Source: Rhizobium leguminosarum (GTDB taxonomy: Bacteria; Pseudomonadota; Alphaproteobacteria; Rhizobiales; Rhizobiaceae). Taken from it: 64,000 bases of DNA. The stretch lies in the NCBI RefSeq assembly GCF_001652265.1, contig NZ_LWBS01000272.1, positions 6,658-70,657 on the forward strand, written 5' to 3'. The translations under genes and the position numbers were made by a program. Below, piece after piece: positions 1 to 64,000 of the stretch (within the stretch, counting starts at the first letter, position 1; each line of letters starts with the position of its first letter). The notes under the pieces are model-generated. The model searched no databases. It saw only the letters and a program-made list of their open reading frames with translations, and was not told the origin of the DNA.

Positions 1-832
1 AGGCATAGGTGCGCATCAGGTCGCGCTCCATGCTGCCGGAGGCGGCAAGGCCGGCGACGGTATTCACCAGCATCGGGAAGAAGGTCATGATGATGACGAC
101 GGCGGCCTTCGACGGCCAGTCGAAGCCGAACCACATGACCATGACAGGGGCGACGCCGATGATCGGCAGGGCCGAAACCATGTTGCCGATCGGCAGAAGG
201 CCACGGCGCAGGAAGGCGATGCGGTCGGCCAGCACCGCGACGACGAAGCCACTGAGGCAGCCGACGATATAGCCGATCAGCACTGCCTTGAAGATCGTCT
301 GCCTGACGTCCGCGCCGAGGATCGGCAGCGACGCCATGAACCGCGCGCCGATGGCGCTCGGCGGCGGCAGCAGAATGAAGGGAACGCCGGCGCCACGCGT
401 GACCGCTTCCCAGAGAATGAGGATCCAGGAGCCGAAGATCGCCGGGATCAGGAGCTGGAGTGCCGACTTGCCGGACGTGGTGACGGGCTGCAGTTTCGAC
501 AGCTCGGTGACGCATCGCCAGGCAAGCAGCCAGCAGGCGAAGAGCAGCAGGAAGAAGGCCCGCGTCGCCGCACCCTCGTTGCCGGAAAGAGCGGAAAGCA
601 GCATCCAGGCGGCCCCATGCGCGCCGATAAACAGCACGGTGGCTCGATAGGCCGGCGGCTGCGGCGCTAGAGACAGCAGGGCAGCCGCGATGACGATGAT
701 GAAGATCAGGCTTGCCGTGCCGTCGGTGAGGGGTCGCGTCGCGCCCTCGGCCAGGAGCGGGAGAGCGGTCAGCCCCCCGACGCAGAGGAGGAGGGCGACG
801 ACGCCTTGCCAGGAGAAGGTCAGATGTCTCAT
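1..832 (-). CDS. ABC transporter permease, NitT/TauT type (C-terminus cut by window edge)
   Basis: This is the inner-membrane subunit of an ABC importer of the nitrate/taurine/ThiY class. The reading frame runs from an ATG at 832 to the window edge without a stop, giving about 277 residues and lacking the C-terminus. Several hydrophobic helices are visible, and near the edge there is a permease coupling-loop motif of the form MERDLMRTYA, which contacts the ATPase. Its ATG overlaps the stop codon of the upstream permease gene (ATGA), so the two are probably translationally coupled and form a heteromeric channel. The N-terminal half is longer than usual for the family, with extra helices before the transporter domain. 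The substrate is not readable from sequence; the neighbouring catabolic genes suggest a pyrimidine or related base. A periplasmic binding protein is expected to the left of the window. Confidence 0.85.
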   Translation of the reverse strand, partial: MRHLTFSWQGVVALLLCVGGLTALPLLAEGATRPLTDGTASLIFIIVIAAALLSLAPQPPAYRATVLFIGAHGAAWMLLSALSGNEGAATRAFFLLLFACWLLAWRCVTELSKLQPVTTSGKSALQLLIPAIFGSWILILWEAVTRGAGVPFILLPPPSAIGARFMASLPILGADVRQTIFKAVLIGYIVGCLSGFVVAVLADRIAFLRRGLLPIGNMVSALPIIGVAPVMVMWFGFDWPSKAAVVIIMTFFPMLVNTVAGLAASGSMERDLMRTYA

Positions 833-1773
833 GCCGGCCTCCCGCCCATGGCGCGGTCAACGATTTTCGCCGCAACGCCGACAATCGCAACCAGGATGCC
901 TGCAAGCAGCGATCCGGCGACGAGGGCCGCCCAGATATCGATGGTCTGGCTGTAATAGGAGCCGGCGAGCAGCTTCGAGCCGATGCCGGCGACAGCACCC
1001 GTCGGCAACTCGCCGACGATGGCGCCGACGAGGCTGGCGGCAATCGCAACCTTCATCGAGGTGAAGAGGAAAGGGATCGAGGCTGGAACGCGCAGCTTCC
1101 AGAAAGTCTGCATCGGGCTGGCATAATAGGTGCGCATGAGGTCGAGATGCATGATCTCAGGCGAACGCAACCCTTTCACCATGCCGACGGCGACCGGAAA
1201 GAAGGAGAGGTAGGTGGAGATCAGCGCCTTCGACACGAGCCGGGAAGCGTCGGAATCGAGATTGAGGAGATGTGCAATGGCATTGTCGCCGGTCAGCACG
1301 TTATAGGAGATGATGACGATCATCGGTGCGATGGCGAGGATCGGTATGGTCTGGCTCGCCACCAGCCAGGGCATCAGCGAGCGGTCCATGGCGCGGTTAT
1401 GGACAATCAGCACGGCGAGAAGGATGCCGAGCAGCATGCCGAAGCCGAAGCCGAGCAGGGTGGAGGAGAGCGTTACCCAGCTGTGATAGACGAGGCTGCG
1501 GTTGCTCGAAAGGCTGCGCAGGAAGGTGTTCTCGTAGACGTTCTGCGCCACCTGATGCGGCGCCGGCAGGACCGGCTTCGGCTGCGCCAGCGTCTTGCCG
1601 ATGAATTCGAGGGTCGAAGGTGTGACGCCGGCGCGGCCGTCCATGTCGCGCTGGAACGGCGCGTTCATCAGGATGGCGGCGACATACCAGATGACGACGA
1701 GGGCGAGCAGGATGGTGGTGACGGGGACGATCTTGTCCTTGAAGGTGTCGGGTTTCAAAAGAGGCGCCCCCAT
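829..1773 (-). CDS. ABC transporter permease, NitT/TauT type
   Basis: A 314-residue inner-membrane permease. An N-terminal helix (about residues 15-35) is followed by a long periplasmic-like stretch, then a cluster of helices from about residue 100. The coupling loop LDLMRTYYASPMQTF, typical of the SsuC/TauC/ThiX family, lies at about residues 208-222. It probably pairs with the following permease (ATGA overlap at 829-832) and with the ATPase encoded 226 bp upstream. In this family, tandem permeases beside dihydropyrimidinase genes are commonly annotated as pyrimidine or hydroxymethylpyrimidine importers, and that substrate is an inference from context. Confidence 0.85.
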   Translation of the reverse strand: MGAPLLKPDTFKDKIVPVTTILLALVVIWYVAAILMNAPFQRDMDGRAGVTPSTLEFIGKTLAQPKPVLPAPHQVAQNVYENTFLRSLSSNRSLVYHSWVTLSSTLLGFGFGMLLGILLAVLIVHNRAMDRSLMPWLVASQTIPILAIAPMIVIISYNVLTGDNAIAHLLNLDSDASRLVSKALISTYLSFFPVAVGMVKGLRSPEIMHLDLMRTYYASPMQTFWKLRVPASIPFLFTSMKVAIAASLVGAIVGELPTGAVAGIGSKLLAGSYYSQTIDIWAALVAGSLLAGILVAIVGVAAKIVDRAMGGRPA

Positions 1774-1794
1774 CTATTGGCATGGAGTGTGCTG

Positions 1795-1975
1795 CCACCC
1801 CCCTCTGTCCTGCCGGACATCTCCCCCACAAGGGGGGAGATCGGCAGGAGGATAGCGCGTCGCTCCCAGTTGGCTCTATAGCGAACGGAACGGCGATCCT
1901 TGTTTGGGGAAGCCGGCGCGGCATATCGATCTCCCCCCTTGTGGGGGAGATGCCCGGCAGGGCAGAGGGGGGTGG
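1795..1975. repeat. RIME-like palindromic intergenic mosaic element
   Basis: Two short palindromes (1819-1841 and 1929-1951, each a run of C's and G's around ACAA or TTGT) are flanked by a 22-bp inverted repeat (1795-1816 and 1954-1975, one mismatch). The arrangement matches Rhizobium-specific intergenic mosaic elements. It lies inside the transporter operon, between the ATPase and permease genes, so it would be transcribed as a large folded RNA that could attenuate or process the message. Confidence 0.75.
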
Positions 1976-1999
1976 CCCCAGGGTGCACGCCCCCGATCC

Positions 2000-2776
2000 T
2001 CATGCGTGTCCCGTCCTCAGCCCTTCGCGGACGCGATGGGCGATCTCCAGGAATTCGGGGGTTTCGCGGATGTCGAGCGGGCGTTCGGCCGGCAGGGTCG
2101 AGTCGATCACATCGGTCACGCGGCCCGGGCGCGGAGACATGACCACGATCTTGGTCGAGAGATAGACCGCCTCGGGGATGGAATGGGTGACGAAGCAGAT
2201 CGTCTTGTTGGTGCGAGTCCAGAGTTTCAGCAGCTCTTCGTTCAGATGGTCGCGGACGATCTCGTCCAGGGCGCCGAAGGGCTCATCCATCAACAGCAGA
2301 TCGGCGTCGAAGGCGAGTGCGCGGGCGATCGAGGCGCGCTGCTGCATGCCGCCGGAAAGCTGCCAGGGGAATTTCTTCTCGAAGCCCGAAAGACTGACGA
2401 GATCGAGCGCTTCGGCGATGCGCCGCGTCCGGTCAGCGCCGGAATACCCCATGATCTCCAGGGGCAGGGCGATGTTGTTTTCGATAGTGCGCCAGGGATA
2501 GAGCGCCGGCGCCTGGAAGACATAGCCGTAGGCGCGGGCCTTGCGCGCCTCCTCCGGTGTCATGCCGTTGATCGAGATCTCGCCCGAGGTGCTCTTTTCG
2601 AGATCGGCGATGACACGCAGGAAGGTGGTCTTGCCGCAGCCCGACGGGCCGATGAAAGAGACGAAATCGCCCTTGCGGACATCGAGATTGACATTGCTCA
2701 GTGCACTCACCGGGCCATCATTGGCCTGGTAGGTGAGACAGAGATCTTTGGCGGATACGACGGAGGGTGCTTGCAT
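2000..2776 (-). CDS. ABC transporter ATP-binding protein, NitT/TauT type
   Basis: The ATPase of the importer, about 258 residues. It shows Walker A (GPSGCGKTTFLR, about residues 43-54), the Q-loop, the ABC signature LSGGMQQRASIARAL (about 140), Walker B LLLMDEPFGALDE and the switch His in CFVTHSIPEA, so all catalytic elements are present. The ATG at 2776 is preferred over the TTG one codon upstream; no clear Shine-Dalgarno sequence is seen. The gene is transcribed away from the cupin gene, and its intergenic region (2777-2870) must hold both promoters. It is the promoter-proximal gene of the transporter set, with a RIME element between it and the permeases. Confidence 0.9.
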   Translation of the reverse strand: MQAPSVVSAKDLCLTYQANDGPVSALSNVNLDVRKGDFVSFIGPSGCGKTTFLRVIADLEKSTSGEISINGMTPEEARKARAYGYVFQAPALYPWRTIENNIALPLEIMGYSGADRTRRIAEALDLVSLSGFEKKFPWQLSGGMQQRASIARALAFDADLLLMDEPFGALDEIVRDHLNEELLKLWTRTNKTICFVTHSIPEAVYLSTKIVVMSPRPGRVTDVIDSTLPAERPLDIRETPEFLEIAHRVREGLRTGHA

Positions 2777-2870
2777 CAATGCGACCAGTCTTGTTTTCGC
2801 CGCGGGAACGCGGTTTGCGTGCTATCATTACCGCCGGTTTTATCGACGACACACTCCATGGAGGATGAGG

Positions 2871-3284
2871 ATGGACGTGACATCAAAGCCCACCTGCCAC
2901 ATCGTTCGCCCCAATCATGCCTATGACGGCAAGCAGGGGCTGAGCTATTTCGGAGGCATCGCCGCCGAAACGGTCGGCGCCAAGGGCATCTGCATGCATC
3001 TGTTGACGATCCCGCCGGGCGTGCGCGCCAAGGCGCATCTGCACGAGGCGCATGAGACGGCGATCTACATGCTCTCCGGCGAGGCCCATACCTGGTACGG
3101 AGATCGGCTCGAGCATCACGTGATCGTCCATGCCGGCGAACTTTTCTATATCCCGGCCGGCGTGCCGCACCTGCCGGCGAACCTCAGCAGCACGCCGTGC
3201 ACGGCGATCATCGCGCGCACCGATCCGAACGAGCAGGAAAGCGTCGTGCTTCTGCCGGAGTTGGACGCTTTGGTGCCGGCGTGA
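2871..3284 (+). CDS. Cupin-domain protein
   Basis: A 137-residue single-domain cupin. The metal-site motif AKAHLHEAHETAIYMLSGE (about residues 45-63) fits the pattern G(X)5HXH(X)3-4E(X)6G, and the second motif has IPAGVPHLP (about 95-103). The fold usually binds a metal and acts as a small-molecule isomerase, dioxygenase or sensor; the substrate is unknown. The ATG at 2871 is chosen because GGAGG at 2860-2864 sits six bases before it; an in-frame ATG at 2865 is too close. It is convergent with dihydropyrimidinase and divergent from the ABC ATPase, so a link to pyrimidine or hydantoin use is plausible but unproven. Confidence 0.8.
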   Translation: MDVTSKPTCHIVRPNHAYDGKQGLSYFGGIAAETVGAKGICMHLLTIPPGVRAKAHLHEAHETAIYMLSGEAHTWYGDRLEHHVIVHAGELFYIPAGVPHLPANLSSTPCTAIIARTDPNEQESVVLLPELDALVPA

Positions 3285-3342
3285 GGTCATTGGCATAGAG
3301 GCAGCGGTCCCCGGTTGATGGCCGTATCGTCATGCGCCATCG

Positions 3343-4797
3343 TCATACGCCGCTTGCCGGAATGCCGCTCCGCGTCACCTTGCGCGGCGCGGTGATGTCC
3401 TTCCACTGGGAAAGCGCCTTGCTGACGGCCGTGACCGGTTCGCGCCTGACGAATTCGCCGTGGCCCTCGCGGGTCTTGATGGCGCCTTCCTCGATGGCGA
3501 CGACGCCGCGCGTCAGCGTATAGCGCGGCAGGCCGGTCACTTCCTTGCCTTCGAAGACGTTGTAGTCGATCGCCGACTGCTGGGCCTTGGACGAAATGGT
3601 CTTGGAACGTTTCGGGTCCCAGACGACGATATCGGCATCGGCGCCGACAAGGATCGCGCCCTTCTTCGGATAGATGTTGAGGATCTTGGCGATGTTGGTC
3701 GAGGTGACGGCAACGAATTCGTTCATCGTCAGCCGGCCGGTGTTGACGCCATGCGTCCAGAGCATCGGCATGCGGTCTTCGAGGCCGCCGGTGCCGTTCG
3801 GGATCTTGGTGAAGTCGCCCACGCCGAAGCGCTTCTGCGCCGTGGTGAAGGCGCAATGGTCGGTGGCGACGACCTGCAACGAGCCGGACGCAAGCCCTGC
3901 CCAGAGTGAATCCTGATGCTGCTTGTTGCGGAAGGGTGGCGACATCACCCGGCGGGCGGCATGATCCCAGTCGGGATTGGAGTATTCGCTTTCGTCGAGC
4001 GTCAGGTGCTGGATCAGCGGTTCGCCATAGACGCGCATGCCTTTGGCGCGGGCGCGGCGGATCGCCTCGTGCGCCTGTTCGCAAGAGGTGTGGACGATAT
4101 AGACCGGGCAGCCGGCCATGTCGGCGATCATGATGGCGCGATTGGTGGCCTCGCCCTCCACTTCGGCCGGGCGGGAATAGGCATGCGCTTCAGGCCCGTT
4201 ATTGCCCTCGGCGAGCAGCTTTGCCGACATCGAGGCGACGACGTCGCCATTTTCGGCGTGCACCAGCGGCAGGGCGCCGAGTTCGGCGCAGCGCTGGAAG
4301 GAGGCGAACATCTCGTCGTCATCAACCATCAGCGCACCCTTATAGGCCATGAAGTGCTTGAAGGTGTTGATGCCCTTGTCACGGACGATGGTCTCCATCT
4401 CCTTGAAGACCTGCTCGCTCCACCAGGTGACCGCCATGTGGAAGGAATAATCGCAATTGGCGCGGGTCGATTTGTTGTCCCACATGGTCAGCGCTTCGAG
4501 CAGCGACTGGCCGGGAGCGGGCAGGGCGAAATCGACCACCATGGTCGTGCCGCCGGAAAGGGCGGCGCGCGTGCCGCTCTCGAAATCATCGGAGGAATAG
4601 GTGCCCATGAAGGGCATTTCGAGATGGGTATGTGGATCGATGCCGCCGGGCATGACATAACAGCCGGTGGCATCCAGCGTCTCGTCGCCCGAGAGATTCT
4701 GCCCGATCTCGATGATCTTGCCGCCGTCGATCTTCACGTCAGCCTTATAGGTCAGGTCGGCGGTGACGATGGTGCCGTTCTTGATGACTGTGGTCAT
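3343..4797 (-). CDS. hydA: Dihydropyrimidinase (D-hydantoinase family)
   Basis: A 484-residue cyclic amidohydrolase that opens dihydrouracil or dihydrothymine to the N-carbamoyl-beta-amino acid, the second step of the reductive pyrimidine pathway. Metal ligands are visible in GIDPHTHLEMPF (about residues 53-64), the carbamylated lysine in HFMAYKGAL (about 145-153), and further His/Asp in VHAENGD, IVHTSCEQAHEA and VATDHCAF. The length is normal for the family. AAGGAAC precedes the ATG at 4797 at good spacing. It lies downstream of the amidohydrolase that performs the next step and of an unknown gene, all on the minus strand with gaps of 33 bases or less, forming one operon. Confidence 0.95.
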   Translation of the reverse strand: MTTVIKNGTIVTADLTYKADVKIDGGKIIEIGQNLSGDETLDATGCYVMPGGIDPHTHLEMPFMGTYSSDDFESGTRAALSGGTTMVVDFALPAPGQSLLEALTMWDNKSTRANCDYSFHMAVTWWSEQVFKEMETIVRDKGINTFKHFMAYKGALMVDDDEMFASFQRCAELGALPLVHAENGDVVASMSAKLLAEGNNGPEAHAYSRPAEVEGEATNRAIMIADMAGCPVYIVHTSCEQAHEAIRRARAKGMRVYGEPLIQHLTLDESEYSNPDWDHAARRVMSPPFRNKQHQDSLWAGLASGSLQVVATDHCAFTTAQKRFGVGDFTKIPNGTGGLEDRMPMLWTHGVNTGRLTMNEFVAVTSTNIAKILNIYPKKGAILVGADADIVVWDPKRSKTISSKAQQSAIDYNVFEGKEVTGLPRYTLTRGVVAIEEGAIKTREGHGEFVRREPVTAVSKALSQWKDITAPRKVTRSGIPASGV

Positions 4798-4830
4798 GGC
4801 TGCTGTTCCTTTTCCCTGTTCCCTGCGGTC

Positions 4831-5445
4831 TTATTGCTCTTGCGGCTCTGTTGCCATTATAGGCGTGCCTTTTCTAAAGAGCGCTGCACCCTTGGCAACA
4901 AGGCTGTAGACTGCCTCCTCACTCAACTCATCGGCCGCGTCATGCTCTTCCTCATAATACCAGTCGGGCCGTTCAACGATCTCGGCGCCGCCGACTGACA
5001 AGGACCAAAAACCATCGCTTTCGCGAAAGTAGAAATCCTTCCCATCGATCAGTCCGGTTGCTTGTATGGGTTGGCTGCCTTTGGGACGTTCGATCAAGAT
5101 TCCGGGCATGGAACGGCCGAGTTCGATGCGAACGACACCGGGCCCAGTCCCAGAGATATAGTAGGATTGGTGGAGCGCATCTGGGTCTCGGTCATCTGAC
5201 TTGGCCAGCTGAACATCAGAAGGTTTATATCGCCAATAGCTCGATATTTGCGGAAGCCTGATCCGCTCGCCGGCCTTATTGATGCCAATGTAGAATATGT
5301 GCACACCAGGGACGTTGCCCCACGGTCCTTCGCTCACTGGCGTCACATTGGCGGTAGCCCATGCGAGGTCGTCGGAAGCTTGCTGAATTCCGAAGTTATA
5401 GGCATCGGCATAGTCGAGATAAGTCGTTGGCAGGTCTGGCGCCAT
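4831..5445 (-). CDS. Protein of unknown function inside the pyrimidine operon
   Basis: A 204-residue protein that I do not recognise. The start at 5445 is chosen because its ATG overlaps by one base the stop of the amidohydrolase gene (TGATG), implying coupling. It has no signal peptide or membrane helix. It contains several Trp/Tyr-rich stretches (for example WRYKPSD and RPDWYYEEEHD) and an acidic segment near residue 170. The fold looks soluble and cytoplasmic. It does not resemble any enzyme of pyrimidine breakdown that I know. It could be a domestic-toxin/immunity-like or structural protein that moved into the operon, but that is speculation. Confidence 0.7.
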   Translation of the reverse strand: MAPDLPTTYLDYADAYNFGIQQASDDLAWATANVTPVSEGPWGNVPGVHIFYIGINKAGERIRLPQISSYWRYKPSDVQLAKSDDRDPDALHQSYYISGTGPGVVRIELGRSMPGILIERPKGSQPIQATGLIDGKDFYFRESDGFWSLSVGGAEIVERPDWYYEEEHDAADELSEEAVYSLVAKGAALFRKGTPIMATEPQEQ

Positions 5446-6698
5446 CACACGACAATCTCCGCCGTCTCCACCACCGCATGAAACAGCACATCGGCGCCCG
5501 CCATCGCCCATTCCTTGGAGATTTCTTCAGCCTCGTTATGCGAGAGGCCGCCGACGCAGGGGCACATGACCATCGTTGCCGGTGCGACCTTGGCGGCCCA
5601 GCAGGCGTCGTGGCCGGCGCCGGAGATGATGTTCATTTGGCTGTAGCCGAGCCTTTCGGCGGCGTCGCGCACCGAGGTGACCAGTTTCGGATCGAATGTG
5701 ATCGGCTCGAAGTGGCCGATCGCCTCGATGGAACAGCCGACGCCGAGTGCATCGGTGATCTCAGGCGCTTTCGCCTCGATCTTTGCCCGCATGCGGTCGA
5801 GCTTCTCCTTGTCGGGCGAGCGGATGTCGACGGTAAAGACCACTTTGCCGGGTAGCACGTTGCGGGAATTCGGCGAGAAGAACACCTGGCCGACGCCGCC
5901 GACGGCACCGGGCTGTTCGCCCATCGCCACGCCCTGGACCATTTCCAGGATGCGGGCCATGGCTAGGCCGGCATTGACGCGTAGGTTCATCGGCGTCGAG
6001 CCGGTATGGGCTTCCTTGCCGGTCAGCGTGAATTCCAGCCACCAGAGGCCCTGGCAATGGGTGACGACTCCGATCTGCTTTTCCTCGGCTTCGAGGATCG
6101 GTCCCTGCTCGATGTGATATTCGAAATAGGCGTGCATCTTGCGGGCGCCGACTTCTTCGTCGCCGACCCAGCCGATGCGCTTCAATTCGTCGCCGAACAG
6201 ATTGCCCTCGGGGTCCCTGCGATTATAGGCAAAGTCCAGGCTGTGCACGCCGGCGAAGACGCCTGACGCCAGCATGGCAGGGGCAAAACGTGCGCCTTCC
6301 TCATTCGTCCAATTGGTGACGACGATCGGATGTTTGGTCTTGATGCCGAGATCGTTCATGGTGCGCACGACTTCGAGGGCCGCAAGTACGCCGAGCACAC
6401 CGTCATATTTGCCGCCGGTCGGCTGGGTGTCGAGATGCGAGCCGACATAGACCGGCAAGGCATCGGGATCGGTGCCGGGGCGAGTGGCGAACATCGTCCC
6501 CATCCGGTCAACACCCATGGTCAAACCGGCATCGTCACACCATTTTTTGAAAAGGCTGCGGCCCTGCGCATCGGCATCCGTCAGTGTCTGGCGGTTGTTG
6601 CCGCCTGCTATGCCGGGGCCGATCTTCGCCATGTCCATGAGACTGTCCCAGAGACGGTCGCCATTGACGCGCATGTTCTCGCCTGGTGCTGCCACCAT
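5445..6698 (-). CDS. N-carbamoyl-beta-alanine amidohydrolase (Zn-dependent M20 family)
   Basis: A 417-residue M20/HyuC-type amidohydrolase that hydrolyses N-carbamoyl-beta-alanine (or the methylated analogue from thymine) to the beta-amino acid, CO2 and ammonia. Metal-binding motifs are GSHLDTQPTGGKYDG (about residues 91-105), TNEEGARFAPA (about 135-145), YHIEQGP (about 196), and the C-terminal SGAGHDA and GLSHNEAE. The allantoate amidohydrolase paralogue is an alternative, but the adjacent dihydropyrimidinase favours this role. It is the first gene of the minus-strand operon. A RutR-like palindrome lies 143 bp upstream of its start, shared with the divergent rutR. An internal ATG eight codons downstream is a possible alternative start. 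Confidence 0.92.
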   Translation of the reverse strand: MVAAPGENMRVNGDRLWDSLMDMAKIGPGIAGGNNRQTLTDADAQGRSLFKKWCDDAGLTMGVDRMGTMFATRPGTDPDALPVYVGSHLDTQPTGGKYDGVLGVLAALEVVRTMNDLGIKTKHPIVVTNWTNEEGARFAPAMLASGVFAGVHSLDFAYNRRDPEGNLFGDELKRIGWVGDEEVGARKMHAYFEYHIEQGPILEAEEKQIGVVTHCQGLWWLEFTLTGKEAHTGSTPMNLRVNAGLAMARILEMVQGVAMGEQPGAVGGVGQVFFSPNSRNVLPGKVVFTVDIRSPDKEKLDRMRAKIEAKAPEITDALGVGCSIEAIGHFEPITFDPKLVTSVRDAAERLGYSQMNIISGAGHDACWAAKVAPATMVMCPCVGGLSHNEAEEISKEWAMAGADVLFHAVVETAEIVV

Positions 6699-6840
6699 TC
6701 TTTATGCCCTCACCTGTTTGCGGCAGTCATGCAAAGAGGCATGCCCGCCCGTTCCCGTGGTCCTTTCCTGCGCCCCCTTATTGGTTTTGTCGAGCGCCGG
6801 AAAATCGCCAGTTGCCTTTGTTTTACATCTGACGGATAAT

Positions 6841-6856
6841 TTGACCGATTGGTAAA
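6841..6856. promoter_or_regulatory. RutR-like operator between the amidohydrolase operon and rutR
   Basis: TTGACCGATTGGTAAA is a near-palindrome (TTGACC-N4-GGTAAA) that closely follows the RutR consensus known from E. coli (TTGACCANNTGGTCAA). It sits in the divergent intergenic region and shares 13 of 16 bases with the reverse complement of the site upstream of preT. Confidence 0.65.
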
Positions 6857-7001
6857 CATTACAACTTCCATCGCCGGGCTCAAGACGAAAATCACGAAAA
6901 TTGCCGATAAAAATGCGGGCAGTTGCTCAAGGAAGCGGCGAGGGTCGTTCCCAACCCAAACTTGAGCGAAGAAGTTGAATTTCAAGGGGAAACGACAGCC
7001 T

Positions 7002-7652
7002 GTGACCATACCGAGAGCAGCGAAAACCCTGAGGCGGACGCGAATCCAGGAAGAGAAGGAAGAGCAGATCCTGGAAGCGGCCCTCGATGTGTTTTCGGCA
7101 AGCGGCTTTCGCGGCTCGACAATCGACCAGATTGCCGAAGTGGCCGGCATGTCGAAACCGAACCTGCTCTATTATTTCCGCACCAAGGAAGCCATGCACC
7201 GGGCGCTGATCGACCGGGTGCTCTATACCTGGCTGGAGCCGCTCCGCGCCTTCGACGCCGAAGGCAATCCGGAGACGGAAATCCGCAGTTACATCCGCCG
7301 CAAGCTGGAGATGGCGCGCGATTTCCCCCGCGAGAGCCGGCTCTTCGCCAACGAGGTGCTGCAGGGCGCGCCACATATCGAAGACGAGCTGAAGGGGCCG
7401 CTGAAGGAACTGGTCGACGAGAAGGCGGAGGTCATCCGCGCCTGGGCGAAAGCCGGCAAGATCGTCAAATGCGATCCCTACCACCTGATCTTCTCCATCT
7501 GGTCGACGACGCAGCACTACGCGGACTTCGACGTTCAGGTGCGTGCTGTGCTGGGGCAGGAACATTCGGGCGAGGGGCGCTTCGAGGATGCGGCGCGGTT
7601 TCTGGAACAGCTTTTCATCGGTGGGCTGCGACCGGATTCCCTTGGAGGATGA
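7002..7652 (+). CDS. rutR: TetR-family pyrimidine regulator RutR
   Basis: A 216-residue TetR-family repressor/activator. The helix-turn-helix (about residues 35-55, TIDQIAEVAGMSKPNLLYYF) and the ligand domain align closely with what I know of E. coli RutR, including WLEPLRAF, the RLFANEVLQGAP segment and the FSIWSTTQHYADF segment. In E. coli the ligand is uracil. A GTG at 7002 is chosen because it gives the usual N-terminus; a TTG nine codons upstream (6975) is possible. It is divergent from the amidohydrolase gene with a RutR-like operator between them, so autoregulation and control of both catabolic operons is likely. Confidence 0.92.
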   Translation: MTIPRAAKTLRRTRIQEEKEEQILEAALDVFSASGFRGSTIDQIAEVAGMSKPNLLYYFRTKEAMHRALIDRVLYTWLEPLRAFDAEGNPETEIRSYIRRKLEMARDFPRESRLFANEVLQGAPHIEDELKGPLKELVDEKAEVIRAWAKAGKIVKCDPYHLIFSIWSTTQHYADFDVQVRAVLGQEHSGEGRFEDAARFLEQLFIGGLRPDSLGG

Positions 7653-7656
7653 GGCT

Positions 7657-10224
7657 TTACCCTCTCCTCGGAAGCGGCACCCGGGCAAGAATATCCGTCA
7701 TGCCCTCCATCGTATAAGGCTTCTGCAGCACGGGCGCGTCGGAGTGGCTACTCGCCTGAGCGATGCCCTCCCCATACCCCGTGGCAAAAACGAAGGGCAC
7801 GCCGTCAGCTGCCAGTCGATCGGCAATCCCGAAACTCGTCTCATCGCCAAGATCGACATCAAGAAGCGCCAGATCGAAGGACTGTCCGGCCAGAATTTCC
7901 ATCGCCTCAGTGACACTTGGCGCCGTTGCCACGTCGGCGCCTAAACGGCGCAGGATGTCCTCGCCATTCATGGCGATGATCAGATTGTTTTCCACCAGCA
8001 GCACGTTCAGGCCGGAGAGCGGCTGATCGTCGGAAATTGCCTTGCCTCCTGTCGCCCGGACCGGAGGCGGATTTGACCGTTCGCTCGTCGGGCCGACGAC
8101 ATGTCGTGCCGGAATGCAGAAATCGGCCTCGAGCCCATCCTTGACGTAGCGGACCTCGGCCTTGCCGCCGAGGTCATAGGGGATCGAGCGGCGGATGATG
8201 GTCGAACCGAAGCCATGACGTGTGGGTTCGACGACGGGCGGACCGTCTTTTTCGCGCCAGCCGATGCGCAGATTGCCCTCGTCGTCGCGGTGCCAGCCGA
8301 GTTGGACTGTGCCGCTGCCGGTGCCGGAAAGGCTGCCATATTTGGCGCTGTTGGTCATCAGCTCATGGAAAACAAGGGCGGCGGTGGAAAAGGCCTGCGG
8401 TTCCAGCAGCACGTCCTTGCCGCTCATCTGGATGCGTTGCGCGTTTTTGCCGAGATAGGCGGCGGTCTCTGCCAGCAGCAATTGCCGGAGCGAAGCGGGC
8501 GCCCAGTGATCGCGGGTGATCTGGTCATGGGCGCGGGCGAGCGACTGGATGCGGCCCTCGAGCTGGCGGATGTAGTCGCCAAGGCCGACCGACGTTGCCT
8601 GCGACTGCCGGATGATGCCGGTGATGAGGCTCAATATGTTGCGGACGCGGTGGTTAAGCTCGGCGATCAGCAGCTCCTGGCGCTCGTTTGCCGTCTGGCG
8701 GGCCATGCTGACCTCGTCGGTGAGGCGCAATACCACCTCGATCAGTGTGACGCGGATCGTTTCGGCGACACGGCGCTCGGCCTCCGTGAAGGGGAGGGAG
8801 CGGCCACGCACCAGTTCCGACCAGGTTTCGAAACTCTTGCGCGGCGTCAGCCTCGGGCCATTCGGCCCGTATTCCACCGGCTTGTGCGGGTCGCCCGCCC
8901 AGCCGACGGTCCGCACCAATTCCTGACGGAAAAGCACGACATAATCACGCGGCGAGCGCGAGATCGGGATGGCGAGCATGCCTGCCACCGCATCGTCGAC
9001 TTCAAGATCGGGATAGGCTTCTGCGAGCCTGTCCACGGCATAGATGCGGCCGGCGGCGTTGCGGTTGAGGTGGCGGACGAGGGCTGCGAAATCTCTCTCG
9101 TCCGGCCCGATGCCGGCAAGTGCCAGCCGACCGTCGATCCAGACGCCGATTCCGTCGGCAGGAATGGCATCGGCGAGCGCCTCGATCAGCCAGGCCGGAT
9201 CATCGAGCAGGCTCGCATTGTCTGCCACGGAGGTGAGAAGCCGGTCGGCGATGCGGCGCGCATTGGTCTCGTAGTCGAGAGCCAGTCGCCGTTCGCGGCT
9301 TTCAAGGCGCGAAGCAAACATCTGACCGAAGAGTTCGGCTGTGGAGCGGCTTTGGGCCGAAGGCAGACGCGGGCCGTAGTGATGGCAGGCAAATAGGCCC
9401 CAGAGCTTACCGTCCACGACGATCGATATGGAGAGCGAAGCGCCAACGCCCATGTTTTTCAGATATTCGATGTGGATCGGCGAGACCGAACGCAATACCG
9501 ACATGGAGAGATCGAGCGGCCGGCCATCTTCGTCGAGCTGCGGCAGGATCGGGACCGGGACGGCGTCGACATCGGCAATGATGCGGAACAGGTTGCGCAG
9601 ATAAAGCGCGCGCGCCTGTACCGGAATGTCGGAAGCCGGATAGTGCAGCCCGAGAAACGAGCCGATGCCGGCCCGGGCGGCTTCCGCCACCACTTCGCCG
9701 GAACCGCTTTCGTCGAAACGATAGACCATGACCCGATCGAAACCGGTGAGCGCCCGCGCCTGTCTTGCACCCTCGCGGAAGAAAGCTTCCGGTGTTTCCG
9801 TGTGGTCGAGACGCGACATCATGCTGCGCATGGAGAGCGAAGCGGCGTCACGCCTGTCTTCCTGGCTACGCTCGCATTCGATGATGACCTCACCACCGTT
9901 CAGGTGCACGGCAAGGTCGAACTTGTTTTGATCGGGCGTCAGGGCAATGCCGAAAATGCGCTCGACGATGTCGGGACCGCGCAGCGTGGTAAGCCTATTG
10001 CGGATTGTGTGGAGTGCTTCGGGTGTGATCAGAGAGATAACGGGACGGCCGATCGCGTCGGCCTGCGCAACACCAAGGAACTCCGTCAGATTTGCGGAGG
10101 CGCGCGTGACAATCCAGTCTGAGGATACCGCCAAGAGAAAGCCGAAGGGCTGAACCGAGCCCAGCTGGTGGATCGGCTCACGGTCGCAATTGGAGAGATC
10201 GACGGGTTCGTGCGTGCCGCTCAT
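7657..10224 (-). CDS. bphP: Bacteriophytochrome HWE histidine kinase with C-terminal FATGUY-type receiver
   Basis: An 855-residue hybrid photoreceptor kinase. Domains in order: PAS with the biliverdin-attachment Cys13 in NCDREPIH; GAF (about 145-310) with the chromophore-pocket motif YPASDIP; PHY (about 320-500) with the tongue motif PRKSF; an HWE/HisKA_2-type kinase with phospho-acceptor His525 in ELNHRVRN, HELMTNSAKYG and a late GFG motif; and a receiver domain (about 740-855) with phospho-acceptor Asp789 in LLDVDLGD and the signature FATGYGE. All residues for biliverdin binding and phosphotransfer are present. Its ATG overlaps the stop of bphO (ATGA). It should sense red/far-red light. The FATGUY signature is typical of receivers that work in the PhyR general stress phosphorelay, whose core genes lie 7 kb away. 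Confidence 0.93.
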   Translation of the reverse strand: MSGTHEPVDLSNCDREPIHQLGSVQPFGFLLAVSSDWIVTRASANLTEFLGVAQADAIGRPVISLITPEALHTIRNRLTTLRGPDIVERIFGIALTPDQNKFDLAVHLNGGEVIIECERSQEDRRDAASLSMRSMMSRLDHTETPEAFFREGARQARALTGFDRVMVYRFDESGSGEVVAEAARAGIGSFLGLHYPASDIPVQARALYLRNLFRIIADVDAVPVPILPQLDEDGRPLDLSMSVLRSVSPIHIEYLKNMGVGASLSISIVVDGKLWGLFACHHYGPRLPSAQSRSTAELFGQMFASRLESRERRLALDYETNARRIADRLLTSVADNASLLDDPAWLIEALADAIPADGIGVWIDGRLALAGIGPDERDFAALVRHLNRNAAGRIYAVDRLAEAYPDLEVDDAVAGMLAIPISRSPRDYVVLFRQELVRTVGWAGDPHKPVEYGPNGPRLTPRKSFETWSELVRGRSLPFTEAERRVAETIRVTLIEVVLRLTDEVSMARQTANERQELLIAELNHRVRNILSLITGIIRQSQATSVGLGDYIRQLEGRIQSLARAHDQITRDHWAPASLRQLLLAETAAYLGKNAQRIQMSGKDVLLEPQAFSTAALVFHELMTNSAKYGSLSGTGSGTVQLGWHRDDEGNLRIGWREKDGPPVVEPTRHGFGSTIIRRSIPYDLGGKAEVRYVKDGLEADFCIPARHVVGPTSERSNPPPVRATGGKAISDDQPLSGLNVLLVENNLIIAMNGEDILRRLGADVATAPSVTEAMEILAGQSFDLALLDVDLGDETSFGIADRLAADGVPFVFATGYGEGIAQASSHSDAPVLQKPYTMEGMTDILARVPLPRRG

Positions 10225-10757
10225 GGGACGGCTTCCAGTTCGACTTGTCCCGCTTTCAGGAAGAGATCGAAGACATCGCGGGCTGCGGCGACGGCAACAC
10301 TGGGATCGTCGATCTTGCTCGCGTCAAGACGATCCATGAAAAGCCGCATGACGCCATTCAGGCCCTGCGGGCTCAGGTAGCTGCTGGGCAAATGGTCGGG
10401 CACGGCCTTGGCGAGCAGCGCGCCGCCGAGCTTGGAGCCTTCAAGGACATAGGCGGCGCCCCAGACCGCTGCTTCGCAGCGCAATACCGGTTGCGGAAGC
10501 AGTCCGGGCAACCGATCGTCGAGTTTAAGGATATCGGCGGCCAGCAGGTGCGCGCGCCGTCGATCCGGCCAGTCTGGCAGCAGGCGGCCGATTCCCCCAT
10601 TCTCGAGCGCATCTTCGACTGATGGTACGACCCGGGCATGCGCTCGCAGGAACGCCTTGTAATCTTGCGTACGTGAGAGGTTGAAACTGCCGAAGAGAGT
10701 GTCCACCGCTGCGTGGCAATCTGCAGTTTGGGCGCGGAGGGCGCTGCGAAGTGACAT
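10221..10757 (-). CDS. bphO: Biliverdin-producing haem oxygenase BphO
   Basis: A 178-residue haem oxygenase of the HemO/BphO class that cleaves haem to biliverdin, CO and iron, supplying the chromophore for the phytochrome it overlaps (ATGA at 10221-10224). The proximal haem ligand is probably the His in DCHAAVDTLF (about residue 16), and the distal helix is seen as YVLEGSKLGGALL (about 106-118). The ATG at 10757 gives the usual N-terminus (MSLRSALRAQT). It is unrelated in fold to the HmuQ-like enzyme at 28994, so the window encodes two different haem-breaking enzymes for different purposes. Confidence 0.9.
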   Translation of the reverse strand: MSLRSALRAQTADCHAAVDTLFGSFNLSRTQDYKAFLRAHARVVPSVEDALENGGIGRLLPDWPDRRRAHLLAADILKLDDRLPGLLPQPVLRCEAAVWGAAYVLEGSKLGGALLAKAVPDHLPSSYLSPQGLNGVMRLFMDRLDASKIDDPSVAVAAARDVFDLFLKAGQVELEAVP

Positions 10758-10898
10758 GCTGACGTTTTTCCGAGTAATATGGCGGCCGCCCACAACGGAC
10801 GGTGAATGAGCGGATATACTGCGCTATCGGGTTATTTCCAGAGAAACGCCCAGGAATAACACAGGTTTCTCCTCGCTCGCAGACGCGTGGCGAGCGCT

Positions 10899-11798
10899 TC
10901 AGCCCATCATTGCCGGCAGTCCCGCGGCGAGCGTATCGATCGCGAGCCGCACCTTCGGCAGCATGACCGGTGAGCGCAGCCAAACGGCATGGGCATCGAA
11001 GACATTGGCCGGTTCGTGCTTCAACACCTGAATGAGCCGGCCTGCCAGCACCTCCTCGCGGACCAGCCAGCAGGGGAGCCAGGCAAGACCGCGCCCGGCG
11101 ACGGCCGCATCGGAAATCGAAGCGAGGTCGTCGAGCCGCAGTCGCGCCTGTGGCGCCAGCCGCCGCCCGGGATCGGCTGCAGTCGGAAAGATCCAACCCT
11201 TGTCATCATCGCCCCGCCTGTAGACGATGCCTTCATGCCGCGGAATATCGAAGACCGTCTGTGGCGCGCCGTGTTTTTCCAGATAGGCGGGCGATGCGCA
11301 GACCGTCATGCGCTGGCGGGCAATCGCCCGGGCCATTAGATCCGGATTGTCCTTCAGCGGCCCGTTGCGGATGACAAGATCGAACCCGTCCTCGAGCAGG
11401 TCGACGATACGGTCGTTGAAGGAAAGGTCGAGTTCGAGGTTCGGATGTTCATCGAGCAGGCTTGCGAGGGTCGGCGCGATGCAGTGGCGGCCGAAAAGCA
11501 CGGGCATCGAGATGCGCAATCGGCCGCGTACGTCACGCCGGCCGGATTCCAGCATGGCTTCCCCGAGGCGGATTTCCTCAACCGCCCGCAGGCAGCGCTC
11601 GTAGAAGAAGCGGCCTTCCTCGGTAAGGCTCTGCATGCGTGTCGTACGGTTGAAGAGGCGCACGCCGAGACGCTGTTCCAGACGTGCGATCGTCTTGCCG
11701 ACTGCCGAACGCGTGAGATGGAGCCGCTCGGCGGCAGCCGAAAAGCCACCTGCCTCGACGGCTTCGACAAAGATCGAGATACCCTTCAGTTGTTCCAT
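10899..11798 (-). CDS. LysR-family transcriptional regulator
   Basis: A 299-residue LysR-type regulator. The N-terminal winged helix (FVEAVEAGGFSAAAERLHL, then TRSAVGKTIARLEQRLG) is followed by a LysR substrate domain from about residue 90. The ATG at 11798 is preferred because AGAGGA lies six to seven bases upstream; an ATG at 11819 lacks a ribosome site. It is divergently transcribed from an alcohol dehydrogenase-like gene, the classic arrangement for a LysR regulator and its target. The inverted repeat at 11835-11849 is a candidate binding site. The effector is unknown. Confidence 0.9.
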   Translation of the reverse strand: MEQLKGISIFVEAVEAGGFSAAAERLHLTRSAVGKTIARLEQRLGVRLFNRTTRMQSLTEEGRFFYERCLRAVEEIRLGEAMLESGRRDVRGRLRISMPVLFGRHCIAPTLASLLDEHPNLELDLSFNDRIVDLLEDGFDLVIRNGPLKDNPDLMARAIARQRMTVCASPAYLEKHGAPQTVFDIPRHEGIVYRRGDDDKGWIFPTAADPGRRLAPQARLRLDDLASISDAAVAGRGLAWLPCWLVREEVLAGRLIQVLKHEPANVFDAHAVWLRSPVMLPKVRLAIDTLAAGLPAMMG

Positions 11799-11834
11799 TT
11801 GTTTCCTCTTTGGAACCATTCTGGTGAATTAATA

Positions 11835-11849
11835 TCGCAACTGATGCGA
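11835..11849. promoter_or_regulatory. Candidate LysR operator
   Basis: TCGCA-ACTGA-TGCGA is an interrupted inverted repeat in the 101-bp gap between the divergent lysR gene and the dehydrogenase gene. The half-site spacing suits LysR-type regulators. This is an assignment from position and symmetry only. Confidence 0.45.
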
Positions 11850-11899
11850 AATATTCAACGATATCCTTGTCCTCCCTGCAATGAACAAGGAGCAAGGCA

Positions 11900-12922
11900 A
11901 TGCAGACAACACGGCAATGGCAGATCGACGCAGTTGGGCCGGCGCGCCAGCTGACGATCGGCGAGCGGAGGCTCGAACCGGTTTCGGGGAACAGGGTTGT
12001 GGTTCGGACGGAAGCTGTCTCGCTCAATTTCCGCGACCGGCTGGTGATGGAGAGCGGCATGGGGTTGCCGCTGCAATTTCCCTTCGTGCCGGCTTCCGAT
12101 ATGGCGGGGGTCGTCGAGGCAGTCGGACCCGAGGTCAGCCGTTTCAAACCGGGCGATCGGGTCATCTCGACGTTTTCGCCCGACTGGATCGACGGACGCG
12201 GGTTCGGCGATGCGCGCACGCCACCTTACAAGACGCGCGGCGGCTTTTACCCCGGCGTCCTCTCGCAATACACCGTGCTTTCCGAAGAATGGTATTCACG
12301 CGCGCCTGACACGCTCGATGCGGCGCAGGCGAGCACCTTGCCCTGCGCCGGGCTGACTGCCTGGTTCGCACTGATCGAACGCGGCGGTCTGAAGGCCGGC
12401 GACAAGGTGCTGGTGCAGGGCACTGGCGGTGTAGCGCTCTTCGGTCTGCAGATTGCCAAGGCCCATGGTGCGGAGGTCTTCATCACATCAGGCAGCGCCG
12501 AGAAGCTCGAGCGCGCCGTTGCCCTCGGCGCCGATCACGCGATCAACCGCCATGAGGGCGACTGGGTGGAACAACTCTATCAGTTGACCGGCGGCTATGG
12601 CGCCGATCACGTGCTTGAGATCGTCGGCGGCCCGCATCTCGGCCAGGCGCTGAAGGCGGTGGCGATCAACGGCCGCATTTCCGTCATCGGCGTGCTCGAG
12701 GGGTTTGAGGTTTCCGGCCCGGCCGGCCCGCTGCTGCTCAAGGCGCCTGTTGTGCAGGGCATATCCGTCGGCCATCGCCGTGCGCTGGAAGACCTCGTGC
12801 GGGCAATCGACCAGACCGGGCTGAAGCCTGTGATCGACAAGCGTTATGCCTTCGACGAATTCCCTGAGGCGCTCGATCATCTCTATCGCGGGCCTTTCGG
12901 CAAGGTGGTCGTCGAGTTCTGA
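11900..12922 (+). CDS. NAD(P)-dependent alcohol dehydrogenase / quinone oxidoreductase family protein
   Basis: A 340-residue medium-chain dehydrogenase/reductase. The GroES-like N-terminal domain (about 1-130) has the conserved FVPASDMAGVVEAVGPEV segment, and the Rossmann domain shows VQGTGGVALFGLQIAKAHGA (about 172-191). The usual catalytic zinc Cys in the first domain is absent (NFRDRL instead of a C-R-T type motif), and no structural-zinc Cys cluster is seen, so it looks like a zinc-independent quinone-reductase-like member. AAGGAGC precedes the ATG. It is the likely target of the divergent LysR regulator. The substrate is unknown. Confidence 0.88.
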   Translation: MQTTRQWQIDAVGPARQLTIGERRLEPVSGNRVVVRTEAVSLNFRDRLVMESGMGLPLQFPFVPASDMAGVVEAVGPEVSRFKPGDRVISTFSPDWIDGRGFGDARTPPYKTRGGFYPGVLSQYTVLSEEWYSRAPDTLDAAQASTLPCAGLTAWFALIERGGLKAGDKVLVQGTGGVALFGLQIAKAHGAEVFITSGSAEKLERAVALGADHAINRHEGDWVEQLYQLTGGYGADHVLEIVGGPHLGQALKAVAINGRISVIGVLEGFEVSGPAGPLLLKAPVVQGISVGHRRALEDLVRAIDQTGLKPVIDKRYAFDEFPEALDHLYRGPFGKVVVEF

Positions 12923-12937
12923 CGGTCGCGATTTTCC

Positions 12938-12972
12938 CTTCTCCCCGCTGCAATAATTGTAGGGGGAGACGG
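12938..12972. terminator. Hairpin between convergent genes
   Basis: TTCTCCCC and GGGGGAGA flank an AT-rich loop between the dehydrogenase and rhodanese genes, which converge here. There is no U-tract, so it is either a weak bidirectional terminator or a remnant of a RIME-type repeat. Confidence 0.35.
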
Positions 12973-12979
12973 GAGGCCA

Positions 12980-13390
12980 TCAGGCGGCAGCGGGGACGCC
13001 CTGTTCGAAGGCGAAGCCTTCATCGGCCCAGCCGGTCATGCCGCCGATCATCAGTTTGGCCTGAAGGCCGAGGTTGGCAAGGCGGAAGGCGGCCTTGTCG
13101 GCGCCGTTGCAGTGCGGGCCGGCGCAATAGACGACGAACAACGTATCGCTTGCCCATGCCGACATTCGGTGCGCCGTCATCTTGCCGTGCGGCAGGTTGA
13201 TCGCTCCGGGAATGCGGGATTCTGCGAAGAGCTGCGGCGAGCGCACGTCGAGGAGAACGAAATCGACTTTGCCGGTCGCAAAGGCGGCATGCACGTCCGA
13301 GCAATCGGTTTCGAAAGCGAGCTTGGCGGCAAAGTGAGCGACAGCGGCATCCGGAGCTGCAGCAGGTGTTTGGGAAACGGGGCTTGGCAT
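12980..13390 (-). CDS. Rhodanese-like sulphurtransferase domain protein
   Basis: A 136-residue single rhodanese domain. The CH2-type entry motif LLDVRSPQLFAESRIPGA (about residues 46-63), NLPHGKM and the active-site loop YCAGPHCNGADKAA (about 89-102) with a catalytic Cys are all visible. It would transfer sulphane sulphur via a persulphide. It is divergent from an FtrA-like regulator with 68 bp between them. This pairing recurs in rhizobia and suggests that FtrA controls it, although the physiological donor is unknown. Confidence 0.88.
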   Translation of the reverse strand: MPSPVSQTPAAAPDAAVAHFAAKLAFETDCSDVHAAFATGKVDFVLLDVRSPQLFAESRIPGAINLPHGKMTAHRMSAWASDTLFVVYCAGPHCNGADKAAFRLANLGLQAKLMIGGMTGWADEGFAFEQGVPAAA

Positions 13391-13458
13391 CGGCTTTTCC
13401 TTTTTCTGAAGTTGCCGCCTGGTATCGCCGATGCTAGAGCTTTGCGAAATTGGCCATC

Positions 13459-14460
13459 ATGACTGACAGCGTAAAGATCATGCCAAACTCATTGCCGCAG
13501 CAGACCAAAGGACCGCTGGTCGCCGCACTTGCCTATGACGGGCTCTGCACCTTCGAATTCGGCATCGCCTACGAGATCTTCGGCCTGCCACGGCCGGAAA
13601 TGGGCGAAGGCTGGTATCGCTTCTCGGTCTGCGGCATCGAACCGGGTCCACTTCGCGCTGCGGGAGGGCTGACGGTCGCAGTCGACAAGGGACTGGAAGT
13701 GCTTAACGAAGCGGACTTGATCGTCGTGCCGGGTTGGCGATCGATCGATGCCGTCGTTCCCGAGCCGCTGGTTTCAGCGCTCAAGGCCGCGCATGAACGC
13801 GGCGCAAGGATCATGTCGCTTTGCTCGGGTGTTGCTGTTCTTGCCGGGTCGGGTCTGCTGACGAACCGCAGGGCGACGACGCATTGGCGTTATGTCGCCT
13901 CGATCGCCGCGCGTTATCCCGATATCGCACTCGATGCCGACGTTCTCTACATGGACGAAGGCAGCCTGCTGACGGCGGCGGGCAGTGCTGCCGGCATCGA
14001 TCTCTGCCTGCATGTGGTGCGCGGCGATTTCGGTTCTGAGGCGGCAAACAGCGTTGCCCGCCGCCTCGTCGTGCCGCCGCACCGCGAAGGCGGACAGGCG
14101 CAGTTCATTCACGCGCCGGTTCCTGAGGAACGCGAGGGCATCCGCTTGGGGCCGCTGATCGAATGGATGCGCGAAAGCCTTTCTGAGGACCAGCCGATCA
14201 GCTTGCTTGCGAAGAGAGCGGGTATGAGCATGCGCACCTTCCAGCGGCGCTTCGAAGCGACGACGGGCCTCAGCGTCGGAGAATGGCTGCTGAAGGAGCG
14301 GCTACGGCATGCCCGCGATCTGCTGGAGAAGGAACTTGCTGTTTCGCTCGATGACATCGCCGCCGCCAGCGGCTTTGGAACACTGGCGACGATGCGGCAT
14401 CATTTCCGCAGGCGGCTCGGGACGAGCCCGCATGCCTATCGGAAGTCATTCGGCGGTTAG
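13459..14460 (+). CDS. ftrA: GlxA/FtrA-type transcriptional regulator (DJ-1/PfpI domain plus AraC HTH)
   Basis: A 333-residue regulator. The N-terminal DJ-1/PfpI-like domain (about 15-190) carries the nucleophile-elbow motif SLCSGVAVLAGSGLL, typical of the GlxA family where the enzyme fold serves as a sensor. Two AraC helix-turn-helix motifs follow (SLLAKRAGMSMRTFQRRF and DIAAASGFGTLATMRHHF). The architecture and size match FtrA. The ATG at 13459 has no clear ribosome site; an ATG seven codons later is possible. It probably regulates the divergent rhodanese gene. Confidence 0.87.
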   Translation: MTDSVKIMPNSLPQQTKGPLVAALAYDGLCTFEFGIAYEIFGLPRPEMGEGWYRFSVCGIEPGPLRAAGGLTVAVDKGLEVLNEADLIVVPGWRSIDAVVPEPLVSALKAAHERGARIMSLCSGVAVLAGSGLLTNRRATTHWRYVASIAARYPDIALDADVLYMDEGSLLTAAGSAAGIDLCLHVVRGDFGSEAANSVARRLVVPPHREGGQAQFIHAPVPEEREGIRLGPLIEWMRESLSEDQPISLLAKRAGMSMRTFQRRFEATTGLSVGEWLLKERLRHARDLLEKELAVSLDDIAAASGFGTLATMRHHFRRRLGTSPHAYRKSFGG

Positions 14461-14535
14461 ACTGGCCCGACGCTTCGAATGTTGGCGGCAGGATACAACG
14501 CCGCGGATCGATCTTCTCCGCGGCGCTGCGGATTC

Positions 14536-15849
14536 TTACTCCGCCGCCTGGCGCGCCATCGGGTTGTTCGGGTGCGTGGTCCAGTTGGCGTAGTTGGGGT
14601 CGACGACCCGGCCGGTGCGTTTGTCGAGGGCGCCGGCGGGAAGCTGCTCCATGGTGATGCAGTTCTCGACGGGACAGACGCTGACACAGAGATTGCAGCC
14701 GACGCATTCCTCGTCCATGACCTCGAAATGGCGAGCGCCATCGACGAAGTTGGTGATCGCCTGGTGGGAGGTGTCCTCGCAGGCGATGTAGCAGCGGCCG
14801 CATTTGATGCAGGCGTCCTGATCGATCTTCGCCTTAGCGATGTAGTTGAGGTTCAGATATTGCCAGTCGGTGACGTTGGGAACGGCGCGGCCGGTAATGT
14901 CGTCGAGGTTGCAGTGGCCCTTTTCGTCCATCCAGTCGGAGAGGCCAGTGATCATCTCCTGGACGATCTTGAAGCCGTAGGTCATGGCCGCTGTGCAGAC
15001 CTGGACGTTGCCGGCGCCAAGGACAAGGAATTCGGCAGCGTCGCGCCAGGTGGTGATGCCGCCGATGCCCGAGATCGGCAGGCCGTAGGTTTCGGGATCG
15101 CGGGCGATCTCGGCCACCATGTTGAGTGCGATCGGCTTCACCGCCGGGCCGCAATAACCGCCATGGCTACCCTTGCCGCCGACCGTCGGGTTGGGGGCGA
15201 AGTTATCGAGATCGACGGAGACGATCGAATTGATCGTGTTGATCAGCGACACGGCATCGGTACCGCCGGCCTTGGCGGCGCGGGCCGGGCGGCGGATATC
15301 GCTAATGTTGGGCGTCAGCTTGGTGATGACGGGCATGCGGGTGTACTGCTTGCACCAGCGCACGACCATCTCGATATATTCCGGCACCTGACCGACCGCG
15401 GAACCCATGCCGCGCTCGGACATGCCGTGCGGACAGCCGAAATTGAGCTCGATGCCGTCGGCGCCGGTCTCTTCGACCAAGGGCAAAATCGCCTTCCAGG
15501 CCTGCTCCTCGCAGGGTACCATGATCGAGGCGATCAGTGCCCGATCCGGCCAGTTCATCTTCACCTGCTTCATTTCCCGCAGGTTGGTGTAGAGGTCGCG
15601 GTCGGTGATGAGCTCGATATTGTTCAAACCGAGCAGGCGGCGATCGGCGCCCCAGATCGCGCCATAGCGCGGGCCGTTGACGTTGACGACGGGCGGGCCT
15701 TCCTCGCCCAGCGTCTTCCAGACCACGCCGCCCCAGCCGGCCTTGAAGGCGCGCTCGACATTGTAGGCCTTGTCGGTCGGCGGCGCAGACGCCAGCCAGA
15801 ACGGGTTCGGGGATTTGATGCCGACGAAATTATTACGGAGATCAGCCAT
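14536..15849 (-). CDS. preA: NAD-dependent dihydropyrimidine dehydrogenase, subunit PreA
   Basis: The 437-residue catalytic subunit that reduces uracil and thymine to the dihydro-bases, the first step of the reductive pathway. The dihydroorotate dehydrogenase-like FMN barrel (about 1-320) has NPFWLASAPPTDKAYN and the catalytic-Cys region NFGCPHGMSERGMG. Two 4Fe-4S motifs sit near the C-terminus (CIKCGRCYIACE and CVGCNLCVSVCPVENC). GGGGAG lies upstream of the ATG. It follows preT by 15 bp in one operon. A second-site RutR-like operator before preT links it to the genes at 2-7 kb. Confidence 0.95.
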   Translation of the reverse strand: MADLRNNFVGIKSPNPFWLASAPPTDKAYNVERAFKAGWGGVVWKTLGEEGPPVVNVNGPRYGAIWGADRRLLGLNNIELITDRDLYTNLREMKQVKMNWPDRALIASIMVPCEEQAWKAILPLVEETGADGIELNFGCPHGMSERGMGSAVGQVPEYIEMVVRWCKQYTRMPVITKLTPNISDIRRPARAAKAGGTDAVSLINTINSIVSVDLDNFAPNPTVGGKGSHGGYCGPAVKPIALNMVAEIARDPETYGLPISGIGGITTWRDAAEFLVLGAGNVQVCTAAMTYGFKIVQEMITGLSDWMDEKGHCNLDDITGRAVPNVTDWQYLNLNYIAKAKIDQDACIKCGRCYIACEDTSHQAITNFVDGARHFEVMDEECVGCNLCVSVCPVENCITMEQLPAGALDKRTGRVVDPNYANWTTHPNNPMARQAAE

Positions 15850-15864
15850 TGTTCATTCTCCCCT

Positions 15865-17226
15865 TCAAGCAACCGCGACAGCCGGAGCGGCTGCTGCGGT
15901 GAGGGCACGATGGATGGATTCAGCCGCGTCGCGACCGTGGGCGACGGCCGAAACCGTGAGATCGTCGCCGCCGAAGACGCAGTCACCGCCGGCCCAGACG
16001 CCGTCGAGCGAGGTATGGCCTTCGCTATCGACGGCGATGCGGCCGGATTCCATGCGCAGCGAACCGAGAGCAGAGGCGTCAAAGGTCTGGCCGATCGCCT
16101 TGAAGATCTGGTCGGCGGCAATGACGCCGGTCTCGCCGGTGCCGACGAGGCGGCCATCGAGGATTTTGGTATATTCTACTTCGATCGCGGCGACCTTGCC
16201 GTCCTGCGACAGGATCGATTTCGGCGCCAGCCAATGGCGGATGATGACGCCCTTGGAGCTTGCCAGATCCTGCTCGTATTCGGAGGCGTTCATGTGCTCC
16301 TTGCCGCGACGGTAACAGATCGTCACCTCCTCGGCGCCGAGCAGCTTCGCCTGCACGGCGGCGTCGATCGCCGTCATGCCGCCGCCGAGAACGACGACGC
16401 GGCGGCCGATGGCGAGTTCGCCCTTGTCTTCGGCCTGGCGGAGTGCGGCGATGAAATCGACGGCGTCGTCGACGCCTGCAAGGTTCTCGCCTTCGACACG
16501 CAACGCGTTGACGCCTGCAAGGCCGATACCGAGGAAGACGGCGTCATACTGCGCCTGCAGATCGGCAAGTGAGAAATCCTGGCCGAGACGCTCGCCGTTG
16601 CGGACTTCAATGCCGCCGATCGACATGATGTAGTCGACTTCCCTCTGGGCGAAATCGTCGACCGTCTTGTAGGTGGCGATGCCGTATTCGTTGAGGCCGC
16701 CGGATTTTTCCCTGGCATCATAGATGACGACCGAATGGCCTTTCACGGCCAGGCGATGGGCGGCGGCAAGGCCGGCAGGACCGGCACCGATGACGGCGAT
16801 GGTCCTGCCAGTCGGTTCGGCCCTGGCGTAGAATTGCTTGTCGGCCTGCATGGCGGCATCGGTCGCATAACGCTGTAGGCGGCCGATCTCGACGGGCCGC
16901 TGTTCAGCCGTGTTGCGCACACAGGCCTGTTCGCAGAGCTCTTCGGTGGGACAGACGCGGGCGCACATGCCGCCGAGGATGTTCTGGTCAAAGATCGTCT
17001 TTGCCGAGCCGATGGGATTGCCGGTTGAAATCTGGCGGATGAACAGCGGAATGTCGATCGAGGTGGGACAGGCCGTCATGCACGGCGCGTCATAACAGAA
17101 ATAACAGCGGTCGGCGGCGACCAGCGCCTCGTGATTGTCGAGGCGCGGATGAAGATCGGAAAAATTAGCCTCATACTCGGCGGGCGAAAGCCGGCCGGCA
17201 TGAATCCCCGTTTCCAGTCGTTCCAT
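15865..17226 (-). CDS. preT: NAD-dependent dihydropyrimidine dehydrogenase, subunit PreT
   Basis: The 453-residue electron-input subunit, homologous to the glutamate synthase small chain. The N-terminal Cys-rich region (CYFCYDAPCMTACPTSIDI and CARVCPTEELCEQACVRN) binds Fe-S clusters, and the two nucleotide-binding motifs are GAGPAGLAAAHRLAVKG for FAD and VVLGGGMTAIDAA for NAD(P). It passes electrons from NADH to PreA. GAGGG is well spaced from the ATG at 17226. It is the first gene of the preTA operon; the 16-bp RutR-like palindrome starts 61 bp upstream of the start codon. Confidence 0.95.
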   Translation of the reverse strand: MERLETGIHAGRLSPAEYEANFSDLHPRLDNHEALVAADRCYFCYDAPCMTACPTSIDIPLFIRQISTGNPIGSAKTIFDQNILGGMCARVCPTEELCEQACVRNTAEQRPVEIGRLQRYATDAAMQADKQFYARAEPTGRTIAVIGAGPAGLAAAHRLAVKGHSVVIYDAREKSGGLNEYGIATYKTVDDFAQREVDYIMSIGGIEVRNGERLGQDFSLADLQAQYDAVFLGIGLAGVNALRVEGENLAGVDDAVDFIAALRQAEDKGELAIGRRVVVLGGGMTAIDAAVQAKLLGAEEVTICYRRGKEHMNASEYEQDLASSKGVIIRHWLAPKSILSQDGKVAAIEVEYTKILDGRLVGTGETGVIAADQIFKAIGQTFDASALGSLRMESGRIAVDSEGHTSLDGVWAGGDCVFGGDDLTVSAVAHGRDAAESIHRALTAAAAPAVAVA

Positions 17227-17286
17227 TGAAGTTCCCTCATTATTGGTAAACGGCCTGTAAGCGAAAGCGTAACTCAGGTTTAAAAA

Positions 17287-17302
17287 TTTATCAAACGGTA
17301 AA
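17287..17302. promoter_or_regulatory. RutR-like operator upstream of preTA
   Basis: TTTATCAAACGGTAAA; its reverse complement TTTACCGTTTGATAAA matches the site at 6841-6856 in 13 of 16 bases and keeps the TTNACC-N4-G.TNAA layout of the RutR operator. A further half-site, TTGGTAAA, lies at 17243-17250, nearer the start codon. Confidence 0.6.
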
Positions 17303-17455
17303 ATTTTGACGACTTTCTCTTCTCATCTCGCACGTAATCCCCTGTTTTTGCTGGAATAATTTATTCGGCCTGAATCAGTGAAATGGCTGAGCGCGCGACG
17401 AGGGAAGGGCATCCGAAAAAAGATTCAAAAAAGTCGAATTTTTTTCGGATGGCAG

Positions 17456-17480
17456 GGAACCAAAGTTTGAGGTCGTCGTT
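17456..17480 (+). promoter_or_regulatory. EcfG-type promoter for a stress sRNA
   Basis: GGAAC (17456-17460), 16 bases, CGTT (17477-17480): an exact match to the EcfG general stress promoter pattern. No protein gene follows on this strand; instead a terminator ends about 130 bases downstream, so the transcript would be a short RNA. Confidence 0.7.
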
Positions 17481-17486
17481 ATTGCG

Positions 17487-17610
17487 ATATCCGGATGGTG
17501 ATCGCATCGACCCAACATGCGCGCCCCCAACCCACTATCCGGACGTACTCACGGTCCCCTCCCGGTGAGTGAAGACAGCTGGTGCGCCGCCCTCGCACCG
17601 GCTGTTTTTC
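17487..17610 (+). ncRNA. Candidate general-stress small RNA, GsrN-like
   Basis: This is a predicted transcript of about 120 nt, bounded by an EcfG promoter and an intrinsic terminator. Its middle part is C-rich and unstructured, then forms a hairpin (stem ACTCAC 17547-17552 with GTGAGT 17565-17570) whose 12-nt loop shows TCCCCTCCC, able to pair with purine-rich ribosome-binding sites. In Caulobacter the stress sRNA GsrN is made from a sigma-T promoter beside the phyR/nepR/sigT genes and acts through an exposed C-rich loop. Position, promoter and loop all fit. The 5' end is inferred from the promoter spacing, and sequence homology with GsrN was not tested. Confidence 0.6.
17576..17610 (+). terminator. 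Intrinsic terminator of the stress sRNA
   Basis: CAGCTGGTGCG and CGCACCGGCTG form an 11-bp stem (one G-U pair) around a 7-nt loop and are followed by TTTTTC. The U-tract exists only for the plus strand, so it ends the sRNA and not the convergent kinase gene. Confidence 0.8.
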
Positions 17611-17633
17611 GTTCTCGGCTGTCTCCAGGGCTT

Positions 17634-18647
17634 TCACACCCGCTTGAAGATCTCGAATTCGGTTTCCGGAATGGTCAGACGGTACTCGATGCGGCCGGGA
17701 ACGAGGTTCAACTCAGCTTTGCCATTGACCGACGAAGGCACGACACGCTCCAGCACGGTGCGACCGAAGCTGTTGTCGCTGAATTCGTGGACTTCCGACT
17801 GATCATGCAGAACTTCCGCCCAGGCAACTTCGATCGCCTTTCTGTCGTTGATCATGGCTTCGCGGCAATTGAGCGTGATGGAGGCGGCGCCGCCTGATAT
17901 TGCGCCGAAGGAGGCGGAATTGACGATGAGTTCGTGGAGGGCGAGCCCGAGATGCACGGCGGCATTCGGTGTCAGATGAGCGTTGATGCCATAGATCGGC
18001 ATGGAGCCGGCCGTCTCCGGCCAATAGGGGGCGAATTGCTTTTCGGCGAGTTCGAAGAGGTAGGCGCCGCGCCAGCTCGAATCCGTGATCAGGTCCTGCG
18101 AATTGGAAAGCGATTGCAGCCGTCCGCGGAACTTGAGGAGGAAGCTGTCGAGAGAGAGCGTGTTGCGCGCCGTCTGCGTGGCAATGCCCTGGATGATGGC
18201 GAGAAGGTTCTTCGAGCGGTGTGAGAGTTCGCGCAGCAGCGATTTCAGAACTTTTTCGCGATGCCGGCTTTCGGTAACTTCAGTCATGACGGACAGAAGT
18301 CCATGTGCGCTGCGTTCGCCGGTGCGCTGGATCTTCAGTTCATAAGTGCGCCTTTCGCCGTCGACATCGATCTCGACCTCGGCATTGTTGGGAATGCCGG
18401 TTTCCAGGACCTTGTGTTTCAGCGCTGTCAGATATCGCCCATGGGCGTCGCCGAAAAGGGCGGCGTCGCTGCCGCCGGGCATAAAGAGCGCCGCGAAATG
18501 CGGCGGCAGATTTTCGACGTAGAAGATCGACAGTCGAGCGTCCTGGCAGAGGATTGAAACCCCGGCGCTGCCGAGCGCGCGCTCCATCATTGCGGCTTTG
18601 CCTTCGAAGGTAAAAGGCATGCCGGACAATGGTTCAGTCGTATTCAC
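17634..18647 (-). CDS. HWE-family histidine kinase, probable PhyR kinase
   Basis: A soluble sensor kinase of 337 residues if the GTG at 18647 is used (AAAGGCGG lies upstream); an ATG at 18620 and a TTG at 18737 are alternatives. The N-terminal about 130 residues form a PAS-like input domain without membrane helices. The HWE/HisKA_2 kinase core follows, with His143 in ELSHRSKNLL and the ATP-lid motif ALHELIVNSASFGA. It sits directly downstream of phyR in the minus orientation and has its own EcfG-type promoter. Kinases of this family encoded beside phyR typically phosphorylate PhyR, releasing EcfG from NepR. The signal sensed is unknown. Confidence 0.85.
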   Translation of the reverse strand: MNTTEPLSGMPFTFEGKAAMMERALGSAGVSILCQDARLSIFYVENLPPHFAALFMPGGSDAALFGDAHGRYLTALKHKVLETGIPNNAEVEIDVDGERRTYELKIQRTGERSAHGLLSVMTEVTESRHREKVLKSLLRELSHRSKNLLAIIQGIATQTARNTLSLDSFLLKFRGRLQSLSNSQDLITDSSWRGAYLFELAEKQFAPYWPETAGSMPIYGINAHLTPNAAVHLGLALHELIVNSASFGAISGGAASITLNCREAMINDRKAIEVAWAEVLHDQSEVHEFSDNSFGRTVLERVVPSSVNGKAELNLVPGRIEYRLTIPETEFEIFKRV

Positions 18648-18775
18648 TCGGCCGCCTTTCCTTGTGACATCTTGACCGTCGCTGAAGGGAGCGCCCTTCC
18701 AGACACCGCCTGCCAACTCTAGAACAAAGCGCTGCAAAAACCGTTAAAGCCATCGGAACGTCCCGGTAGCACCGG

Positions 18776-18801
18776 AACGCCTGCTTTGGCGATTTGGTTC
18801 C
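18776..18801 (-). promoter_or_regulatory. EcfG-type promoter upstream of the HWE kinase
   Basis: On the minus strand, GGAAC (18801-18797), 17 bases, CGTT (18779-18776). It lies between phyR and the kinase gene and would give a leader of about 120 nt, making the kinase part of a positive feedback loop. Confidence 0.6.
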
Positions 18802-18821
18802 GAAAGCCGGAAAATTGCGTC

Positions 18822-19616
18822 TCAGGCGGCCACTCTGGTCGATTCATTGAAGAAAAGAGCCTGGCTGATTAGTGCCTTGACCATGTCCGGATTGAAGGGC
18901 TTGGTGACCAGGAAAGTCGGTTCCGGCCGCTCGCCGGTCAGAAGACGTTCCGGGAAGGCGGTGATGAAGATCACCGGCACGCTCGACGTCTTGAGGATGT
19001 CGTTGACTGCGTCGATACCGGAGCTGCCGTCGGCAAGCTGGATGTCGGCCAGCACCATGCTCGGCTTGGTCTTATTGTAGAGCGCCACGGCCTCGGCATG
19101 CGTACGGGCAATGCCGGTGACGCGATGGCCGAGGCTCTCGACCATCTGCTCGATATCCATGGCGATCAGCGGTTCGTCCTCGATGATCATGATATCGGTT
19201 GCGACCTGTCGGGAAATCTCCTGCGACGCTACGTCGAGCAGCTGCATGACATCTTGCTCCTCGGTTTCCAGGATTTCGGCGATCTCAGCGACGCGGAAAT
19301 TCTCTACGGAGGCGAGCAGGAAGGCCTGACGGGCGCGCGGCGAAACCTTGGAAAGGTTCAGCGTGGCGCGTTGCTCCCAGGCATAGGGCGAGGTCGGCTC
19401 CGGAATCTGGACTGCGGTGGAACCAAACAGTTGCGTGAACAGTTTGTAGAGTGCGACCCGGTCATTCGCCGTATCCGGGAAAATCGACAGATCGGCGATG
19501 ATGGCTTCGAGAACGGCGGCGACGTAAGCGTCGCCCGAAGTCTGAGTGCCGGTAAGGGCGCGGGAATAGCGGCGCAGATAAGGAAGGTGCGGCGCAATCC
19601 GAGTAGAAAGTGTCAT
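18822..19616 (-). CDS. phyR: Response regulator PhyR, anti-anti-sigma factor
   Basis: A 264-residue regulator. The N-terminal sigma-factor-like domain (about 1-125) mimics EcfG and, when the C-terminal receiver is phosphorylated, binds NepR. The receiver (about 138-258) has acidic residues in IIEDEPLIAMD, phospho-acceptor Asp191 in MVLADIQLAD, and TAFPERL and KPF around the conserved Thr and Lys. The ATG at 19616 is chosen because AGGAG lies seven bases upstream; longer frames lack this. It is divergent from nepR-ecfG and preceded by an EcfG-type promoter, so it is autoregulated. Confidence 0.96.
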   Translation of the reverse strand: MTLSTRIAPHLPYLRRYSRALTGTQTSGDAYVAAVLEAIIADLSIFPDTANDRVALYKLFTQLFGSTAVQIPEPTSPYAWEQRATLNLSKVSPRARQAFLLASVENFRVAEIAEILETEEQDVMQLLDVASQEISRQVATDIMIIEDEPLIAMDIEQMVESLGHRVTGIARTHAEAVALYNKTKPSMVLADIQLADGSSGIDAVNDILKTSSVPVIFITAFPERLLTGERPEPTFLVTKPFNPDMVKALISQALFFNESTRVAA

Positions 19617-19660
19617 TAATGGCTCCTGCATACAGGCCGGCATTGGCTTCAATGACCGGG

Positions 19661-19686
19661 TAACGCCGCCTTGATAAAAAAGTTCC
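19661..19686 (-). promoter_or_regulatory. EcfG-type promoter of phyR
   Basis: On the minus strand, GGAAC (19686-19682), 16 bases, CGTTA (19665-19661), placing the start of transcription about 40 bases before the phyR ATG. The -35 element is half of a GTTCCGGAAC palindrome. A plus-strand GGAAC-N16-CATT at 19696-19720 has one mismatch in the -10 and could serve nepR-ecfG weakly. Confidence 0.75.
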
Positions 19687-19842
19687 GGAACGGCAGGAAC
19701 TTTTTTCGTCGCGCCGCATTATTCCAGCCGACGAAGAAAGGGCGTAGCGTTTTGACCCATGCAGCGGCAAATACCAGCGACATCGACAATCGAACGTTCG
19801 ATGTCGATGGTTGAAATCGTGATTGATCCCATCCACGCCCCC

Positions 19843-19894
19843 TAGAACAGGATGATTTTAGGCCGGGTCGGCCTAAAATCTGAATCCTGTTCTA
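19843..19894. repeat. 52-nt palindromic repeat
   Basis: An imperfect inverted repeat in which AGAACAGGAT and TTTTAGGCC pair with GGCCTAAAA and ATCCTGTTCT around GGGTC. The end motif AGAACAGGAT recurs in the element at 42749-42798. It lies in the phyR-nepR intergenic region, upstream of nepR. Confidence 0.7.
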
Positions 19895-19906
19895 AATTAG
19901 AAAGTT

Positions 19907-19954
19907 AGAGCATGATGTCATCCGAAAACCGCTCCCACTTTTCGGCATCATGCT
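19907..19954. repeat. Palindromic intergenic repeat with AAAACCGCT core
   Basis: AGAGCATGATG and its inverse CATCATGCT flank the core GAAAACCGCTCCCACTTTTC. The same design is found, inverted, at 42749-42798, and the core recurs at three further sites in this window. Confidence 0.7.
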
Positions 19955-19985
19955 TTGGACAGACAACCGGCGAGAAGACGAATTG

Positions 19986-20192
19986 ATGACTACACGCAAG
20001 AAAGAAGCAGCCGATCAGCGAAAGCTGGAGCTGCGGGCAAGCGACATCCTGGACCCGAACAATCAGATCGGCGTCAGGCTGCGGTCGCTCTATGCGGCTG
20101 CACAGGATGAGGCGATTCCCGATCGTTTTCTCGACCTTCTCGAAAAGCTCGACCATGCTGAAATGATGGCTTCTGCCAAGATGGCCGAATAG
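19986..20192 (+). CDS. nepR: Anti-sigma factor NepR
   Basis: A 68-residue anti-sigma factor that holds EcfG inactive until phosphorylated PhyR binds it. The conserved core NQIGVRLRSLYAAAQDEAIP, then DRFLDLLEKLDHAE (about residues 26-60), matches the family. The ATG at 19986 follows GAGAAG at workable spacing. It is directly followed by ecfG after nine bases, forming the two-gene operon divergent from phyR. Confidence 0.93.
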   Translation: MTTRKKEAADQRKLELRASDILDPNNQIGVRLRSLYAAAQDEAIPDRFLDLLEKLDHAEMMASAKMAE

Positions 20193-20201
20193 GATCGCTG
20201 C

Positions 20202-20759
20202 ATGGAAGACAAATCGCAACCCAGCTTCAAGCGGGAACTGCTGGCGGCACTCCCAAGTCTTCGCGCCTTCGCGATCTCGCTCATCGGGCGGCACGACCGT
20301 GCCGACGATCTCGTCCAGGACACCATCATGAAAGCCTGGGCCAAACAGGATCATTTCGAGATGGGCACCAATATGAAGGCCTGGCTGTTTACGATCCTGC
20401 GCAACGAACTCTACAGCCAGATGCGCAAGAGCGGCCGCGAAGTGCAGGACAGCGACGGGCTGTTCACTGAATCGATGGCGATGCACCCCTCGCAATATGG
20501 CGCGCTCGATCTGCAGGACTTCAAGAAGGCGCTCGACCAGCTGCCGCCGGATCAACGCGAGGCGATCATCCTCGTCGGCGCCTCGGGTTTTTCCTACGAG
20601 GAGGCGGCCGAAATCTGCGGCTGTGCCGTGGGTACCATCAAGAGCCGCGTTAACCGAGCCCGCCAGCGGCTGCAGGAGCTGCTGCAGATATCCGGCGAGG
20701 CCGATTTCGGCCCCGACGCGACCTCGGCGCCGCTGACGTCGAAGGCCTTCGCATTCTGA
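20202..20759 (+). CDS. ecfG: ECF sigma factor EcfG (RpoE4-like), general stress response
   Basis: A 185-residue group-15 (EcfG) sigma factor. Region 2 (about 20-85) includes ADDLVQDTIMKAWAKQ and NMKAWLFTILRNELYSQMRK, and region 4 (about 115-170) includes LPPDQREAIILVGASGFSYE and GTIKSRVNRARQRLQELL. It directs RNA polymerase to GGAAC-N16/17-CGTT promoters, several of which are present nearby. It lies nine bases after nepR and is followed by a strong terminator at 20779. In R. etli the orthologue is known as RpoE4. Confidence 0.95.
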   Translation: MEDKSQPSFKRELLAALPSLRAFAISLIGRHDRADDLVQDTIMKAWAKQDHFEMGTNMKAWLFTILRNELYSQMRKSGREVQDSDGLFTESMAMHPSQYGALDLQDFKKALDQLPPDQREAIILVGASGFSYEEAAEICGCAVGTIKSRVNRARQRLQELLQISGEADFGPDATSAPLTSKAFAF

Positions 20760-20778
20760 AAGAGTTACATTTGGGAAG

Positions 20779-20811
20779 AAAGCCGGTCGCCCTTCGGAGC
20801 GCCGGCTTTTT
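20779..20811 (+). terminator. Intrinsic terminator of nepR-ecfG
   Basis: AAAGCCGGTCGC and GAGCGCCGGCTTT form a near-perfect stem around CCTTCG, followed by TTTTG, 20 bases after the ecfG stop codon. Confidence 0.85.
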
Positions 20812-20968
20812 GCTTCGTCGGGAGTGGGGTAAGGGCACGTATCCAAGTTGTGGTGGATGGTTGTTCAAGGCGCACTAGTTCTCTTCCCTAATTTTCCGCT
20901 CGTATGTGAGGGGGAAGTATTCACTCTCTCCATTTTCGTAGCGAGTATGTATAGAGCGAGTCCCTCAA

Positions 20969-21370
20969 TCAATCCTCGCGCTTCGATCCTACCAGATTGG
21001 CTGCGACAATTGCCGCCAGAACACCGGCGGTCAGAAGCGGCTGGGCGCGGATAAGGCCGAGCCCGACCGTTGCCAGCGATTCCAGCGCTGCGCGGCGTTC
21101 CCGGGTGCGGCGCGCTTCCCGGGCGTTGATGATCGACATTACCACCAGCGCGATGATGGCGATCAGCAGCGCGCAGGCGGCCAGGAAAAGCGCAGCGCCG
21201 ATCGGGCCGTATATGCCGGCGAGCCAGATGGCGCCGGCGGTGACGGCCAACGCGTAGGCGGTGAGGAGGAAGAGCACGGCAAGCGCAATGAAGATACCAT
21301 TGCGCTTGGCGCGTCCAACGGTTCGGTGCACGCTTGCGCCCGTCAGCAGCCTGAGGATCGAGAAGAGCAT
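20969..21370 (-). CDS. Small membrane protein, YqjE/phage-holin-like (stress-linked)
   Basis: A 133-residue protein with two long hydrophobic hairpin helices (about 27-48 and 55-80) and a third near the C-terminus (about 109-127), separated by a basic stretch (NAREARRTRERRAALES). The organisation resembles the YqjE/DUF1469 holin-superfamily proteins, often encoded with ElaB/YqjD (DUF883) proteins, as here. It begins nine bases after the DUF883 gene, so it would be co-transcribed from the EcfG promoter at 21834. Its function is unknown; in other bacteria such pairs associate ribosomes with the membrane during stress. Confidence 0.75.
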   Translation of the reverse strand: MLFSILRLLTGASVHRTVGRAKRNGIFIALAVLFLLTAYALAVTAGAIWLAGIYGPIGAALFLAACALLIAIIALVVMSIINAREARRTRERRAALESLATVGLGLIRAQPLLTAGVLAAIVAANLVGSKRED

Positions 21371-21379
21371 CGGGCTTCC

Positions 21380-21724
21380 TCAGCGCCGGGCGAGGAAGGC
21401 GATGGCAAGGCCGAAAGCGGCTGCAGCGCCGATGGTTGCCAGCGGATGCTGGCGCACCGTCTCACGCATTTCCGTCGCTCCACGCTCATAGCCGTGCTGC
21501 AATTCGCGCAGCAAATCCTCGCTGCGGCCGAGCAGTTCCTCGTAGCCGGCACCGGCCTGGCTACGGATTTTCTCACCCTGGTGGCGCGAGCTCTTGCCAA
21601 CGAGGCGCGTCAGTTCTGCGAGTTCGTCGCGTAGCGCTTCGATCTGCTCCTCGATGCCGGATTCCAGATTGTGGAAGGTGCCGTTGCGGCGGCTGCGGCC
21701 GGACTGGAAGATAGAATAGCTCAT
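21380..21724 (-). CDS. DUF883 (ElaB/YqjD-like) protein under stress control
   Basis: A 114-residue protein with a charged, predicted coiled-coil middle (about 22-90, for example EEQIEALRDELAELTRLVG) and one C-terminal membrane helix (PLATIGAAAAFGLAIAFLA). This is the pattern of the ElaB/YqjD family of tail-anchored proteins that bind ribosomes in stationary phase. The ATG at 21724 is chosen for GGAG seven bases upstream. A perfect EcfG promoter lies about 110 bp upstream. Family assignment is by architecture, not by alignment. Confidence 0.8.
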   Translation of the reverse strand: MSYSIFQSGRSRRNGTFHNLESGIEEQIEALRDELAELTRLVGKSSRHQGEKIRSQAGAGYEELLGRSEDLLRELQHGYERGATEMRETVRQHPLATIGAAAAFGLAIAFLARR

Positions 21725-21833
21725 GGCTGTCTCCATTGGCTGGGGCGCGCGCAAGCCCGCCTGTTTCGCACGAGGGTCACCACCGTCCGTTGCATGAATG
21801 ATATCGCCCGGCATTGACCCAGATCATGCCGGA

Positions 21834-21858
21834 AACGTGCCGGGCGATCAAAAGTTCC
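21834..21858 (-). promoter_or_regulatory. EcfG-type promoter of the DUF883 operon
   Basis: On the minus strand, GGAAC (21858-21854), 16 bases, CGTT (21837-21834). It lies between hmuV and the DUF883 gene and gives a leader of roughly 100 nt. Confidence 0.7.
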
Positions 21859-21871
21859 GCTCGCGCGGTGC

Positions 21872-22681
21872 TCAGGGGCGGGAAACGGCGCTGTGGGCGA
21901 GCACGAAGGGCGTGCCGTCGGCCGGCACCTGGTTGATGCGCAGCGCGCAGCCGAACACCGAGAGCATCGTTTCGTTCGTCAGCACGTCAGCGATGCTGCC
22001 GGCGGCCGCCAGCCGGCCGGATTTCATCAGCACGATGCGGTCGGCAAAGAGAGCCGTCAGGTTGAGATCGTGCATGACGGCGATGACACCGCCGCCGCGT
22101 TCGCAGAAATTGCGGGCGAGCGTCATGATGGTCAGCTGGTGGCTGATGTCGAGGCTCGAGACCGGCTCGTCGAGCAGCAGCCAGCATGGCTTGCCGTCGA
22201 CGACGGGCTCGGCAATCTGGCAGAGCACGCGGGCAAGCTGCACGCGCTGCTGCTCGCCGCCGGAGAGCTCCTGATAGAAACGGCCTTCGAAGCCGGTCAA
22301 GTCGACGGAGGCAAGTGCTGCGGCCGCCGTCTGCTCGGCCTTGTCGGGATGCAGGTTGAGGCCCGAAGTCAGGCCCATGCGGACGATCTCGCGCACGGTG
22401 AAGGGAAAGGAGATCGTGCTTGCCTGCGGCAGCACGCCACGAATGGCGGCAAGCTGCCAGGGTTTCAACTCCTTCACCTCCTCGCCGCCGATGCGCACCG
22501 AGCCGCCATAGACAAGTTCGCCGGAGATGGCTTTCATCGTCGTCGTCTTGCCGGAACCGTTCGGCCCTGCGATCGCCGTCAGCTCGCCGGCCTTTGCCGT
22601 AAAAGTGACGTCGTTGATGATGGTCTTGCCGGAAAGGCGCACGGAGACGCCGGAAACTTCGATCATCTCAATATCACTCAC
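21872..22681 (-). CDS. hmuV: Haem ABC transporter ATP-binding protein HmuV
   Basis: The 269-residue ATPase of the haem importer. Walker A GPNGSGKTTTMKA (about residues 39-51), signature ELSGGEQQRVQLARVL (about 137), Walker B WLLLDEPVSSLD, and the switch His in AVMHDLNLTAL are all intact. The start is a GTG at 22681 with no clear ribosome site; an ATG five codons later is an alternative. Upstream, three copies of GTGAGTGA overlap the hmuU/hmuV junction. It is the last gene of the hmuPSTUV operon. Confidence 0.93.
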   Translation of the reverse strand: MSDIEMIEVSGVSVRLSGKTIINDVTFTAKAGELTAIAGPNGSGKTTTMKAISGELVYGGSVRIGGEEVKELKPWQLAAIRGVLPQASTISFPFTVREIVRMGLTSGLNLHPDKAEQTAAAALASVDLTGFEGRFYQELSGGEQQRVQLARVLCQIAEPVVDGKPCWLLLDEPVSSLDISHQLTIMTLARNFCERGGGVIAVMHDLNLTALFADRIVLMKSGRLAAAGSIADVLTNETMLSVFGCALRINQVPADGTPFVLAHSAVSRP

Positions 22682-22704
22682 GGGGGGTCACTCACAGGGG
22701 TCAC

Positions 22705-23817
22705 TCACAGGGCAAGGCGCGAACGCTGCCTCAGCAGGATCCACAGGAAGAACGGCCCGCCGACTGCCGCGGTGATGATGCCGATCGGCAACTCGGCCGG
22801 GGCAACCAGGGTGCGCGCCAGGACGTCCGCGAAGATCAGAAGGGAGCCGCCGAGAAGAGCTGCGGCCGGCAGCAGGAAACGATGGTCGGGGCCGATTGCC
22901 ATGCGCAGGATATGCGGCACGACGATCCCGACGAAGCCGATGCCGCCGCTGACGGCGACGGACGCGCCGGTCGCCGCGGCGACGCCGACGATCGCAACAT
23001 TCTTCAGTTGCTGCACCGGGACGCCCATATGAAAGGCGGCCGCCTCGCCGAGCGTGATGGCATTGAGGCCGCGGGCCATGAAGGGCAGGGCGATGAAGGA
23101 CAATAGGATGATCGGGCCGGCGGCGGCGATCTTCGTCCATGTGGCGCCGGCAAGCGAACCCATGCTCCAGAAGGTCAGGTCGCGCAGCTGCTGGTCGTTG
23201 GCCATGTAGATCAGCAAGCCTGTTATGGCGAGGGCGAGTGCGCCGAGCGCGATGCCGGCAAGCAGCATCGTCGCCACCGAGGTCTGGCCATGACGGGTGG
23301 CGATCCTGTAGAGCAGCAGCGTCGTGACGAGGCCGCCGCCGAAAGCGGCCGCCGGCAGAGCGTAGATGCCGAGAAGCGCCTGGAGCGGAGCAGCGATGCC
23401 GCCGCCGAGCACGATCATCGCGACTGCGCCGAGGCTTGCGCCGGAGGAGACGCCGACGAGACCGGGATCGGCCAGCGGATTGCGGAACAGGCCCTGCATC
23501 ACCGTGCCGGAGACTGCAAGCGAGGCGCCGATCAGGAAGCCGAGGATTGCCCTCGGCAGGCGGATATCGAAGATGATGATCCGGTCACGCGTGCTGAGCG
23601 CCGTCTCGGAGCCGGCCATGTTGCTGATGACGTCGAGGATCGAGGCATCCGAGGCGCCCGTCGTCACCGAAAACAGCATCGAGAAGACCGAGCCGACGAC
23701 TAGCAGCGCGATCGCCTGCAAGGCCAGCCGCGTCCTGTCGCCCGCCTGCGTGATTTCGCGAATTTCCGGCTTCGGGAATGGTCGCCTTCGTTCCGTCATG
23801 GCTTGCGGCAGGGCCAA
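22705..23817 (-). CDS. hmuU: Haem ABC transporter permease HmuU
   Basis: A 370-residue FecCD-type inner-membrane permease with about ten hydrophobic helices, including the family segments ASLAVSGTVMQGLFRNPLAD and PGLVGVSSGASLGAVAMIV (about 105-145) and GFVGIVVPHILRMAIGPDHR (about 295-315). With HmuV and HmuT it moves haem from periplasm to cytoplasm. It starts two bases after the hmuT stop codon and is followed by hmuV. Confidence 0.94.
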   Translation of the reverse strand: MALPQAMTERRRPFPKPEIREITQAGDRTRLALQAIALLVVGSVFSMLFSVTTGASDASILDVISNMAGSETALSTRDRIIIFDIRLPRAILGFLIGASLAVSGTVMQGLFRNPLADPGLVGVSSGASLGAVAMIVLGGGIAAPLQALLGIYALPAAAFGGGLVTTLLLYRIATRHGQTSVATMLLAGIALGALALAITGLLIYMANDQQLRDLTFWSMGSLAGATWTKIAAAGPIILLSFIALPFMARGLNAITLGEAAAFHMGVPVQQLKNVAIVGVAAATGASVAVSGGIGFVGIVVPHILRMAIGPDHRFLLPAAALLGGSLLIFADVLARTLVAPAELPIGIITAAVGGPFFLWILLRQRSRLAL

Positions 23818-23819
23818 GA

Positions 23820-24749
23820 TCAGCCCCCGTAGATCGCCGTGTTGAGCTCACGCGCGGCGGCTGCGGTGCGCGGGCCGAAGCCGAGCAGGTAGACGCCATC
23901 CATTCGGATGATCGCTTTCTTCTCGCCTGCCGGCGTCAGCGCGATCGCCGGCTGAGCCAGCAGGTCTTCGTTCTCGGTGCCGGCGCCATCGCCGCGGTTC
24001 ATCATCAGGATGATGTCGGGCTTGGCTTCGATGATCGCCTCGTCCGTCAACGGCTTATAGCCCGGGAATGCGCCGACGGCGTTGATGGCGCCGGCGAGCT
24101 TGACGATGCCATCGGCGGCCGTGCCGGTGCCCGATGCCATGATCCGGCCGTTCTGGGCGCTGAGGATGAAGAGAACGCGCTTGCGCTCGGCCTCCGGGCG
24201 CTTTTCGGCATCGGCGATCGCCGCGTCGAGATCGGCCGCGACCTTTCCTTCAAGCGCCTTGGCCTTGTCAGGCACGCCAAGCAGCGTGCCGACACGGCCG
24301 ATCTTGGCGATGATGCCGTCGCGGGTAAAGGCGCTCGGCACGGTCTCGAAGGGCACGCTGGCATTCTTCAGCACGGTCAGCGCCTCCTGCGGGCCTGAAC
24401 CTTCGACGGCGATGATCGCCGTCGGGTTCATGGCGAGGATGCCTTCCGGCGAGAGCGCGCGCATGTAGCCGACGTTGGGCAGCTTCAATGCCGCCTGCGG
24501 ATACATGCTCGTGGTATCGCGGGCGATCAGCCGGCTTTCTTCGCCGAGCGCATAGACGATCTCGGTGATGTCGCCGCCGACCGAAACCAGGCGCGAGGTG
24601 TCGAGCTTCTTTTCGTCAGCATGGGCGGCGCGGACGAAGGCGAAGCCTTCGACCGTCGGCGACATCGGGATCAGCGGCAGCGCCATGACGGCCGCCGTCA
24701 GCGCCAGTTCCCACGCACGGATCCGGCGTAGATTGTTACGCATCGTCAT
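23820..24749 (-). CDS. hmuT: Periplasmic haem-binding protein HmuT
   Basis: A 309-residue substrate-binding protein with a basic N-terminus and a hydrophobic signal segment (ALTAAVMALPLIP), then the class III binding-protein fold with SVGGDITEIVYALGEESRL and the conserved GYMRALSPEGILAMNPTAII segment. The ATG at 24749 is chosen because AAGGA lies seven bases upstream; a longer frame overlaps hmuS. It delivers haem to HmuU. It is 11 bases from hmuS. Confidence 0.92.
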   Translation of the reverse strand: MTMRNNLRRIRAWELALTAAVMALPLIPMSPTVEGFAFVRAAHADEKKLDTSRLVSVGGDITEIVYALGEESRLIARDTTSMYPQAALKLPNVGYMRALSPEGILAMNPTAIIAVEGSGPQEALTVLKNASVPFETVPSAFTRDGIIAKIGRVGTLLGVPDKAKALEGKVAADLDAAIADAEKRPEAERKRVLFILSAQNGRIMASGTGTAADGIVKLAGAINAVGAFPGYKPLTDEAIIEAKPDIILMMNRGDGAGTENEDLLAQPAIALTPAGEKKAIIRMDGVYLLGFGPRTAAAARELNTAIYGG

Positions 24750-24760
24750 CGTTGCGATCC

Positions 24761-25810
24761 TTATGCTGCCACGCTTGCTGCCCGCGGCAGGTTTTCCATG
24801 ATCTCGCGCCATTCGGCGCGTTCGTCGGAACCTTCCTGCCGCTTGCCGAAGAACTGGATGATCATCTCGCCTTCGGCATTGTAAGCTTCCAGCGAGGTGA
24901 CGTGGCCATCCGTGGTCGGCTTGCGCACGGCCCAGGTCTCGGCGATGTGATCCAGGCGTAGATGCAGGTGAAAGCTCGGGTCCATGATATTGATCCACGG
25001 ACCCATGGCCTGCACGTTGAAGATCGGGCCGGAATGGATCTGGACGATGCCATCATTGGCGACAAAGCACATGATCGGCAGTCCGGACTTCACCGAGGCA
25101 TGCATCATGTCTGCCGTGGCGCTGTTGTCGAGCTTCCGGGCATAGTCGTCGCCGACGGTGCGCACGGCCGCCTGGCGGCCGATCTTCAAGCGCTTCAGCA
25201 TGCCGAAGAACTGATGCGTATCGGTGAGCTTGCTCCAGTTGTCGCGCAGTTCGTCGCGGCTGACGTCGGCGGTCTCATCGGCGGCGTTCGAGGTCTCAGC
25301 CTCGGCAAATTCCTGCGACTGGTCTTCCAGCTTCAGCTCGGCGACGATCGCGTGATAGGCCTCGACATTCGAGTTCGGGCGCAGGTGCACCTTGTGTACG
25401 GCGTTGCCGGCCTTGTCGAAATATTGCAGGCTGAGGCGCTCTTGATCGCCATCCTTCTTGGATACGGCGAAACCATGCTCCCAGCGGCTCGGGAAGATGC
25501 GCAGGTCGATGTTCTCGCCGAGAACGATCGCGGCCTGCGCGCCGCTCTTGATGTTTTCGAAGACGCCGATCTTCTCGTGCACGGCACTTTCGTTGCGCGA
25601 CAGCGCCATCACTTCGCCGAGGCCGGCCACGCGCTCGAGAAGCTTCAGCGCGCTGCCATCGATGCGTGTGACGCTGATGCCGGTTTCGGCGGCGACGAGG
25701 GCTGCCTCGGAAATCTTCAGCTGGGCGGCGATATCGCGCTCGCGCATCTTCGGATTGTCAGCGCGAAACGCACGGATTTCGGCTGGCGCTGGTCTTGTCT
25801 GTTCGGTCAT
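24761..25810 (-). CDS. hmuS: Haemin-degrading/haem-trafficking protein HmuS
   Basis: A 349-residue protein of the HemS/HmuS family, formed of two repeated halves (about 20-170 and 195-345) that bind haem in the cytoplasm and either store or degrade it. Both halves contain the family features, for example GAQAAIVLGENIDLRIFPSRW and FNVQAMGPWINIMDPSFHLH. It lies between hmuP and hmuT in the operon and has AGGG upstream of its ATG. Confidence 0.93.
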   Translation of the reverse strand: MTEQTRPAPAEIRAFRADNPKMRERDIAAQLKISEAALVAAETGISVTRIDGSALKLLERVAGLGEVMALSRNESAVHEKIGVFENIKSGAQAAIVLGENIDLRIFPSRWEHGFAVSKKDGDQERLSLQYFDKAGNAVHKVHLRPNSNVEAYHAIVAELKLEDQSQEFAEAETSNAADETADVSRDELRDNWSKLTDTHQFFGMLKRLKIGRQAAVRTVGDDYARKLDNSATADMMHASVKSGLPIMCFVANDGIVQIHSGPIFNVQAMGPWINIMDPSFHLHLRLDHIAETWAVRKPTTDGHVTSLEAYNAEGEMIIQFFGKRQEGSDERAEWREIMENLPRAASVAA

Positions 25811-25818
25811 GTTCTACC

Positions 25819-26001
25819 CTACTTATTGAGAATGAGCTTGCCCTGACGGGTGATCTTCAGGCGATAGACCAAGCCGTCGTGTCGAATCATGATCTCGTTC
25901 GTGCCGAGGAAGAGATCCGCGCTTTCGACGATCCGGTGCTGCGCCGCAGGTTCGCTCTGCAGCGGCACATGCTTAAAGTTATCTGGCTTTTCAACCATCA
26001 T
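25819..26001 (-). CDS. hmuP: Haemin uptake protein HmuP
   Basis: A 60-residue member of the HmuP family; the conserved C-terminal part LFLGTNEIMIRHDGLVYRL then KITRQGKLILNK is complete. In Sinorhizobium and Bradyrhizobium HmuP is needed for expression of the outer-membrane haem receptor, so it acts as a co-regulator rather than a transporter. The ATG at 26001 gives the usual length; a TTG at 26055 would add 18 residues. A 28-codon upstream frame (25991-26077) ends within the first codons of hmuP. It is the first gene of the operon. Confidence 0.88.
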   Translation of the reverse strand: MMVEKPDNFKHVPLQSEPAAQHRIVESADLFLGTNEIMIRHDGLVYRLKITRQGKLILNK

Positions 26002-26091
26002 TTCGGTTGGCAATTCCGTGAGGCCGGTGATCAGGGTCCCCGGTTGTGATGACAATTATCTTGACTTTCTTACTCATAGTTTTTTAAAGAC

Positions 26092-26120
26092 GCAATAGGA
26101 GACTATTGCAGTCAAGTTTT
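26092..26120 (-). promoter_or_regulatory. hmuP promoter overlapped by a 7-4-7 palindrome
   Basis: On the minus strand, CTTGAC (26120-26115), 17 bases, TATTGC (26097-26092). The perfect inverted repeat GCAATAG-GAGA-CTATTGC (26092-26109) covers the -10 and spacer, a position suited to a repressor such as an iron regulator. It is not an obvious match to the Irr (ICE) or RirA (IRO) motifs. Confidence 0.55.
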
Positions 26121-26174
26121 TGAGATTGCTGATATGAGGCCGCCTGGCGGCGGTTCGCGACACTGGCGGAGAAG

Positions 26175-26600
26175 ATGATGACGGTGAGGTTTGCGGCTGT
26201 TGCAGCCGGCATGGTGATGGCGGTTTCAAGCGTATGCCAGGCGCAGAATGCGGCAACCGCCAAGCTGGACGTCGAACTCAGCGCTCTGGCGCCATCGCAA
26301 AAGGGCTGCATGATGACCTTCGTCGCCGAGAACAATCTTCAGGCGCCGATCAACAAGATCTCCTTCGAGCTCGCTTTCTTCAACGACAGGAATGCCGTCG
26401 ACCGCATCACCGTGCTCGATTTCCGCGATCTGCCACAGGGCAAGAAGCGCGTGCGCCAGTTCGATATGCCGAATGTGAAGTGCGAGACGGTCACGCGCAT
26501 CATCATCAACGACACGCCGGTCTGCGACGGCCCGGCGGCGGGCGAATGCATGAAGGGTCTCGTCACCCGCTCTCAGATTTCCGTTCCTTTCGAGGGCTAG
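26175..26600 (+). CDS. Secreted protein of unknown function next to the haem operon
   Basis: A 141-residue protein with a clear signal peptide (MMTVRFAAVAAGMVMAVSS, cleavage near CQAQ). The mature part has four cysteines (KGCMM, VKCETV, PVCDGP, GECMKG) that could form two disulphides, and an Ig-like alternation (MTFVAENNLQAPINKISFEL) suggesting a beta-sandwich. It is divergent from hmuP and directly upstream of tonB, separated from it by repeats. Homologues seen in rhizobia are unnamed; a role in periplasmic haem or iron handling is inferred only from location. GGAGAAG precedes the ATG. Confidence 0.8.
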   Translation: MMTVRFAAVAAGMVMAVSSVCQAQNAATAKLDVELSALAPSQKGCMMTFVAENNLQAPINKISFELAFFNDRNAVDRITVLDFRDLPQGKKRVRQFDMPNVKCETVTRIIINDTPVCDGPAAGECMKGLVTRSQISVPFEG

Positions 26601-26698
26601 AGCGGTTCAGCTTTTCACGGAACCGCTGAACCGCTCTAGCCATTTGTTTTTGCGCAATTCCGGACGGAAAACCGCTTCACACTTTTCCTGGAATTGCT
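26599..26698. repeat. Two adjacent palindromic repeats (AAAACCGCT family)
   Basis: The first palindrome (26599-26637) pairs AGAGCGGTTCAGC with GCTGAACCGCTCT. The second (26654-26698) pairs GCAATTCC with GGAATTGC around the shared core GAAAACCGCTTCACACTTTT. The pair begins at the stop codon of the preceding gene and could serve as its terminator. Confidence 0.7.
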
Positions 26699-26758
26699 TT
26701 GAGAATACGCCGGGGATGAACCCCGGCGGACATGTTTCAGGCTGTCCGAGGCATACAA

Positions 26759-28090
26759 ATGGCAATTTCAGCGAAGACCAGATCGAGACAGGTGCTCATC
26801 GGGGAGCCGGACGCTGACGGCGGTCTGAACGACAACAACATGCATCCCGGCCACGAGCTTTCCGACCTGCGCAACGTGCAGCGGCAGCCGGCCGGCGAGG
26901 CCGTGGTCCACTATGCGCGTTTCGCGCAGATACCCTCCTTTCCCCATCATCCGCAAGCCGAGCCGGTAGCCTCCGTTCCTGCGCCGCCGATGGATGCGGC
27001 GGTGGAAAAGCAGGAGGGTGAGAAGGCACCGGTGCGGCGACGGGTGGCGCTTGCCTGCGTTAGTTCGCTGATTTTCCACGCGACGCTGGCCGCTCTATTG
27101 ATCATTGCCTTCCCCAAGGCGCCGGAGGAGACACTGATGGAGGCAGGCGAAGCGATCAGCGTCGTCATGCTCGGCAGCTCTGACGCCGATCAGAGCGCTG
27201 CCGGCGAGACCGAGGTGACCATACAGCAAGAAATTGTTCCGGAAGCTGTCGAACCCGACACGGTCAAGCCAGTGGAAACAACGGAAATGCAGCCGGAGGC
27301 GTTCCAACCGGAAACCGTCCAGCCGACTGATGCAGAGCCGGTAGAGGCCGTTCAGCCCACGCAGGAGGTGACGCGCCAGTCAGCGGAGACGGTGACGACT
27401 GCGGAACCAGAGGTGCTCGTATCGGAAACCCCTGCGGAAACGTCAGTTGCACAGCCAATGTCGACAGTGGTGCCGGAGCAATCCCCGGAGATGCCGATAA
27501 CATCCGCCGAACCACTCGCCGCAACCGCGACGCAATCCGAGCCGGAAGAGATCAAGCCTGTCGAGACGGCCGCGATTTCTCCCGAGCCGGAACCGCCGGC
27601 AGAGATCGCCACGCCACAACCAAAACCGAAGCTGGAAAAGCCCGCGGAAAAGAAGCCGGTCGAAAGAAAGCAGCCTCCAAAGAAGTCACAGGGTTCAGAG
27701 GGAGAGGGCAAACAGGAGTCACGCAGGGGCGCCGCGGACGGGCAGGCAGACGCCAACTCCGACAATAATTCACGCACGTCGGGCGGAAGGAGTGGATCGG
27801 GCGGTGCATCCGAAGCCAATTACAAGGGCAAGATCGTCTCGCGACTGTTTCGTTGCGTTGACCGGATTGAATCGCGATATCGTCGCGATTCTGCATCCTT
27901 GAATGTTCGCATCACGATTAACCGCAACGGAGATATCACTGCATCGGGCCTAGTCCGAGGTTCGGGCTTGGCCGAGGTGGATGGTGCCGTTATGTCCCGG
28001 ATCGCTTCCTGTAATCTTCCCGCTATGCCGGATGACTGGGTCGGATCCTCGCGGTCGTACAGTTTTCCAGTGCAGGTCACGGCTCGATAA
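26759..28090 (+). CDS. tonB: TonB energy-transducing protein
   Basis: A 443-residue TonB-like protein that would couple the proton-motive force to outer-membrane haem or siderophore receptors. Order: a cytoplasmic N-terminus of about 90 residues, unusually long; one membrane helix (VALACVSSLIFHATLAALLI); a very long Pro/Glu/Thr-rich periplasmic spacer (about 135-330); a Gly/Ser/Asn-rich linker; and a C-terminal TonB domain (about 355-443) with NVRITINRNGDI and an RIASCNLPAMP segment. The C-terminal domain has two Cys (FRCVD and ASCNLP) that could form a disulphide. The ATG at 26759 follows GAGG. Its position beside hmuPSTUV supports haem uptake as the main role. Confidence 0.88.
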   Translation: MAISAKTRSRQVLIGEPDADGGLNDNNMHPGHELSDLRNVQRQPAGEAVVHYARFAQIPSFPHHPQAEPVASVPAPPMDAAVEKQEGEKAPVRRRVALACVSSLIFHATLAALLIIAFPKAPEETLMEAGEAISVVMLGSSDADQSAAGETEVTIQQEIVPEAVEPDTVKPVETTEMQPEAFQPETVQPTDAEPVEAVQPTQEVTRQSAETVTTAEPEVLVSETPAETSVAQPMSTVVPEQSPEMPITSAEPLAATATQSEPEEIKPVETAAISPEPEPPAEIATPQPKPKLEKPAEKKPVERKQPPKKSQGSEGEGKQESRRGAADGQADANSDNNSRTSGGRSGSGGASEANYKGKIVSRLFRCVDRIESRYRRDSASLNVRITINRNGDITASGLVRGSGLAEVDGAVMSRIASCNLPAMPDDWVGSSRSYSFPVQVTAR

Positions 28091-28199
28091 AATATGATAA
28101 AACTAATCAACTTTATACTTTACTCTAAAAATCAACTTTAATAAGGTCCGCTCGCACACGCAGGAATCGTGTGACGATCAACGAGCGAACGGGTGGCAT

Positions 28200-28607
28200 A
28201 TGGCTCGCAAGGGCAAGAAGGGTTCGAACCGGGAGGTCCGCGACAGCGCGGGCGAGGACGCCGGTCAGGTATCCCCGGGGCGATCCAAACTGGATGGCCG
28301 CAGTTTCCTCTATGTCGGCGGCCGCGACTGCCAGGTGGCGCATCTTCGCCAGATCTGCAGCAATTTCGGTGCCGAGCTCATTCATCACGACGGCGGGCTG
28401 CGCGAGGCGGTTTCCCGCATCGATACTGTCCTTCCCTCGGTCGACTGCGTGTTCTGCCCGATCGACTGTATCAGCCACGATGCCTGCCTGCGCGTGAAGA
28501 CCGGCTGCAAGAAGTTCGGCAAGGCCTTCATCCCGCTTCGCAATGGCAGCAAGTCCAGCCTGGAGCGTGCGCTGCAGACGATGAACGAACGAGACAATTC
28601 CCGATGA
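28200..28607 (+). CDS. DUF2325-domain protein
   Basis: A 135-residue protein with a basic N-terminus and a DUF2325-type Rossmann-like domain (about 35-125), with SFLYVGGRDCQVAHLRQIC and LPSVDCVFCPIDCISHDACL. Seven Cys are present in a small protein, which could bind metal or form disulphides. It overlaps the next gene by ATGA and lies between tonB and the hmuQ-like gene. Its function is unknown; DUF2325 proteins are often found beside haem and iron genes in Alphaproteobacteria. Confidence 0.8.
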   Translation: MARKGKKGSNREVRDSAGEDAGQVSPGRSKLDGRSFLYVGGRDCQVAHLRQICSNFGAELIHHDGGLREAVSRIDTVLPSVDCVFCPIDCISHDACLRVKTGCKKFGKAFIPLRNGSKSSLERALQTMNERDNSR

Positions 28608-28882
28608 ACGACCAGCGCCCCGACGGCTTCACCATGATCGGCCTGCACAAGCTTGCCGCGCAGGCAGGCGAGGGCCTCGTGCCCGAACTCTACGAACTTT
28701 TCCAGCAGCAGCAGCATGCCGAACGCCAGCAGATCTACCAGAATGTGACGCTGTTCCCGACCTGGGAAGCGCGCATGCCGGGAGAAGCGGCAACAACACC
28801 GCTTGGCCCGGCGGCGGCAAACGGCGATAACGTTCTCGCCTTTCCCTCGCCTGTGGCAAGGGCGGGCAAAAGGAAGGTCTAA
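28604..28882 (+). CDS. Small protein of unknown function coupled to the DUF2325 gene
   Basis: A 92-residue protein whose ATG overlaps the stop of the DUF2325 gene (ATGA at 28604-28607). It contains a helical, Gln-rich segment (LYELFQQQQHAERQQIYQN) and a conserved-looking VTLFPTWEARMPGEA stretch, and ends with a basic tail. It has no signal peptide or membrane helix. Translational coupling suggests that it works with the DUF2325 protein. Confidence 0.75.
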   Translation: MNDQRPDGFTMIGLHKLAAQAGEGLVPELYELFQQQQHAERQQIYQNVTLFPTWEARMPGEAATTPLGPAAANGDNVLAFPSPVARAGKRKV

Positions 28883-28981
28883 AGCGCGTCGCAATCCTTC
28901 AGATTCGCTTCTCGCGCTTTAGGTCTTTGTTTTTACGCATGTCGTTATCGCAAAACCGCTACACACTTTTGCGCGACACGC
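28883..28981. repeat. Palindromic repeats between the small gene and hmuQ
   Basis: The element has two parts: AAAGCGCG with its inverse CGCGCTTT (28883-28921), then a hairpin of GCATGTCG and CGACACGC flanking the core CAAAACCGCTACACACTTTT. Other copies of this core are at 19907, 26654, 42749 and 53207. Confidence 0.65.
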
Positions 28982-28993
28982 TTAGGAGATTTC

Positions 28994-29308
28994 ATGTATA
29001 TCGCAATGAACCGCTTCAAGGTTGCAACCGGGAGCGAAGGCGATTTCGAGACGGTCTGGCGCAATCGTGAGTCCAGCCTGCCCCAGGTGCCCGGTTTCGT
29101 CGAATTCCGCCTGCTGCGCGGTAAGGTCAACGAAGAGGAAGGCTATACGCTCTATTCCTCGCACACGGTCTGGAAAAGCGAAGCGGATTTTCAGAACTGG
29201 ACGAAGTCCGAGAGTTTTCGCGTAGCGCACCGCAATGCCGGCGATCACAAGGCGATCTACAAGGGACCGCCGGTCTTCGAAGGCTTCAACGTCGTCGACG
29301 GCATATGA
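28994..29308 (+). CDS. hmuQ: HmuQ/IsdG-like haem-degrading monooxygenase
   Basis: A 104-residue ABM-domain protein that resembles rhizobial HmuQ, a haem oxygenase that opens haem in the cytoplasm to release iron. Visible features are MYIAMNRFKVATGSEGDFE at the start, GFVEFRLLRG, the conserved SHTVWKSEADFQNWTKSE stretch and a candidate haem ligand His in FRVAHRNAG. The length and fold suit an IsdG-type dimer. It completes the haem uptake and use set in this region and is a different fold from BphO at 10221. Confidence 0.87.
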   Translation: MYIAMNRFKVATGSEGDFETVWRNRESSLPQVPGFVEFRLLRGKVNEEEGYTLYSSHTVWKSEADFQNWTKSESFRVAHRNAGDHKAIYKGPPVFEGFNVVDGI

Positions 29309-29368
29309 TTTTGGTCGACACGGTTTTGGCCTGCCGTTCGGCGCGGAAAGTGAATGAGGCTTGGCTCC

Positions 29369-29393
29369 CTCTTCTCCCCGCTGGGGAGAAGAG
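29369..29393. terminator. Perfect hairpin between convergent genes
   Basis: CTCTTCTCCCC and GGGGAGAAGAG pair perfectly around GCT. It lies between the hmuQ-like gene and the convergent DUF423 gene. No U-tract follows, so it is a RIME-like palindrome that may act as an RNA 3' stabiliser. Confidence 0.5.
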
Positions 29394-29477
29394 ATCTGTG
29401 GCAACGTCTTGGCCCACCTTCTCCGTCGAGTGAGAAGATCGGAGCTGTTCGTTGAGCAACGCTCCGAACCGCCGATC

Positions 29478-29849
29478 TCAAGTCCTGACGCGGAAGACTG
29501 CGCCTGCCGCAACGGCCAGCCAGCCAAGCATCATCGCCCAGCCGCCGGTCGGCGCGGCGTAGGGGAAGAGGCCGGAGCCGGAAAAGCGCAGGGTGACGAG
29601 ATCGCCCGCAAAAAGCAGCGTTCCGACAATCATCAGAAAACCGGCCAGCCAGGCGGTTCTGAGCCTGACGTTGCCGAGAGCCAATGCCAGCAGGGCAGGG
29701 GCGTGGGCAAGGCACATGGCAGATGCGGATGCCGCAAGATTGGCCCCGCCGCCGCCATGGGCAGCAAGGGCGGCAAGCGCCACGCCGGCGACGCCAAACA
29801 GGCCGGCAAAGAGATAGAGCACCGGTTCCAGACGCGCGTTCAAGCTCAT
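29478..29849 (-). CDS. DUF423 small membrane protein
   Basis: A 123-residue protein with four hydrophobic helices and the family-typical GLFGVAGVALAALAAHG near the N-terminus. The YwdK/DUF423 family is widespread but without known function. Its start overlaps the truncated haemoglobin gene (ATGA at 29846-29849), so the two are translationally coupled. Confidence 0.85.
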   Translation of the reverse strand: MSLNARLEPVLYLFAGLFGVAGVALAALAAHGGGGANLAASASAMCLAHAPALLALALGNVRLRTAWLAGFLMIVGTLLFAGDLVTLRFSGSGLFPYAAPTGGWAMMLGWLAVAAGAVFRVRT

Positions 29850-30274
29850 GGTTGCTCCTTGTTGTCAGGGGCCTTGTTCTGCATGTGATAGGCGAGCCGT
29901 TCCACCGGCGCCCAGATGAGATCGCGCAGCGCTTGGCTTGATATCGTCTCGTCCAGGGCGCGGCGGAAGCAGAGCAGCCATTCGTCGCGCTCGATAGGGC
30001 CGATCTCGGCGACGAAATGGCGGCTGCGCAGACGCGGATGGCCGCGCTTGTCGGTATAGAGCGGCGGGCCGCCGAGATAACCGGTCATATATTCGTAGAA
30101 TTTTTCTTCGCTGCCCGTAAGGCTCGGCGGGTGGACGGCGCGCACGTTTCTCGCCTCCGGAAGCCTGTCCATCAGTTCGTAGAAGCGGTGCGTTAGCGCC
30201 CGTACGACAGGATCGCCGCCAATCGCCTCATAGAGTGTGGTGACCTTCTCCGTCACGAAACCATCCCATGCCAT
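29846..30274 (-). CDS. Group II truncated haemoglobin
   Basis: A 142-residue truncated globin. TTLYEAIGGDPVVRALTHRF (about 11-30), FYEYMTGYLGGPPLYTD (about 67-83) and the proximal His in PRLRSRHFVAEIGP are visible, followed by the conserved ERDEWLLCFRRAL that contains the Trp of group II. It binds O2 and probably protects against NO or serves as an oxygen or redox sensor. The ATG at 30274 is chosen for the family length; an ATG at 30295 is possible. It is the first gene of a two-gene unit with DUF423. Confidence 0.9.
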   Translation of the reverse strand: MAWDGFVTEKVTTLYEAIGGDPVVRALTHRFYELMDRLPEARNVRAVHPPSLTGSEEKFYEYMTGYLGGPPLYTDKRGHPRLRSRHFVAEIGPIERDEWLLCFRRALDETISSQALRDLIWAPVERLAYHMQNKAPDNKEQP

Positions 30275-30394
30275 CCTAATCCCCGGCCTCTTCATGCACC
30301 GGGCGGAAAATGATCGCAACTGTCATCAAGATGCCGCGGCATTTCGCGCATAATGCCGGGATGGCAGGGGTTGTGGCCGATTCTTCTTGACAAA

Positions 30395-30408
30395 ACCGTC
30401 TGGACGGT
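30395..30408. promoter_or_regulatory. Candidate TetR operator of the SMR efflux unit
   Basis: ACCGTC-TG-GACGGT is a perfect 14-bp palindrome that follows a TTGACA -35 element (30387-30392), in the spacer of the promoter of the tetR-SMR operon. A position inside the promoter suits an autorepressor. The start codon lies only 14 bases downstream and has no ribosome site, so a very short or absent leader is likely. Confidence 0.6.
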
Positions 30409-30421
30409 ATCTTTGATTTGC

Positions 30422-30985
30422 ATGTCGAATGCTCATCATCGCAAGAAACAGCCCGTGCTCGTGCGCCAGCAGTTGCTGGAGGTCGCCGCGCGCCTTGCTG
30501 CCAGCGACGGCATGGCCGCCGTCACGCTCGATGCGGTTTCCGCTGCGTCCAGCGTCAGCAAGGGCGGGCTGCTGCATCATTTCCCGACGAAGAATGCGCT
30601 GCTCGATGCTCTGTTCGAGAGCCTGCTCGAAAAGTTCGACGCCGATATAGAGGAACTGATGCGCGGCGATCCGCTGCCGCAGGGGCGCTTCACCCGCGCC
30701 TATCTCAGGGCGGTATCCGGTCTCAAGGAGCGTCCCGACGATTCCAGGAGTTGGACGCAGGTGACGATCGCGCTTCTTGCCGAACCACGGCTGCGTCTTC
30801 GCTGGCGCCAATGGGTGCAGGCGCGGGCGGAGGAATATATCGGCACCGACTCCTCCCTCGACGCACAAGTCGTGCGTTTCGCCGCCGACGGACTTTGGTT
30901 CGCAGATACGTTGGAAAGCCATGATATCAACGGCGTTCTGAGGCGGGATCTCATCGATCGCCTTGTCGAACTGACCGGCAAGTAA
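30422..30985 (+). CDS. TetR-family regulator of the SMR efflux pump
   Basis: A 187-residue TetR-type repressor. The helix-turn-helix is AVTLDAVSAASSVSKGGLLH (about residues 33-52) followed by HFPTKNALLDALF. The C-terminal ligand domain (about 60-187) resembles the TetR_C_37-like group. The ATG at 30422 is chosen over a longer frame because the palindromic operator would otherwise lie inside the gene. The SMR pump gene follows after 18 bases, so it probably controls itself and the pump. Confidence 0.88.
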   Translation: MSNAHHRKKQPVLVRQQLLEVAARLAASDGMAAVTLDAVSAASSVSKGGLLHHFPTKNALLDALFESLLEKFDADIEELMRGDPLPQGRFTRAYLRAVSGLKERPDDSRSWTQVTIALLAEPRLRLRWRQWVQARAEEYIGTDSSLDAQVVRFAADGLWFADTLESHDINGVLRRDLIDRLVELTGK

Positions 30986-31003
30986 TTCGAAAAGGAATTC
31001 GCC

Positions 31004-31345
31004 ATGAGCCAGGCCGCCGTCTACGGGCTGCTGTTTGCAGCCATCGTGCTTGAAGTCATCGGCACGACCGCGCTGCAGCTGTCGCAGCAGTTCACCCGCA
31101 TCGGGCCGACGGCACTCGTGGTCGCCTGCTATGCTGCTGCCTTTTATTGCCTGTCGTTGACGCTGAAAAGCATCCCCGTTGGTATCGCCTATGCGATTTG
31201 GAGCGCTTTGGGAATCGTGCTTATTTCCTCGGTCGGTCTGGTCTTCTTCAAGCAGCGCCTCGATCTGCCGGCAATCGTCGGGCTCGGGCTGATCATAACA
31301 GGCGTTGTGGTCGTCAATCTATTTTCTAAATCGGTTTCGCATTGA
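31004..31345 (+). CDS. Small multidrug resistance (SMR) efflux transporter
   Basis: A 113-residue protein with four membrane helices. The catalytic Glu lies in FAAIVLEVIGTTALQLS (about residue 14), and the helix-4 region PAIVGLGLIITGVVVVNLFS is typical of EmrE-type pumps, with IPVGIAYAIWSALGIVLISS in the middle. It exchanges protons for small cations or guanidinium-like compounds. It is downstream of the TetR gene in one unit. Confidence 0.9.
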   Translation: MSQAAVYGLLFAAIVLEVIGTTALQLSQQFTRIGPTALVVACYAAAFYCLSLTLKSIPVGIAYAIWSALGIVLISSVGLVFFKQRLDLPAIVGLGLIITGVVVVNLFSKSVSH

Positions 31346-31536
31346 TATTGCTGCCATATTGCCAGGCGTTTTTTCCGTCTTCGGCCGGTAAATTTTCCCC
31401 TTTGTCAAAATACTGACAAAGGTCTATGTGTTCCTTGGACGTGGAGGAGACGAGGCGCAGCCAGCGCCGTTTTCCAAAGCGCTTTGAATCCTGCCTTCCC
31501 GCCTATCGATACTTCCAGGTTCTACAGGAGCACATC

Positions 31537-32322
31537 ATGGCCATTCGCACCGTCGTCTGGGGAGAGAATATCCACGAGAATACCAATGCCGTCGTCCGGG
31601 GGATCTATCCCGAAGGCATGCACACGACGATCGCCAACGCGCTGAACACCGATCCCAGTATCTCGGCGACGACAGCGACGCTGCAGGAGCCGGAACACGG
31701 TCTCAGCGAAGCCCGCCTTGCCGAAACCGACGTCTTGACCTGGTGGGGCCACAAGGATCACGGCGCTGTCTCCGACGCCGTCGTCGAGCGGGTTGCCAAG
31801 CGCGTCTGGGAAGGCATGGGCCTGCTCGTGCTGCATTCCGGCCATTTCTCCAAGATCTTCAAGCGGCTGATGGGCACGCCCTGCGCGCTGAAATGGCGCG
31901 AGGCGGGCGAGCGCGAGCGTCTGTGGACGATCAACCAGCGCCATCCGATCGCCGCCGGCATCGGCGAGCATTTCGAACTCGAGAACGAGGAAATGTACGG
32001 GGAGCAGTTCTCGGTGCCGGAACCGCTTGAAACGGTGTTCATCTCCTGGTTCCAAGGCGGGGAAGTGTTCCGCTCGGGCCTGACTTGGCGCCGTGGCGCC
32101 GGCAACATCTTCTATTTCCGCCCCGGCCACGAGACCTATCCGACCTATCACGACGTCAATGTGCAGAAGGTGCTGATCAACGGCGTGAAGTGGGCCTATA
32201 ACCCTGAGGGGTCGTTGACTGGTATCACCGACGCCCCAAATGTGCCGGTAGAAAAAGCACTGGAGCCGATCGTCGAACGCGGCCCGAGACTGCACCAGGC
32301 CGGCGAAGCCGGTTACCGCTGA
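31537..32322 (+). CDS. thuA: ThuA-domain protein (trehalose/sugar utilisation)
   Basis: A 261-residue ThuA-family protein with [20 protein letters not shown] at the start and the central [20 protein letters not shown] and [19 protein letters not shown] segments. The fold is class I glutamine amidotransferase-like, without an established enzyme activity. ThuA and ThuB in Sinorhizobium convert trehalose-type disaccharides to 3-keto derivatives. The transporter and regulator of that locus (thuREFGK) are not here, so this may be a paralogue for a different sugar. The ATG at 31537 follows AGGAG. An oxidoreductase follows after nine bases. Confidence 0.88.
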
Positions 32323-32331
32323 GGAGCATCC

Positions 32332-33375
32332 ATGCGACTACTCGTTCTTGGCACGGGGGTGATGGCGAAAAACCAGCTCGCCCGCTTCCCTCTCATCGAC
32401 GGCGTGACGGTGGTCGGCGCCGTCGACACCGATCCCGAACGGCTTTCGGCCTTCGCCGATAAGTTCAACATCGAAAAACGGTTTCTTTCGCTGGAGGAGG
32501 CGATCGCCTGGGGTGAATTCGATGCGGCGACAAATGTCACGCCCGACCGCATCCATCACCCGACGACGATGGCGCTGATTGCTGCGGGCAAGCACGTTTT
32601 CTGCGAAAAGCCGCTGGCGGAGAACTATGCGAAGGCGCTGGAGATGACGGAGGCGGCCGAAAAGGCCGGCGTCATCAACATGGTCAACCTCACCTATCGC
32701 AACGTCGCGCCGTTGCAGCGCGCCCGTGAGATGGTGCTCGCCGGCGAGCTCGGCACGATCAGACATGTGGAAGCCTCCTATCTCCAGAGCTGGCTGGTGT
32801 CGCGCGCCTGGGGCGACTGGCGCACGGAATCGACCTGGCTGTGGCGGCTTTCCACCGGCCATGGTTCGAACGGCGTGCTCGGCGACGTCGGCATCCATAT
32901 TCTGGATTTCGCCGCCTATGGCGCGGCGACCGACATCGATCACGTCTTTGCGCGGCTGAAGACCTTCAACAAGGCGCCGGGCGGCCAGATCGGCGAATAT
33001 CTGCTCGATGCCAATGACAGCTTCACCATGTCTGTCGATTTCGCCAACGGCGCGCTTGGCGTCATCCATGCCAGCCGCTGGGCGACAGGGCATCTGAACG
33101 AGTTGAAGCTGCGTATTTATGGCGAGAGGGGCAGCCTTGAGGTCATCCACCGTCCCAGCGGTTCCGAGCTGCATGGCTGCCTCGGCGAGGATGTCGAAAC
33201 CGCGACCTGGACGAAGATCGAGGTTGAACCGGTGGCGACCAACTACGAGCGTTTTGCCGAGGCCGTGGCAAGCGGCATCCAGCCGGACCCGAACTTCCGC
33301 CACGCCGCCAACCTGCAGAAGGTGCTCGACCTTGCGATGGTGACCGAGCGCGAGCGACGCGAGCTGAAGGTCTGA
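32332..33375 (+). CDS. Gfo/Idh/MocA-family oxidoreductase (ThuB-like)
   Basis: A 347-residue NAD(P)-dependent oxidoreductase. The N-terminal Rossmann motif is MRLLVLGTGVMAKNQLARFP, the conserved EKP motif is HVFCEKPLAENY (about 85-96), and the C-terminal catalytic domain contains GVLGDVGIHILDFA with the Lys/Asp/His set typical of the family. Together with the upstream ThuA-like gene (nine bases apart) it forms a two-gene unit that probably oxidises a sugar or polyol at C-3. The substrate is not inferable. The nearest named relative is ThuB. Confidence 0.87.
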   Translation: MRLLVLGTGVMAKNQLARFPLIDGVTVVGAVDTDPERLSAFADKFNIEKRFLSLEEAIAWGEFDAATNVTPDRIHHPTTMALIAAGKHVFCEKPLAENYAKALEMTEAAEKAGVINMVNLTYRNVAPLQRAREMVLAGELGTIRHVEASYLQSWLVSRAWGDWRTESTWLWRLSTGHGSNGVLGDVGIHILDFAAYGAATDIDHVFARLKTFNKAPGGQIGEYLLDANDSFTMSVDFANGALGVIHASRWATGHLNELKLRIYGERGSLEVIHRPSGSELHGCLGEDVETATWTKIEVEPVATNYERFAEAVASGIQPDPNFRHAANLQKVLDLAMVTERERRELKV

Positions 33376-33479
33376 TCCTGTCCGCTGGATAAGCTGCCGT
33401 TCATCCGACGGTGGCTTATCCAGCGCATCGGCGCACCATCGGCTTTCAGTCCGCAATATTTTCGCGCTATGCTCTGGCA

Positions 33480-35012
33480 ATGAGCAGCCCAAGGCTTTCG
33501 TTTGGTCCGTTCCTTTTCGATCCCGTGACAGGAAGCCTGTGGCGGGACGGGAAGTCCGTTGCGACGGGACCACGGCCCGTAGCGCTGCTCGGCTTGCTGC
33601 TGGAGGCTGAGGGCCGCGTCGTCACCAAGGCGGATCTGCTGGAGCGGGCCTGGCCGGGACTTACCGTGGAAGAAGGCAACCTGACGGTCCAGATCGCCGC
33701 GCTCAGGAAGCTTCTCGGCGCAAGACCGGATGGCACGGAGTGGATCGTCACCGTTCCCAGGGTTGGTTATCGCCTGCCGCGCCAGGACGATGCCGGGATG
33801 GCGCCCGTGGCGCCGCAGGCGCCGTCGGTTGCCGTTCTTCCCTTCGTCAATCTCGGCGGTGACGCCGACCAGGATTATTTCGCCGACGGCGTGGTGGCGG
33901 AGATCATCACCGCGCTTTCGCGCTTCCGTTCCTTTTCGGTCGTCTCGCAGAACTGCGCCTTCGTCTACAAGGGACGCAGCGTCGATGTGCGAGAGGTGGC
34001 CAGGGAATTCGGCGTGCGCTACGTGCTCGAAGGCAGTATCCGGCGGGAAGGCGCGCAGGTGCGCATCAACGTGCAGCTGGTCGACGGCATTTCGGCGGCC
34101 AATCTCTGGGCCGATCATTTCGAAGACGGCATCAGCCACATCTTCGCCTTCCAGGACCGTATCACCGAGCGCGTCGCCACGATCGACGAGCCGGCGATCG
34201 AGATTGCCGAAATCCGGAGATCGCGGCGAGACCGGCCGAACAGCCCGGCGGTCTATGATCTCTATCTGCGTGCGCTTGCTGCCATCACCGACGAGTCGAT
34301 CGAAAGCAATGCCGTTGCCTATGCGCTGCTGCGCGAGGCCCTGGCCATCGAGCCGGAAAATGCGTTGATCCTGTCGCTTGCCGCCTGGGCGCTCGAACAT
34401 CGCACGACCATGGGCTGGCCGCCGCTCGGAGAAGACGACAAGGCGGAATGCCTCAGGCTTGCACGCCGCGGCCTCCAGCATTCGGCCGGCGATCCCCGGG
34501 TAATGGTCCATTGCGGTATGGCGCTGCTGCAGACGGGCAAGGATTACGAAGGCGGCATGGCCGTGCTGGAGGCTGCCGCTGCCGCCAATCCCAATGATCT
34601 TCGCGTCGCCGCATGCTCCGGCATCGCGGCCCTGCACTGCGGCGATATCGGCGACGCGCTCGAGCGTCTGCACCGCGCCTTGAGGCTGGGGCCGCGAGAT
34701 CCGGACGCGCGTTTTTCGCTGACGGGCATCGCGATGGCCGAGATCTTCCGCGGCAATTACGAGGCGGCGGTAGCTTTCGGCGCTCGCTCGCTGGCGCTCA
34801 ATCCCCATTTCGACCCGACCTACTGGATGCTGATCGCAGCACATGCGCATCTCGGCAACATGGCCGAGGCGCGGCAGTACCTGCATGCGCTTGAGGCGAT
34901 CGCACCCGGTGTGACCCTCGAGAAAATTCAAGCCGGTCAACCGGCCAAGGACCCGCGGCGCTTTGTGCCGGTTCTGGAAGGACTGGCGCGGGCCGGAATG
35001 CGGCCGCGCTGA
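33480..35012 (+). CDS. Winged-helix / TPR regulator (adenylate-cyclase-associated-like)
   Basis: A 510-residue protein. The N-terminal OmpR/CadC-type winged helix (about 1-105) includes LLEAEGRVVTKADLLERAWP and TVPRVGYRLP. The middle (about 115-240) has SVAVLPFVNLGGDADQDYFADG and the EFGVRYVLEGSIRREGAQVRI segment that usually follows adenylate cyclase domains. The C-terminal half is TPR-like (about 265-480). No membrane helix or cyclase catalytic domain is seen, so it is probably a cytoplasmic transcription factor. The ATG at 33480 has a poor ribosome site. The target is unknown. Confidence 0.8.
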   Translation: MSSPRLSFGPFLFDPVTGSLWRDGKSVATGPRPVALLGLLLEAEGRVVTKADLLERAWPGLTVEEGNLTVQIAALRKLLGARPDGTEWIVTVPRVGYRLPRQDDAGMAPVAPQAPSVAVLPFVNLGGDADQDYFADGVVAEIITALSRFRSFSVVSQNCAFVYKGRSVDVREVAREFGVRYVLEGSIRREGAQVRINVQLVDGISAANLWADHFEDGISHIFAFQDRITERVATIDEPAIEIAEIRRSRRDRPNSPAVYDLYLRALAAITDESIESNAVAYALLREALAIEPENALILSLAAWALEHRTTMGWPPLGEDDKAECLRLARRGLQHSAGDPRVMVHCGMALLQTGKDYEGGMAVLEAAAAANPNDLRVAACSGIAALHCGDIGDALERLHRALRLGPRDPDARFSLTGIAMAEIFRGNYEAAVAFGARSLALNPHFDPTYWMLIAAHAHLGNMAEARQYLHALEAIAPGVTLEKIQAGQPAKDPRRFVPVLEGLARAGMRPR

Positions 35013-35111
35013 AAGCTCTTGGAAGTTTTAGTAGCCCTTAATCGGTCTCTTAGAGACCCAAAGCGGATGTTTCGGCGATGCTGATCCCGTCAATCGACGG
35101 AGGATCGGCTC

Positions 35112-35324
35112 ATGCTTTCCACCATGCATATTCTATCGCTCAGACAGGGCAAGCTTTACGGCGACCGAATTCCGATAGAGGCGCTGCCGCAGGGGTTCAA
35201 GCTGCCACAGCACTTTGTCGTTCTGTTCTCGCTGATCGGCAGGTGGCGCGAGCGCACGAAAAAAGGCTCCGCCGAAGCGGAGCCGGAAGTTGCCGAGCCG
35301 CAACGGGCGGCTTCAGTTGCGTGA
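35112..35324 (+). CDS. Small protein of unknown function
   Basis: A 70-residue protein preceded by GGAGG at eight-base spacing, which supports translation. Its sequence has a hydrophobic middle (FVVLFSLIGRW), too short for a confident membrane helix, and a charged tail. It converges end to end with the DUF1236 gene. I recognise no domain. Confidence 0.55.
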   Translation: MLSTMHILSLRQGKLYGDRIPIEALPQGFKLPQHFVVLFSLIGRWRERTKKGSAEAEPEVAEPQRAASVA

Positions 35325-35720
35325 CTATTCGATGACCTGCACCACACGGTGGGTGCGGGGTTCGACAATCACGCGTTGATTGTTGATCACCGTATAGGCA
35401 TATTTCGGATTGTCAGGCACCGGCGTCACCACTACGTCTGCCGGAAGCGGCTTGCCGACGACGATCGGTTCCTGGACCACCACGGAGGTGGTCGGGGCTG
35501 GCTGCTGCTGGACATAGGTGACGACCTCGCGCGGCGGCGGATCGACAACGGCACCGGCGACACCGCCGGCCACGCCGCCAATGGCAGCACCCACGGGGCC
35601 GCCGACGATTGCGCCGGTGATGGCGCCACCGGCTGCACCGGTCACGGCTCCATCAGCGAGCGCATTGGTTGCAAATGACGACAGCGCAATGGCGCTGGAA
35701 ACAACGAGAATCTTGTACAT
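35325..35720 (-). CDS. DUF1236-domain secreted protein under stress promoter
   Basis: A 131-residue protein with a signal peptide (YKILVVSSAIALSSFATNAL-ADG), a glycine-zipper-like segment (AAGGAITGAIVGGPVGAAIG, about 30-50) and a C-terminal DUF1236 motif ending in VEPRTHRVVQVIE. Proteins of this kind are abundant envelope proteins in rhizobia. GGAGAAG precedes the ATG at 35720. An exact EcfG promoter (35755-35779) starts about 35 bases upstream, so it probably belongs to the general stress regulon. Confidence 0.85.
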   Translation of the reverse strand: MYKILVVSSAIALSSFATNALADGAVTGAAGGAITGAIVGGPVGAAIGGVAGGVAGAVVDPPPREVVTYVQQQPAPTTSVVVQEPIVVGKPLPADVVVTPVPDNPKYAYTVINNQRVIVEPRTHRVVQVIE

Positions 35721-35754
35721 TTTGCTTCTCCTTTTCTGGGGATTGCACTGGGGT

Positions 35755-35779
35755 AACGACCGCGCTAATCCGAGGTTCC
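35755..35779 (-). promoter_or_regulatory. EcfG-type promoter of the DUF1236 gene
   Basis: On the minus strand, GGAAC (35779-35775), 16 bases, CGTT (35758-35755), with transcription expected to start near 35748, 28 bases before the ATG. Confidence 0.75.
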
Positions 35780-35851
35780 GGCAGGAGAGTGTCACGCTTT
35801 GGACGGCCGGTTCACATTATGTGAGGCCGCTAAAGCCTGGGTCGGGATGCG

Positions 35852-36961
35852 TTATTCCAGCCGCCGGCGGAAAAGCCAGGCGGCGGCGCTGAGCGTAGCA
35901 GTGGCGATCAACGCCAGTGGGATTGTCTGGTTCACCACCTCGCTCAAGGGGATATCCTTGAGGAAGACGCCTTTGACGATCACCAGGAAATAGCGCAGCG
36001 GATTGATCAAGGTCACCGGCTGCAACCATCCCGGCATGTTCTCGATCGGCGTCGCAAAGCCGGAGAGCAGCATGGCCGGGACCATGAAAAGGAAGGCGCC
36101 GAGGATCGCCTGCTGCTGCGTCATCGACAGCGCCGAGATGAAGAGGCCGAGGCCGGCGACTGAACCGAGATAGAAGATCGCGCTGCCGTAAAGCAGGAAG
36201 AGCGAGCCGCGCAGCGGCACCTCGAAGAGGAAGATGGCGGCCAGGACATAGACGGTGATATGGAAGAGGCCGATCATCATCGGTGGAATCAACTTGCCGA
36301 TCAGAATCTCGTGCATACGCAGCGGCGAGACCATCAGCTGATCGAAGGTGCCGAGCTCGCGCTCGCGAGCAATCGACAGCGCCGTGACGATCAGGCCGAT
36401 CAGGAGCGCGATGCTGGCGATCAGGTTCGGCACCATGAACCATTGATAGGTGAGGTTCGGGTTGAACCAATTGCGCGGCACTGTCGAGACGATGTCGGCG
36501 CCGGCACGTTTGCCGGCCGGTGTCTCGGCGGCAAGGGCTGCGCCGATTTGCAAGAGATAGCCCGCGACAATCTGCGAGGCGTTGGAGCGACGGCCATCAA
36601 GCACCATTTGCAGGTCGGCCGGCGTCCCGGCCTCGATATTGCGGGAAAAGTCTGGGCCGATCTCAACGGCGGCAATGGCCGTCTGATTGTCGATCGCCAC
36701 CCGGACCTCCGCCTGACTTTCTGCAATCTCGATTTTCCGGAAAGTCGGCGAGCCATCGATACGCTCGATCAGTTCCTGGCCCCAGTGACCGCTGTCGCGG
36801 TTGAGGATCATCACATCGACATTGCGCACTTCGAGCGTCGCGGCATAGGAGAAGACGAGAAGCTGGACGATCGGCGGGCCGATCAGGATGGCGCGGCCCT
36901 TGGGATCACGCAGGACGGCGAGCAGCTCCTTGACGATCAGGGCGTAAAGCCTTGTCCACAT
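35852..36961 (-). CDS. ybhR: ABC-2 type permease, YbhR-like
   Basis: A 369-residue export permease with an N-terminal helix, a large periplasmic loop (about 45-175) and five C-terminal helices, including the ABC-2 motif region ALSIARERELGTFDQLMVSP (about 212-231). It forms a heteromer with the upstream YbhS-like permease, driven by the YbhF-like double ATPase. It is the last gene of the cecR-ybhGFSR-like operon, one base after ybhS. Confidence 0.9.
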   Translation of the reverse strand: MWTRLYALIVKELLAVLRDPKGRAILIGPPIVQLLVFSYAATLEVRNVDVMILNRDSGHWGQELIERIDGSPTFRKIEIAESQAEVRVAIDNQTAIAAVEIGPDFSRNIEAGTPADLQMVLDGRRSNASQIVAGYLLQIGAALAAETPAGKRAGADIVSTVPRNWFNPNLTYQWFMVPNLIASIALLIGLIVTALSIARERELGTFDQLMVSPLRMHEILIGKLIPPMMIGLFHITVYVLAAIFLFEVPLRGSLFLLYGSAIFYLGSVAGLGLFISALSMTQQQAILGAFLFMVPAMLLSGFATPIENMPGWLQPVTLINPLRYFLVIVKGVFLKDIPLSEVVNQTIPLALIATATLSAAAWLFRRRLE

Positions 36962-36962
36962 C

Positions 36963-38090
36963 TCAGCCGATCCTTTTTCTGGTGCTGCGGGCTGCTAGCA
37001 CGAACATGATGGCGCCCATCGTCAGCATCACGCCGATCGCCTGCAGAAACATCGGCCAGATGTCGCCGGCGAGGAACACCGTCTGCAGGCTGGGGATCAG
37101 GTAGCGCGCCGGCACGATGAAGGTGATCCACTGGATCACGGTCGGCATGGAATTGATCTCGAAGAGAAAGCCCGACAGCAGGAATGCCGGCAGAAAGGCC
37201 GAGATCAGCGCCAACTGCGAGGCGAGGAACTGGTTCTTGGTGACCGTCGAGATCAACAGGCCCTGGCCGAGCGCCGGGATCAGGAAGGCGGCCGATAGGG
37301 CATAGAGGGCAGCGACGGAGCCACGGAACGGCACGCCGAAGAGAAAGACCGCAAGCAGCACGCAGAGCGTCATCGAGGTAAGGCCGAGCAGAAAATAAGG
37401 CAGGATCTTGCCTGCGAGCAGCTCGACCGCTGTTACCGGCGTTGCCATCATCGCCTCCATCGTGCCCCGCTCCCATTCGCGGGCGACGACGAGCGAGGTC
37501 AGAAGCGTGCCGACCAGCGTCATGACGATGGCGATCGAGCCCGGCACAAGGAAGTTGCGGCTGGTCAGTTCAGGATTGAACCAGAAGCGCTGCTCGACCG
37601 AGATGGCAGGACCATGTGAGGCGACGTCCGCTTGCCTCTGCCGCTCCCAGTTGGCAATGGTGCCCTGCGCATAATTCTGTACGAAATTCGCCGTGTTCGG
37701 ATCCGCGCCGTCGACGATCACCTGAATATCGGGACGGTTGCCGGCGGTGTAGCGCGTGGTGAAATCGGCGGGAATGACGACAATGCCGCGTACCTTGCCG
37801 AGCACAAGATCGTCCTCGAACAGGCGCCGGTCGCGGCTGACGGCGACCTCGAAATAGCGCGAGGCCTGGAAACTCGCCGACAGATCCTGTGTCAGCGGCG
37901 TCATCTCCTCGGTCACGAGGCCGATGCGGGTGCGGGTGGTATCGAGCGAGACGCCGTAGCCGAAGAGAAAGAGCAGGATCAGCGGCAGCACGAAGGCGAT
38001 GAGGATGCTGCTCGGATCGCGGATCGCCTGAAGACTTTCCTTGCGCACGAGGGCCAAGAGACGCCGCATCCGGCCGGAGGAGGTGCTCAT
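36963..38090 (-). CDS. ybhS: ABC-2 type permease, YbhS-like
   Basis: A 375-residue export permease with the same layout as its neighbour: N-terminal helix (DPSSILIAFVLPLILLFLFG), periplasmic domain (about 55-190), and five C-terminal helices with SLVVAREWERGTMEAMMATP (about 215-234). It starts within the stop codon of the YbhF-like gene (ATGA). In E. coli YbhFSR exports cefoperazone, chloramphenicol and Na+/Li+. Confidence 0.9.
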   Translation of the reverse strand: MSTSSGRMRRLLALVRKESLQAIRDPSSILIAFVLPLILLFLFGYGVSLDTTRTRIGLVTEEMTPLTQDLSASFQASRYFEVAVSRDRRLFEDDLVLGKVRGIVVIPADFTTRYTAGNRPDIQVIVDGADPNTANFVQNYAQGTIANWERQRQADVASHGPAISVEQRFWFNPELTSRNFLVPGSIAIVMTLVGTLLTSLVVAREWERGTMEAMMATPVTAVELLAGKILPYFLLGLTSMTLCVLLAVFLFGVPFRGSVAALYALSAAFLIPALGQGLLISTVTKNQFLASQLALISAFLPAFLLSGFLFEINSMPTVIQWITFIVPARYLIPSLQTVFLAGDIWPMFLQAIGVMLTMGAIMFVLAARSTRKRIG

Positions 38091-39832
38091 GCGGCATCCT
38101 CCTTCTCGGATTGCTGCACCAGGGCGATGAAGGCGTCCTCCATCGTCGGGTCCGGCTGCTCCTTGGTTGCAACCCGGGCCTTCAATTCATCGGGCGAACC
38201 GAGCGCGATCGAACGGCCGCGATAAATCAGCGAGATGCGGTCGCAATATTCCGCCTCGTCCATGAAATGGGTGGTGACGAGCACGGTAACGCCCTTTTCG
38301 ACCAGCGCATTGATATGCGTCCAGAATTCTCGCCGGGTGATCGGATCGACGCCGGAGGTCGGTTCGTCGAGGAAGAGGGCGCGCGGCTCGTGCATGACAG
38401 CGCAGGCAAGCGCCAGGCGTTGCTTCAGGCCGAGCGGCAGATCTTTCGCCGGCTGGCTGGCATGGCGGCCGAAATCGAAGATGCTGGCCATCAGCTCGAT
38501 GCGTTCGCGCCTGTGCAGCCCGCGAAGGCCATAGACGCCAGAGAAGAATTCGAGATTCTGCATGACAGTCAGATCGCCATAGAGCGAGAATTTCTGCGCC
38601 ATGTAGCCGAGCTGGTTGCGGGCCTCGGCGGCATCGCGGCGAAGGTCGAAACCGGCGACGCGGCCTTCGCCGCTGGTCGGCTTCAGCAAGCCGCAGAGCA
38701 TCTTGAAGGTGGTGGATTTGCCGGCGCCGTTTGGGCCGAGTAGGCCGAAGATCTCGCCGCGTCGGATATCGAAGCTGATATTGTCGGCAGCGGTGAAATC
38801 GCCGAAGCGCTTGGTCAGCGCCTTGGCCTCGATCACCGGCCGGTCATCCTCGCCTTTCGTCGGCTCTTGCGCCTCGGCCAGTCTCGAGCGGCCGCCAGGA
38901 CCACCACCCAGCATGTCGATAAAGGCATCTTCGAAGCGTGGCGGGACAGGGGTGAGTGTCGCGCCATCACCGGCCGAGCCTATATCCGGTTTCTTGTCCT
39001 TGGCGGCGACGAGGCGGATCGCCTCACCCTGGATCACGCCGTCGATGACGCCATCAGCCTGCAGAAGTCCGGCGAGCACCTGCCGGCGGCGCCCTGTCAA
39101 GCCCGAGACGCGGAAAACCCGGTCGCTGACGCGGCCGGTCATGTCAGCCGGTTTCCCCGAAAAGAGCAACTTGCCCTGGTTCAAGAGCAGCACATGATCG
39201 CAGGCTTCGGCCTCGTCGAGATAGGCGGTCGACCAAAGGACGCCGATGCCTTCCTTCGTCAGGTTCTCAACCATCTTCCAGAGGTCGCGGCGCGAGATTG
39301 GATCGACGCCGACGCCCGGCTCGTCGAGCAGCAGCAGGCGCGGCTTCTTCAGAAGCGCGCAGGCAAGACCGAGCTTTTGCTTCATGCCGCCGGAAAGCTT
39401 TCCAGCGAGCCTGCCGGTGAAACGCTTGAGATCGGTAAAGGTGAGCAGTTCGTCGAAGGCGCTCGCACGTTCGCTCTTCGGCAGGCCACGCAGATCGGCG
39501 TAAAGGTCGAGGTTTTCCTGTACCGAAAGGTCCTCATAGAGACCGAAGCGCTGCGGCATGTAGCCGATCGCCGCCTGGATGCCGGCGGCATTCTTCCGGG
39601 TATCGAAGCCGAGAACCTCCATAGCTCCCGTGTCGGGCAGCATCAGGCCAGTCATCAGGCGGATCAGCGTCGTCTTGCCGGCGCCGTCAGGGCCGACGAG
39701 ACCGGTGATTGCGCCGCCACCGATGACGCCGGAGACGGCGTCAAGGGCGGCCGGCGCATCGCCGAAGCGCTTGGTGACGCCGTCGATCCGGACAAGCGGC
39801 TTGTCGCCCCGGCCGGTCTCGGCGGCGGTCAT
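38087..39832 (-). CDS. ybhF: Double ABC transporter ATPase, YbhF-like
   Basis: A 581-residue protein with two ATPase domains. The first has Walker [15 protein letters not shown] (about 42-55, Asp replacing the usual Asn), signature [17 protein letters not shown] and Walker [13 protein letters not shown]; the second has [14 protein letters not shown] (about 370), [15 protein letters not shown] and [13 protein letters not shown]. The second signature lacks the usual LSGG start ([10 protein letters not shown]), as is common in this subfamily. A linker of about 70 residues joins them. It powers the YbhS/YbhR permeases. Confidence 0.92.
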
Positions 39833-40842
39833 CGTCCGTCCGCCGTCGGCGTAGGAAAACGCATGGTGACTGGCATGCCCTGGCGCAGATCCGGGCCGGG
39901 CTTATCGATGACAATCCGAAGGCGATAGACGAGGTCGGTCCTGAGTTCCGGCGTCTCCACCGATTTCGGGGTGAATTCGGCAACCGGCGAGATGAAGCCG
40001 ATCGTGCCTTCATGGGGTTTGTTGGACGCCGTATCAGAGGTGACCGAAACCTTCATGCCGGGATGGATACGGCCGAGATCGGGTTCGGCGACATAGGTGC
40101 GAACCCAGACGGGTTCTGTCAGCGACAACACGAAGACGGTGTCGGCGGGGGAAACAATCGCGCCATTTTCCCGGACGCGGGAGAGGATGACGCCGTCGTT
40201 CGGCGCGCGCAGTTCGGTGTCATCGAGCGAAGTGCGGGCGGAAGCGAGTGTTGCCTGTGCCGCCTTCAATTGGGCGTCGGCAGCGACGATATCCTCGACA
40301 CGGGAGCCTTCCAGCAGCAGTTTCAGCGCCTCGTTGGCGGAATCGGAGCGTGCGGCGGCCATGGCCCTTGCAGCGGTCGCCTGATCAAGGCTCGCCTCGG
40401 AAATCGTGCCCTGCGGGCGCAACTGGCGGGCGCGGTCATAGGCGAGGTTGGCATTGCGGAGATCGGCGATACTTTCGTCATAGGCGGCGCGTGCCTGGGC
40501 GATCTCGGTCGGCCGCGGACCGGCCTTCAGCTTGTCGAGCGTCGCCCGGAGGGCTGCGACATTGGCCTCGCCGGAGCGGACCGCGAAGTCATAGGGGACT
40601 GCGTCGAGCTTCGCCATGACCGTTCCGCTCTTGATGACGTCACCTTCGTCGGCAAGGAGTTCGGAGAGGCGGCCACTGACGCGGAAGCCGAGCGAGACCT
40701 GGCGGATATCGATATTGCCGTAAAGGACGAACTCGCGGCTGGCCTCAGGCAACCAGCCGAGCTTTTGGGGCAGGCCGTACCACCAGCCGGCGGCACCTGC
40801 CGCAACGAGAAGAAGGATGGCGAGGGGAAGGATGCGTTTCAT
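39829..40842 (-). CDS. ybhG: HlyD-family membrane fusion protein, YbhG-like
   Basis: A 337-residue periplasmic adaptor with an N-terminal signal/anchor ([20 protein letters not shown]), a split lipoyl-like domain ([20 protein letters not shown] and [19 protein letters not shown]), and a helical hairpin (about 90-200). It would bridge the inner-membrane transporter to an outer-membrane channel. It starts within the stop of cecR (ATGA), and its own stop overlaps the YbhF start. Confidence 0.92.
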
Positions 40843-41540
40843 GCTGCACTTCCTTTCGGCGAGCCGATGGAATCGACCAACTCTGCGGCAAGGCCGCGCA
40901 CCGTTTCCACCTGTTCCGGGCCGACTCCGTCCCACTCCATCTGGGCGAGCACGGCCGCGTGGGCGACGCGGAAGACGAGGATGCTGCCGAGAAGGGTGAA
41001 GGTGCGAAGGCGCACATGTTCCGAGCCGGGATCCTCGTGAAGGATGGCGCCGATCAGCCGCCGGCCCATCTCGATCATCGGCCGCATGAGGCCCTGATAG
41101 ACCCGTGTGAAGGCTTCGGTCGGCTCCATCTGCTCGCGGATCAGGAAGCGCGCCCAGGATTCGGATTCCCCGCCGACGAACAGCGTCACCATGGTCTGCA
41201 AAATCTCGATCAAGAAATGGCGGGCCTCCGCTTCACCAAGCGGTTTGCCCGCAGCGTCGAGCGCCAGCAGATGCGTACCGACGCGCGCCCTCATGTCACC
41301 GACATGCGTATTGATCCGCATCATCAGATATTCGGCCGTGGCGATGTAGAGACCTTCTTTGCTGCCGAAATAATAGGGGATCGCCTGCAGGTTGACGCCG
41401 GCCGCATCCGCGAGCTGGCGCGTCGAGGCGCCATCGAAGCCATAGCGGCCGAAGACGTCGAGGGCAGCGGACAGCATCTTCTGGCGCGCGATGTCGGCAC
41501 GGGCGGAGGCCGGTGGCTCGTTGTTAGCTTCTCGGGTCAT
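40839..41540 (-). CDS. cecR: TetR-family regulator CecR (YbiH/DUF1956 type)
   Basis: A 233-residue TetR regulator with helix-turn-helix [20 protein letters not shown] (about 37-56) and the C-terminal DUF1956 domain (about 90-225) that defines the CecR group. Gene order cecR-ybhG-ybhF-ybhS-ybhR matches the E. coli operon, which CecR controls. The promoter places transcription start on or next to the ATG, so the mRNA is probably leaderless. The palindrome TCAATCGATTGA overlaps the -35 region. Confidence 0.92.
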
Positions 41541-41546
41541 GGCAAT

Positions 41547-41583
41547 TTTATAACATTAGTGGATAAGTAAGTCAATCGATTGA
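41547..41583 (-). promoter_or_regulatory. cecR promoter with palindromic operator
   Basis: On the minus strand, TTGACT (41575-41570), 17 bases, TATAAA (41552-41547): a strong sigma-70-type promoter whose predicted start is at about 41540, the first base of the cecR ATG. TCAATCGATTGA (41572-41583) is a perfect 12-bp palindrome across the -35, a good candidate for CecR binding. Confidence 0.7.
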
Positions 41584-41979
41584 TATATTTCGAGAGCAGA
41601 TGTTATCGACCGATGCCTTTGCTGATGCCAAGGCAAGAAGATGACATTGTTCGGGTGGAACGCGTGGTCTGGTTGGGGATCGAGATATGCAGTTCAGCGG
41701 TCCAACGTCAATTCGGATCAGGCGATCCCACGTTCTGGACGTTCGGAAAGAAAGCAAAGAGGCCCGTGGGAACGGACCTCTCAGGGTTCTCGGGATGGGA
41801 AGAGGAACCAAGCCTCGGGGTCGGCTGCTAACAGGTAGCAGTGCAATATCACTAATTTTCACGACACTAATATGTCTGGTGCCAGCCGGCTGCGAAACAA
41901 AGAACGCGCCACTTTTTCGTGATCCCTGTGACTATGTTTTGACACAAAACTGCCTTGCTCTTTCCGTATCGCCAGTTCG
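41584..41979. other. Intergenic stretch with no convincing gene
   Basis: Short open frames here have no ribosome site and no protein-like composition. I see no RNA gene or repeat. Base composition is more AT-rich than the surrounding genes. Confidence 0.5.
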
Positions 41980-42132
41980 ATGCGTATTCAGATTTATATT
42001 ATCGCTCTGCTGCTCAGCGCCATCATGTGGTCGATCTCGTTCGATGCGGCGCGAGAATCCTATCATGCTGCGCAAAGTGCGGGATTGATGCCGAACCTGC
42101 ACATCAACAAGAAGCTGGATCGTGTCCTGTAG
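41980..42132 (+). CDS. Candidate 50-residue membrane-associated peptide
   Basis: An open frame with a hydrophobic N-terminal helix (IYIIALLLSAIMWSISFDAA) followed by a polar tail rich in His, Asn and Lys. The layout looks like a small anchored or secreted protein. The ribosome site is weak and I know no homologue, so this remains a tentative gene. Confidence 0.35.
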   Translation: MRIQIYIIALLLSAIMWSISFDAARESYHAAQSAGLMPNLHINKKLDRVL

Positions 42133-42362
42133 ACTGCGATGCAGCGTTGAGGCCATCGGCATTTCCGCGTTTTTCCCGTGGATTCCGAACCGGTGCGACC
42201 GGAAAATCAAATTTCGTAAAATTTGACCTATCTGCTTAAAAGCCCTGAAAATACTGATGTGTAGAGTGGTCTTATGAAAGCGACCGAAGCGTGGACAGAC
42301 GCGTCGATCGTTTGGAGTCGGGCAAAATGAAAGCCCGCCGATCCGCAAACGGGGACTTCGAC

Positions 42363-42677
42363 ATGCACAGAACTCTTGCCGCCATCGCCTTGACCCTGAC
42401 TATCACCGCCGCTGCCGAGCCGGCCTTCGCCATCGGCCCAGCCAGCCTTGCCCGTGACCTGATGTACACCTCCGCCATCGGCCATTCGCCCGAGGTTCCG
42501 TTGACGACACGCGCCGGTTTCATGCGCCCAGGCGTTCCTTTCGTCCTGCGCGGCCCTGCTACGGTCGAGGGCGAGGGCTACCGGCTCAAGACCTATTCGC
42601 AGAGCCTGACCGTTGTCGTCGGTTACGTGTTTGCGACGGCGGTCGCTGCCGTCGACGCCGTCACGTTTCTCCGCTGA
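42363..42677 (+). CDS. Secreted protein of unknown function
   Basis: A 104-residue protein with a clear signal peptide (HRTLAAIALTLTITAAAEPA, cleavage near AFA) and a small mature part of about 80 residues, without cysteines, ending in a hydrophobic segment (SLTVVVGYVFATAVAAVDAV) that may insert into a membrane. The ATG at 42363 follows GGGGAC. I do not recognise the family. It lies before a palindromic repeat that separates it from the convergent epimerase gene. Confidence 0.7.
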   Translation: MHRTLAAIALTLTITAAAEPAFAIGPASLARDLMYTSAIGHSPEVPLTTRAGFMRPGVPFVLRGPATVEGEGYRLKTYSQSLTVVVGYVFATAVAAVDAVTFLR

Positions 42678-42748
42678 AACTCGGGTCTTCGCTGAAACAT
42701 TGGGCCGGCTGGAAACCGTTCGGTCTGTCGCATCCTCTGCGACTGCCT

Positions 42749-42798
42749 AGAGCATGATGCCGAAAAGCGTGAGCGGTTTTCGGACGACATCCTGTTCT
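42749..42798. repeat. Palindromic intergenic repeat, inverse orientation
   Basis: AGAGCATGATGCCGAAAAGC at the left and GACATCCTGTTCT at the right are the inverse of the elements at 19843-19954. Its right end overlaps the stop codon of the epimerase gene (42797-42799). Confidence 0.7.
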
Positions 42799-43813
42799 AA
42801 GCGTCGAGTTCGCCGCGCACGTCGAGATACCAGTCGACGAAGGCCTTGACGCCGATATCCAATGTCGTATCCGGTTTGTATCCCGTCAGCGCGACGAGCA
42901 GGTCGGGGGCTGCGAAGGTGCGCGGCACGTCACCCTTCTGCATCGCCAGCATCTTGCGGATGGCAGGACGGCCGAGCGCTTTCTCCACCGTTTCGACGAA
43001 ATCCATCAGGCTGACCGGCTGGCCCCCGCCAATATTGACGACGCGGAAGGGCGCCTGGCGCGAAAGCGTTTCGACAGCCGTGTTTTCGAGGCGATTTTCC
43101 TCGGACGGGACGACCGCGGATAGTCTGACGATCGCTTCAATAAGATCATCGATATAGGTGAAGTCACGGCTCATATTGCCTTCGCCGTAAATCTCGATCG
43201 GCTGGCCTTCGAGCATGTTCTTGGTGAATTTGAACAGCGCCATGTCGGGCCGGCCCCATGGGCCATAAACCGTAAAGAAGCGAAAAGCCGTGGTCGGAAT
43301 CTTGTGAAGATGGGCATAACTGTGCGCCATCAGTTCCATTGATTTCTTCGTCGCGGCATAAATGGTCAGCGGCTCGTCGGCGCGATCGGTCTCGTGAAAG
43401 GGCACGGTCGGATTGGCGCCATAGATCGACGAGGTGGAAGCCAGCATAAGGTGGCGGATCTCGACGTGCCGTGCGATTTCTAGGATGTTCCACGAGCCTT
43501 CAACGTTCGAACGAAGATAGGCCTCGGGATTTTCCAGGCTGTAGCGGACGCCAGCCTGTGCGGCGAGATGGATCAAAATGTCGGGCTTGGCTGCCAGAAC
43601 AGCTGCTTCCAGCGCTGGCCGGTCCTCGAGCATTGATATGACGGGTTTGAAGGTCGGAAACTGAGAGAGCGCCGCATGGCGCATCTCCTTGAGCTTGACG
43701 TTGTAATAGGGAGTCAGGCCGTCGAAGCCTGTGACGTCGTGCCCTTCCTGCAGCAGGCGCCTGGCCAGATGAAAACCGATAAAGCCGGCAGTCCCTGTAA
43801 TGAAGTAGCGCAT
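42797..43813 (-). CDS. lpsL: UDP-glucuronate 4-epimerase (LpsL-like)
   Basis: A 338-residue extended short-chain dehydrogenase/reductase. The NAD motif is [15 protein letters not shown] (about 7-21), the substrate-proximal Ser/Thr region is LASTSSIYG (about 118-126), and the catalytic Tyr/Lys motif is YAATKK (about 147-152). Similarity to LpsL/Cap1J-type enzymes that convert UDP-glucuronate to UDP-galacturonate is strong ([20 protein letters not shown]). GalA is a common component of rhizobial surface polysaccharides. UDP-glucose dehydrogenase at 53311 would supply the precursor. The ATG at 43813 follows GGTGGGA. Confidence 0.88.
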
Positions 43814-44059
43814 TCCCACCTTTTCTCGGCTCCCTGCCGACGGCAAAGAGCCGATTCCGTATCAAGTGACCCCACTTACAAGATAAGAAGAGGCCGAGTC
43901 GATAGGTCTTTGAAAGAGAAGGCCACAGCACCGTCTCCGCTGCCGTCGGTCTATCCGCCGCTGTTTTGCCGGGTGCCGGCTCCCGGCTGTTATGCTGCAT
44001 TGCACCATAACTGATCGCATGTTATGGCCGGGCGGCCGTCTGCAAGCAGGTCAGGATCG

Positions 44060-45016
44060 ATGCGAGATATAATTTATTGGATTCTCTGCGCGTTTCTGAC
44101 CGTTGCCATCGCGATCGTATCGTTACGCTATGTCACGAACTTCTGGCTTCTGTCCTTCGTCTACAGCTTTCAGGCTCACCTCGGCGTCGTGTTCGTCGCC
44201 GCCAGTCTCATTATTCTGGCTATCAAAAGACAGATCTACGGCTTTATCCTTCTGCTTGCCTCGCTTCTTCTCATCGCTCACGGCATCATCATGCTGCGCG
44301 AATTCGCGGAGGGCGACAGAAGCACCGACACCCCGCCGCTTTTCCGTCTGATGTCGTTCAACATCGCGATCGACAACTGGAAAAACTCGACTGAGATCAC
44401 CAACATGGTGATCGCGTCGAATGCCGACGTCGTCAATCTGCTCGAAGCCAAACCGCTGACGTTTCACCTGGAGCAATTGTTCAAGGCCTATCCCTATCAT
44501 ATTGGTTGTGACACCGGAAAGGATGCCTGCGATACGCTGGTGCTCTCCAAACGCCCGTTCGTCAACCGGCAGGTCGAAAGCATGGGCAGTCTTCGAAAAA
44601 ACAGGCTTGTGATAGCAAGCGTCGACTTCGGCGGCGAGACCATCAATCTGGTTTCGGCGCACCTGACCAAACCATACTTCGACGATTTCCAGATGGCTGA
44701 ATTGGAAGATCTTACCAAAGCGCTTGGTTCGATCGACGGCCCTCTGGTGCTGTCAGGTGATTTCAACTCCTCGGTGATCGCCCCGAGTATCCAGGGTTTC
44801 CTACGCGAACAGAAGTTGAAAACCATCGTGCCGGAACCAGCAACATGGCCGATCGCCGCCGGCTCGCTCGGGATCGCCATCGATCACATATTTGCGCGCG
44901 CGCCGCTTCATCTGACATCGCTGAAACGTCTCGATGACAATCTCGGCTCGAACCATTCAGGCCTGATCGCTGACTTCGTTCTGGACAGGGATGGCGAAAC
45001 GTCACCGGCAAAATGA
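44060..45016 (+). CDS. Membrane-anchored endonuclease/exonuclease/phosphatase family protein
   Basis: A 318-residue protein with three N-terminal membrane helices (about 1-85) and a periplasmic EEP domain (about 95-315). Motifs of the fold are present: LMSFNIAIDN, VVNLLEAKP, LVSAHL, LVLSGDFNSS, AIDHIFAR and SNHSGLIADF, which include the Mg ligands and catalytic His. Proteins of this layout are widespread; the substrate (nucleic acid, phosphoinositide-like or other) cannot be told. It converges with the small secreted gene at 45088. Confidence 0.83.
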   Translation: MRDIIYWILCAFLTVAIAIVSLRYVTNFWLLSFVYSFQAHLGVVFVAASLIILAIKRQIYGFILLLASLLLIAHGIIMLREFAEGDRSTDTPPLFRLMSFNIAIDNWKNSTEITNMVIASNADVVNLLEAKPLTFHLEQLFKAYPYHIGCDTGKDACDTLVLSKRPFVNRQVESMGSLRKNRLVIASVDFGGETINLVSAHLTKPYFDDFQMAELEDLTKALGSIDGPLVLSGDFNSSVIAPSIQGFLREQKLKTIVPEPATWPIAAGSLGIAIDHIFARAPLHLTSLKRLDDNLGSNHSGLIADFVLDRDGETSPAK

Positions 45017-45020
45017 TTTT

Positions 45021-45076
45021 GGCAAGATAAGCTTGCCCGGGCAAGATAAGCTTGCCCCAGGCAAGGCAAGCTTGCC
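45021..45076. repeat. Three tandem copies of a 17-bp palindromic unit
   Basis: GGCAAGATAAGCTTGCC is at 45021-45037 and again at 45040-45056; a third copy, GGCAAGGCAAGCTTGCC, is at 45060-45076. Each unit is itself an inverted repeat (GGCAAG...CTTGCC). They fill the gap between two convergent genes. Confidence 0.8.
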
Positions 45077-45087
45077 GGGGGACTAAA

Positions 45088-45393
45088 TCAGAATCTGGTT
45101 CGGCCGCCCTTTTTGTCGATCATCTGAAAGGTCTTGCCGTCGGTCTTCACGTTGACGCAGTCGGTCTTCTTGCTGGGGAACAGGACGCACACCTGGCCAT
45201 TGTTTATCTTGTAGCCATTCTTATTGCCGTCGCGATATTCGTAGCCGTTCTTGCCTTCTTTCAGTTCGGACGTGCCGGGCAGGTGCTGGCGAATTTCCGA
45301 CTCGCTTGCCGCTCTCATGCTTGCCGTTTCGGCAAACGCCATTCCCGGCACCATGATTGAAAGAAATCCAGCAAGGACGGTCAGGGTACGCAT
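45088..45393 (-). CDS. Small secreted protein of unknown function
   Basis: A 101-residue protein with a signal peptide (RTLTVLAGFLSIMVPGMAFA) and a mature part that is polar and Lys/Asn-rich, with two Cys in VCVLFPSKKTDCVNV that could form a disulphide. The pattern YEYRDGNKNGYKINNGQVCV suggests a small beta-structured periplasmic protein. Homologues in rhizobia are unnamed. Confidence 0.75.
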   Translation of the reverse strand: MRTLTVLAGFLSIMVPGMAFAETASMRAASESEIRQHLPGTSELKEGKNGYEYRDGNKNGYKINNGQVCVLFPSKKTDCVNVKTDGKTFQMIDKKGGRTRF

Positions 45394-45510
45394 CAGGGGG
45401 TATCTCCGGTCATGTCTGTCGGTACATCCATTCTACGAGAACCCCAAGAGGAAATTCAACAGCGAGATGGTCGCGCCGGAAAAGGCCCGACCATCGCTCC
45501 GGCTGCGATT

Positions 45511-46938
45511 TTACGTTCTTCCAAACTCGTCGACGATACGGATGATGTCGTCCTCGCCGAGATAGGAGCCTGTCTGAACCTCGATGAGCTCGAGAAGAAT
45601 CTTTCCGGGGTTGGCGAGGCGGTGGACTTCGCCGAGCGGAATATAGACGCTCTCGTTCTCGCGCAGCATACGCACGTTCTCGCCGACCGTCACCTCAGCC
45701 GTTCCCTTGACGACGACCCAGTGTTCGGAGCGATGGTGGTGTTTTTGCAGCGATAGCTTCTTGCCCGGCGTGACGAAGATGCGCTTCACCTGGAAACGAT
45801 CGCCGTTGAAGATGGAGGTATAGCCGCCCCAGGGGCGATAGGATGTCGGATGGGTTTCGGCGAATTTCGCCGTAGCGGAGGTAGAGGCCAGCATCTTGAC
45901 CAATTGTCCGACATTCTGGCTGTCTTTGAGTGGTCCGACATAGACGGCGTCTTCACTGGCGATGACAGCGACATCATCCATGCCCTGGACGGCAAGATGC
46001 ACGCCATGGGTCATGACGAGCGAGTTGCGGGTATTGACGACGGTGGTGTTTGCGGCGGCGACATTGCCGTTGTCGTCGCGGGCGCCTGATTTCCAGACGG
46101 CATCCCAGCTACCCATGTCCGACCATTTGAACGGCGAGGGGACGATGGCGGCCTTGGATGTCTTTTCCATGATCGCATAGTCGATGGAGATATCGGGGCT
46201 CTTGGCGAAATGGTCGGCGTCGAGGCGGGTGAAATCGAGGTCGCGGCTTGCTTTCGAAACGGCCTTGCTGGCCGCCTTCAGTACATCGGGCGCATATTCC
46301 TGCAGTTCGGCGATGAGTTCCGTCACCGGGAACATGAATATGCCTGAGTTCCAGTAGAAGCCACCGTCGGCGAGCATCTGCTCGGCCTTCTCGAGTGCTG
46401 GCTTTTCGACAAAGCGCTTGACCTTGTGCGCACCGTTTTCGAGGGCATCGCCGATCTCGATATAGCCGTAACCCGTCGCCGGCTCCGTCGGGGTGATGCC
46501 GAAGGTTACGAGCTTGCCGTCGGCAGCGGCATCGCGGGCGATGCGGATGCAATCGAAATAGCTCTTGTCAGCAAGGATCTCGTGATCCGAGGCGAGCATC
46601 TGGATGATGGTGTGCTTGCCGAAGAGATCGGCGGCAAGCGTTGCGGCCGCAGCCACCGCTGCGGCTGTGTTACGGGCGACTGGTTCGAGCAGGACCGCTG
46701 CGAGCGGGATGGCGCGTTCGCGAGCCTGTTCGGCGACCAGGAAGCGGAATTCCTCATTGGTGACGACGATGGGGGCTTCATAGAGTTCGGGATCGGATAC
46801 GCGTTCGAGAGTTTCCTGAAACAGCGTCTTGTCGCCGACGAACTGGATGAACTGTTTCGGGGCGGTGGCACGGGAAAGCGGCCAGAGCCGCGTGCCTTTG
46901 CCGCCGGCCATGATCACGGGAACGATTTTCTGCGTCAT
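45511..46938 (-). CDS. manC: Mannose-1-phosphate guanylyltransferase / mannose-6-phosphate isomerase
   Basis: A 475-residue bifunctional enzyme. The N-terminal nucleotidyltransferase (about 1-340) has VIMAGGKGTRLWPLSRATAP and FVEKPALEKAEQML; the C-terminal cupin isomerase (about 375-475) has SLQKHHHRSEHWVVVKG. It makes GDP-mannose, the donor for mannose, fucose and rhamnose residues. It is followed on the same strand by ManB, upstream by 37 bp, so both are co-transcribed. Confidence 0.94.
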   Translation of the reverse strand: MTQKIVPVIMAGGKGTRLWPLSRATAPKQFIQFVGDKTLFQETLERVSDPELYEAPIVVTNEEFRFLVAEQARERAIPLAAVLLEPVARNTAAAVAAAATLAADLFGKHTIIQMLASDHEILADKSYFDCIRIARDAAADGKLVTFGITPTEPATGYGYIEIGDALENGAHKVKRFVEKPALEKAEQMLADGGFYWNSGIFMFPVTELIAELQEYAPDVLKAASKAVSKASRDLDFTRLDADHFAKSPDISIDYAIMEKTSKAAIVPSPFKWSDMGSWDAVWKSGARDDNGNVAAANTTVVNTRNSLVMTHGVHLAVQGMDDVAVIASEDAVYVGPLKDSQNVGQLVKMLASTSATAKFAETHPTSYRPWGGYTSIFNGDRFQVKRIFVTPGKKLSLQKHHHRSEHWVVVKGTAEVTVGENVRMLRENESVYIPLGEVHRLANPGKILLELIEVQTGSYLGEDDIIRIVDEFGRT

Positions 46939-46975
46939 AGGCGGGTTCCTTGAAAAAAGCGTGTTCGTCGCATGT

Positions 46976-48400
46976 TTAGCGGGCGTCTGCCCAGTCTCGT
47001 ATACGGGTCAGCCCGGCGGTCAGCAGATCCAGGGTTGCGGTCTCACTCCTGGCTTCTACGTAACAGCGCATTTCCGGCGCATTGCCTGATGGGCGGAAAT
47101 GGATGATCCTACCGTCTTTCAGTGTCACGCGAAGTCCGTCGATGTCGGACTTCGCAGCCACTTCGCCGATCGGCTGCAGGAAAGCCGAAAGATTTTCATC
47201 GGTGGCACGCAGATACTGCATCAGCGCCGCGCTCGTCTCGACCGGAAAATTCTCCAGGCGGTCGGCGGCGGCAAATGGCAGATGGTAGGAGGCGGCAACG
47301 GCCGAAAGCTGCTGCTTGCGGGTGGCGGCGAGCGACAGGATCGCGAGCATCGGGATAAAGCAATCGCGCGTCGGCAAGGCTCGCACGGCTCTGTCATTGA
47401 TATCGAAAGGGGTTGCAGTCAGCAGCCCGCCATTGGCTTCAAAGCCCATGACATGATCTTCGCCGGCAGCTACGGCCTCTTCCATGCCTGAAATGACGAA
47501 GGGCGAGCCGACGCGGGTGCGCCTGACGGCGAACGAGCCCGCGGCCTCGATGCCCGAATTGGAGGTAACCGGCGTCACCACCGTGCCGGCGCCGAGGAAA
47601 TTGGCTGCCACAAGGCCGAGAAGGTCACCGCGCAGCGGTGTGCCGGTTTCGTCTGCGACCAGCGGGCGATCGCCGTCGCCATCGGTCGAGACGATCGCAT
47701 CGAACTTGTGCTCGGACACCCAGCGCTTCATCAGCGTGATCGTCTCGTCGGAAACGGCTTCGGTGTCGACGGGAATGAAACTCTCCGAACGTCCAAGAGC
47801 GGTGATCTCGGCGCCGTAATGGGCGAGAACATCAACCAACAGGTCGCGGGCGACGCTGCTATGTTGGTAGACACCGACCTTCATGCCGGACAGCGCGCCC
47901 TGCGGAAGCAGGGCTGCATTGCGTTCGAAAAAGAGCTGCCGGCAAGCGGCCTCGTGGTCTTCCGTCTCGGCCGGTGCTTGTACCACCGTTTCGCCGTTTC
48001 GTTCGATCTCGGCGGCCAATGCAGTAATCGCCGCCTCGTCCGATTTGTCGATCTCGCCATCCGGCCGATAGAACTTGATGCCGTTGCGGTCCGCCGGAAT
48101 ATGCGAGCCCGTGATCATCAGGCAGGCGGCGTTTCTTTCGAGGCCATAGAGGGCAAGTGCGGGTGTCGGCACATTGCCGCAGTCGAATATCCGGAAGCCG
48201 AGCGCAGCGAGTGCATCGGCGCAATTTCCCGAGATTTCAGGGCTGGAATCGCGAAAATCGCGGCCGATCAGAATGGCATCGCCAGCTTTGGCCCTATCAG
48301 TTCCGAGCAGATATTTGCCGAACGCCGTAGCATAAAGGGCGGAGGCATGTCCCTTTAGATCCACTGAAAGTCCGCGAAGGCCGCTCGTGCCGAATTTCAT
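46976..48400 (-). CDS. manB: Phosphomannomutase
   Basis: A 474-residue phosphohexomutase that interconverts mannose-6-phosphate and mannose-1-phosphate. Features: MKFGTSGLRGLSVDL at the start, the active-site Ser in LMITGSHIPADRNGIKFY, the Mg-binding DGDGDRP, and the sugar-binding GFEANGGLL and RPSGNAPEMR. The SGNAPE motif is slightly changed from the usual SGTEP, as in related rhizobial enzymes. The ATG at 48400 is used because family homology begins here; upstream in-frame ATGs at 48427 and 48475 exist and no ribosome site decides. Confidence 0.92.
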   Translation of the reverse strand: MKFGTSGLRGLSVDLKGHASALYATAFGKYLLGTDRAKAGDAILIGRDFRDSSPEISGNCADALAALGFRIFDCGNVPTPALALYGLERNAACLMITGSHIPADRNGIKFYRPDGEIDKSDEAAITALAAEIERNGETVVQAPAETEDHEAACRQLFFERNAALLPQGALSGMKVGVYQHSSVARDLLVDVLAHYGAEITALGRSESFIPVDTEAVSDETITLMKRWVSEHKFDAIVSTDGDGDRPLVADETGTPLRGDLLGLVAANFLGAGTVVTPVTSNSGIEAAGSFAVRRTRVGSPFVISGMEEAVAAGEDHVMGFEANGGLLTATPFDINDRAVRALPTRDCFIPMLAILSLAATRKQQLSAVAASYHLPFAAADRLENFPVETSAALMQYLRATDENLSAFLQPIGEVAAKSDIDGLRVTLKDGRIIHFRPSGNAPEMRCYVEARSETATLDLLTAGLTRIRDWADAR

Positions 48401-48639
48401 AGGAAGACATGACTCCGATTTCACCATCAAGGTTCTACTCAGGCCGCCCGCCGGCGTAAATACCGAAGCCATCATATAGTTAAATACGGACGACGATGCC
48501 TCGGACAGCTTCTCGCGATTTTCTCTCACCGAATTCTCAAGGTGTAGACTCATTGCCGCGCCGGCAGGCATTGCAGCGTAGATCGATTTTGTTAGAACCG
48601 TGTGTCCGTTGTTTCGTCATATGCGAAGGATTTTCCTAG

Positions 48640-49341
48640 ATGAGTGATACATCCGTCAGTCTCGAGGAGAGTTGGAAGGCTGCGCTGGAGAGGGAGTTTT
48701 CAAGCCCTTACATGCAACAGCTCAAATCCTTCCTCGTCGCGCAGAAGCAGGTCGGCAAGCGGATTTTCCCCAAGGGCAGCGAATATTTCCGCGCCCTTGA
48801 TCTGACGCCGATCTCCAACGTCAAGGCCGTCATCCTCGGCCAGGATCCCTATCATGGACTTGGGCAAGCCCATGGGCTGTGTTTCAGTGTCCGGCCGGGC
48901 GTGCGCATACCGCCCTCCCTCGTCAATATCTACAAGGAGATGGAGACGGATCTCGGCATAGCGCCGGCACGGCACGGTTTTCTCGAACATTGGGCAAGAC
49001 AGGGCGTGCTCCTGCTGAACAGCGTGCTGACCGTCGAGGAAGGGCAGGCGGCTGCTCATCAGGGCAAGGGGTGGGAGCGCTTCACCGACGCCGTCATCCG
49101 CAAGGTCAACGATGAATGTGAATCCGTGGTCTTCATGCTCTGGGGTTCCTATGCCCAGCGCAAGGCCGCCTTCGTCGATACGACGCGGCATCTCGTGCTC
49201 AGGGCGCCGCATCCCTCGCCGCTTTCGGCCCATAACGGGTTTTTTGGCTGCGGGCATTTTTCAAAGGCGAATGCCTTCCTGCAGTCGCGCGGGCGCGCTC
49301 CGATCGACTGGCAATTGCCGGCCAATCCCCATGGGGCATAG
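48640..49341 (+). CDS. ung: Uracil-DNA glycosylase, family 1
   Basis: A 233-residue base-excision repair enzyme that removes uracil from DNA. The catalytic-Asp motif [20 protein letters not shown] (about 66-85), [17 protein letters not shown] and the His motif [11 protein letters not shown] (about 188-198) are intact. The ATG at 48640 begins [16 protein letters not shown]. It is divergent from manB, with a 239-bp gap. Confidence 0.96.
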
Positions 49342-49476
49342 GTGTGAACGCAATCTGATGTTCGTTCACTAAAAGGAGACAATGCGTTTTGGTCTGCGGG
49401 TCTGTTCTGTGAGAGTTTCAGCGCGCATCTTAGCCTCATCGAAAGCCCGCAACGGCGGGCATGAAAGGGGTCTCAA

Positions 49477-50409
49477 ATGCTCGATCAGATCAAGGGTCTG
49501 CACCACGTCACGTCGATGGCGCAGGACGCCCGCACCAACAACCAGTTTTTCACCAATGCGCTCGGTCTGCGCCGCGTCAAGAAGACTGTCAATTTCGACG
49601 CGCCTGATGTCTATCACCTCTATTACGGTGACGAGGCCGGCACACCCGGCAGCGTAATGACCTATTTCCCGTTCCCGAAGATGGCGCAGGGCCGTCCCGG
49701 CACCGGTGAGGTCGGCACGACGGTGTTTTCCGTTCCCCAGGGCTCGCTCAGTTTCTGGAGCGATCGGTTCAGCACGCTTGGTATCGACGGGCTGAAGGCT
49801 GAGGAAAGTTTCGGCGAGAAACGCCTGAATTTTTCCGGTCCCGACGGTGACGGTTTCGCGCTTGTTGAAGTCGAGGACGATAACCGCCAGCCGTGGACGC
49901 ATGGCGGCATCAGCGAGGATCACGCCATTCGCGGCTTCCATTCCGTTGCCATGCGGCTGCGGGACGAGGGCGCCACGGCCGAACTCTTGAAGTTCATGGG
50001 CTACGAGGTCGCTGAAGAAAGGGACGGAGTCAAGCGGCTGATCAAGCCCTCCGGCAATGGCGCGCATCTCATCGATCTCGAGACCATGCCGAACATCGCC
50101 CGCGCGCTTCCCGGCGCCGGCTCGGTTCATCATGTCGCCTTCGCCGTCGAAAACCGCGAGAAGCAGCTCGAAGTCCGCAAGGCGCTGATGGACACGGGTT
50201 ATCAGGTCACGCCGGTGATCGACCGCGACTATTTCTGGGCGATCTATTTCCGTACGCCGGGCGGCGTGCTGTTCGAGGTCGCGACCAATGAGCCAGGTTT
50301 CGACCACGACGAGGACACGGCCCATCTCGGCGAAGCCCTGAAACTGCCGCAGCAGCACGCCCATCTTCGCGCGCTGCTCGAGCAGCACCTGCAGCCGCTC
50401 GAAGCGTAA
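49477..50409 (+). CDS. Ring-cleaving dioxygenase, glyoxalase fold (MhqO-like)
   Basis: A 310-residue vicinal oxygen chelate protein made of two glyoxalase-type halves (about 5-150 and 152-300). Probable metal ligands are the His in LHHVTSM, the His in SVHHVAFA and the Glu in GGVLFEVATNEPGF. It resembles MhqO/LinE-type quinol dioxygenases. It begins 12 bases before the adjacent hydrolase in one unit. AAGGGG lies upstream of the ATG. Confidence 0.87.
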   Translation: MLDQIKGLHHVTSMAQDARTNNQFFTNALGLRRVKKTVNFDAPDVYHLYYGDEAGTPGSVMTYFPFPKMAQGRPGTGEVGTTVFSVPQGSLSFWSDRFSTLGIDGLKAEESFGEKRLNFSGPDGDGFALVEVEDDNRQPWTHGGISEDHAIRGFHSVAMRLRDEGATAELLKFMGYEVAEERDGVKRLIKPSGNGAHLIDLETMPNIARALPGAGSVHHVAFAVENREKQLEVRKALMDTGYQVTPVIDRDYFWAIYFRTPGGVLFEVATNEPGFDHDEDTAHLGEALKLPQQHAHLRALLEQHLQPLEA

Positions 50410-50420
50410 GGAGAGGCGAT

Positions 50421-51026
50421 ATGACCGAAACTGGATATCTGCACCGGCTGCATGCCGGTGCGCCTGATAAACCCATCCTGCTGGTGCTGCACGGCACCGG
50501 TGGCGACGAAAACCAGTTTTTCGACTTCGGTCGGCGCCTGCTGCCGGAAGCGACGATTCTCTCCCCGCGCGGCGATGTTTCCGAACACGGCGCGGCGCGG
50601 TTCTTTCGACGCACCGGGGAAGGGGTCTACGACATGCCCGACCTTTCGCGCGCGACCGAGAAGATGGCTGCCTACGTCAGGGCATTCGCTGACGAGTACC
50701 GGGCTTCCGAGATTCTCGGTTTGGGATTTTCGAACGGCGCAAATATTCTTGCCAACGTGCTGATCGAGAAGGGTATCTTCGATGCCGCGGTTTTGATGCA
50801 CCCGCTCATTCCGTTTCAACCCGAAGCCCAGGTAACGCTTGTGGGAAGAAAGGTGCTGGTGACGGCGGGACAACGGGATCCGATCGCTTCCGTCTCCATG
50901 ACCGAGGCGCTGTCCGAACACCTGAAAAACCGAGAGGCGGACGTCAGGGTGGTCTGGCACCCCGGCGGTCACGAAATTGTGCCGCTCGAGATCAATGCGG
51001 TTCGCGATTTCCTCGGCAATTATTGA
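50421..51026 (+). CDS. Alpha/beta hydrolase, carboxylesterase/phospholipase type (MhqD-like)
   Basis: A 201-residue hydrolase. Oxyanion region LLVLHGTGGDENQFFDFG (about 20-37), the nucleophile elbow GLGFSNGANI (about 97-106) with a catalytic Ser, an Asp in AGQRDPI and a His in WHPGGHEI complete a triad. In Bacillus the MhqO-MhqD pair detoxifies quinones and azo compounds, which fits the gene order seen here. No local MarR regulator is present. It ends before a strong hairpin. Confidence 0.87.
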   Translation: MTETGYLHRLHAGAPDKPILLVLHGTGGDENQFFDFGRRLLPEATILSPRGDVSEHGAARFFRRTGEGVYDMPDLSRATEKMAAYVRAFADEYRASEILGLGFSNGANILANVLIEKGIFDAAVLMHPLIPFQPEAQVTLVGRKVLVTAGQRDPIASVSMTEALSEHLKNREADVRVVWHPGGHEIVPLEINAVRDFLGNY

Positions 51027-51161
51027 CGGCGCGCGCCGCGACAGCGCCACGCGTCTTTTTAGACGCGCAAAGGACGCTGCAGCATTTTGAAGTGCAGCAT
51101 ATTTGTCCTTCAATCGATTCCGATTTAAGGAATTATGCAAGTAGCTGGCGGGAGACTGATT

Positions 51162-51189
51162 TGTGGGACCGGCGAATGCCGGTCCCACA
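51162..51189. terminator. Strong hairpin between convergent genes
   Basis: TGTGGGACCGGC and GCCGGTCCCACA form a perfect 12-bp stem around GAAT, followed by TCTTT. It lies between the hydrolase and KTSC genes, and serves as a probable terminator for the former. Confidence 0.6.
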
Positions 51190-51233
51190 TCTTTGCTGGA
51201 ACGATGATACTATCATCCGTTCTCGATAAGGCA

Positions 51234-51485
51234 TTAGGGACGGGGAGGATATTTGCCCCTGATTGCCTTCATATAAAAATTTCCTGGCGATGCCGCCATC
51301 GTCAAACCGACGACGACACCCTTGGGAACGCCTTCATATTCTCGCCTCTGACCATTGGTCAGATAGACCCTTAGATGCCGGCTGTCTTCGTCGTAGGTGA
51401 TCGCCTCGATAAGCTTCGAATCAACCGCAGTTTCCACTTTGCACCCCGCAGTTTTGGATCTGAGATTCCTGATCAAGAATGTCAT
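51234..51485 (-). CDS. KTSC-domain protein
   Basis: An 83-residue protein whose C-terminal 65 residues form a KTSC domain: AVDSKLIEAITYDEDSRHL, TNGQRREYEGVPK and NFYMKAIRGKYPP. KTSC domains occur alone or with nucleic acid-binding or lysyl-tRNA-synthetase-like proteins; their function is not established. The first about 18 residues lack similarity, and a start further downstream is possible. Confidence 0.75.
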   Translation of the reverse strand: MTFLIRNLRSKTAGCKVETAVDSKLIEAITYDEDSRHLRVYLTNGQRREYEGVPKGVVVGLTMAASPGNFYMKAIRGKYPPRP

Positions 51486-51757
51486 TCACGCTCGCAACGC
51501 GCCATCATTATGCTGCGCCGCAAGGGCGTCAAGCGTGATCTGCTTTAACGTTCATTTTTTCCTGCGGCCTCTCGTTATAGTTGATTTTTGCAGCTTTTCG
51601 AAGGTCACGCCTGTGGGAATCCGATACGTGTGGCTCCTCCATTTGGGGAATATTAGCGGATAATGTCGCGAGAAACGCAATAATCGCCGGCTTAACGCCG
51701 GATTAATCATCATATAGCAAACTATAGCGTAATATTAACCGCAGCACCCTCCCAAGC

Positions 51758-52319
51758 ATGAATGATTACATCCGCAAGGCGGAGCGTGACCTCGCCGCTG
51801 CAACGGCCTATATCGGCGCTGCCGAATCGCAGTTTTATCCGAGCATCACTCTCAGTGGTTCGATCTCGCCGTCATTCATAAAACAGGCAGGCGGCGCCAA
51901 TGGCGATCTGACCACCTGGTCCTTCAGGCCGACCCTCAACCCGCCGATCTTCGATGGCGGACGGCTGCGCGCGAATGTGGAGATTACGAGATCCGATGCG
52001 AAGGCGCGGTATCTCGTGTGGAAGCAGACTGTTCTGACCGCCCTCGAAGAGGTTGAGCGCGCGCTATTATCCGTTCACCGCGACGCGCAAAGCGTTCAGG
52101 CGCTGCGGGCGCAGGTGAAGACTACGCAGGAGACTCTTGCGCTTTCGATCGGGAGCTACAAGGATGGACAATCATCTGCTGGATGCGCTGCCCTCGGTCG
52201 CGCCCAGCCTGGCGAGCTTGGCGCAGGCGGTGCAGCAGATGGCGAAGGATAATGTCGCTCTGAATATGGCAATCCGGTTACAACTTCGATGGGGCCGCGA
52301 TCCGGCCGACTTCTTATGA
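51758..52319 (+). pseudogene. Remnant of a NodT-type outer-membrane efflux lipoprotein
   Basis: The first frame (51758 to about 52160) encodes the C-terminal half of a TolC/NodT-family channel: IRKAERDLAAATAYIGAAES, TTWSFRPTLNPPIFDGGRL and TALEEVERALLSV. Around 52160 the reading frame shifts and the end of the family (LLDALPSVAPSLASLAQAV, DNVALNMAI) continues in another frame to 52319. The N-terminal half, lipobox and signal peptide are missing, and no efflux pump genes are adjacent. This is a decayed gene, not a working channel. Confidence 0.8.
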
Positions 52320-52399
52320 AGACTGAGCCTCATGCCGTGGCAGCGATGGATAAGAGATGGATTATTTCCGGCAGCCCGCCATTCAGTCGGGTCTCATAA

Positions 52400-53191
52400 A
52401 TGGGTTACATGTTTAACTATCTAGGGCCGTGGCGACGACACATACCGATACTGGCCGGCAACCTTAACAGACGCGCTCGGCTGACGTTTGCCGAAGGCGA
52501 ATTCGCTGCGGTCTACGCGATGAGCGATGTTCACGGATGTTATAACGAGCTCATCGAGGTGCATCGCCGCATCGTCGAGGATGCCGCGCGCATCCCGGGG
52601 CCGAAACTCATCGTCATGCTCGGCGACTATGTCGATCGCGGGCCTGATTCGAGTGCGGTGCTGGAGTTCCTGAGCAAGACCCCGCCGCCGGGATTTCAGC
52701 GCTTCGTCCTGTGCGGCAATCACGACGCGGAACTGGTCAAGCTCTACCGCAAGCCGGCGCGCATTCTCGAATGGCTCGGCTTTGCCGGAACGGAGACACT
52801 GCACTCATACGGTATCGACATCGAGCATCTGCTGCAGTCGGCAGCTGGAAGCGAAACAATTGCCCGCGTCATCCGCAACATGATACCCGAGCGGCATATC
52901 GAATTCCTGGAATCGCTGCCGATCATGCTGCGGATAGGAAGGGTTGTCTTTGTTCATGCGGGCATCAAGCCGGGCATCGACCTCAAAAAGCAGAAAGACA
53001 GCGACCTCATGTGGATCCGTCAGCCCTTCCTGGATGAAGGCCCGCAGCTTCCTGTCCTCGTGATCCACGGGCATACGCCGGCGCTAATCCCGACATTCGG
53101 GCCGCAACGCATCGGTATCGACACTGCGGTTTCGGCGACGGGCCGGCTGACGGTGCTGACGATAAAGGGGACGCGGGTCGGCATCCTTTAA
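52400..53191 (+). CDS. Metallophosphoesterase, serine/threonine phosphatase type
   Basis: A 263-residue cytoplasmic phosphatase with all signature motifs of the calcineurin-like family: AMSDVHGCYNE (about 41-51), MLGDYVDRGPDS (about 73-84), CGNHDAE, FVHAGIKPG and VIHGHTP. It may dephosphorylate proteins or diadenosine polyphosphates. The ATG at 52400 is used; one at 52409 is possible. Its location beside the exopolysaccharide genes, including a tyrosine autokinase at 59585, is notable, although serine/threonine-type enzymes are not the usual partners of Wzc. Confidence 0.87.
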   Translation: MGYMFNYLGPWRRHIPILAGNLNRRARLTFAEGEFAAVYAMSDVHGCYNELIEVHRRIVEDAARIPGPKLIVMLGDYVDRGPDSSAVLEFLSKTPPPGFQRFVLCGNHDAELVKLYRKPARILEWLGFAGTETLHSYGIDIEHLLQSAAGSETIARVIRNMIPERHIEFLESLPIMLRIGRVVFVHAGIKPGIDLKKQKDSDLMWIRQPFLDEGPQLPVLVIHGHTPALIPTFGPQRIGIDTAVSATGRLTVLTIKGTRVGIL

Positions 53192-53206
53192 ATCGGCGAA
53201 CATGGG

Positions 53207-53246
53207 GACGTCCGAAAACCGCTGCACGCTTTTGCGCGACATGCTT
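53207..53246. repeat. Palindromic intergenic repeat (AAAACCGCT family)
   Basis: Contains the core GAAAACCGCTGCACGCTTTT followed by GCGCGACATGCTTT. It is shorter than the other copies and lies between two convergent genes. Confidence 0.6.
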
Positions 53247-53281
53247 TAAAACCAAACGCCGCGGGATATGCTCCGCGGCGT
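53246..53281 (-). terminator. Terminator of the UDP-glucose dehydrogenase gene
   Basis: On the minus strand, ACGCCGCGG and CCGCGGCGT pair around AGCATATC and are followed by TTGGTTTTAAA, 30 bases after the stop codon. Confidence 0.7.
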
Positions 53282-53310
53282 CAGGACGATCAGATGTTCA
53301 GGAGGCTATC

Positions 53311-54639
53311 TCAGGCTCCGGTCACGTCCTGATAAAGGTTGGTGCCGATGCCGGTATAGGTAAAGCCGTGTTTGCGGACCTCGTCGCTGCGGTAGATATT
53401 GCGCAGATCGACCAGGATCGGAGTGCGCATCGACTGCTTCAGGCGATTGAAATCGAGCGCGCGGAACTGGTTCCATTCGGTGACGATGACAATCGCATCC
53501 GCACCAGCGGCCGCCTCGTAGGGTCCGCTCGCATATTCGATGTTCTCGATCACCTTGCGGGCGTTTTCCATACCCTCGGGATCGTAGCCGACCACTTGCG
53601 CGCCGTTGTCCTGCAGGGTCTGGATGACCGCGATCGCCGGGCTGTCGCGCATGTCGTCGGTGTTCGGTTTGAAGGTCAGGCCGAGGATCGCGATCTTCTT
53701 GCCGCGAATGTCTCCGCCGACGGCCGAAATCACCTTACGTCCCATCGCCCGCTTGCGGTTGTCGTTGATCGAGATCGTCGTCTCGATGAGACGCATCGGC
53801 GCATCATAATCCTGTGCCGTCTTGGCAAGGGCAAGCGTATCCTTGGGGAAGCACGAACCGCCGTAACCAGGCCCGGCATGCAGGAACTTGGATCCGATAC
53901 GGCCATCGAGACCGATGCCGCGCGAAACATCCTGGACGTTTGCGTCTACCCGTTCGCAGAGATCGGCGATCTCGTTGATGAAGGTGATCTTCATCGCGAG
54001 AAATGCATTGGCCGCATATTTGATCAGTTCCGAGGTGCGGCGAGTGGTGAAGACCAGGGGTGCCTGGTTGAGGTAAAGCGGGCGATAGACCTCGGTCATG
54101 GTTTCGCGTGCCCGGTCGTCGTTCAGCCCGACGACGATACGGTCAGGACGCTTGAAATCCTCGATGGCGGCGCCTTCGCGCAGGAATTCCGGATTGGAAA
54201 CGACGGCGACATCTGCCGCGGGATTAGTTTCGCGCATGATCCGCTCGACCTCGTCACCCGTGCCGACCGGCACCGTCGACTTGGTGACGATAACGGTGAA
54301 GCCTTCCACATAGGTGGCGATCTCGCGTGCAGCGGCGTAGACATAGGAGAGATCCGCGTGGCCGTCGCCGCGTCGGGACGGTGTGCCGACAGCGATGAAC
54401 ACGACGTCGGCGCTGCGGACACTTTCGCCGACATCGGTCGAAAAGGACAGCCGGCCGGTGCTGGCATTTTCGGCGACCAGTTGCTCGAGACCCGGCTCGT
54501 AGATCGGAATGCGGCCTTCGCGAAGGGCTTCGATCTTACTCAGATCCTTGTCGACGCAGATGACGTCGTGGCCGAAATCCGCAAAGCAAACGCCTGAAAC
54601 GAGGCCGACATAGCCTGATCCAATCATCGTGATGCGCAT
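53311..54639 (-). CDS. ugd: UDP-glucose 6-dehydrogenase
   Basis: A 442-residue enzyme that oxidises UDP-glucose to UDP-glucuronate. NAD motif MIGSGYVGLVSGVCFADFGH (about 5-24), catalytic-Cys region GPGYGGSCFPKDTLAL (about 254-269), and the C-terminal UDP-binding domain (about 315-435) with GLTFKPNTDDMRDSP. GAGGG precedes the ATG at 54639. Upstream lies a perfect 31-nt palindrome in the leader. UDP-glucuronate serves both as a building block and as the precursor for the epimerase at 42797. Confidence 0.96.
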   Translation of the reverse strand: MRITMIGSGYVGLVSGVCFADFGHDVICVDKDLSKIEALREGRIPIYEPGLEQLVAENASTGRLSFSTDVGESVRSADVVFIAVGTPSRRGDGHADLSYVYAAAREIATYVEGFTVIVTKSTVPVGTGDEVERIMRETNPAADVAVVSNPEFLREGAAIEDFKRPDRIVVGLNDDRARETMTEVYRPLYLNQAPLVFTTRRTSELIKYAANAFLAMKITFINEIADLCERVDANVQDVSRGIGLDGRIGSKFLHAGPGYGGSCFPKDTLALAKTAQDYDAPMRLIETTISINDNRKRAMGRKVISAVGGDIRGKKIAILGLTFKPNTDDMRDSPAIAVIQTLQDNGAQVVGYDPEGMENARKVIENIEYASGPYEAAAGADAIVIVTEWNQFRALDFNRLKQSMRTPILVDLRNIYRSDEVRKHGFTYTGIGTNLYQDVTGA

Positions 54640-54662
54640 ATTTCCCTCAAATCATTAGAGTA

Positions 54663-54693
54663 GAACGTCATGCTGCGTCGCAGCATGACGTTC
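54663..54693. promoter_or_regulatory. Perfect 15-1-15 palindrome in the ugd leader
   Basis: GAACGTCATGCTGCG, a central T, and CGCAGCATGACGTTC. It lies 24 bases upstream of the ugd start codon, and just before the ribosome site on the minus strand. On RNA it would form a 15-bp stem. A possible -10 (TATGAC) is adjacent upstream, so the element is at or just after the transcription start. Confidence 0.65.
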
Positions 54694-54908
54694 GTCATAG
54701 TTAATCTGGACGAAAAGACAATACCGAAGATCGCCTGAAACCCACATCGAAAATCGAACTCCGGGCACCGCAGCTTGCCGCGCGCTGCCCCCTCGATAGC
54801 CAAAACATAGGTTTTTGTGGGCGATATGACAAGTCGAGCGGCTCGTCAGAGCAGACTCGACTTCAATCCGGAAACAGGATCAATCAGACTATGTCGCTGC
54901 CTCGGTTG

Positions 54909-55508
54909 TTATAGCCGGTACCAGACGTAGGGGTCTGTTCCCGATTGAATCTTGTCCCAGCGAAGATCGGTATCCTGCCAATTCTTGATGCTGCTTTTCC
55001 TGTTGTCGAGCACGAGGTCGCCCTTGTCGGTTCTGACGACGAGGACCGCATGTCCTTCACCGGAGGGTGTATATGCCGTTGCGATCCGCAAAGCGCGCGA
55101 CGACCAGCCGATCGCAATCAGCCGACTGCGCTTGGTCAATGCGAAATCTTCGCAGTCGCCGCTGCGAACATTCACCTTCCAGACATCGCCATTCAGTTCG
55201 TTGCGGGAGTCGTTCCGGCCGACCATCGTGCGATTGACGGCGGTATTGACGTCCTTCAGTTGCAGCATTTGCTTGTCCGTCAGCGCAACAACCGCCAAAC
55301 CATTGTTGTCGCGGCATTCTGTCGGGTTCTGGGCGCAGAAGAGCACCTGGGCGAAAGGCGGAATGATCGTGCCTTTTTCAGAGATATAACTGACCGCCGA
55401 GCTTCGCGTCAGACCGCGGGCAAAACCTGCGGGACCGGCGGCAAATGCCGAGCACGCATTGCCTGCTGTAAGGGCCAGTGCCAGAAGTGTAACGAATGTT
55501 TTCTTCAT
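54909..55508 (-). CDS. Secreted transglutaminase-like cysteine peptidase (BTLCP)
   Basis: A 199-residue protein with a signal peptide (KKTFVTLLALALTAGNACSA, cleavage near AFA) and a BTLCP domain. The catalytic triad residues are visible: Cys in RSGDCEDFALTKR (about 118), His in SGEGHAVLVV (about 153) and Asp in DLVLDNR (about 168). In other bacteria such enzymes (for example LapG) cleave large adhesins; others act on periplasmic targets. Its location among capsule genes and 8 kb from a Rap-type adhesin is suggestive but not proof. Confidence 0.88.
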   Translation of the reverse strand: MKKTFVTLLALALTAGNACSAFAAGPAGFARGLTRSSAVSYISEKGTIIPPFAQVLFCAQNPTECRDNNGLAVVALTDKQMLQLKDVNTAVNRTMVGRNDSRNELNGDVWKVNVRSGDCEDFALTKRSRLIAIGWSSRALRIATAYTPSGEGHAVLVVRTDKGDLVLDNRKSSIKNWQDTDLRWDKIQSGTDPYVWYRL

Positions 55509-55816
55509 CTCTTAAATCCCCGTCAGGACAACCGATTAAGATCAGGCTTGCCTTTTTTCTCGGTCAATGGCATGGCGATCTGATGATCTGCCAAGTATTG
55601 GGCACAGAATATCTGTCCCGTTTCTGCTGCTTGGAATGAGCATAGCCGGGCCTTGTCTCGATTGGCTTAAACCTTTCGCGACAATTTTAAACGATGTGGA
55701 ATTCTGTTACACTTTAGCACGCAAGTGCTTGATGTTCAACTTATGTTAGTACGAGTAAATTAATCTCTTTGGTTGCAGTGGCTTTGGTCGCCGCCTACTG
55801 TGGTAAACGAATTCAC
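55509..55816. other. Intergenic region between the BTLCP gene and the ligase gene
   Basis: Both adjacent genes are transcribed away from it, so it must hold their promoters. A short inverted repeat (AGCAC-GCAA-GTGCT, about 55717-55730) is visible. AT content rises toward 55760. No gene or RNA was identified. Confidence 0.5.
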
Positions 55817-57241
55817 ATGTTCTCCAACCTCATCAATAAGCGGGTCTTGCGAGAGGTTTTGCTTTTTGCCTTCATCGGCCTCGTTATATTGACGCTCATA
55901 CCGTTCGGGAGCGTTACACCCTTTCCTTTCACCTTCGCCGCGATCGGGATGTTTGCCCTCGCCATCATTTCGGGACTGCTGTTCGGAGAGCCGAGACAAA
56001 GCAGATGGGTTTTCAGTATCGCTTTGCTTCTACTCGTCGTCCTGGCGGGCTGGGCGTTCATCCAAACCATCGAATTGCCCGCCAATTGGTTGGCGAATCC
56101 CGCCTGGAATGCTGCGCGTGACCTTGCAGGTGCCCAGTATGCGGCGATCTCGGTCGAACCGGCCGACACGCTCGCGTCGATCCTCTGGGTCGCGCTGCCT
56201 TTCGTCACGTTCCTGACCGGGCTTCTCTTATGCGATACCGATCAGCGCGCGCGGAAAGTGCTCGCCGGGCTCGGGCTTACGGCGGGCATCATCGCTGTTT
56301 TCGGCTTGCTGCAGTTTTTGCTGTTTCCCAACATCCTGATCGTCGTCGAGAAACACGCCTACCTCGACAGCCTGACCGCGGTCTTCGTCAACCGCAATAC
56401 CGCCGCGACCTTCCTCGGGCTTGGAACGCTGTTGATGCTGACCCTGGTCAGGGAAATTGCTCGTGCCTATTCGAACTATCCGCCCGGCGAACCGGGCCGA
56501 AACGCTCTTCTCTTGAGATCCTGGATCTATATGCTGCTCTTATGCGCATGCTTCACCGCGTTGATGCTGAGCCGCTCGCGCGCCGGGATATTTGCGACCT
56601 TTGTTGCCGCTCTCATCTATTTTCCCTGGCTTGTCATCAATTGGAACGGCTCGAGGCGTCATCTGAGACCGGCGCCAAGATGGCATTCGATGCTGAAGCT
56701 CCTCTCGGCGATTGCATTCGTGGTCGTGCTGCTGACGGTGTTTGCGGGCCAGGCGATTTTGCGCGCGCAAGAGCGGCGACTTGAGGATGATGATCGGTTT
56801 TGCATTCTGCCGGGCATATGGCGTGCCATTTCGGATCATTGGTTGACGGGAACGGGGCTCGGAACCTTCCGGACCGTGTTTTCCGCCTACCGCGATCCGG
56901 CTTGCGGAATTTTCGGGGTCTTCGACCGTGCGCATAATTTCTATCTCGAAGGATTTCTGGGCCTCGGAATATTGTTTCCGATTGCGACGGTCCTTGCCTT
57001 TTTCGTCCTTGCCAGAGTGTTCCGGCGCGGGTTCGCCCAAAGACGGCGTCTCAGGCACTATGTTCTTCTTGGTCTGGCGGCGACGGTTTTGGTCGCCCTT
57101 CATGCGGCGGTCGATTTTTCGCTGCAGATACCGGGTTTTGCGGTGTTTTACTCCGCCTTCCTCAGTGCGGTTGTCGCGATAAGCCTCGGGCGCAGCAACG
57201 GAGAGGCGGACATGGCATATGAGCGGCCGTTAACCACGTAA
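55817..57241 (+). CDS. O-antigen ligase / polysaccharide polymerase family membrane protein
   Basis: A 474-residue protein with about 11 membrane helices and a large periplasmic loop (about 335-395) containing the conserved WRAISDHWLTGTGLGTFRTV and RAHNFYLEGFLGLGILFP, typical of the Wzy_C/WaaL family that ligates or polymerises lipid-linked repeat units. An N-terminal extension up to 55769 has another ATG, but 55817 gives the usual start. It is the first gene of the plus-strand export cluster. Whether it is polymerase or ligase cannot be decided. Confidence 0.85.
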   Translation: MFSNLINKRVLREVLLFAFIGLVILTLIPFGSVTPFPFTFAAIGMFALAIISGLLFGEPRQSRWVFSIALLLLVVLAGWAFIQTIELPANWLANPAWNAARDLAGAQYAAISVEPADTLASILWVALPFVTFLTGLLLCDTDQRARKVLAGLGLTAGIIAVFGLLQFLLFPNILIVVEKHAYLDSLTAVFVNRNTAATFLGLGTLLMLTLVREIARAYSNYPPGEPGRNALLLRSWIYMLLLCACFTALMLSRSRAGIFATFVAALIYFPWLVINWNGSRRHLRPAPRWHSMLKLLSAIAFVVVLLTVFAGQAILRAQERRLEDDDRFCILPGIWRAISDHWLTGTGLGTFRTVFSAYRDPACGIFGVFDRAHNFYLEGFLGLGILFPIATVLAFFVLARVFRRGFAQRRRLRHYVLLGLAATVLVALHAAVDFSLQIPGFAVFYSAFLSAVVAISLGRSNGEADMAYERPLTT

Positions 57242-57540
57242 AGTTTAAATGGATGGATTTTAATAAGATTTTCGGAGAAGAGCGATTTAAAGTCCATTGT
57301 GCAGGTGCGAACGGTTGACTCTGAAACCCAAGAAATTTTATAGCGGGTGCAGCCTTCGGATTGTTGCGACGCAAAAAAAGTCGGACCGAAGTCGTTTTCG
57401 CTTCCTAAAGGGCTCGGCGTTGCCAGCCTGCCACAGTTAGGGGAATGTTAATCGGCTTTCAGTGTTATTGATCGGGGATTGTCTTGTATTTTGTCAGATT
57501 GCGGGGCAGTAGCTTCAGGGGCGTCAACACAGGGTATTCT

Positions 57541-58752
57541 ATGGGTTGTTCTCGTATCGGTAGTACACGCGTCGCCATTGTTGTAGCGCTAACGACTATA
57601 TTGGCAAGCTGCACATCGTTGCCAAGATCCGGTCCCGATCACAAAGATGTTGATCGCGATGCAGCCGTGAAAGTGACAACGAAGGAGCGTCGCGTCGGTA
57701 TCGACTACGCCCTGATTGATCTCAGCAAGAACGTCTTGTCGTATTTTACCACTCCCCAGCCGACATCCTTCAAGGGTTTTGGCGGTGGTCGAGGCGGTGC
57801 GCCCGAAATTCCGCTTGGTTTCGGTGATGTCGTTCAGGTTGCCATCTTCGAAGCTCAGTCCGGCGGTCTCTTCATTCCATCGGACGCAGGTAGCCGACCC
57901 GGCAATTACATCTCGCTGCCAGAGCAGACCATCGATAGAAACGGGACGATCACAATTCCCTATGCGGGTCGGGTTCCGGCTGCCGGTCGCCTGAAGGAGA
58001 CTGTAGAGCAGGACGTCGAGGATCGCCTGGCAAGCCGCGCGATCGAGCCGCAGGTGGTTATTACGACAACGACAAGCCGCTCCAGTCAGGTTGCCGTGCT
58101 CGGTGATGTCAACAATCCCCAACGCGTCGAGATCAGCCCGGCCGGTGAGCGCGTTCTGGATGTCATTTCCGCCGCGGGCGGTTTGACCACCAACAATATC
58201 GAAACGAATGTGACGCTGCAGCGCCGTGGCAAGACGGCAACCGTCGCCTACACTACGCTATTGAAGAACCCGGCCGAGAATATCTATGTTGCGCCCGATG
58301 ACACGATCTCGATCGATCATGAGCGTCGCACATATCTTGCGCTCGGCGCCGCAGGCGTCAGTGGCCGCTTCGATTTCGAAGAGTCTGATCTGACCCTTGG
58401 AGAGGCAATCGCCAAGGCGGGCGGCCTGCGCGACGACCGCGCTGATCCGGCTCAGGTCCTGCTCTACCGCCTTGTCCCCAAGAAAACGGTTGCAGCGATG
58501 CACGTGGACGCGACGAGATTTACGGGTGAAACGGTTCCGGTGATCATCCGCGCGAATCTTCGCGATCCGGCAACCTTGTTTGCTGTTCAGCAATTCAAGA
58601 TGGAAGATAAGGATATTATCTATATTTCCAATTCGGACTCTGTCGAACTGGTCAAGTTCCTTGACATCGTAAACTCGGTATCGTCCACTATTTCCGGAGT
58701 GGCCGACGATGCGAACGATACCAGCAATGCGGTCCAGGATCTTGGAAATTGA
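57541..58752 (+). CDS. Polysaccharide export outer-membrane lipoprotein, Wza/GumB family
   Basis: A 403-residue lipoprotein with signal peptide and lipobox ILASCTS (Cys at about residue 22). The Poly_export domain (about 80-170) has GFGDVVQVAIFEAQSGGLF, and SLBB domains follow (for example VVITTTTSRSSQVAVLGDVN and SIDHERRTYLALGAAGVSGR). It forms the outer-membrane channel of a Wzx/Wzy-type export system. The partner Wzc-like kinase is at 59585. The ATG at 57541 gives the lipoprotein signal at the N-terminus. Confidence 0.91.
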   Translation: MGCSRIGSTRVAIVVALTTILASCTSLPRSGPDHKDVDRDAAVKVTTKERRVGIDYALIDLSKNVLSYFTTPQPTSFKGFGGGRGGAPEIPLGFGDVVQVAIFEAQSGGLFIPSDAGSRPGNYISLPEQTIDRNGTITIPYAGRVPAAGRLKETVEQDVEDRLASRAIEPQVVITTTTSRSSQVAVLGDVNNPQRVEISPAGERVLDVISAAGGLTTNNIETNVTLQRRGKTATVAYTTLLKNPAENIYVAPDDTISIDHERRTYLALGAAGVSGRFDFEESDLTLGEAIAKAGGLRDDRADPAQVLLYRLVPKKTVAAMHVDATRFTGETVPVIIRANLRDPATLFAVQQFKMEDKDIIYISNSDSVELVKFLDIVNSVSSTISGVADDANDTSNAVQDLGN

Positions 58753-58831
58753 TTGACATAGGCGGGCCGTTATCGATCGCGAACGATCAATGACGGCGGC
58801 CTATGTAGCGGATTTATGAAGGACTATGGTT

Positions 58832-59533
58832 ATGGCAAGGTCTGGTGTTTATCGTAAGCTTGCGTATAGCGGAATCGTCGTCGCGATGTTTGCCGGAATG
58901 AATTCAAGCGCTTTTGCGGCAGCTTGCTTGGGTCCGGCAAATCTGACTTCCGGCGACATCAGTGGATTTTCAGCTAATCCCGCCGTTCTGCTCGACATGT
59001 CCGATCCGTTGGTTTTGTCATCGCGTGTTCGCGCGCTGGTCGGGAGTAGCAATGACGCGCTGTCGCCGGTGATCGAGCAGGCCAAGAAGGCCAGTGCCGC
59101 ACAAATGGCGGCTATTGGCTCCGGTCTGGCGCGGGCCGCAAACAGCTGTCAGGTGCCGGATCCGCAGTTCAAGCTGGCGATCGAAAAAGCCGTTGCCGAC
59201 GCGGCCATTGCCGATCCCAACCTCGCGCCGCTGCTTGCCGCCTTTGCAAAGGTCCTTGCCGAAGGCGGGACCGCAGCTCTTGGTCCGGGTGCAAGTGCCG
59301 CCGCATCCGGCATCGGCAATGACGGGCAAGTTGGACAAACCGGGCCTGGAGCGGATGATGGTACGCCGTTCGACGGCGCTGCCACAACTGCGGGCACGCT
59401 GAAGGTTTCGAATGCCGGCGCAGATGATTCATCGTCGACTTCAACGACGACGTTCGTCAGCATCGGAGCGGCTGGGCAGTCGTCCACCGATCCGACGCAG
59501 TCGACGAGCCAGAGTGTCCCGGTCATACAATAG
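58832..59533 (+). CDS. Secreted protein of unknown function between Wza and Wzc
   Basis: A 233-residue protein with a signal peptide (AYSGIVVAMFAGMNSSAFAA cleaved near this point) and two parts: an Ala-rich helical part (about 40-140, for example PVIEQAKKASAAQMAAIGSG) and a low-complexity Gly/Ser/Thr tail with repeated SSTDPTQSTSQS-like units. Two Cys in the mature part (ACLGP, SCQVP) may pair. Position between the Wza and Wzc homologues suggests a periplasmic or surface accessory protein of export. The ATG at 58832 is preferred over 58826, because AAGGA is then eight bases away. Confidence 0.75.
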   Translation: MARSGVYRKLAYSGIVVAMFAGMNSSAFAAACLGPANLTSGDISGFSANPAVLLDMSDPLVLSSRVRALVGSSNDALSPVIEQAKKASAAQMAAIGSGLARAANSCQVPDPQFKLAIEKAVADAAIADPNLAPLLAAFAKVLAEGGTAALGPGASAAASGIGNDGQVGQTGPGADDGTPFDGAATTAGTLKVSNAGADDSSSTSTTTFVSIGAAGQSSTDPTQSTSQSVPVIQ

Positions 59534-59584
59534 CTGGAATTGCCCGTAGATCTTAGCGCTTGACGCTTTTGTTGGAGATCGAAA

Positions 59585-61861
59585 TTGCTATCGCCAGATA
59601 AACTTACGCCGCGTATCGACCCCTCCCGCGATACTGGAAACGAAGCTGACTTCATCGATTTCGACAAGCTCATCGCAATCGCCCGCCGACAGTGGCGGAT
59701 GGTTGCGGCGTGCGGTTTCGCCTTCGCCATTCTCGGCATTGTGTATGTCCTGACTTCGGTGCCTGTCTACACCGCCGACACAAGCGTGCTGATCGACCGC
59801 AGCGATAGTCAGGTGATCAATCAGCTGGCGGCTTTCGGCCAGATGGACGATGACGAAGGTACTGTCCTCAGTCAGGTCGAGCTGTTGAAGTCCGACACGA
59901 TTGCCTATGCTGTCGTCGACAAACTTAAACTCGTCGACAATCCGGAGTTCATGGGACCGAAAAGCTCGCTTTTTTCCGTTTCAACATTGAAATCCTTCAT
60001 GAATTTTCGGTCGTGGTTTGCCGATGATGCAGTCGTCGCCCCCGATCCGGAAATGAGGCGCCGAGGCGCCGCGGAGACTGTCGCAGGCAATATTGATGTC
60101 GAACGCGTCGGCCGCTCCTATGTCCTTGACGTCAGTTATACCGCGCAGTCGCCCGGCCTAGCGCGTGATATCGCGGCTGGCATCGCCGACGTCTATCTGG
60201 TCGACAAGCTCAATTCGAAATACGAGGCGACACGCCGGGCCGGCCAATGGCTGCAGGAGCGTATCGAAGAGCTCCGGCAGCAGGCGCTGGACACCGACCT
60301 TGCGGTTCAAAAATTCCGCGGCGAGCATGGGCTTGTGGAGGCCGGATCCGGTACGCTGATTAGCGAGCAGCAGCTTTCCGAGATCAACACCCAATTGATC
60401 AATGCGCAGGCCGAGACAGCGAAGGCCGAGGCAAGATATGCCCGCGTCAAGTCGATCATCGACGCCAAGCAGACCGATGCGATCGTCACGGATGTGCTCG
60501 ACAGTTCCATTTCGAACGACCTACGCAAGAAATATCTGGAAGCTTCCAAGCTCGAGACCGAAATTGAGGCGCGGCTCGGTCCCGATCACGTCCAGGCGGT
60601 TCGGCTTCGTGCGGAAATGGAAGAATATAAGAGGCTCATGTTCGATGAGTTGAACCGTATCGCCGAAAGCTACCAAAGCGAGCTGCAGGTCGCGAAATCG
60701 CGAGAAGATTCTCTGCGCGACAGTGTGACGCAGGCGACGGGCGTAGCCGCAACGGCCGGCGAAACGCAGGTGCAGCTTCGCGAGCTGGAGCGCACGCGCG
60801 ATACCTATAAGAATCTCTATCAGAGCTTCTTGACGCGCTATCAGGAAGCAATTCAACAGCAGAGCTTTCCGATTACCGCTGCTCGCATCATCACGACGGC
60901 AGAGACGCCGACGAAGCCGAGTGCTCCGAAGAGAGCTCTCGTCGTGGCTTTCGCGATGTTCGTGGGATGTGCATTTGGAAGTGGTATAGCCGCCTTCCGC
61001 GAATTCCGGGATCGGTTCTTCCGCACCGGCGACGATGTCCGGGACGTGCTCGATGTCGAGTCTCTCGGTGTCATGCCGCTGATTGAAAATAACGTCGACG
61101 ATCCGACGCTCGTTGATCCCAGCAATCCGCGAAGCATTGCCAGGGGCGGGAAGACCACGACCTATGTCGAGGAGCATCCGCTCTCGGCATTTGCCGAGAC
61201 GCTTCGAAGCGCCAAGATAGCCATCGACCTCAGTGCTGCCGATCAGCGCTGCAAGGTCATCGGCGTCGTGTCGAGCTTGCCCGGCGAGGGGAAGTCGACG
61301 ACATCCATCAATTTTGCCAAGCTCCTGGCAATGCAGGGTGCGCGTTGCCTGCTTATCGACGGCGACATGCGAAATCCCGGTGCCACCCGAGCGATCGGCC
61401 GCCATGCCGAGGCCGGCTTGCTCGAGGCGATCGTCGACAGCCGTCCGCTCAAGGATCTGATCCTTCTCGATCCAAAAACAAAGCTCGCATTTTTGCCTAC
61501 GGTGGCACGGTATCGTGTTCCGCATTCGTCGGAGCTGCTTGCGTCACGCGGCATGGATCAGCTTCTTCAAACGGCACGTCAAAGCTTCGATTATATTATC
61601 GTCGACCTGCCGCCCTTGGCGCCAGTTGTGGATGCGCGCGCCATCAATTCGAAGCTCGATGCGGTGGTTTTCGTTATCGAGTGGGGAAAGACATCGCGCA
61701 AGGTCGTGCAGTCGACCCTGCTGTCCGAGCCGGAACTCTATGCGAAGTGCGTCGGTACGATATTGACCAAGGTCGACCCGTCGCAGATGAAACTTTACCG
61801 GACATTCGGTTCGAGCGAGTATTATTATAAGCGTTATTCGCGATACTATACCGAAAGCTGA
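59585..61861 (+). CDS. wzc: Polysaccharide co-polymerase / tyrosine autokinase, Wzc family
   Basis: A 758-residue inner-membrane protein: N-terminal helix (about 37-58), Wzz-type periplasmic coiled coil (about 60-450, including the GNVR-like segment), second helix (VVAFAMFVGCAFGSGIAAFR, about 455-475), and a cytoplasmic kinase with Walker A SSLPGEGKSTTS (about 563-574), Walker A' CLLIDGDMRNP and Walker B YIIVDLPPLAPV. The C-terminal cluster SSEYYYKRYSRYYTES contains six tyrosines for autophosphorylation. It controls chain length and export. The start is TTG at 59585, supported by GGAG seven bases upstream. It overlaps the next gene by one base. Confidence 0.92.
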   Translation: MLSPDKLTPRIDPSRDTGNEADFIDFDKLIAIARRQWRMVAACGFAFAILGIVYVLTSVPVYTADTSVLIDRSDSQVINQLAAFGQMDDDEGTVLSQVELLKSDTIAYAVVDKLKLVDNPEFMGPKSSLFSVSTLKSFMNFRSWFADDAVVAPDPEMRRRGAAETVAGNIDVERVGRSYVLDVSYTAQSPGLARDIAAGIADVYLVDKLNSKYEATRRAGQWLQERIEELRQQALDTDLAVQKFRGEHGLVEAGSGTLISEQQLSEINTQLINAQAETAKAEARYARVKSIIDAKQTDAIVTDVLDSSISNDLRKKYLEASKLETEIEARLGPDHVQAVRLRAEMEEYKRLMFDELNRIAESYQSELQVAKSREDSLRDSVTQATGVAATAGETQVQLRELERTRDTYKNLYQSFLTRYQEAIQQQSFPITAARIITTAETPTKPSAPKRALVVAFAMFVGCAFGSGIAAFREFRDRFFRTGDDVRDVLDVESLGVMPLIENNVDDPTLVDPSNPRSIARGGKTTTYVEEHPLSAFAETLRSAKIAIDLSAADQRCKVIGVVSSLPGEGKSTTSINFAKLLAMQGARCLLIDGDMRNPGATRAIGRHAEAGLLEAIVDSRPLKDLILLDPKTKLAFLPTVARYRVPHSSELLASRGMDQLLQTARQSFDYIIVDLPPLAPVVDARAINSKLDAVVFVIEWGKTSRKVVQSTLLSEPELYAKCVGTILTKVDPSQMKLYRTFGSSEYYYKRYSRYYTES

Positions 61862-62565
61862 TGTTCCGCGGTCGGTTCGTTTCGGTTACCAGGATCGCTT
61901 TCGTTATCGTCACCGTCGTCTTTGTGGTGCTGGCCGGTCGAGAGCTCTCCGCTTCGATAAGAACGGCCAGCATCTCGATCGTCGCCGAAAGGATCGAGCG
62001 TGGAGAGACGGTCGCGGATGACGTCGTGACCAAATACGCGTTGCGTAGTGTCGACGTCGTTGACGGACATTATTGTCGATCAGACGTCGTGGCTGCTGGC
62101 GTAACCCTCGTACTGGCGCAACTCGATCGGCAGAATGTCAATGTCAACTACGACGCCTGGGCCGTTGCGGCGTCGAGTGCGCGCCAGTATCTGCGGTATG
62201 CGCTTTCATGCATGCCGACGAACAGCAATTTTTGGCTTCGCCTTGCGGCCGTGCAGTCGACAATTGCGGAAGAGCCGGTCGCGATTGCGGGAATGATGAA
62301 GCGTTCGGTTGTGCTCGCGCCCTACGACCAAGTGATGATTCTGACGCGGTTTTATTTCTGGAACGATTTTACCGATGCAACGCTTACCGCGGCAAAGCGC
62401 GCCCTCGATAGCGATCTTACGACGATGCTGAAACTGGGCGATCGTTGCAGGGTCAACGCCACGATAAAAGAGATTAGCCCGCAGCTTCGTCCAATCTTCG
62501 ATCAGACCTGGACGAGCGTTGGAGAGGCCGCGACGGCGCGGTTCCGACAGCGTTGCAGCAAGTAA
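61861..62565 (+). CDS. Membrane-anchored protein of unknown function coupled to Wzc
   Basis: A 234-residue protein whose ATG shares one base with the wzc stop codon (TGATG), so it is translationally coupled. An N-terminal helix (RIAFVIVTVVFVVLAGRELS) anchors a periplasmic domain with four Cys (HYCRSD, LSCMPT, DRCRVN, RQRCSK), helical and possibly TPR-like in the middle (LRLAAVQSTIAEEPVAIAGM). I know no named family. It is the last gene of the cluster before a bidirectional terminator. Confidence 0.78.
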   Translation: MFRGRFVSVTRIAFVIVTVVFVVLAGRELSASIRTASISIVAERIERGETVADDVVTKYALRSVDVVDGHYCRSDVVAAGVTLVLAQLDRQNVNVNYDAWAVAASSARQYLRYALSCMPTNSNFWLRLAAVQSTIAEEPVAIAGMMKRSVVLAPYDQVMILTRFYFWNDFTDATLTAAKRALDSDLTTMLKLGDRCRVNATIKEISPQLRPIFDQTWTSVGEAATARFRQRCSK

Positions 62566-62745
62566 ATCACCGAGCCGGTTTTCAAAGACAGTTCCAAGCT
62601 CCAAAAAGGCAGTGAACCAACGCCCGATGGAATATGATCGTGCTGTTCTGGAGGCAATTCCGAGCACCGCTGAAGTTAGCGGTCCATCTGGTTGCCGGCA
62701 GCTGAGCACTGCGGCCCATTCTCTTGACCGGAGCTCAACTTGTAT

Positions 62746-62784
62746 AAAACAACGCCCGCTGCTTATGTGGCGGGCGTTGTTTTT
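62746..62784. terminator. Bidirectional intrinsic terminator
   Basis: AAAACAACGCCCGC and GCGGGCGTTGTTTT pair around a 10-nt loop and provide U-tracts on both strands. It sits between the convergent polysaccharide cluster and the Rap-like gene. Confidence 0.85.
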
Positions 62785-62800
62785 GATTGGCTATCGATGA

Positions 62801-63499
62801 TCAGACTTCTGCGTCCGCGCCAGTGATGTTGAGTGTCAGGACGCCGACGTCGGTGTGGCCTTCGCCGTCAGAGATCTTGTAGTACTGGACGGTTTCCGTG
62901 ACGTGATCGCCCGGAGCAACATCTACTGCCAGATCATAGGTGAATGTTCCATCCGCTTTGACATGGAACGTGCCATACGTGCCGGCGACATCGGTCGTTG
63001 CGCTTGGATTGCCGTTTACGGTCGTGGCGCCGAACTGACGCAGGAAGAGATGACCATTGTCGCCGGCAATGTCGTTGTCCAGGGCGTTGCCGCCGATGGC
63101 GTCGCCCTCGGTGAAGCTGTAGTGGTCGTCGACCGCGATCGGCTTTACCTGGGTTACACCCTGGATGTTCAGCGTGAACAGGCCGACATCGGTATGACCG
63201 CTGCCGTCGGAGATCTTGTACGAGACCTTCTCTTGGATCAATTCGCCATTGGTGAAGCCGATCTTAGCAGCGGCGCTCAGGACATAGGTGTAGCTGCCAT
63301 CGGGCTTGACGAAGAACGTGCCGTAGTCGCCCTGGATCTCGGTGACCTGGCTGTTGCCGCTCTTGGCGCCAACGCTCGCACCGTCGAAGGCGCGCAGGAA
63401 CAGGTGTCCGTTATCGGATGAATCGTTGGAAAGCAGATTTCCTGAAATGGCGTCAGTTTCCAGGAATGTTGCACTATCGTCGGTTGCGTGAACAGCCAT
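62801..63499 (-). CDS. Two-domain cadherin-like (Rap-type) surface adhesin
   Basis: A 232-residue protein built of two repeats of about 112 residues (about 1-113 and 117-229), each with NGHLFLR, YGTFxVKxDGxxTY and VxYKISDGxGHTDVG, the pattern of VCBS/CHDL domains with acidic turns suited to calcium binding. Size and architecture match RapA-type proteins of R. leguminosarum, secreted by the PrsDE type I system without a signal peptide; none is seen here either. RapA proteins bind the acidic surface polysaccharide and promote attachment. AAGGAG precedes the ATG at good spacing. Confidence 0.85.
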   Translation of the reverse strand: MAVHATDDSATFLETDAISGNLLSNDSSDNGHLFLRAFDGASVGAKSGNSQVTEIQGDYGTFFVKPDGSYTYVLSAAAKIGFTNGELIQEKVSYKISDGSGHTDVGLFTLNIQGVTQVKPIAVDDHYSFTEGDAIGGNALDNDIAGDNGHLFLRQFGATTVNGNPSATTDVAGTYGTFHVKADGTFTYDLAVDVAPGDHVTETVQYYKISDGEGHTDVGVLTLNITGADAEV

Positions 63500-63558
63500 C
63501 GGTTCTCTCCTTGAATTGTTCTTTGCCAGGTCAATTCTGACCTTTAGCGAGCTGCCCG

Positions 63559-63587
63559 ATTAAGGATATCTTAATACAGAGAGTCAA
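63559..63587 (-). promoter_or_regulatory. Promoter of the Rap-like gene
   Basis: On the minus strand, TTGACT (63587-63582), 17 bases, CTTAAT (63564-63559). Transcription would start near 63552, giving a leader of about 50 nt. Confidence 0.45.
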
Positions 63588-63910
63588 GCGTGTAATTAAC
63601 AGCACGTGAACATTTTGGGGTGTATCGTACAATAATGACACACCTGTAACTCGCGCAAGACAATGAAACGCCAGGGGATTGTTACGTTAAAAATAAGTGA
63701 AAATGTCAAATTACAGATACGAATCCTTTTTTCTTCAGGAGAGAAGAATGGTTATTCAAAGGCAATTTATAAAAATACGCTGATGTCCAGATATGCAGAT
63801 GAAATATTGACATAGTCACTACGGGCTATGGCGTGACATCGCTGTTTTGTTTCGTTGCTCGCTCGATCTCATGGTTTTCGGCGAAGTAACTGATGTCGTG
63901 CTCTTGTCAC
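63588..63910. other. AT-rich non-coding stretch
   Basis: No open frame with protein-like composition was found on either strand. The region is AT-rich and lies between the promoter of the Rap-like gene and the inverted repeat at the window end, so it is probably a regulatory region shared with a gene beyond 64000. Confidence 0.5.
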
Positions 63911-64000
63911 ATATGTTTATCAAGTAAGCTTTCTTTCGAGGCGGAATTTTCGCAAATTAATATGCGTGCCCTGGAAGATAGTCTTACTTGATAAACATAT
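63911..64000. repeat. Perfect 18-bp inverted repeat, 54 bp apart, at the window end
   Basis: ATATGTTTATCAAGTAAG (63911-63928) and CTTACTTGATAAACATAT (63983-64000) are exact inverse complements. They may extend beyond the window. They could be paired operator sites, ends of a small mobile element, or the arms of a long hairpin. Confidence 0.8.

Follow-up and report, generated by a model that had tools for sequence, protein, structure and literature searches.

The stretch of Rhizobium leguminosarum DNA analyzed here (64,000 nt, NZ_LWBS01000272.1, positions 6,658 to 70,657, forward strand; the whole is referred to as the window) carries next to phyK a small RNA (sRNA) that is very probably the ortholog of ReC64 of Rhizobium etli, a trans-acting RNA of the general stress response (GSR) that would be transcribed by EcfG, would pair through runs of C in its loops with G-rich mRNA leaders and would also occur as an 88-nt isoform. 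The R. etli ortholog ReC64 is already known and a proposal of homology with GsrN is in print; added here are the conserved loop of hairpin 2, the spread over 14 of 109 genera and the reading of the published bands as isoforms. Few RNA regulators are known for the general stress response of alphaproteobacteria, against its many transcription targets; a conserved RNA under EcfG control, sitting at the core locus in nitrogen-fixing symbionts, is a promising entry to the post-transcriptional layer of stress survival. The alignment singles out the loop that should be mutated first, and a published band that had been left open would find its explanation in the isoform reading. In a search of open-licence papers we found no functional study of the rhizobial RNA.

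Locus and Promoter

The features of the locus are as follows.
17456-17480, + strand: EcfG promoter, with -35 GGAAC at 17456-17460, -10 CGTT at 17477-17480 and a spacer of 16
17486-17612, + strand: sRNA (probable ReC64 ortholog), predicted start 17486 +/-2, end just past the U-tract
17490-17543, + strand: hairpin 1, branched, with an inner hairpin at 17503-17521
17522-17532, + strand: unpaired C-rich stretch of hairpin 1 in the predicted fold, CGCCCCCAACC
17547-17570, + strand: hairpin 2, with TCCCCTCCC at 17555-17563, in and beside the loop
17571-17609, + strand: hairpin 3, terminator-like, loop CCGCCCT, U-tract 17605-17609
17634-18737, - strand: phyK/tcrY, HWE histidine kinase (PF07536), convergent with the sRNA
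18822-19616, - strand: phyR, with an exact EcfG site upstream at 19662-19686 (-)
19950-20192, + strand: nepR (PF18557); the true start may be internal to the ORF
20202-20759, + strand: ecfG, from ORF and domain search

The sRNA lies tail-to-tail with phyK, whose stop codon is found on the opposite strand about 22-25 bp past the terminator. It is flanked on one side by phyK, phyR, nepR and ecfG and on the other by two genes whose domains are those of dihydropyrimidine-dehydrogenase-like subunits and which we take to be the two dihydropyrimidine dehydrogenase subunit genes. An initial annotation of this DNA, made from the letters alone, had described an exact GGAAC-N16-CGTT promoter, no protein gene and a position adjoining the PhyR kinase gene, and each of these points was borne out, with the promoter at 17456-17480 (+), phyK ending at 17634 (-) and overlapping ORFs of which none of the six tested stays open in every aligned row. 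The span that it assigned, 17456-17610, starts with the promoter; the RNA proper should begin near 17486, after the promoter, from which this start is deduced.

Exact GGAAC-N16-CGTT sites are overrepresented in the 64-kb window, with four found against 0.60 expected and four reached in only one of 100 shuffles. Two further exact sites lie at 21834-21858 (-), just upstream of a small minus-strand ORF (21380-21814), and at 35755-35779 (-). Across 79 aligned rows (the window plus 78 named loci) GGAAC-N16/17-[CA]GTT was present in every row and the exact GGAAC-N16-CGTT in 70, while the spacer and the flanks varied. Just upstream of the promoter, an A/T-rich inverted repeat with spaced A- and T-tracts (17408-17453) is perhaps an UP-like or bent-DNA element; its hairpin fold was not kept in the 22 relatives compared, in many of which the stretch is A/T-rich.

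The same 79 rows served to examine the coding potential. Six six-frame ORFs overlapping the sRNA were tested for frame and stops, and each of them lost its frame or met a stop in at least some of the 79 rows. The one starting at ATG 17517 was open and in frame in 11 and the others in 8 to 54, with one ORF of only 22 nt of overlap reaching 71. The hairpin-2 loop fell in all three frames relative to ATG 17517 (50, 21 and 8 rows). A protein-coding reading of the stretch was rejected, since none of the six ORFs is kept in all of the 79 rows.

Structure and Conservation Within the Genus

The RNA of about 125 nt starting near 17486 has a predicted fold of -53.1 kcal/mol (z -4.65), and none of 200 shuffles was as stable; the covariance model match to the window covered 17485-17612. 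The hairpin with a C-rich loop that had been annotated is hairpin 2, with TCCCCTCCC at 17555-17563, whereas hairpin 1, with its own unpaired C-rich stretch CGCCCCCAACC, had gone unmentioned. The intrinsic terminator with a U-tract had been named correctly in kind, but it is not a textbook one, since the five U (17605-17609) behind the strong, long stem of hairpin 3 can pair with GAAGA before the stem and since a simple terminator scan listed nothing at hairpin 3. An Rfam scan of the window gave no match above the gathering score. A model search found one copy of the sRNA in its own genome; a second, weak match proved to be the same stem on the other strand.

DNA matches to the sRNA were obtained in all 100 sampled genomes of the genus, its own included, the weakest covering only 60-64 nt, and at 78 of 80 named phyR loci; the two samples overlap (e.g. 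L031 and G039), and the two counts are therefore not independent. Of the two named loci that gave no DNA match, L091 lies on a contig ending about 0.9 kb behind phyR, too early to show the sRNA. The other, L108 (Rhizobium sp. ASV20), has enough flank and gave neither a DNA match nor a match to the wider model R2 described below; at this locus phyR and ecfG are present but phyK is not a neighbour, and the same genome has another phyR on L091. Among the 79 rows TCCCCTCCC was found in 78, CGCCC near the 5' end in 75 and GCCCCC in 57. The most conserved element in the genus is hairpin 2 with TCCCCTCCC; the published GsrN candidate is matched by the C-rich stretch in hairpin 1, which is shortened in part of the genus. 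Promoter, loop and terminator are conserved in related Rhizobium, a point on which the initial annotation had staked its reading.

Relation to ReC64 and a Possible 88-nt Isoform

ReC64 was found in R. etli CFN42 by tiling array and Northern analysis, in which 88 nt was the expected length and a larger band went without explanation (PMC2881028; PMC3892343 is the source of the figure of 88). According to PMC3892343, ReC64 lies downstream of phyR-tcrY and is preceded by an EcfG motif that the 5' RACE start fits; expression of a ReC64 fusion was abolished in ecfG1 mutants, with 82% kept in an ecfG2 mutant, and in E. coli the fusion was activated by EcfG1 or EcfG2. The same source states that ReC64 is conserved in R. 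leguminosarum 3841, and Jans and colleagues regarded it as trans-encoded (PMC3892343). ReC64 has also been reported to be over-expressed under saline shock, and the promoters predicted before it in that report were SigA and RpoH, not EcfG (PMC4167512).

The RNA of the window is likewise intergenic, downstream of phyR-phyK and behind its own EcfG promoter, and it shows 96.7% identity over 182 nt to the locus of strain 3841 (L031). Its identity with ReC64 rests on this position, on the promoter and on the reported conservation in 3841, R. etli ReC64 having been compared by its description only. While the place downstream of phyR-tcrY and the EcfG motif are the same, the lengths differ, with 88 nt reported for ReC64 and about 125 nt predicted here up to the terminator. 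The claim of an EcfG-driven sRNA is supported by the conservation observed here and by the RACE, reporter and mutant data for R. etli ReC64 (PMC3892343), and expression indifferent to loss of ecfG, named at the outset as evidence against it, is not what that source describes, the R. etli fusion having been abolished without ecfG1. The transcript of 100-130 nt that had been expected does have a counterpart in R. etli, but as a product of 88 nt plus a larger band, not plainly as one of 100-130 nt.

Counted from 17486, 88 nt end at 17573, which is the junction of hairpins 2 and 3, and because of this coincidence we read the published 88-nt band as a 5' isoform. Folded alone, the 88-nt 5' fragment forms hairpins 1 and 2. 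The 88-nt band is thus probably a two-hairpin 5' isoform from which the terminator hairpin has been removed in part of the molecules, and the larger ReC64 band, as judged from the published band sizes and the fold, would be the full-length RNA. A parallel can be drawn with the 5' isoform of GsrN, which has 51-54 nt; the published ReC64 bands are compatible with an endonucleolytic cut that leaves a stable 5' product, as in GsrN.

Taken as a sequence of events, stress would activate PhyK and PhyR and free EcfG from NepR, and EcfG would then transcribe the sRNA from its own promoter, a control shown for R. etli ReC64 and presumed to hold here. The RNA of about 125 nt would expose runs of C in its hairpin loops as seeds, and these, given the GsrN analogy and the conservation of the loops, may pair with G-rich sites in the leaders of mRNAs and so alter translation or stability. 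Part of the molecules would lose the terminator hairpin and persist as the 88-nt two-hairpin 5' isoform.

Covariation and Distribution Beyond the Genus

An RNAalifold analysis of 29 non-redundant rows gave 35 base pairs, 15 of them with two-sided changes. The covariance model built from these rows (R1) excludes the promoter. Applied to 60 phyR loci, which came from 49 family genomes and made up a part of the phyR places found, it yielded sense-strand matches at E <0.01 in 15. In a 31-member alignment (the window, 17 named loci and 13 R1-matched loci from other genera) 95.4% of 1062 cells pair, compared to 31-46% in slid controls, and two-sided changes were found at 28 of the 35 pairs, compared to a mean of 13.5 in shuffles, of which none of 500 reached this number, and to 11-16 in slid controls; having been fitted to the R1 structure, the alignment is biased in its favour. 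All eight pairs of the outer stem of hairpin 1 had two-sided changes. GGAAC was present 26-30 nt upstream of 30 of the 31 members, L198 being the only one without it, which leaves 12 of the 13 loci from other genera with the motif; the -10 is more variable (CGTT, TGTT, AGTT or CATT).

R1 matches were obtained in 20 of 151 family genomes, a number that includes two matches judged to be chance, in G112 (L130, E 0.005) and G181 (L129, E 0.003), which lie on another contig than phyR or about 210 kb away from it. Among 297 genomes of the order there were eight with matches, four from the genus of the window and four chance-like; the matches outside the family (L133-L136) were judged to be chance, as they cover mainly the terminator and lack a GGAAC-type promoter upstream in all four cases. 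At E up to 1e-4 the wider model R2 matched 34 of 247 family genomes, representing 14 of 109 genera, and each of the 14 genera had at least one match beside phyR. R1, which leaves out the promoter, likewise returned homologs beside phyR in other genera. At GSR loci R2 also matched L176 and L173, which were weak R1 matches, and the new L178 (36, 30 and 30 bits). Absences from these genome searches are soft, since few candidates are scored per genome. R2 was built, under a stricter threshold, without the minus-strand rows and L176; minus-strand matches over the same RNAs (e.g. L131 and L276) read as reverse complements of palindromic stems.

In each of eleven of the 49 genomes in which both phyR copies were sampled, an RNA match was found at only one copy. 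The four genomes of L207-L210 have two phyR copies each, and there it is the more diverged one (56-59% identity to the PhyR of the window) that has the sRNA next to it, and not the copy closer in sequence.

C-Rich Loops as a Possible Common Design

The unpaired bases inside the hairpins of the 31 members (1093 of 4000 bases) consist of 56.3% C and 9.1% G, compared to 36.1% and 24.2% overall. A run of at least four C was found in hairpin 2 of all 31 members, in hairpin 1 of 25 (counting L168, where hairpin 1 folds as three small ones, as having the run) and in hairpin 3 of eight. A similar arrangement was recovered behind promoters: of 248 EcfG-like promoters in the 60 loci, ten, in ten loci, are followed within 95 nt by at least two hairpins with C-rich loops, compared to 6 of 4960 in shuffled and 5 of 3600 at random positions, and an uncontrolled variant, at least two C-loop hairpins plus a terminator behind EcfG-type promoters, was found in 12 of the 60 loci. 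Three of the ten loci (L180, L194 and L221) were missed by the covariance models, and the design therefore seems to outreach the detectable sequence family.

Elsewhere in the class, 20 loci were judged by eye and without control. L260 and L268 pass the filter for an unpaired C-run behind an EcfG-type promoter and look like sRNAs with terminators; L256, L257, L266 and L273 also pass it and appear less sRNA-like or overlap reading frames. Relaxing the criteria for four selected loci added L263 and L271. These fall under two family codes, one common to L260 and L263 and the other to L268 and L271. An extended reading, which we put forward tentatively and consider less probable than its contrary, is that the GSR sRNA of the Rhizobiaceae is multi-seed, with a C-run presented by each of hairpins 1 and 2 and, for some genera, by the terminator too, that the decisive seed has moved to hairpin 2, recognition of G-tracts being kept while the seed switches hairpin between lineages, and that a single stress sigma factor gains, time and again, C-loop RNAs that differ in sequence beside its own regulators. 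Hairpin 2 is not part of GsrN as described.

Relation to GsrN and katG

Homologs of GsrN were suggested by Tien and colleagues for R. etli and further Rhizobiaceae on the basis of GSR-dependent expression, position, promoter and a C-rich loop (PMC5869019); their R. etli candidate is taken here to be ReC64 from the paper cited for it. They describe the rhizobial candidate as an unpaired stretch lying between a small hairpin and a stem with the 5' terminus, called 'G-rich' in the legend and cytosine-rich in the text (PMC5869019), a description that agrees with the unpaired part of hairpin 1 rather than with the TCCCCTCCC loop. The loop singled out in the initial annotation is the better conserved one (78 of 79 rows versus 57 of 79), and it is not the one that the published candidate fits. 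The designation as a likely rhizobial GsrN does have a printed precedent (PMC5869019), but no convincing model match was obtained at the class-level loci, and the accompanying statement that gsrN sits next to the GSR genes in Caulobacter fails for C. crescentus, in which gsrN is distal to the GSR locus (PMC5869019).

The sRNA shares with C. crescentus GsrN an EcfG/sigma-T promoter, as judged here from sequence, an exposed C-run in the 5' hairpin (17522-17532; at least four C in 25 of 31 members) and the link to the stress response. It differs in an extra C-loop hairpin, which is its most conserved part in the genus; GsrN is reported to have about 100 nt, and gsrN is not beside the GSR genes in C. 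crescentus. When the two covariance models were run against the 20 GSR loci elsewhere in the class, the best score was 24 bits, at L263. Since none of these matches is convincing, the likeness to GsrN would be one of design.

True common ancestry with Caulobacter GsrN, with katG as a shared target, appears doubtful. The same sigma factor, a C-rich stretch in the 5' hairpin, the GSR linkage and the two published bands are consistent with it, as are the EcfG-type promoters with C-loop hairpins at the class GSR loci L260, L263, L268 and L271 (two family codes) and the weak matches near GGAAC at L263 (R2, 24 bits, E 0.003) and L256 (R1, 19.3 bits, E 0.007, GGAAC 35 nt upstream). However, both of these matches are near noise and L256 was missed by R2, and BLASTn does not link the two, matches to GsrN being reported from Caulobacteraceae only (PMC5869019).

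With regard to katG, the C-loop of Caulobacter GsrN pairs with the first seven nucleotides of katG mRNA and raises KatG, and the katG leader of the genome studied here (L279 2690-2780, -) contains GGGGCGC, a 7-nt complement of GCGCCCC in hairpin 1 that is variable among relatives and would fit a shared target. Of 50 katG loci, 33 have an oxyR-type leader; in 19 of these leaders loop 1 matches over 7 nt at the longest. The median shuffle P for the 33 was 0.085, with P up to 0.05 in 11 leaders, compared to a median of 0.92 for the reversed loop 1; the leaders are related and the matches therefore not independent. Against a shared target stand the drift of the match among leaders and the 17 katG loci that, by pattern, lack such a leader. 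Target prediction with the TCCCCTCCC loop, which had been suggested for finding targets, gave a median P of 0.68 on these leaders, no better than its reversal (0.79). Overall, katG is a weakly supported lead as a target of the sRNA.

Other Readings of the RNA

An anti-Shine-Dalgarno sRNA of the alpha-r14/NfeR1 type, whose CCUCC loops would block ribosome binding sites, is unlikely. Three hairpins, variable stems and CU-rich loops resemble the alpha-r14 family and NfeR1 of Sinorhizobium meliloti (PMC7143759, PMC3927594), and TCCCCTCCC contains CCUCC. In contrast to that family, which is reported to have the anti-Shine-Dalgarno motif in all loops, a sigma-70 promoter and six copies, the sRNA of the window has C-runs, an EcfG promoter, one copy and no Rfam match, and CCUCC is found only at its hairpin 2. 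This reading is weakened further since CCUCC occurs in the hairpin-2 region of 23 of the 31 members, among them only 5 of the 13 that other genera contribute, while the run of at least four C is present in all 31. SmelC601 of S. meliloti, known from a table in which its coordinates span 127 nt and its promoter is given as RpoE2 (PMC7143759), is a lead only.

That the RNA works chiefly in cis, either through antisense pairing with the 3' end of the phyR-phyK message or through transcriptional interference, is improbable: the phyK stop lies close past the terminator on the opposite strand, and at L207-L210, where no kinase lies between, the sRNA is convergent with phyR itself at 56-164 bp, so that the convergent arrangement is kept, but the loops are conserved while the stems covary, which antisense pairing does not demand, and ReC64 was regarded as trans-encoded by Jans and colleagues (PMC3892343). 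The preferred reading is that of a trans-acting, EcfG-transcribed ReC64 ortholog.

Elsewhere in the locus, the region between phyR and nepR (19840-19960) contains large inverted repeats, and a word from them is found again, with a single mismatch, at 42753-42769; by their look, these repeats presumably represent a rhizobial intergenic repeat element.
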